Below, one piece after another: positions 1 to 11,415 of a stretch of 11,415 bases of DNA. The DNA comes from an uncultured Gemmatimonadota bacterium (lineage in GTDB: Bacteria; Gemmatimonadota; Gemmatimonadetes; Gemmatimonadales; Gemmatimonadaceae): positions 1 through 11,415 of the forward strand of contig CAMLIU010000023.1 of assembly GCA_946479995.1 (NCBI GenBank), given 5' to 3'. Both the position numbers and the translations under genes were made by a program. The notes beneath the pieces were generated by a model. It was not told the origin of the DNA and did no database searches. It worked only from the letters and a program-made list of their open reading frames with translations. Each line of letters starts with the position of its first letter. The stretch's first letter is position 1.

Positions 1-435
1 CTCCGGACCCAGTGACCCGAACACCTCGTCGGTGGACACGTGCAGGAACCGGAAGCGCTCCGCCTCCACGGCGTCCAGTCCGCGGAAGTACGACAGCGCT
101 TCGTCGAGCAGCACGAAGGTCCCCACGACGTTGGTCTCGATGAACGCGGCCGGTCCGTCGATCGAGCGGTCCACGTGCGACTCGGCGGCGAGGTGCGCGA
201 TCGCCGTGGGGCGGAAGCGCTCGAGGAGCGCACGCACGAGCGCGCGGTCGGCGATGTCGCCCTGCACGAAGTCGTAGCCCGGCTCGTCCGAGACCTCGGC
301 CACCGTCGTCAGGCTCCCTGCGTAGGTGAGCTTGTCCAGGTTCAGCACCCGGTACCCCGAACGCACGGCACGACGCACGAGCGCCGAGCCGATGAAGCCG
401 GCGCCGCCGGTGACGAGGAGGCGCTCGGGACTCAT
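1..435 (-). CDS. rfbB: dTDP-glucose 4,6-dehydratase, N-terminal part (cut by left edge)
   Basis: Probable NAD+-dependent short-chain-type enzyme that converts dTDP-glucose to dTDP-4-keto-6-deoxyglucose, the second step towards dTDP-rhamnose and related deoxysugars for O-antigen or other surface glycans (cytoplasmic). The first 145 residues are present, about 40 percent of the usual ~350. Visible are the Rossmann motif GGAGFIG (residues 10-16), the LDKLTYAGSL segment (33-42) typical of RmlB, HLAAESHVDRSI (81-92) and STDEVFGSLG (134-143), which carries the catalytic Thr-Asp-Glu trio (T135, D136, E137). The Tyr-x3-Lys motif lies beyond the edge. The ATG at 435 is chosen because the Rossmann strand follows directly; no Shine-Dalgarno is seen. 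It lies 55 bp downstream of the GNAT gene on the same strand and may have its own promoter. Family assignment is firm; which deoxysugar pathway it serves is not visible here. Confidence 0.93.
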   Translation of the reverse strand, partial: MSPERLLVTGGAGFIGSALVRRAVRSGYRVLNLDKLTYAGSLTTVAEVSDEPGYDFVQGDIADRALVRALLERFRPTAIAHLAAESHVDRSIDGPAAFIETNVVGTFVLLDEALSYFRGLDAVEAERFRFLHVSTDEVFGSLGPE

Positions 436-490
436 GACGGAGTGATTATCTGGGAGTACATGGCGGGAGGAATATACGCGGCGAATCCCC
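436..490 (-). promoter_or_regulatory. Short intergenic gap with possible rfbB promoter
   Basis: This 55-bp gap separates the GNAT stop from the rfbB start. Read on the minus strand it holds two AT-rich hexamers in an otherwise GC-rich region: TATATT (476-471) and GATAAT (450-445), the latter five of six matches to the sigma-70 -10 consensus. GATAAT ends 9 bases before the ATG, so a transcript starting from it would be almost leaderless, which fits the lack of a Shine-Dalgarno before rfbB. I see no convincing -35 element and no terminator hairpin, so read-through from the upstream gene is also possible. Inference only. Confidence 0.3.
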
Positions 491-1648
491 TCACGTCGCC
501 CGCTCGTAGACCCGCCAGCGCATCCGCTCCCGCGCCCCCATTGCCCGCATCGGCTTGACGATCAGCTGGTTGTCCTCGAGCAGCCAGCTCGCCTCGGCGC
601 CGATCTTCCCCATCGCCAGCCCGCGGCGCATGACCTCGTGGGTGAACAGGGCGAGAATGCTCCTCGTGCGGTACGCCTTCTTCACCCCCAGCGCCATCAC
701 GCGCGCCGTGCGGATGGTCTTCTTGCCGCGCAGGATGCGCAGGAGCCCGAGGGGGAAGAGGCGGCCGCTCCGGTTCTTCGCCAGCGCCACGTTGTAGTCC
801 GGGACGGCGAGCATGAAGCCGGCGGGCTCCCCTTCCACCGACGCCATGAACGCGAGCTCCGGCCAGAGGAGGCGCTTCATGTCCTTCGCCATGTACTCGA
901 ACTCGGCGCGTGACATGGGGACGAAGCCCCAGTTCCGCTCCCACGCGTCGTTGTAGATCTCCCAGCAGGCTGCCACCTCGCGGTCGAAGCGGCGCGGATC
1001 GAGGTCGCGGAACTCCATGCGCCCGCTCTCCAGCGCACGCTCCGCCTGCCGCTTGACGAACTCCGGAAGCTCGTAGCCCGGCTCCGCGGCCGGAAACCAG
1101 AATGCCAGCAGGTCCTTCGCCTTCGCGAAGCCGGCGCTCTGGAGCAGCGTGTCGTAGTACGGCGGGTTCCAGGCCGTCATGAAGGTGGGCTGGTGCTCGT
1201 AGCCTTCCACGAGGAGGCCGCACTCGTAGTTCGTGCTGGGGTTCATCGGCCCCTGGATCGTCGTCAATCCGCGTCCGGCGAGCCAGTCCGCCGCCACGCG
1301 CAGCAGGAGGTCGGCGACGGCCTGATCGTCCACGGACTCGAAGAAGCCGAAGAAGCCGGTGCGATCACCGTGGAACTCGTTGTGGGCGCGGTTCTCGATC
1401 GCGGCGATCCGTCCGACCACCTTCCCCTCGCGCAGGGCGAGGAAGAGCTCGCGGTCCGCCTGCCGGTAGAAGGGATTCTTCTCGCGGTCCAGCGCATCGA
1501 ACACGGCGACACGAAGGGGCGCGACCCACTGCGGGTAGCGGCGCTTGTCGTACATGTCGTACGGAAAGGCGACGAAGCGCTTGAGGTCAGCGCGCGTCGT
1601 GACGGTACGAATCTCGAGAGGCACGATTTTCTTCCGGATGAGTGTCAT
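491..1648 (-). CDS. GNAT-fold acyltransferase, probable bacterial ceramide synthase (bCerS-like)
   Basis: Predicted 385-residue cytoplasmic protein of the acyl-CoA N-acyltransferase (GNAT) superfamily, resembling the long two-lobed family that includes E. coli YghO and, as I recall, Caulobacter CC_1154 (bCerS). That enzyme acylates the amine of 3-ketosphinganine to give 3-oxo-ceramide. Visible are an N-terminal block with AFPYDMYDKRRYPQWVAPLR (27-46), a GNAT-like strand-turn REGKVVGRIAAIEN (74-87), the family-type core GPMNPSTNYECGLLVEGY (133-150) followed by NPPYY (161-165), and a C-terminal second lobe with SWLLEDN (354-360). There is no signal peptide or membrane segment. The frame stays open upstream to 1852, but that extension is Arg/Ser-rich and overlaps the PAP2 gene; the ATG at 1648 starts directly before the conserved part. 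It is divergent from the PAP2 gene across 56 bp. Membership of the acyltransferase family is fairly sure; the ceramide role rests on neighbours. It could instead acylate another amine. Confidence 0.75.
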   Translation of the reverse strand: MTLIRKKIVPLEIRTVTTRADLKRFVAFPYDMYDKRRYPQWVAPLRVAVFDALDREKNPFYRQADRELFLALREGKVVGRIAAIENRAHNEFHGDRTGFFGFFESVDDQAVADLLLRVAADWLAGRGLTTIQGPMNPSTNYECGLLVEGYEHQPTFMTAWNPPYYDTLLQSAGFAKAKDLLAFWFPAAEPGYELPEFVKRQAERALESGRMEFRDLDPRRFDREVAACWEIYNDAWERNWGFVPMSRAEFEYMAKDMKRLLWPELAFMASVEGEPAGFMLAVPDYNVALAKNRSGRLFPLGLLRILRGKKTIRTARVMALGVKKAYRTRSILALFTHEVMRRGLAMGKIGAEASWLLEDNQLIVKPMRAMGARERMRWRVYERAT

Positions 1649-1704
1649 CCCGCAGTCCGCAGCGGGATGGCAGGCGCGTGCGCCAAGTGTAATACTGCCT
1701 TGCG
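1649..1704. promoter_or_regulatory. Divergent promoter region between GNAT and PAP2 genes
   Basis: These 56 bp separate two divergent start codons and must carry the promoters for both unless transcription begins elsewhere. An AT-rich island at 1688-1696 gives TAATAC on the plus strand (1690-1695), 9 bases before the PAP2 ATG, and TATTA on the minus strand, so one island could serve as a -10 element in both directions. A plus-strand transcript would be nearly leaderless; no Shine-Dalgarno is visible for either gene. Two inverted repeats lie nearby: CCCGC/GCGGG (1649-1666, 8-base loop) and GGCGC-GT-GCGCC (1673-1684). The second could be an operator or the stem of a 5' leader hairpin. No clear -35 hexamer is seen. 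Position is supported by gene layout; the elements are inference. Confidence 0.4.
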
Positions 1705-2607
1705 ATGAGCGTAGTCCCTCTTCCCTTCCCGACGATCGAGACCCCCGCCGACCGCGCGGCACGGTACTCCAACGCCGTGATCGCGACCTACCTCGCCGCG
1801 ACCGCCTGGCCCATGGCAGAGTATGCGCGCAGCAGCGGCGACGTGGTGCCACCGCTGGTTCATCTTGTCGCCCTGGCAGCCGCGGTTTCCGTAACGGCGG
1901 TCACGCCACCGGCGCTCCGACGGCTGCGCGATTTGCTGCCGCTCCTGATCGGTCCCTTCCTGTACGTCGAGCTGCGCTGGCTCATCCCCGCACTCGGCCA
2001 GCCGCATCACGACGCGCTCGTGCTGATGTGGGAACGAACGCTGTTCGGCGGTATACCCTCCTCCGCGTGGGCCCCCGCCATGCCGTGGCCCGCGCTGAGC
2101 GAGCTGCTGCACCTGGCGTACGCGTCGTACTACGCCATCGTGCTGGTACCGCCCATCGTGCTCTACGCGCGCGGGAGGCGTTCTGCCTTCGCGGCCACCA
2201 TGCTCGCGTTGACCATCGTCTACGGCGCGTGCTTCACGACGTACCTCTTCTTCCCGGTCGACGGGCCGCGCTACCTCGTCGGTCCGGCGAACGCACCCGC
2301 CGGCCCGATCCGGGCCTTCGTGCTGCACCTGCTCGAAGCGGGATCGTCCCGCGGCACCGCGTTCCCCTCGTCTCACGTGGCGGCCGCGGTCGTGGCGTCG
2401 CTTTGTGCGCTCGCCTTCCAGCGCAAGCTCGGTATCGTCGTCGCGGCGCTCACCGTGGGGCTCGCCCTCGGCACGGTGTACGGCGGCTTCCACTACGGCG
2501 TGGACGCCCTCGTTGGCGCGGTGCTCGGCGTCGCCTGCTGGCTGGTGGCGCGTCGCGCCTGGCGCTCACTGTCGCTTACCGGGCAGAGCGCCACCGCCGC
2601 CTCGTAG
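1705..2607 (+). CDS. PAP2_3/AUR1-like membrane phosphatase or phosphoceramide headgroup transferase
   Basis: Integral inner-membrane protein of 300 residues with about six hydrophobic segments (roughly 51-67, 77-93, 141-157, 160-181, 221-238, 242-284). The PAP2-type active site is visible: FFPVDGPRY (182-190, R189), GTAFPSSHVAA (217-227, H224) and GFHYGVDALVG (261-271, nucleophile H263 with D266). An N-terminal segment, HHDALVLMWERTLFGG (101-116), matches the pattern of PAP2_3, the family that includes fungal inositol-phosphorylceramide synthase AUR1. Such enzymes either dephosphorylate a lipid phosphate or move a phospho-headgroup from a phospholipid to ceramide. It lies between the ceramide-type acyltransferase and the synthase operon, so a ceramide substrate is likely, but it could be an undecaprenyl- or phosphatidate phosphatase. 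The ATG at 1705 is the first sensible start, with a -10-like TAATAC just upstream. Its 3' end overlaps the convergent PPTase gene by 115 bp. PAP2 fold: confident. Substrate: inference. Confidence 0.85.
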   Translation: MSVVPLPFPTIETPADRAARYSNAVIATYLAATAWPMAEYARSSGDVVPPLVHLVALAAAVSVTAVTPPALRRLRDLLPLLIGPFLYVELRWLIPALGQPHHDALVLMWERTLFGGIPSSAWAPAMPWPALSELLHLAYASYYAIVLVPPIVLYARGRRSAFAATMLALTIVYGACFTTYLFFPVDGPRYLVGPANAPAGPIRAFVLHLLEAGSSRGTAFPSSHVAAAVVASLCALAFQRKLGIVVAALTVGLALGTVYGGFHYGVDALVGAVLGVACWLVARRAWRSLSLTGQSATAAS

Positions 2608-3284
2608 CGGACCCCCGTCGCGGCGAGCTCGTTGGGCAGCGGAAGCCGGGTGAGGTCGGCGACGCGCATCCCGGCCGGCCGCTCCCCCGCGCGATGCGCG
2701 TCGAGCCCCTGGATTCCACAGCCGATCGCCTTCAGCTCGGCCTCGACGCGACACCAGTGGCGAAGGAACACCCGGTCTGGCTCCTCGCCCCGCTCCACCG
2801 CCCGCAGCAGCTCGGCGCGCTCGGTCGGTGCAAGCGTTCGTTCGGCCACGCGCTGCCAGCAGTCGATCGGCCGCGTGCGCTCGACGTCCACTCCCACCTC
2901 CCCTTCACGGCTCAGCGCGACGAGGAGCAGATCGTCACAGTGCGCCACGCTGAACCAGAGGGGCAAAGAGGCCGAACCCCTCGCCAGCGCTGGCTTGCCG
3001 AACTCTCCCTCCACCAGTCGCACGGCGGACGCCGCCACGGACTGCAGCGCGCCAAGCACCTCGCGCAGCACGGCACGACCCACGGCAAAACGCCGCGCCA
3101 CGACCTCGTTGGAATAGCCGGAGAGCCGCGACCGCTCGGCGCGAGAAAGCATCTTCGCCGCCCGCTCCAGCTCGTCCTCGCCGGCGAGCAGGCTCGCCGT
3201 GTACACCTTGACGTCCGCATCGCCGATGCGGGCGGCATCGGCCGACGGCCAGCGCAGGACGCGCGTACGCAGCGAACGGCTCAC
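2493..3284 (-). CDS. Sfp-type 4'-phosphopantetheinyl transferase
   Basis: Predicted 263-residue cytoplasmic enzyme that moves the 4'-phosphopantetheine arm from coenzyme A to a conserved serine of a carrier protein. The Sfp/Gsp-type motifs are present in order: FGKPAL (95-100), FSVAH (111-115), GVDVE (131-135, Mg2+ ligands D133 and E135) and WCRVEAELKAIGCG (177-190), the family WxxKEAxxKxxGxG box with K to R/V substitution before E181 and catalytic-loop K185 kept. Length and two-lobed order fit the Sfp class rather than the short AcpS class. It starts at a GTG overlapping the stop of the FAAL-ACP-oxoamine synthase gene as GTGA, so it is translationally coupled to it and very probably primes that protein's ACP (S626). 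Residues after about 238 form an Arg/Ser/Thr/Ala-rich tail encoded opposite the PAP2 gene and look like an extension into its antisense strand. Family: confident. Target: inferred. Confidence 0.92.
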   Translation of the reverse strand: MSRSLRTRVLRWPSADAARIGDADVKVYTASLLAGEDELERAAKMLSRAERSRLSGYSNEVVARRFAVGRAVLREVLGALQSVAASAVRLVEGEFGKPALARGSASLPLWFSVAHCDDLLLVALSREGEVGVDVERTRPIDCWQRVAERTLAPTERAELLRAVERGEEPDRVFLRHWCRVEAELKAIGCGIQGLDAHRAGERPAGMRVADLTRLPLPNELAATGVRYEAAVALCPVSDSERQARRATSQQATPSTAPTRASTP

Positions 3285-6200
3285 GGTCGGGAGCTCGCCT
3301 CCGCTGGCGGGCGGCGTTCCAGCGCGTCATCGAGCGCGGCGAGTGCCCGCTTCGTCGCCTCCACCGCGGCACGCAGCTGTTCCTCCGTGTGGGTGGACGC
3401 CACGAAGAAGCGCAGCCGCGCCTGGTCGTCCGCCACCGACGGAGCCACCATCGGCTGCACGTTGATCCCGGCATCGAACAGCATCGCGGAGAGCGTCGCC
3501 GCGCGCACCGACTCGCCGACGATCACCGGCACCACGGGTGTTCCCGCACTCGCCCCGGTGTCGAAGCCCGCCTCCTTGCACAGCGCGAGGAAGAGCGCGG
3601 CGCGTTCGTGCAGGCGCGAGACCCGTTCCGGCTCGGCCTCCAGCTTGTGCAGCGCCGCCACGGCCGCGGCGGCGTTGGCCGGCGTCATTCCTACGCTGAA
3701 GACGAAGCCGGGCGAGGTGTACTTGAGGTACTCCACCAGTGCGGCGCTGCCGGCGATGTACCCGCCGCAGCTCGCCAGCGACTTGCTCAACGTCCCCATC
3801 AGGATGTCGATGCGCCGCGCGTCGATTCCCGCGTGCTCCGTGATGCCGCGTCCCGTGGCGCCGAGCACGCCGAGGGAATGCGCCTCGTCCACCATGAGCA
3901 TGGCGTGGTGCCGCTCCTTCACCTCCACGAACCGCGCGAGGTCGGGGATGTCACCATCGGCACTGTACACTCCCTCGATGACGACGAGCGCGCGACGGTG
4001 CTGCGCCCGCACGCGACCCAGCATGCCATCGAGCGCCGCCCAGTCGTTGTGCGGGAAGACGAGCCGGCGCGCTCCGGAGAATTCGGCCCCCTGCATCGCG
4101 CTGTTGTGCACGAGCTGGTCGCAGAGCACCACGTCCTCGGGACCGAGGAGGTGCGAGATGGTGGAGACGTTGGCGGTCACTCCGCCGATGTAGGCGATGG
4201 CGTCCTCGGTGCCGAGGAAGCGCGAGATCTCGCGCTCGAGCTCGCGATGCACGGGCCGCTCGCCCGACACGACGCGGCTCGCCGACACCGACGTCCCGTA
4301 GCGCTCGATGGCCTCCTCCGCCGCGCGCGAGACGTCCGGGTCGCCCGACAGGCCGACGTAGTTGTAGTTGGCGAAGTTGATGAGGGTGCGGCCGCCGATC
4401 ACGGCCTCGCTTCCCGTGATCCCGTCGTGCACGTGGAAGAAGGGGCTCATGATGCCCTGCTCCTCCAGCGCATCCAGGCGGGCGCGCAGGGTGCGGTATT
4501 CGGCCCACTGCGACACGTCGGTGCTCGAGGCACTCGGCGGGCCGTACGTCGGCCACTGGGGCACGGCGACCTCGCGTGCCGGTGCCGCGTCGCCGTTGAG
4601 CGACGCCAGGTGTCGCGCGAGCGACCCGATGTCGGGCTGCTCCCAGAGGCGCGCCGGGTCGATGCGCCGTCCGAACCGTCCCTCGAGCGCCACCAGCATC
4701 CGGGTGGCGGCGAGCGAGTCGAGGCCGAGATCGCGCAGCCGCGTGCGGGGATCGAGCTTCGCCGGGTCCACGGCAAGCTCCTCGCGCACCCAGTCGATGA
4801 CGAACGCCGTGATCGCATCCTTCGGCGCCACGACGTCGCTCCCCTTCACCTTCCAGCGCCCCACCACCTCCAGCTCTCCGGCGAGGAACGCCACGCGGCA
4901 GGCGCGACGCTGGATCTTCCCACTGGAGGTGCGCGGGATCGTGTTCTGGCGAATGAGGACGATCTCGTCGGGGACGATGCCGATCGTGCCGGCGAGCTCG
5001 GTGCGCACCGCCTGGAAGAGCGCGCTGTCCTCCTCGCTCCTGTGGTGGCGGGTGACCTCGGCCACGAGCACGAGCCGCTCGCGCGAGTCGCCGGCCACGC
5101 TGAACGCGGCAGAATAGCCGGCGCGCAGGCTCGGGAAGCTGCGTTCGGCGGCCACCTCGATGTCGTGAGCGTAATAGTTCCGCCCTTCGAGGATGACGAG
5201 ATCCTTCAGGCGCCCGGTGACGACGAGCTGCCCACCCACGAACACGCCGAGGTCGCCGGTGCGCAGGAAGGATTCACCGGAGCCGGCGAGTCGCGCCTGG
5301 AAGGTCGCCGCCGTCTCCTCGGGGCGATTCCAGTAGCCCGCCGCGACGCTCGCGCCGGCGACCCAGATCTCGCCGACGTCACCATCCTCGCAGCGCACGC
5401 GCCGGTCGGGATCGACGATGGCCACCGTCTCGTCGGGGACCGGCAGGCCGGAGGCGACGAGCACGGCCTCCGGCGCGCCTTCACGCGGCTTGCGCAGCTC
5501 GCCCGACTCCAGCGCCCGGCGATCGGCGTGCACGAGCAGGGGCGGCCGTTCCGCCGGCCCGCCGGAGACGAGCAGCGTTCCTTCGGCGAGGCCGTAGCAC
5601 GGCAGGATCACGTCGCGACGAAGCCCGCTCGAGGCGAAGGCATCGCCGAAGCGCGCGATCGTGTCGGCACGAATGGGCTCCGCGCCATTGAACGACGTGC
5701 GCCACGCCGACAGGTCCAGCGACGCACGCTCCTCGTCCGTGATGCGCTCCACGCACAGGTCGTAGGCGAAGTTCGGGGCCCCGCTCGTCGTGGCGCGATA
5801 GCGGGACATCGCCTCCAGCCAGCGGAGGGGCCGCTGCAGGAAGGTCGCCGGCGCCATGAGGGCAGCGGAAAGTCCCGCATACACCGGCTGCAGGATGCCG
5901 CCGATGAGCCCCATGTCGTGGAACGGGGGCAGCCAGAACACGCCGTTGTCGCCGGGCCGGTGCGCCGACACGCGGTGGATGGTCGCCGAGTTGTGCAGCA
6001 GGTTGGAGTGGGCGAGCATCACGCCGCGCGGGTCGCCGGTGGACCCGGAGGTGTACTGCAGCATGGCGAGCGACGCGCCGGTGACGGATGGCGCACGCCA
6101 GCCCGCCGCGTTGCCCTCGGCCAGTCGCGCGGCGTCGAGCCAGGTGAGTCCCCCGAGCTCGGGGGTGAGGGCCAGCCAGCCGTCGAGGCGCGCCATCAGG

Positions 6201-6592
6201 GCATCGGACGCGAGCGCGAGGCGGGCACCACAGTCGGCGACGATCCGTGCGACACGTGGATCGGCGCGCCGGGGGTTGGGCGGATACGCCGGCACGGCGA
6301 CGGCGCCGGCGAGCAGGCAGCCGAAGAAGGCAGCGACGTACTCCAGCCCCGGCGGGACGAGCAGCACGACGCGATCCCCCGGCACCACGTGCTCCGCGAG
6401 GTGGGCAGCGATCGTCCGCGCGCGCGCCTGCAGCTGCGCGAAGGTCAGCGTGCCGTCCTCGCGGCCGTCGCTGTTGATGAACCGGAAGACGATGTGGTCG
6501 GGCTGCTGGGCCGCTCGGTAGTCGAGCAGGTCGACGAGAGTCCTCACTCCCGCGTCGCGCGCATCATCGCGCAGCAACTCACCCACGGTCAC
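3281..6592 (-). CDS. Fatty acyl-AMP ligase - acyl carrier protein - alpha-oxoamine synthase fusion (candidate one-piece serine palmitoyltransferase system)
   Basis: A 1103-residue soluble three-domain enzyme. Residues 1-580 are a fatty acyl-AMP ligase: ATP loop YTSGSTGDPRG (180-190), LPPFHDMGLIGG (221-232), YGLAEG (333-338), LRTGDLG (443-449), GRLKDLVILEGRNYYAHDIE (460-479) and catalytic K559 in TSSGKI. Residues 592-665 are an ACP with GLDSL, S626 being the phosphopantetheine site. After a Pro/Ala-rich linker, residues 710-1085 are a PLP alpha-oxoamine synthase: NYNYVGLSG (742-750), DQLVHNSAMQGAEFSG (825-840, H829 stacking on PLP), VDEAHSLGVLG (901-911, D902), GTLSKSLASCGGYIAG (933-948, Schiff-base K937) and RLRFF (1059-1063, substrate carboxylate). 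Together it would activate a fatty acid, hold it on its own ACP and condense it with an amino acid, losing CO2. Serine would give 3-ketosphinganine; alanine or glycine would give other aminoketones. It starts at a GTG overlapping the upstream stop (GTGA) and ends overlapping the PPTase start. Domains: confident. Amino-acid substrate: inferred from neighbours. Confidence 0.93.
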   Translation of the reverse strand: MTVGELLRDDARDAGVRTLVDLLDYRAAQQPDHIVFRFINSDGREDGTLTFAQLQARARTIAAHLAEHVVPGDRVVLLVPPGLEYVAAFFGCLLAGAVAVPAYPPNPRRADPRVARIVADCGARLALASDALMARLDGWLALTPELGGLTWLDAARLAEGNAAGWRAPSVTGASLAMLQYTSGSTGDPRGVMLAHSNLLHNSATIHRVSAHRPGDNGVFWLPPFHDMGLIGGILQPVYAGLSAALMAPATFLQRPLRWLEAMSRYRATTSGAPNFAYDLCVERITDEERASLDLSAWRTSFNGAEPIRADTIARFGDAFASSGLRRDVILPCYGLAEGTLLVSGGPAERPPLLVHADRRALESGELRKPREGAPEAVLVASGLPVPDETVAIVDPDRRVRCEDGDVGEIWVAGASVAAGYWNRPEETAATFQARLAGSGESFLRTGDLGVFVGGQLVVTGRLKDLVILEGRNYYAHDIEVAAERSFPSLRAGYSAAFSVAGDSRERLVLVAEVTRHHRSEEDSALFQAVRTELAGTIGIVPDEIVLIRQNTIPRTSSGKIQRRACRVAFLAGELEVVGRWKVKGSDVVAPKDAITAFVIDWVREELAVDPAKLDPRTRLRDLGLDSLAATRMLVALEGRFGRRIDPARLWEQPDIGSLARHLASLNGDAAPAREVAVPQWPTYGPPSASSTDVSQWAEYRTLRARLDALEEQGIMSPFFHVHDGITGSEAVIGGRTLINFANYNYVGLSGDPDVSRAAEEAIERYGTSVSASRVVSGERPVHRELEREISRFLGTEDAIAYIGGVTANVSTISHLLGPEDVVLCDQLVHNSAMQGAEFSGARRLVFPHNDWAALDGMLGRVRAQHRRALVVIEGVYSADGDIPDLARFVEVKERHHAMLMVDEAHSLGVLGATGRGITEHAGIDARRIDILMGTLSKSLASCGGYIAGSAALVEYLKYTSPGFVFSVGMTPANAAAAVAALHKLEAEPERVSRLHERAALFLALCKEAGFDTGASAGTPVVPVIVGESVRAATLSAMLFDAGINVQPMVAPSVADDQARLRFFVASTHTEEQLRAAVEATKRALAALDDALERRPPAEASSRP

Positions 6593-7635
6593 GTCGTCAA
6601 CTCCTCCGTCGTTGCCTGCTCCGGCCCACGCGTCCTGGTCTTCGGTGGCTTCAACCAGCGCGCCTCGACGTACGAATTATAGGTCTCCCTCAGCCCGTCG
6701 AGCAGGGGGACCTCGGATTCCCAGCCCAGCTCCTGCCGCGCGAGCGAGGAATCGCAGAGCCACCATCGCGGACGGGCGAGGAGCGCCTTGTTCCGGTTCA
6801 CGATCGTGGCGCGGCCGGTGATGGCGCTCACAATGTCGCCGCCGCGGGCCCCGATGTCGCGAAGCACCGCCGGCAGCGGCACGCCGATCGGCGACCGCCC
6901 GATGACGGCGTCGATGGCGTCATACAGCTCACCCCACGTGACGGGCTGCTCATTCGCCACGAAATACGTGCGCCCCGCAGCGACCGTTTGTTCGCCCGCG
7001 GCCAGCAGCGCCCGCACCAGGTCGCGAACGTGCACGATGGAGAGCGCATGATCGCGGGGAACGGCGCGGATCGCGACGCGGTGCCGCTCCTGGCGGAAGA
7101 CGTTCAGGAAGTCGCGATCACCGGGACCGTAGACCGACGATGGCCGCACGATGGTGATGGGCAGCACGTTGCGGTAGCGCAGCGTGGCCTGCTCCGCCTG
7201 CAGCTTGCTCCGTCCGTACGCCTCGATGGGCGCCGCGGGGTCGGACTCGCGCACGGGCGCATCCGCCGCCCTCGCCGGGCCTGCCGCCGCCTGCGACGAC
7301 ACCAGCACGACGCGTGGCGGTCGTCCGCCGCGACCGGCGAGCGCGGCGAGCACGTTTGCCGTGGGAATCACGTTTCCGGCGCGGAACTGGTCGAGCGTCC
7401 TGCCCTTCGTCACGCCCGCCAGGTGGTACACGTGAGTGGCGCCCTGCCAGATGGGCGACTCGCGCACGGAGCGATCATCCAGCAGGTCCGCTTCCCAGTG
7501 TCCCACCCGCGGGTCGCGACGGTCGCGCGCGGTCTCGGGACGCGCAAGGGCCCTCACCTCGGCTCCGCGCTCGAGCAGCGCATCCACTACGTGCCTGCCG
7601 ATGAATCCCGTGGAACCGGTGACGACGACGATCAT
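6589..7635 (-). CDS. NAD(P)-dependent epimerase/dehydratase-family reductase, probable CerR-like ceramide reductase
   Basis: Predicted 348-residue cytoplasmic extended-SDR protein. It has the N-terminal Rossmann motif TGSTGFIGRH (6-15), HLAG (71-74), VSSQAA (112-117, catalytic Ser), and Y140-x3-K144 in EAYGRSK, then RPSSVYGPGD (164-173), so the active site looks intact. An Arg after the second strand (ALARPE, 29-34) hints at NADP(H) preference. It leads the operon with the acyl ligase-ACP-oxoamine synthase, matching Caulobacter, where an epimerase-annotated protein (CerR) reduces the 3-keto group of oxo-ceramide. The frame is open up to 7707, but the Rossmann fold begins with the ATG at 7635, and the extra 24 codons are Pro/Arg-rich. 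An AGGAG at 7668-7664 is about 29 bases from this ATG, too far to be its ribosome site. It could instead be a nucleotide-sugar epimerase or a hydroxysteroid-type dehydrogenase; the context favours lipid reduction. Confidence 0.82.
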   Translation of the reverse strand: MIVVVTGSTGFIGRHVVDALLERGAEVRALARPETARDRRDPRVGHWEADLLDDRSVRESPIWQGATHVYHLAGVTKGRTLDQFRAGNVIPTANVLAALAGRGGRPPRVVLVSSQAAAGPARAADAPVRESDPAAPIEAYGRSKLQAEQATLRYRNVLPITIVRPSSVYGPGDRDFLNVFRQERHRVAIRAVPRDHALSIVHVRDLVRALLAAGEQTVAAGRTYFVANEQPVTWGELYDAIDAVIGRSPIGVPLPAVLRDIGARGGDIVSAITGRATIVNRNKALLARPRWWLCDSSLARQELGWESEVPLLDGLRETYNSYVEARWLKPPKTRTRGPEQATTEELTT

Positions 7636-7724
7636 GCGCGGAATGTCGCCAGCGTGCGCCGTTTCTCCTAGAGGCGGTGGCGACTGGAATCCGCGCGTCG
7701 AACGCATAGGTTACGTGAACTCAC
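7636..7724. promoter_or_regulatory. Divergent region driving the reductase operon and the tRNA
   Basis: These 89 bp separate the reductase start (minus) from the tRNA (plus) and should hold both promoters. The only AT-rich stretch is 7705-7713; it reads TAGGTT on the plus strand (7707-7712), about 12 bases before the tRNA, and CCTATG on the minus strand. Neither is a strong -10 match and no good -35 is seen. CGTGA-AC-TCACG (7714-7725), a 5-bp inverted repeat, ends on the first base of the mature tRNA. An AGGAG on the minus strand (7668-7664) has no start codon at a suitable distance. Layout supports a promoter region; individual elements are tentative. Confidence 0.35.
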
Positions 7725-7798
7725 GGTGCGGTAGCTCAGTCGGTTAGAGCAAGCGACTCATAATCGCCAGGTCGTGGGTTCGAGTCCCACCCGCACCA
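7725..7798 (+). tRNA. tRNA with CAU anticodon (tRNA-Ile2 or elongator tRNA-Met)
   Basis: The sequence folds as a complete cloverleaf of 74 nt. The 7-bp acceptor stem GGTGCGG/CCGCACC (7725-7731 with 7791-7797) is perfect, the D arm is GCTC/GAGC, the anticodon loop is CTCATAA with CAT at 7759-7761, and the T arm is GTGGG-TTCGAGT-CCCAC. The discriminator is A (7798) and CCA is not encoded. The anticodon stem AGCGA/TCGCC has one A-C mismatch at its outer pair (27-43). The stem-loop GCGACTCATAATCGC is the same as I recall for E. coli tRNA-Ile2 (ileX), whose C34 is changed to lysidine by TilS to read AUA; elongator Met is the alternative. It is not an initiator, which would have a mismatched 1-72 pair and three G-C pairs in the anticodon stem. 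The tRNA call is near certain; the amino acid is open. Confidence 0.95.
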
Positions 7799-7811
7799 TT
7801 CCCTGCTTCCA

Positions 7812-8531
7812 GTGCGCCGCGTTTCCATCACCGTCGACTTCGAGCCCGACTGCCCGCCGTACCTCAGCTCGACGTTCCGCGGGATCGAGGAGGGCGCGCC
7901 GAAGCTGCTCGCCCTGTTTCACGAGCTTGGCGTTCGCGCCACCTACTTCACCACCGGCGAGGTAGCGGAGCGGTATCCCTCGGCGGTGCGTGCCCTCGTG
8001 GACGCCGGCCACGAGCTCGGCTGTCATGGCGTGACGCACACGGCGTTCGACACGCTCGACGAACGCACCGCGCGCTGGGAGATCGAGCAGTCGGTGAGCG
8101 TGCTCCGCTCGTTCGCCCCGGTCTCCAGCTTCCGCGCGCCCTACCTGCGCTTTCCGGAGCCGTACGTCCGGCTGCTCGAAGATGCCGGCTTCGCGCTCGA
8201 TTCCTCGCTCGCGAAGTACAAGGCGTCGTACCGTGCACCGCGCCTGCCGACCACGCTGACGCGCATTCCCGCGTCCATGACCTCGTCGGTACTGCGGCTG
8301 CCGGCGTGGATCCGCGATCCGTGGCTCCTTGCGCTGGCTGACCCGGTGGTGCTCTTCGTGCACCCGTGGGAGTTCGTGGACCTCACGCACGAAGACCTGC
8401 GCTACGATTGTCGCTTCCGCACCGGGGACGTGGCCCTTCGCTGCCTGCGCGAAGTGATCGAGGCGTTCGACCGGCGCGGAGCGGAGTTCGTCCCGATGCG
8501 CGAGCTCCCGCCCGTCCCGACGGCGGCATGA
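7812..8531 (+). CDS. Polysaccharide deacetylase-family protein (CE4-like NodB fold)
   Basis: Predicted 239-residue protein of the polysaccharide deacetylase superfamily, which removes N- or O-acetyl groups from sugars using a metal ion. Visible are TVDFEPD (7-13) at the catalytic Asp position (D9), CHGVTH (71-76) with the H-x3-H metal pair (H72, H76), FRAPYLR (107-113) for the RxPY motif, and LFVHPWEF (181-188) with the late active-site histidine (H184). The usual two adjacent Asp residues of motif 1 are replaced by D-F-E. No signal peptide is seen, so it probably acts in the cytoplasm on a lipid- or nucleotide-linked sugar. It begins at a GTG only 13 bases after the tRNA, with no room for a promoter, so it is probably expressed from the tRNA transcript or from a promoter inside the tRNA. 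Its stop overlaps the next start by 4 bp (ATGA). Substrate unknown. Confidence 0.82.
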   Translation: MRRVSITVDFEPDCPPYLSSTFRGIEEGAPKLLALFHELGVRATYFTTGEVAERYPSAVRALVDAGHELGCHGVTHTAFDTLDERTARWEIEQSVSVLRSFAPVSSFRAPYLRFPEPYVRLLEDAGFALDSSLAKYKASYRAPRLPTTLTRIPASMTSSVLRLPAWIRDPWLLALADPVVLFVHPWEFVDLTHEDLRYDCRFRTGDVALRCLREVIEAFDRRGAEFVPMRELPPVPTAA

Positions 8532-9493
8532 GCGCCATGACGCCGCGACTGCGCACCCTCGCGCACGTCGTGGCGGTGGTGATACTCGCCGCGCTGCTCG
8601 TGGTGGCGATCCGCCGCTTCGACCTCGCGCAGCTCACCCTCGTCCTCGCCACCGCCCGACCCGCGTGGGTGGTCCTCGCGGTGGCGTCGTACATGGCGAT
8701 CCTCCCGCTGTGGGCGCTGCAGTGGTGCGTGCTCGCGCCTCCGACCGGCGAGCCGCGCTTCCGGCGGATGCTCGGCGTCATCGCCATGTACTCCTCGGTG
8801 CTGAACACCACGCCCCTGCTCGTGGGCGAGGCGGCGGCGCTCGTCTTCCTCGTCGCGCGGGCGGGGATCTCGCGCGCCGCCGCGCTCTCCATGCTGGCGA
8901 TGGACCAGCTGGTGCTCGGCATCGCGAAGGTCACCGTGCTGGTGCTCGCGGCGTGGCTCGTCTCGCTCCCCCTCTGGATGGAGCGCGGCATGCGCGCGCT
9001 GAGCGTTGCCGTGGCGATGCTGCTCGCGGCATTGCTCGCCGTGGCCTGGGGGGATCGCACCGTGGCACGCGTCGCGCAGCGCCTGCCCACGCGAGGGGGC
9101 CGTGCACTTCACGCCCTGGCAGGTGCGCTGGCTCCCCTTCGCTCGCCCTGGCGCGGTGGAAGCTCGCTGCTCCTCGCGCTGCTCAAGAAGCTGGCCGAGA
9201 TCGTCGCCATCCTCTGCATCCAGCGCGCCTTCGGCGTCGCGCTCCCCTTCGGCAGCGCCGTGCTGGTCCTCGCCGCCCTCAACCTGGCGACGCTGCTGCC
9301 CATCGTGCCGGGCAACGTGGGCGTGTACGAGGCGGCGATCGTGGTGGCGTATGCGCATCTCGGCGTGGACGCCGAGCGCGCGCTCGGGATGGCGCTCGTC
9401 CAGCACGCCTGCTACTTCGTCGCCCTCGGCCTTCCCGGTTACGGCTGGCTGGCGCGCGGCGCGAGATCCCGCAGCGCGGCAGCCTCGCCGTAA
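8528..9493 (+). CDS. UPF0104 / lysylphosphatidylglycerol synthase TM-region-like membrane protein
   Basis: Predicted 321-residue inner-membrane protein with roughly seven to eight hydrophobic segments (starting near residues 11, 46, 82, 122, 155, 212, 242 and 290). It carries the two re-entrant-loop motifs of the LPG_synthase_TM / UPF0104 family: TTPLLVGEAAAL (94-105, E101) and LLPIVPGNVGVYEAA (256-270, E268). This matches the flippase-like domain of MprF and of stand-alone AglD-neighbour proteins, with no soluble aminoacyl-transfer domain. Such proteins are thought to move lipids or lipid-linked sugars across the membrane. The ATG at 8528 overlaps the deacetylase stop (ATGA), so the two are co-translated and probably share a pathway, for example trimming and then moving a glycolipid. 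The frame is open upstream from 8366, but that part is Arg/Pro-rich and lies inside the deacetylase gene. The 3' end overlaps the convergent glycosyltransferase by 55 bp. Family: good. Substrate: not visible. Confidence 0.82.
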   Translation: MSAMTPRLRTLAHVVAVVILAALLVVAIRRFDLAQLTLVLATARPAWVVLAVASYMAILPLWALQWCVLAPPTGEPRFRRMLGVIAMYSSVLNTTPLLVGEAAALVFLVARAGISRAAALSMLAMDQLVLGIAKVTVLVLAAWLVSLPLWMERGMRALSVAVAMLLAALLAVAWGDRTVARVAQRLPTRGGRALHALAGALAPLRSPWRGGSSLLLALLKKLAEIVAILCIQRAFGVALPFGSAVLVLAALNLATLLPIVPGNVGVYEAAIVVAYAHLGVDAERALGMALVQHACYFVALGLPGYGWLARGARSRSAAASP

Positions 9494-10572
9494 TAGCGCA
9501 GGTGCAGGTCGGCCACGTCTGGCCAGTCGAAGTCGGGAGGCACGGCGCGATTGTGCGCTGCCATGTACTCGCGGAACGGTGCTTCGATTGCCAGGCGTGA
9601 GATCGCCCTCGCCAGCTCCGGCTCGTCCCGCACGAGAAGCCCGTCCACTCCGCGCACGATGAAGTCGCGTGCCCCGCCGGCGAGCATCGCGACCACCGGC
9701 AGGCCGGCGGCACGCGCCTCCAGCGCCGCGATGCCGAATGACTCGCGCTCGCTCGGCAGCACGAATGCGTGCGTCCGGTGATAGAGGTCGCGAAGCGCTT
9801 CCCGATCCATGTGCCCCGGCAGCTCGACCATCGTTCCCACGTCCAGCGCGTCAGCGAGACGGCGGAGGGCACGGCGGTCGGGGCCATCCCCGGCGATGAT
9901 GAGCCGCATCCGCGGCGACCCGCCGGTGAACCGCACGGCGCTCGCAAAGGCGCGGATCAGCCGCTCCGGCCGCTTCTTGCGCGAGAGACGCATCGCGGTG
10001 ACGAACACGATTTCGTCGCCGCGCGGGGAAGCGGGACTGCCCGTTCGCCACCAGGACACGTCGATCCCGTTCGGCAGCACGCCCACCGCCGCGCCGGGAA
10101 TCCACTGCGCCGCCTGCGCGGCCACCACGCTGCTCACCGCACTGAGCAGGATGCGTCCCCTGGCCCATGTGAACAGCGCTTCGCTAGCGCCGAGGATGAA
10201 CGAGCTGCGGTGCAGCATGGAGTGGAAGGTCACGAGCGACGCCGCGCCGGCGCGCGCACCGGCCAGGGCTCCCGCATACGCGACCGGTGAGATCACACTC
10301 GCATGGGCATGCACGACGTCGAACCCCTCGCCGCGAATGACGTCGCCGAGACGCGCCATGGCGCGAGGGGTGAAGGCGAAGCCGGCGCCCGGCGCCAGCA
10401 CGGCAGGCACGCGATGCACCGGCACGCCGTCCACCATGTCCGGACCGCGCGTGGTCGTGATCACGCGGGCATCCACTCCGCGCGCCCGCAGCGCGAGCGC
10501 GAGGTCGCGCAGGTGCAGCTCGATCCCTCCCTGCCGTGGCAGGAACCAGTCGCAGACGAGGGCGACGCGCAC
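9439..10572 (-). CDS. Group 1 (GT4, GT-B fold) glycosyltransferase
   Basis: Predicted 377-residue retaining glycosyltransferase that moves a sugar from a nucleotide-sugar donor to a lipid or glycan acceptor at the cytoplasmic face of the membrane. The N-terminal acceptor lobe has LPRQGGIELH (11-20), the family's glycine-rich loop. The C-terminal donor lobe has VTAMRLSRKKRPERLI (191-206), the phosphate-binding Arg-Lys region, IIAGDGP (225-231), and ERESFGIAALEARAAGLP (275-292), whose E277-x7-E285 is the GT4 signature. It has no membrane spans. The start is a GTG at 10572, 12 bases after the stop of the upstream Wzi-like gene, so both are likely in one transcript. Its end runs 55 bp into the convergent membrane-protein gene. 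Donor and acceptor are unknown; with a ceramide locus nearby, glycosylation of a sphingolipid is one possibility and capsule or O-antigen another. Family: very confident. Confidence 0.92.
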   Translation of the reverse strand: MRVALVCDWFLPRQGGIELHLRDLALALRARGVDARVITTTRGPDMVDGVPVHRVPAVLAPGAGFAFTPRAMARLGDVIRGEGFDVVHAHASVISPVAYAGALAGARAGAASLVTFHSMLHRSSFILGASEALFTWARGRILLSAVSSVVAAQAAQWIPGAAVGVLPNGIDVSWWRTGSPASPRGDEIVFVTAMRLSRKKRPERLIRAFASAVRFTGGSPRMRLIIAGDGPDRRALRRLADALDVGTMVELPGHMDREALRDLYHRTHAFVLPSERESFGIAALEARAAGLPVVAMLAGGARDFIVRGVDGLLVRDEPELARAISRLAIEAPFREYMAAHNRAVPPDFDWPDVADLHLRYYGEAAALRDLAPRASQP

Positions 10573-10584
10573 GGGCTGTCGCGC

Positions 10585-11415
10585 CTAGCGGTCCAGCCGC
10601 ATGGCGAGGTCGAGCCGGTAGGAATGCCGTCGCGCAGCCGTGAAGTCCGCATTGCGGATCCGCTCCGCGCCGGCGCGCGCGATCAGGGTGAGCCCGCCAG
10701 GCTGCGGATACTCGACCGACGCCACGATCCGGTCGCGAAGCTCGTTCGTCACGGTGCCCACGCGATGGAGATCGAAGCGCGTCAGCACGTCCTGGACGAC
10801 GTAATCGGAACGGCTGTACAGCTCCGCCCTGCCACCGAGCGCCACGCGCGCTCCCTGCTGTCCGTGCCAGGTCACCGTCCCGCCGAAGGCCTTCGCATCG
10901 GGACCGAGCTCGTCGCCGAGCAGGAGACCGTGCGTCGTGATCCCGTTCGACAATGGCCCGTGCGTGTAGGTGCGCACGCCCATGTGCGCCGCCGCCAGGC
11001 GAAGCGAGAATGCCGATCCGCCAACGCTCGGCAGGAGGGCGGAAAAGGTCTGCGATCCGTCCCATCCGAACAGCGTCGGGATGCGGTGCACGTCGAAGTC
11101 GTCGATCAGCAGCTCGGTGGCCAGCGTGAGGCCGCCCAGGCTCGCGAGGCGCAGGCGCCCATTCACCCCGAGCAGCTTGTCGGACTCGACGTCCATCGGC
11201 CGTGTGGGATCCGAGTAGTTGTGCCGGCGGAAGATGTCCACGAAGGGGAGGAAGTCGATCAGCCGGTCGCTGAACGACGCGTCGGGCGCGCCGGCGCCCC
11301 CGAAGTGATTCATGAACGTGGCGCCCAGCTCGAGTGCGCGGTGCGGGCGCACGCTCACCTTGTACGCCAGCAGCCGGGAATGCGATCGCACCTCGCTCCG
11401 GCCGAGGTCGGCGAG
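10585..11415 (-). CDS. Probable Wzi-like capsule-assembly outer-membrane beta-barrel, C-terminal part (cut by right edge)
   Basis: The reading frame is open to the right edge, so this is the last 277 residues of a larger protein; a GTG at 11391 is inside the frame and is unlikely to be the true start. The sequence has alternating polar and hydrophobic strands separated by Gly/Asp-rich turns, as in outer-membrane beta-barrels. The segment order resembles the Wzi (capsule assembly) family: VRPHRALELGATFMNHFGG near the visible start, a FLPFVDIFRRHNYSD block, a GVNGRLRL strand, and later LGDELGPDAKAFGGTVTW. It ends in YRLDLAMRLDR, a strand with a charged rather than aromatic last residue. Wzi binds capsule polysaccharide at the outer-membrane surface. 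It precedes the GT4 gene by 12 bp, consistent with a surface-glycan operon. The barrel class is likely; the Wzi name is moderate and another barrel family is possible. Confidence 0.6.
   Translation of the reverse strand, partial: LADLGRSEVRSHSRLLAYKVSVRPHRALELGATFMNHFGGAGAPDASFSDRLIDFLPFVDIFRRHNYSDPTRPMDVESDKLLGVNGRLRLASLGGLTLATELLIDDFDVHRIPTLFGWDGSQTFSALLPSVGGSAFSLRLAAAHMGVRTYTHGPLSNGITTHGLLLGDELGPDAKAFGGTVTWHGQQGARVALGGRAELYSRSDYVVQDVLTRFDLHRVGTVTNELRDRIVASVEYPQPGGLTLIARAGAERIRNADFTAARRHSYRLDLAMRLDR

Follow-up and report, generated by a model that had tools for sequence, protein, structure and literature searches.

The closest described systems are the ceramide pathway of Caulobacter crescentus (CC_1162-1165, CC_1154) and its counterpart in E. 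coli B, each comprising an acyl-ACP loading enzyme, an ACP, an alpha-oxoamine synthase (AOS), an epimerase-type reductase (CerR) and a GNAT acyltransferase (bCerS). In Caulobacter, the order of N-acylation and reduction of the 3-keto group is disputed. E. coli B YghO is listed together with CC_1154 (bCerS) in PMC9386255, and a periplasmic location has been reported for Caulobacter CerR (PMC11087976). A further route is represented by the SgaAB(C) sphinganine clusters of Pseudomonas fluorescens MYb115, where, according to the sections of PMC12134224 drawn on here, the acyl chain is provided by an iterative polyketide synthase (PKS) and PfSgaB, the AOS linked to the PKS, was proven to be active as a serine palmitoyltransferase (Spt), taking serine almost exclusively over alanine and glycine. 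For the putative cyanobacterial serine palmitoyltransferase Npun_R3567, the corresponding part of PMC8895605 describes that no 3-ketosphinganine was made in E. coli, which counts against the reading proposed below.

The window, i.e., the whole stretch of 11,415 nucleotides analysed here, originates from an uncultured Gemmatimonadota bacterium. A sequence-only reading had proposed a compact ceramide locus of five genes within about 7 kb, and an ORF check revealed all five exactly where that reading had placed them, with the expected Pfam domains (Table 1). Compared with the Caulobacter and E. coli B pathway, the first three activities reside in one chain, as evident from the matches to PF00501 (residues 24-421), PF00550 (599-662) and PF00155 (736-1079); the AOS and probably also the fatty acyl-AMP ligase (FAAL) are of another lineage, and the locus has its own PPTase and PAP2 genes, the start of the PPTase gene overlapping the stop of the fusion. 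Unlike in the Caulobacter pathway, no LptFG-type or kinase genes were found by Pfam among the ten scanned proteins of the window.

Table 1. Features of the candidate ceramide locus, with positions in the window.
Feature	Position	Strand	Basis
Epimerase-type SDR, CerR-like reductase, 348 aa	6589..7635	-	PF01370
FAAL-ACP-AOS fusion protein, 1103 aa, proposed self-loading 3-oxosphinganine synthase	3281..6592	-	PF00501, PF00550, PF00155
FAAL domain of fusion, residues 1-580	4853..6592	-	35% identity to E. coli AasR; PDB 7r7g match
ACP domain of fusion, residues 599-662, proposed Ppant serine Ser626 (4715-4717)	4607..4798	-	PF00550, 6.5e-15; GLDSL motif
AOS domain of fusion, residues 699-1090, PLP lysine Lys937	3323..4498	-	PDB 3a2b match; tree; motifs
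4'-Phosphopantetheinyl transferase (PPTase), proposed ACP activator	2493..3284	-	PF01648, 4.1e-10
PAP2_3-family membrane protein, proposed lipid phosphatase or headgroup transferase	1705..2607	+	PF14378, 1.5e-17
GNAT N-acyltransferase, bCerS-like, 385 aa	491..1648	-	PF00583, 1.9e-5; 33% identity to E. coli YghO

The gene order SDR-fusion-PPTase-PAP2-GNAT was seen again in locus L168, in L178, where the fusion lies in two frames, and in L170, where contig ends cut the SDR and GNAT genes. Metagenomes contain close relatives of the fusion, the GNAT and the PAP2 protein, some of them named Gemmatimonadaceae. Because of these relatives and the recurring gene order, the grouping of the five genes is not due to chance. 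The PPTase was found again in L168, L169, L170 and L178; its relatives were recognised in only four of the 12 fusion loci of Gemmatimonadota, and those of the PAP2 protein in five.

We consider it likely that the locus encodes a pathway to ceramide (N-acyl long-chain base) with a self-loading fusion of polyketide-type parts as its committed enzyme, and a ceramide-like lipid is very probably produced, with each chemical step predicted as follows. The PPTase would arm the ACP, upon which the FAAL domain would adenylate a free fatty acid and load it onto the ACP of the same chain. Condensation of the acyl-ACP and an amino acid, most probably serine, by the AOS domain would yield 3-oxosphinganine, which would be N-acylated by the GNAT and reduced at the 3-keto group by the SDR. 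The PAP2 protein may act on a phosphate headgroup, either processing it or attaching it. The fusion would, thus, take the place of the common serine palmitoyltransferase, presumably as the replacement of an ancestral Spt. Counterparts of all five E. coli/Caulobacter enzymes were matched (GNAT to YghO, the SDR, FAAL to AasR, the ACP, and AOS to Spt). The earlier statement that the gene set covers the steps from fatty acid to ceramide is supported at the level of predicted catalysis.

The ACP has an intact GLDSL motif, and alignment revealed His829, Asp902, His905, Lys937 and Arg1061 of the AOS domain to be intact, residues which are common to other AOSs and which we take to be the stacking His, the Asp-x-x-His pair, the PLP Lys and the Arg. 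The best PDB match of the AOS was the serine palmitoyltransferase 3a2b (9.7e-73), compared with 1.2e-42 for the cysteate enzyme 28eh. With NCBIfam models, the AOS scored below the Spt cut-offs (331 bits vs 640 and 302 bits vs 500), the BioF model scored as high (343 bits) as the Spt models (331 bits), and no cut-off was passed among the models listed. Four canonical Gemmatimonadota Spts tested also missed the Spt cut-offs, one of which was passed by E. coli Spt; NCBIfam can therefore not decide the identity of the AOS.

In the AOS tree, which was sampled without PfSgaB and Npun_R3567, the AOS domain of the fusion was placed apart from Spt in a clade of 26 rows with polyketide-linked synthases (support 100/100). 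Among the eight AOSs of this clade outside fusions, five lie beside or within a type I PKS (L187, L182, L183, L188 and L074) and three are cyanobacterial, adjoining a FAAL. The former serve here as stand-ins for the SgaAB(C) clusters, PfSgaB being assigned to the clade on the assumption that PKS-AOS pairs such as that of L187 represent it. Different from these clusters as described in the consulted part of PMC12134224, the acyl chain would enter via the FAAL instead of an iterative PKS, and bCerS- and CerR-like genes are present in the window. The swfB gene of sponge swf clusters was dropped as a potential AOS relative, since it is described as a reductase-sulphotransferase in the portion of PMC3908369 used.

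The sequence-only reading had linked the locus to the five-gene pathway of Caulobacter, which is borne out by the counterparts of all five enzymes but not in the sense of a fusion of the Caulobacter-type AasR, AcpR and Spt genes. Such a simple joining would account for the same three activities and for the identity of the FAAL and AOS domains to the E. coli proteins (35% and 34%, respectively); however, one clade of the AOS domain and canonical Spt was rejected (AU test, p 1e-45), and the FAAL domain grouped with FAALs other than AasR, many of which are in long multidomain proteins, in a quick tree where AasR formed one long branch. The FAAL, which matched PDB 7r7g, named a polyketide synthase, with 557 bits, is, thus, probably of another lineage than AasR. 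Since the AOS domain is of another, polyketide-linked lineage, simple joining is rejected for this domain and is extremely improbable as an account of the fusion.

The frequent occurrence of similar FAALs in long multidomain proteins and of AOS relatives beside or inside PKSs would also fit a secondary-metabolite synthase merely adjoining unrelated GNAT, SDR and PAP2 genes. We regard this as very unlikely, given that, in a survey of 395 Gemmatimonadota genomes, the distance to the fusion is no more than 4 kb for the GNAT gene in nine, and for an SDR gene in ten, of the 12 genomes bearing the fusion, and that both are near it in the planctomycete loci L011 and L012. Among the Gemmatimonadota fusion genomes, the GNAT gene is on another contig in G383, and contig ends hide any link to the fusion in G205 and G181.

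The co-occurrence of the genes, which had been suggested as a check of the ceramide reading, was evident from the same survey, which includes many drafts and where counts ignore relatedness. Spt was found in 154 of the 395 genomes and GNAT in 153 of these (Fisher p 2e-59). The whole fusion was present in 12 genomes, once split in two frames (G082) and once enlarged (G036); all 12 have the GNAT and none has a canonical Spt, with fusion and Spt being mutually exclusive among GNAT genomes (p 6e-8). Other AOSs of the fusion genomes (E to 1e-20) were Kbl-like in 12/12, that of G001 passing the glycine C-acetyltransferase cut-off, next to one on the BioF side (G181) and two others, of G001 and G036, that fell outside the Spt clade. 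Neither fusion nor high-scoring Spt was found in 45 of the 210 GNAT genomes; 14 of these were checked, revealing one cut-off Spt fragment, one divergent Spt near the GNAT and four more matches of 378-390 bits, with the rest at or below 368 bits, which is about the Kbl level.

The GNAT aligned nearly end to end with YghO (window residues 11-383 of 385, E 2e-67), which upholds the proposed resemblance to bCerS and not to an unrelated family, and its PF00583 match was above the cut-off. A comparison with the PDB gave nothing significant (one chance match of E 0.93 by sequence, 0 matches by profile). In the tree, the window GNAT fell into a clade of 26 rows (100/100) with 13 fusion-locus, six Spt-locus and seven other GNATs, which shows shared ancestry of the GNATs near the fusion and near Spt. 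GNATs of this type may have another role as well, since those seven rows come from loci where no synthase was seen.

The SDR shares 28% identity (3e-26) with the protein corresponding to CC_1164 in E. coli, which is weak in so large a superfamily. In a tree with few outgroups, however, the SDR joined others from the surroundings of Spt: ten fusion-locus SDRs and three SDRs located 4-6 kb from Spt (L148, L149 and L184) formed a clade of 13 rows (100/99), joined at 90/81 by the SDRs of tight Spt operons, pointing to common ancestry of fusion-locus SDRs and those near Spt. Spt, GNAT, SDR and PAP2 genes lie together in six Gemmatimonadota loci (L157, L159, L160, L163, L165 and L167), resembling the window in GNAT and SDR by tree and in PAP2 by similarity, whereas their Spt is stand-alone and canonical, and neither FAAL nor ACP was matched within 17-18 kb. 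In L148, L149 and L186, a stand-alone Spt and a GNAT with 54-56% identity to that of the window are accompanied by relatives of the window's deacetylase and flippase-like genes. Both arrangements support the ceramide reading.

The PAP2 protein had been called AUR1-like. It shares the PF14378 family and the H-H-D triad with phosphoinositol dihydroceramide synthase/AUR1-type proteins; both PF14378 and PF01569 matched, and H224, H263 and D267 were invariant in all 22 aligned sequences, that of the window included. While its PAP2 nature is thus confirmed, the AUR1-like part is weak, the best ceramide-named match, NF052609, reaching 19.1 bits vs a cut-off of 480. In G001, the same model gave 20 bits, the match being the PAP2 gene of the locus. 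A PAP2 profile gave 0 matches in the PDB.

As for the amino acid, use of alanine, glycine or cysteate would lead to a 1-deoxyceramide or another N-acyl amino-ketone lipid. This would be in line with the position of the AOS outside the canonical Spt clade, with HNS at residues 829-831 instead of the HAS of five of the six Spts shown, and with the 1-deoxyceramides in Black Sea waters that are tied to bacteria in the part of PMC11334938 considered. We judge it quite unlikely, as the nearest solved enzyme is an Spt, PfSgaB strongly prefers serine, and the PAP2 gene next to the pathway hints at a C1 hydroxyl for attachment of a headgroup.

Profiles (Pfam/NCBIfam) revealed polysaccharide-type neighbours in the window, namely, Wzi, GT4, deacetylase, flippase-like and RfbB genes, which would agree with the long-chain base or ceramide anchoring or carrying a surface polysaccharide instead of being a bulk membrane lipid. 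Also, the AOS relative of L187 has a PKS on one side and capsule-type export genes on the other, for which rkpG is a parallel. Around the fusion in L171, L172, L173, L176 and L177, however, no relatives of the deacetylase, flippase-like and GT4 genes were found (L177 has a GT2 gene), and the PAP2 gene, together with the desaturase and CDP-alcohol transferase genes of some genomes, would suggest ordinary membrane lipids. A role as polysaccharide anchor is, thus, possible but doubtful.

The whole fusion is also found in six planctomycete loci; a search of five planctomycete genomes bearing it revealed the GNAT in all but G008, and in two of these four genomes the GNAT gene lies close to the fusion. 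One origin for all fusions was marginally rejected (p 0.043). In one variant (G036, L181), an acyl-CoA dehydrogenase lies between FAAL and ACP. Genes matching PF00487 (desaturase) and PF08557 (sphingolipid delta4-desaturase) lie at most 1.3 kb from the fusion in three of the 12 Gemmatimonadota genomes (G245, G383 and G181), with PF08557 occurring in 5/12 fusion genomes vs 15/383 others (p 1e-4). We slightly favour a scenario where the Spt of a functional ceramide pathway gave way to a single-chain synthase that is non-orthologous, loads itself and consists of polyketide-type parts, with either repeated replacement or transfer between Gemmatimonadota and Planctomycetota; the dehydrogenase of the G036 variant would then introduce the delta4 double bond of sphingosine prior to condensation, as opposed to the delta4-desaturase-family gene close by in the three other loci. 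The wider 'clade B' of a 40-phylum Black Sea survey may contain such fusion proteins. A literature search found no work linking a fatty acyl-AMP ligase with serine palmitoyltransferase; among the matches listed, no title or abstract start names a FAAL-ACP-AOS fusion and no title deals with Gemmatimonadota sphingolipid genes.

Together, the data point to ceramide synthesis in many Gemmatimonadota. Loading and condensation by a single protein of 1103 aa could be assayed together, and surveys for canonical Spt alone could miss fusion-bearing bacteria. Judging from the locus, sphingolipid synthesis may be able to exchange its committed enzyme and yet retain those of the later steps.

Gene positions, and Pfam matches on each product, confirmed the coordinates and domain calls with which the sequence-only reading had proposed a bacterial ceramide pathway from five genes. 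The reductase, fusion and PPTase genes overlap at their starts and stops. The GNAT matches a related protein (P0133) at 94%, and the fusion another (P0026) at 80%, both relatives indicating Gemmatimonadaceae. The convergent PPTase and PAP2 genes overlap by 115 bp (window 2493-2607), and a similar overlap of about 109 bp was seen at loci L168, L170 and L178. Polysaccharide-type genes (deacetylase, flippase-like, GT4, Wzi, RfbB) flank the locus at 7812-11415 and 1-435; relatives of the deacetylase, flippase-like and GT4 genes adjoin the fusion in L168, L178 and L181.

Genes of the window locus and of comparison loci (AOS, alpha-oxoamine synthase; FAAL, fatty acyl-AMP ligase)
Locus	Positions	Strand	Feature	Remark
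Window	6589-7635	-	Epimerase-type SDR	Pfam-confirmed
Window	3281-6592	-	Fusion, 1103 aa: AMP-ligase, ACP, AOS	Pfam-confirmed
Window	2493-3284	-	PPTase	Pfam-confirmed
Window	1705-2607	+	PAP2	Pfam-confirmed
Window	491-1648	-	GNAT	Pfam-confirmed
L173	7511-8587		PF08557 gene near fusion	Bacterial genome
L174	12726-13814		PF08557 gene near fusion	Bacterial genome
L179	5640-6596		PF08557 gene near fusion	Bacterial genome
L181	6605-11548		Fusion, 1647 aa, with acyl-CoA dehydrogenase (PF02771, PF02770, PF00441) between FAAL and ACP	Genome G036
L182	1530-12553		Type I PKS, AOS, SDR (short-chain reductase), bCerS-like GNAT in a row	Genome G012

The available text of PMC9386255 gives E. coli B counterparts for five Caulobacter ceramide genes, yghO corresponding to CC_1154. 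The reference cluster was taken from REL606, and BLASTP matched the fusion FAAL (35%, 9e-82), fusion AOS (34%, 4e-60, to Spt) and SDR (28%, 3e-26) to their counterparts. The proposed likeness of the GNAT to bCerS held against YghO (33%, 2e-67), and this comparison is the most telling, because YghO gave no match in a Pfam scan and the similarity extends over almost the whole length of the protein. For the SDR, the assignment relies mainly on its linkage.

With presence cut-offs of 1e-40 (GNAT family) and 1e-130 (canonical Spt), 210 of 395 Gemmatimonadota genomes held the GNAT and 154 the Spt. The genome survey of co-occurrence proposed with the sequence-only reading found the GNAT in 153 of the 154 Spt genomes (Fisher 2e-59) and in all 12 fusion genomes (p 5e-4), values that assume independent genomes, although these are related. 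Canonical Spt was found in none of the 12 fusion genomes of this survey (p 4e-3), and fusion and Spt exclude one another within GNAT genomes (p 6e-8), kinship being ignored in both values. The GNAT also occurs where no synthase was recognised: 45 of the 210 had neither fusion nor Spt above cut-off. Among 14 of these that were checked, G087 held a cut-off Spt fragment, and in G384 a divergent Spt lay close to the GNAT; matches reached 378-390 bits in G089, G221, G109 and G056 and at most 368 bits in the remainder, about what the second, Kbl-like matches score in genomes with Spt (G322 and G175, 361-364 bits). A bCerS-like GNAT occurs without recognised Spt or fusion in G260, G199, G174 and G093, and as an additional copy distant from Spt in L150 and L151.

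The fusion profile (threshold 1e-100) matched 38 of the 395 genomes, 12 with the whole fusion (split over two frames in G082, with an insert in G036), 2 with the AOS part and 24 with the FAAL part. Within 4 kb of the fusion lay the GNAT in 9 and an SDR in 10 of the 12. BLAST of the window proteins against the fetched regions of these genomes found PAP2 relatives in five and PPTase relatives in four; in G205 the PAP2 and GNAT genes share a contig of their own, which is small. Elsewhere in Gemmatimonadota, stand-alone Spt lies together with GNAT, SDR and PAP2 (L157, L159, L160, L163, L165, L167), and Spt and GNAT are adjoined by relatives of the window deacetylase and flippase-like genes in L148, L149 and L186. 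Planctomycetes contributed six fusion loci; the GNAT was present in four of five fusion genomes searched, near the fusion in two (L011, L012), and a search of G008 found none.

In an AOS tree of 57 sequences, which sampled all but one of the 12 fusion genomes from Gemmatimonadota, all 18 fusion AOSs fell inside a 26-row clade (100/100). Its eight other rows comprise five that adjoin or sit within PKS genes (L187, per annotation, L182, L183, L188, L074) and three cyanobacterial ones adjoining a FAAL gene. Canonical Spts (E. coli, Sphingomonas, Sphingobacterium, 12 Gemmatimonadota) and one Priestia plasmid AOS formed a single clade (99/97). By descent, the fusion AOS is no Spt. Each of the 12 fusion genomes also yielded a Kbl-like AOS, and three further AOSs found among them lie outside the Spt clade (quick tree). 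A clade joining fusion AOSs with canonical Spts was rejected (p 1e-45), and a single clade for all fusions marginally so (p 0.043). The Priestia megaterium AOS (L201:1935-3149; 40% to E. coli Spt) is in unexpected company for a Firmicute. A cyanobacterial row of FAAL, ACP-AOS and short-chain reductase genes (L006:9959-14310) has the form of this set unfused or split; L072 likewise holds FAAL, AOS and a similar reductase.

Fusion-locus GNATs formed a 26-row clade (100/100) with six Spt-locus GNATs and seven from loci where no synthase was seen; fusion-locus SDRs formed a 13-row clade (100/99) with three SDRs 4-6 kb from Spt, joined next by those of tight Spt operons (90/81). The fusion FAAL domain grouped with other FAALs, apart from AasR, which is one long branch in that quick tree. 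Together with the AOS tree, these give the locus a back end in common with Spt loci, joined to a front end of different ancestry. Replacement of an ancestral Spt by the fusion would be the simplest history.

Independent support for the pathway reading comes from PF08557 genes and the L181 and L182 arrangements. The gene for a PF00487 desaturase that also carries the sphingolipid delta4-desaturase domain PF08557 begins next to the fusion in L173 and L174; in L179 the distance is 1.25 kb. PF08557 occurs in 20 of the 395 Gemmatimonadota genomes, including 5 of the 12 with fusion and 12 of the 154 with Spt (p 0.06 when only Spt is considered); all but three of the 20 have one or the other (17 of 20, p 8e-5). 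The L181 dehydrogenase could introduce the same delta4 bond through C2-C3 dehydrogenation of the acyl-ACP before condensation. L182 is an Sga-type cluster carrying a ceramide-synthase-like gene, and its gene row ties the PKS-linked AOS lineage to the bCerS-like acyltransferase family. Upstream of the fusion in L171 (2608-5520), a PEP mutase-NTP transferase protein and a CDP-alcohol phosphotransferase are encoded, which suggests a phosphonate headgroup; L177 has a CDP-alcohol transferase as well.

From the observed domains, residues, relatedness and linkage, we infer the chemical steps. The PPTase would arm Ser626 of the ACP, the FAAL would form the acyl-AMP and load the chain onto the ACP, and the AOS would condense it with serine. 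GNAT and SDR would act next, in an order that is in dispute (PMC11087976, available text), and PAP2 may target the headgroup. As three rhodobacterial Spts prefer acyl-ACP (PMC9386255, same portion), the fusion may be viewed as this relay built into a single polypeptide. Serine is the substrate of the PKS-linked PfSgaB (PMC12134224, accessible portion), so analogy favours serine for the fusion AOS. Several points count against the pathway reading: a suspected cyanobacterial SPT gave no product (PMC8895605, in the part available), the fusion AOS does not share the descent of Spt, the GNAT extends to genomes where no synthase was recognised, and the SDR is assigned largely by linkage. The literature searches found no fused, PKS-linked committed enzyme within a ceramide pathway, although supplements of a Black Sea survey may contain such sequences. 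The ceramide pathway is already known as a kind; on these searches, its fused, polyketide-linked committed enzyme would be the new element.
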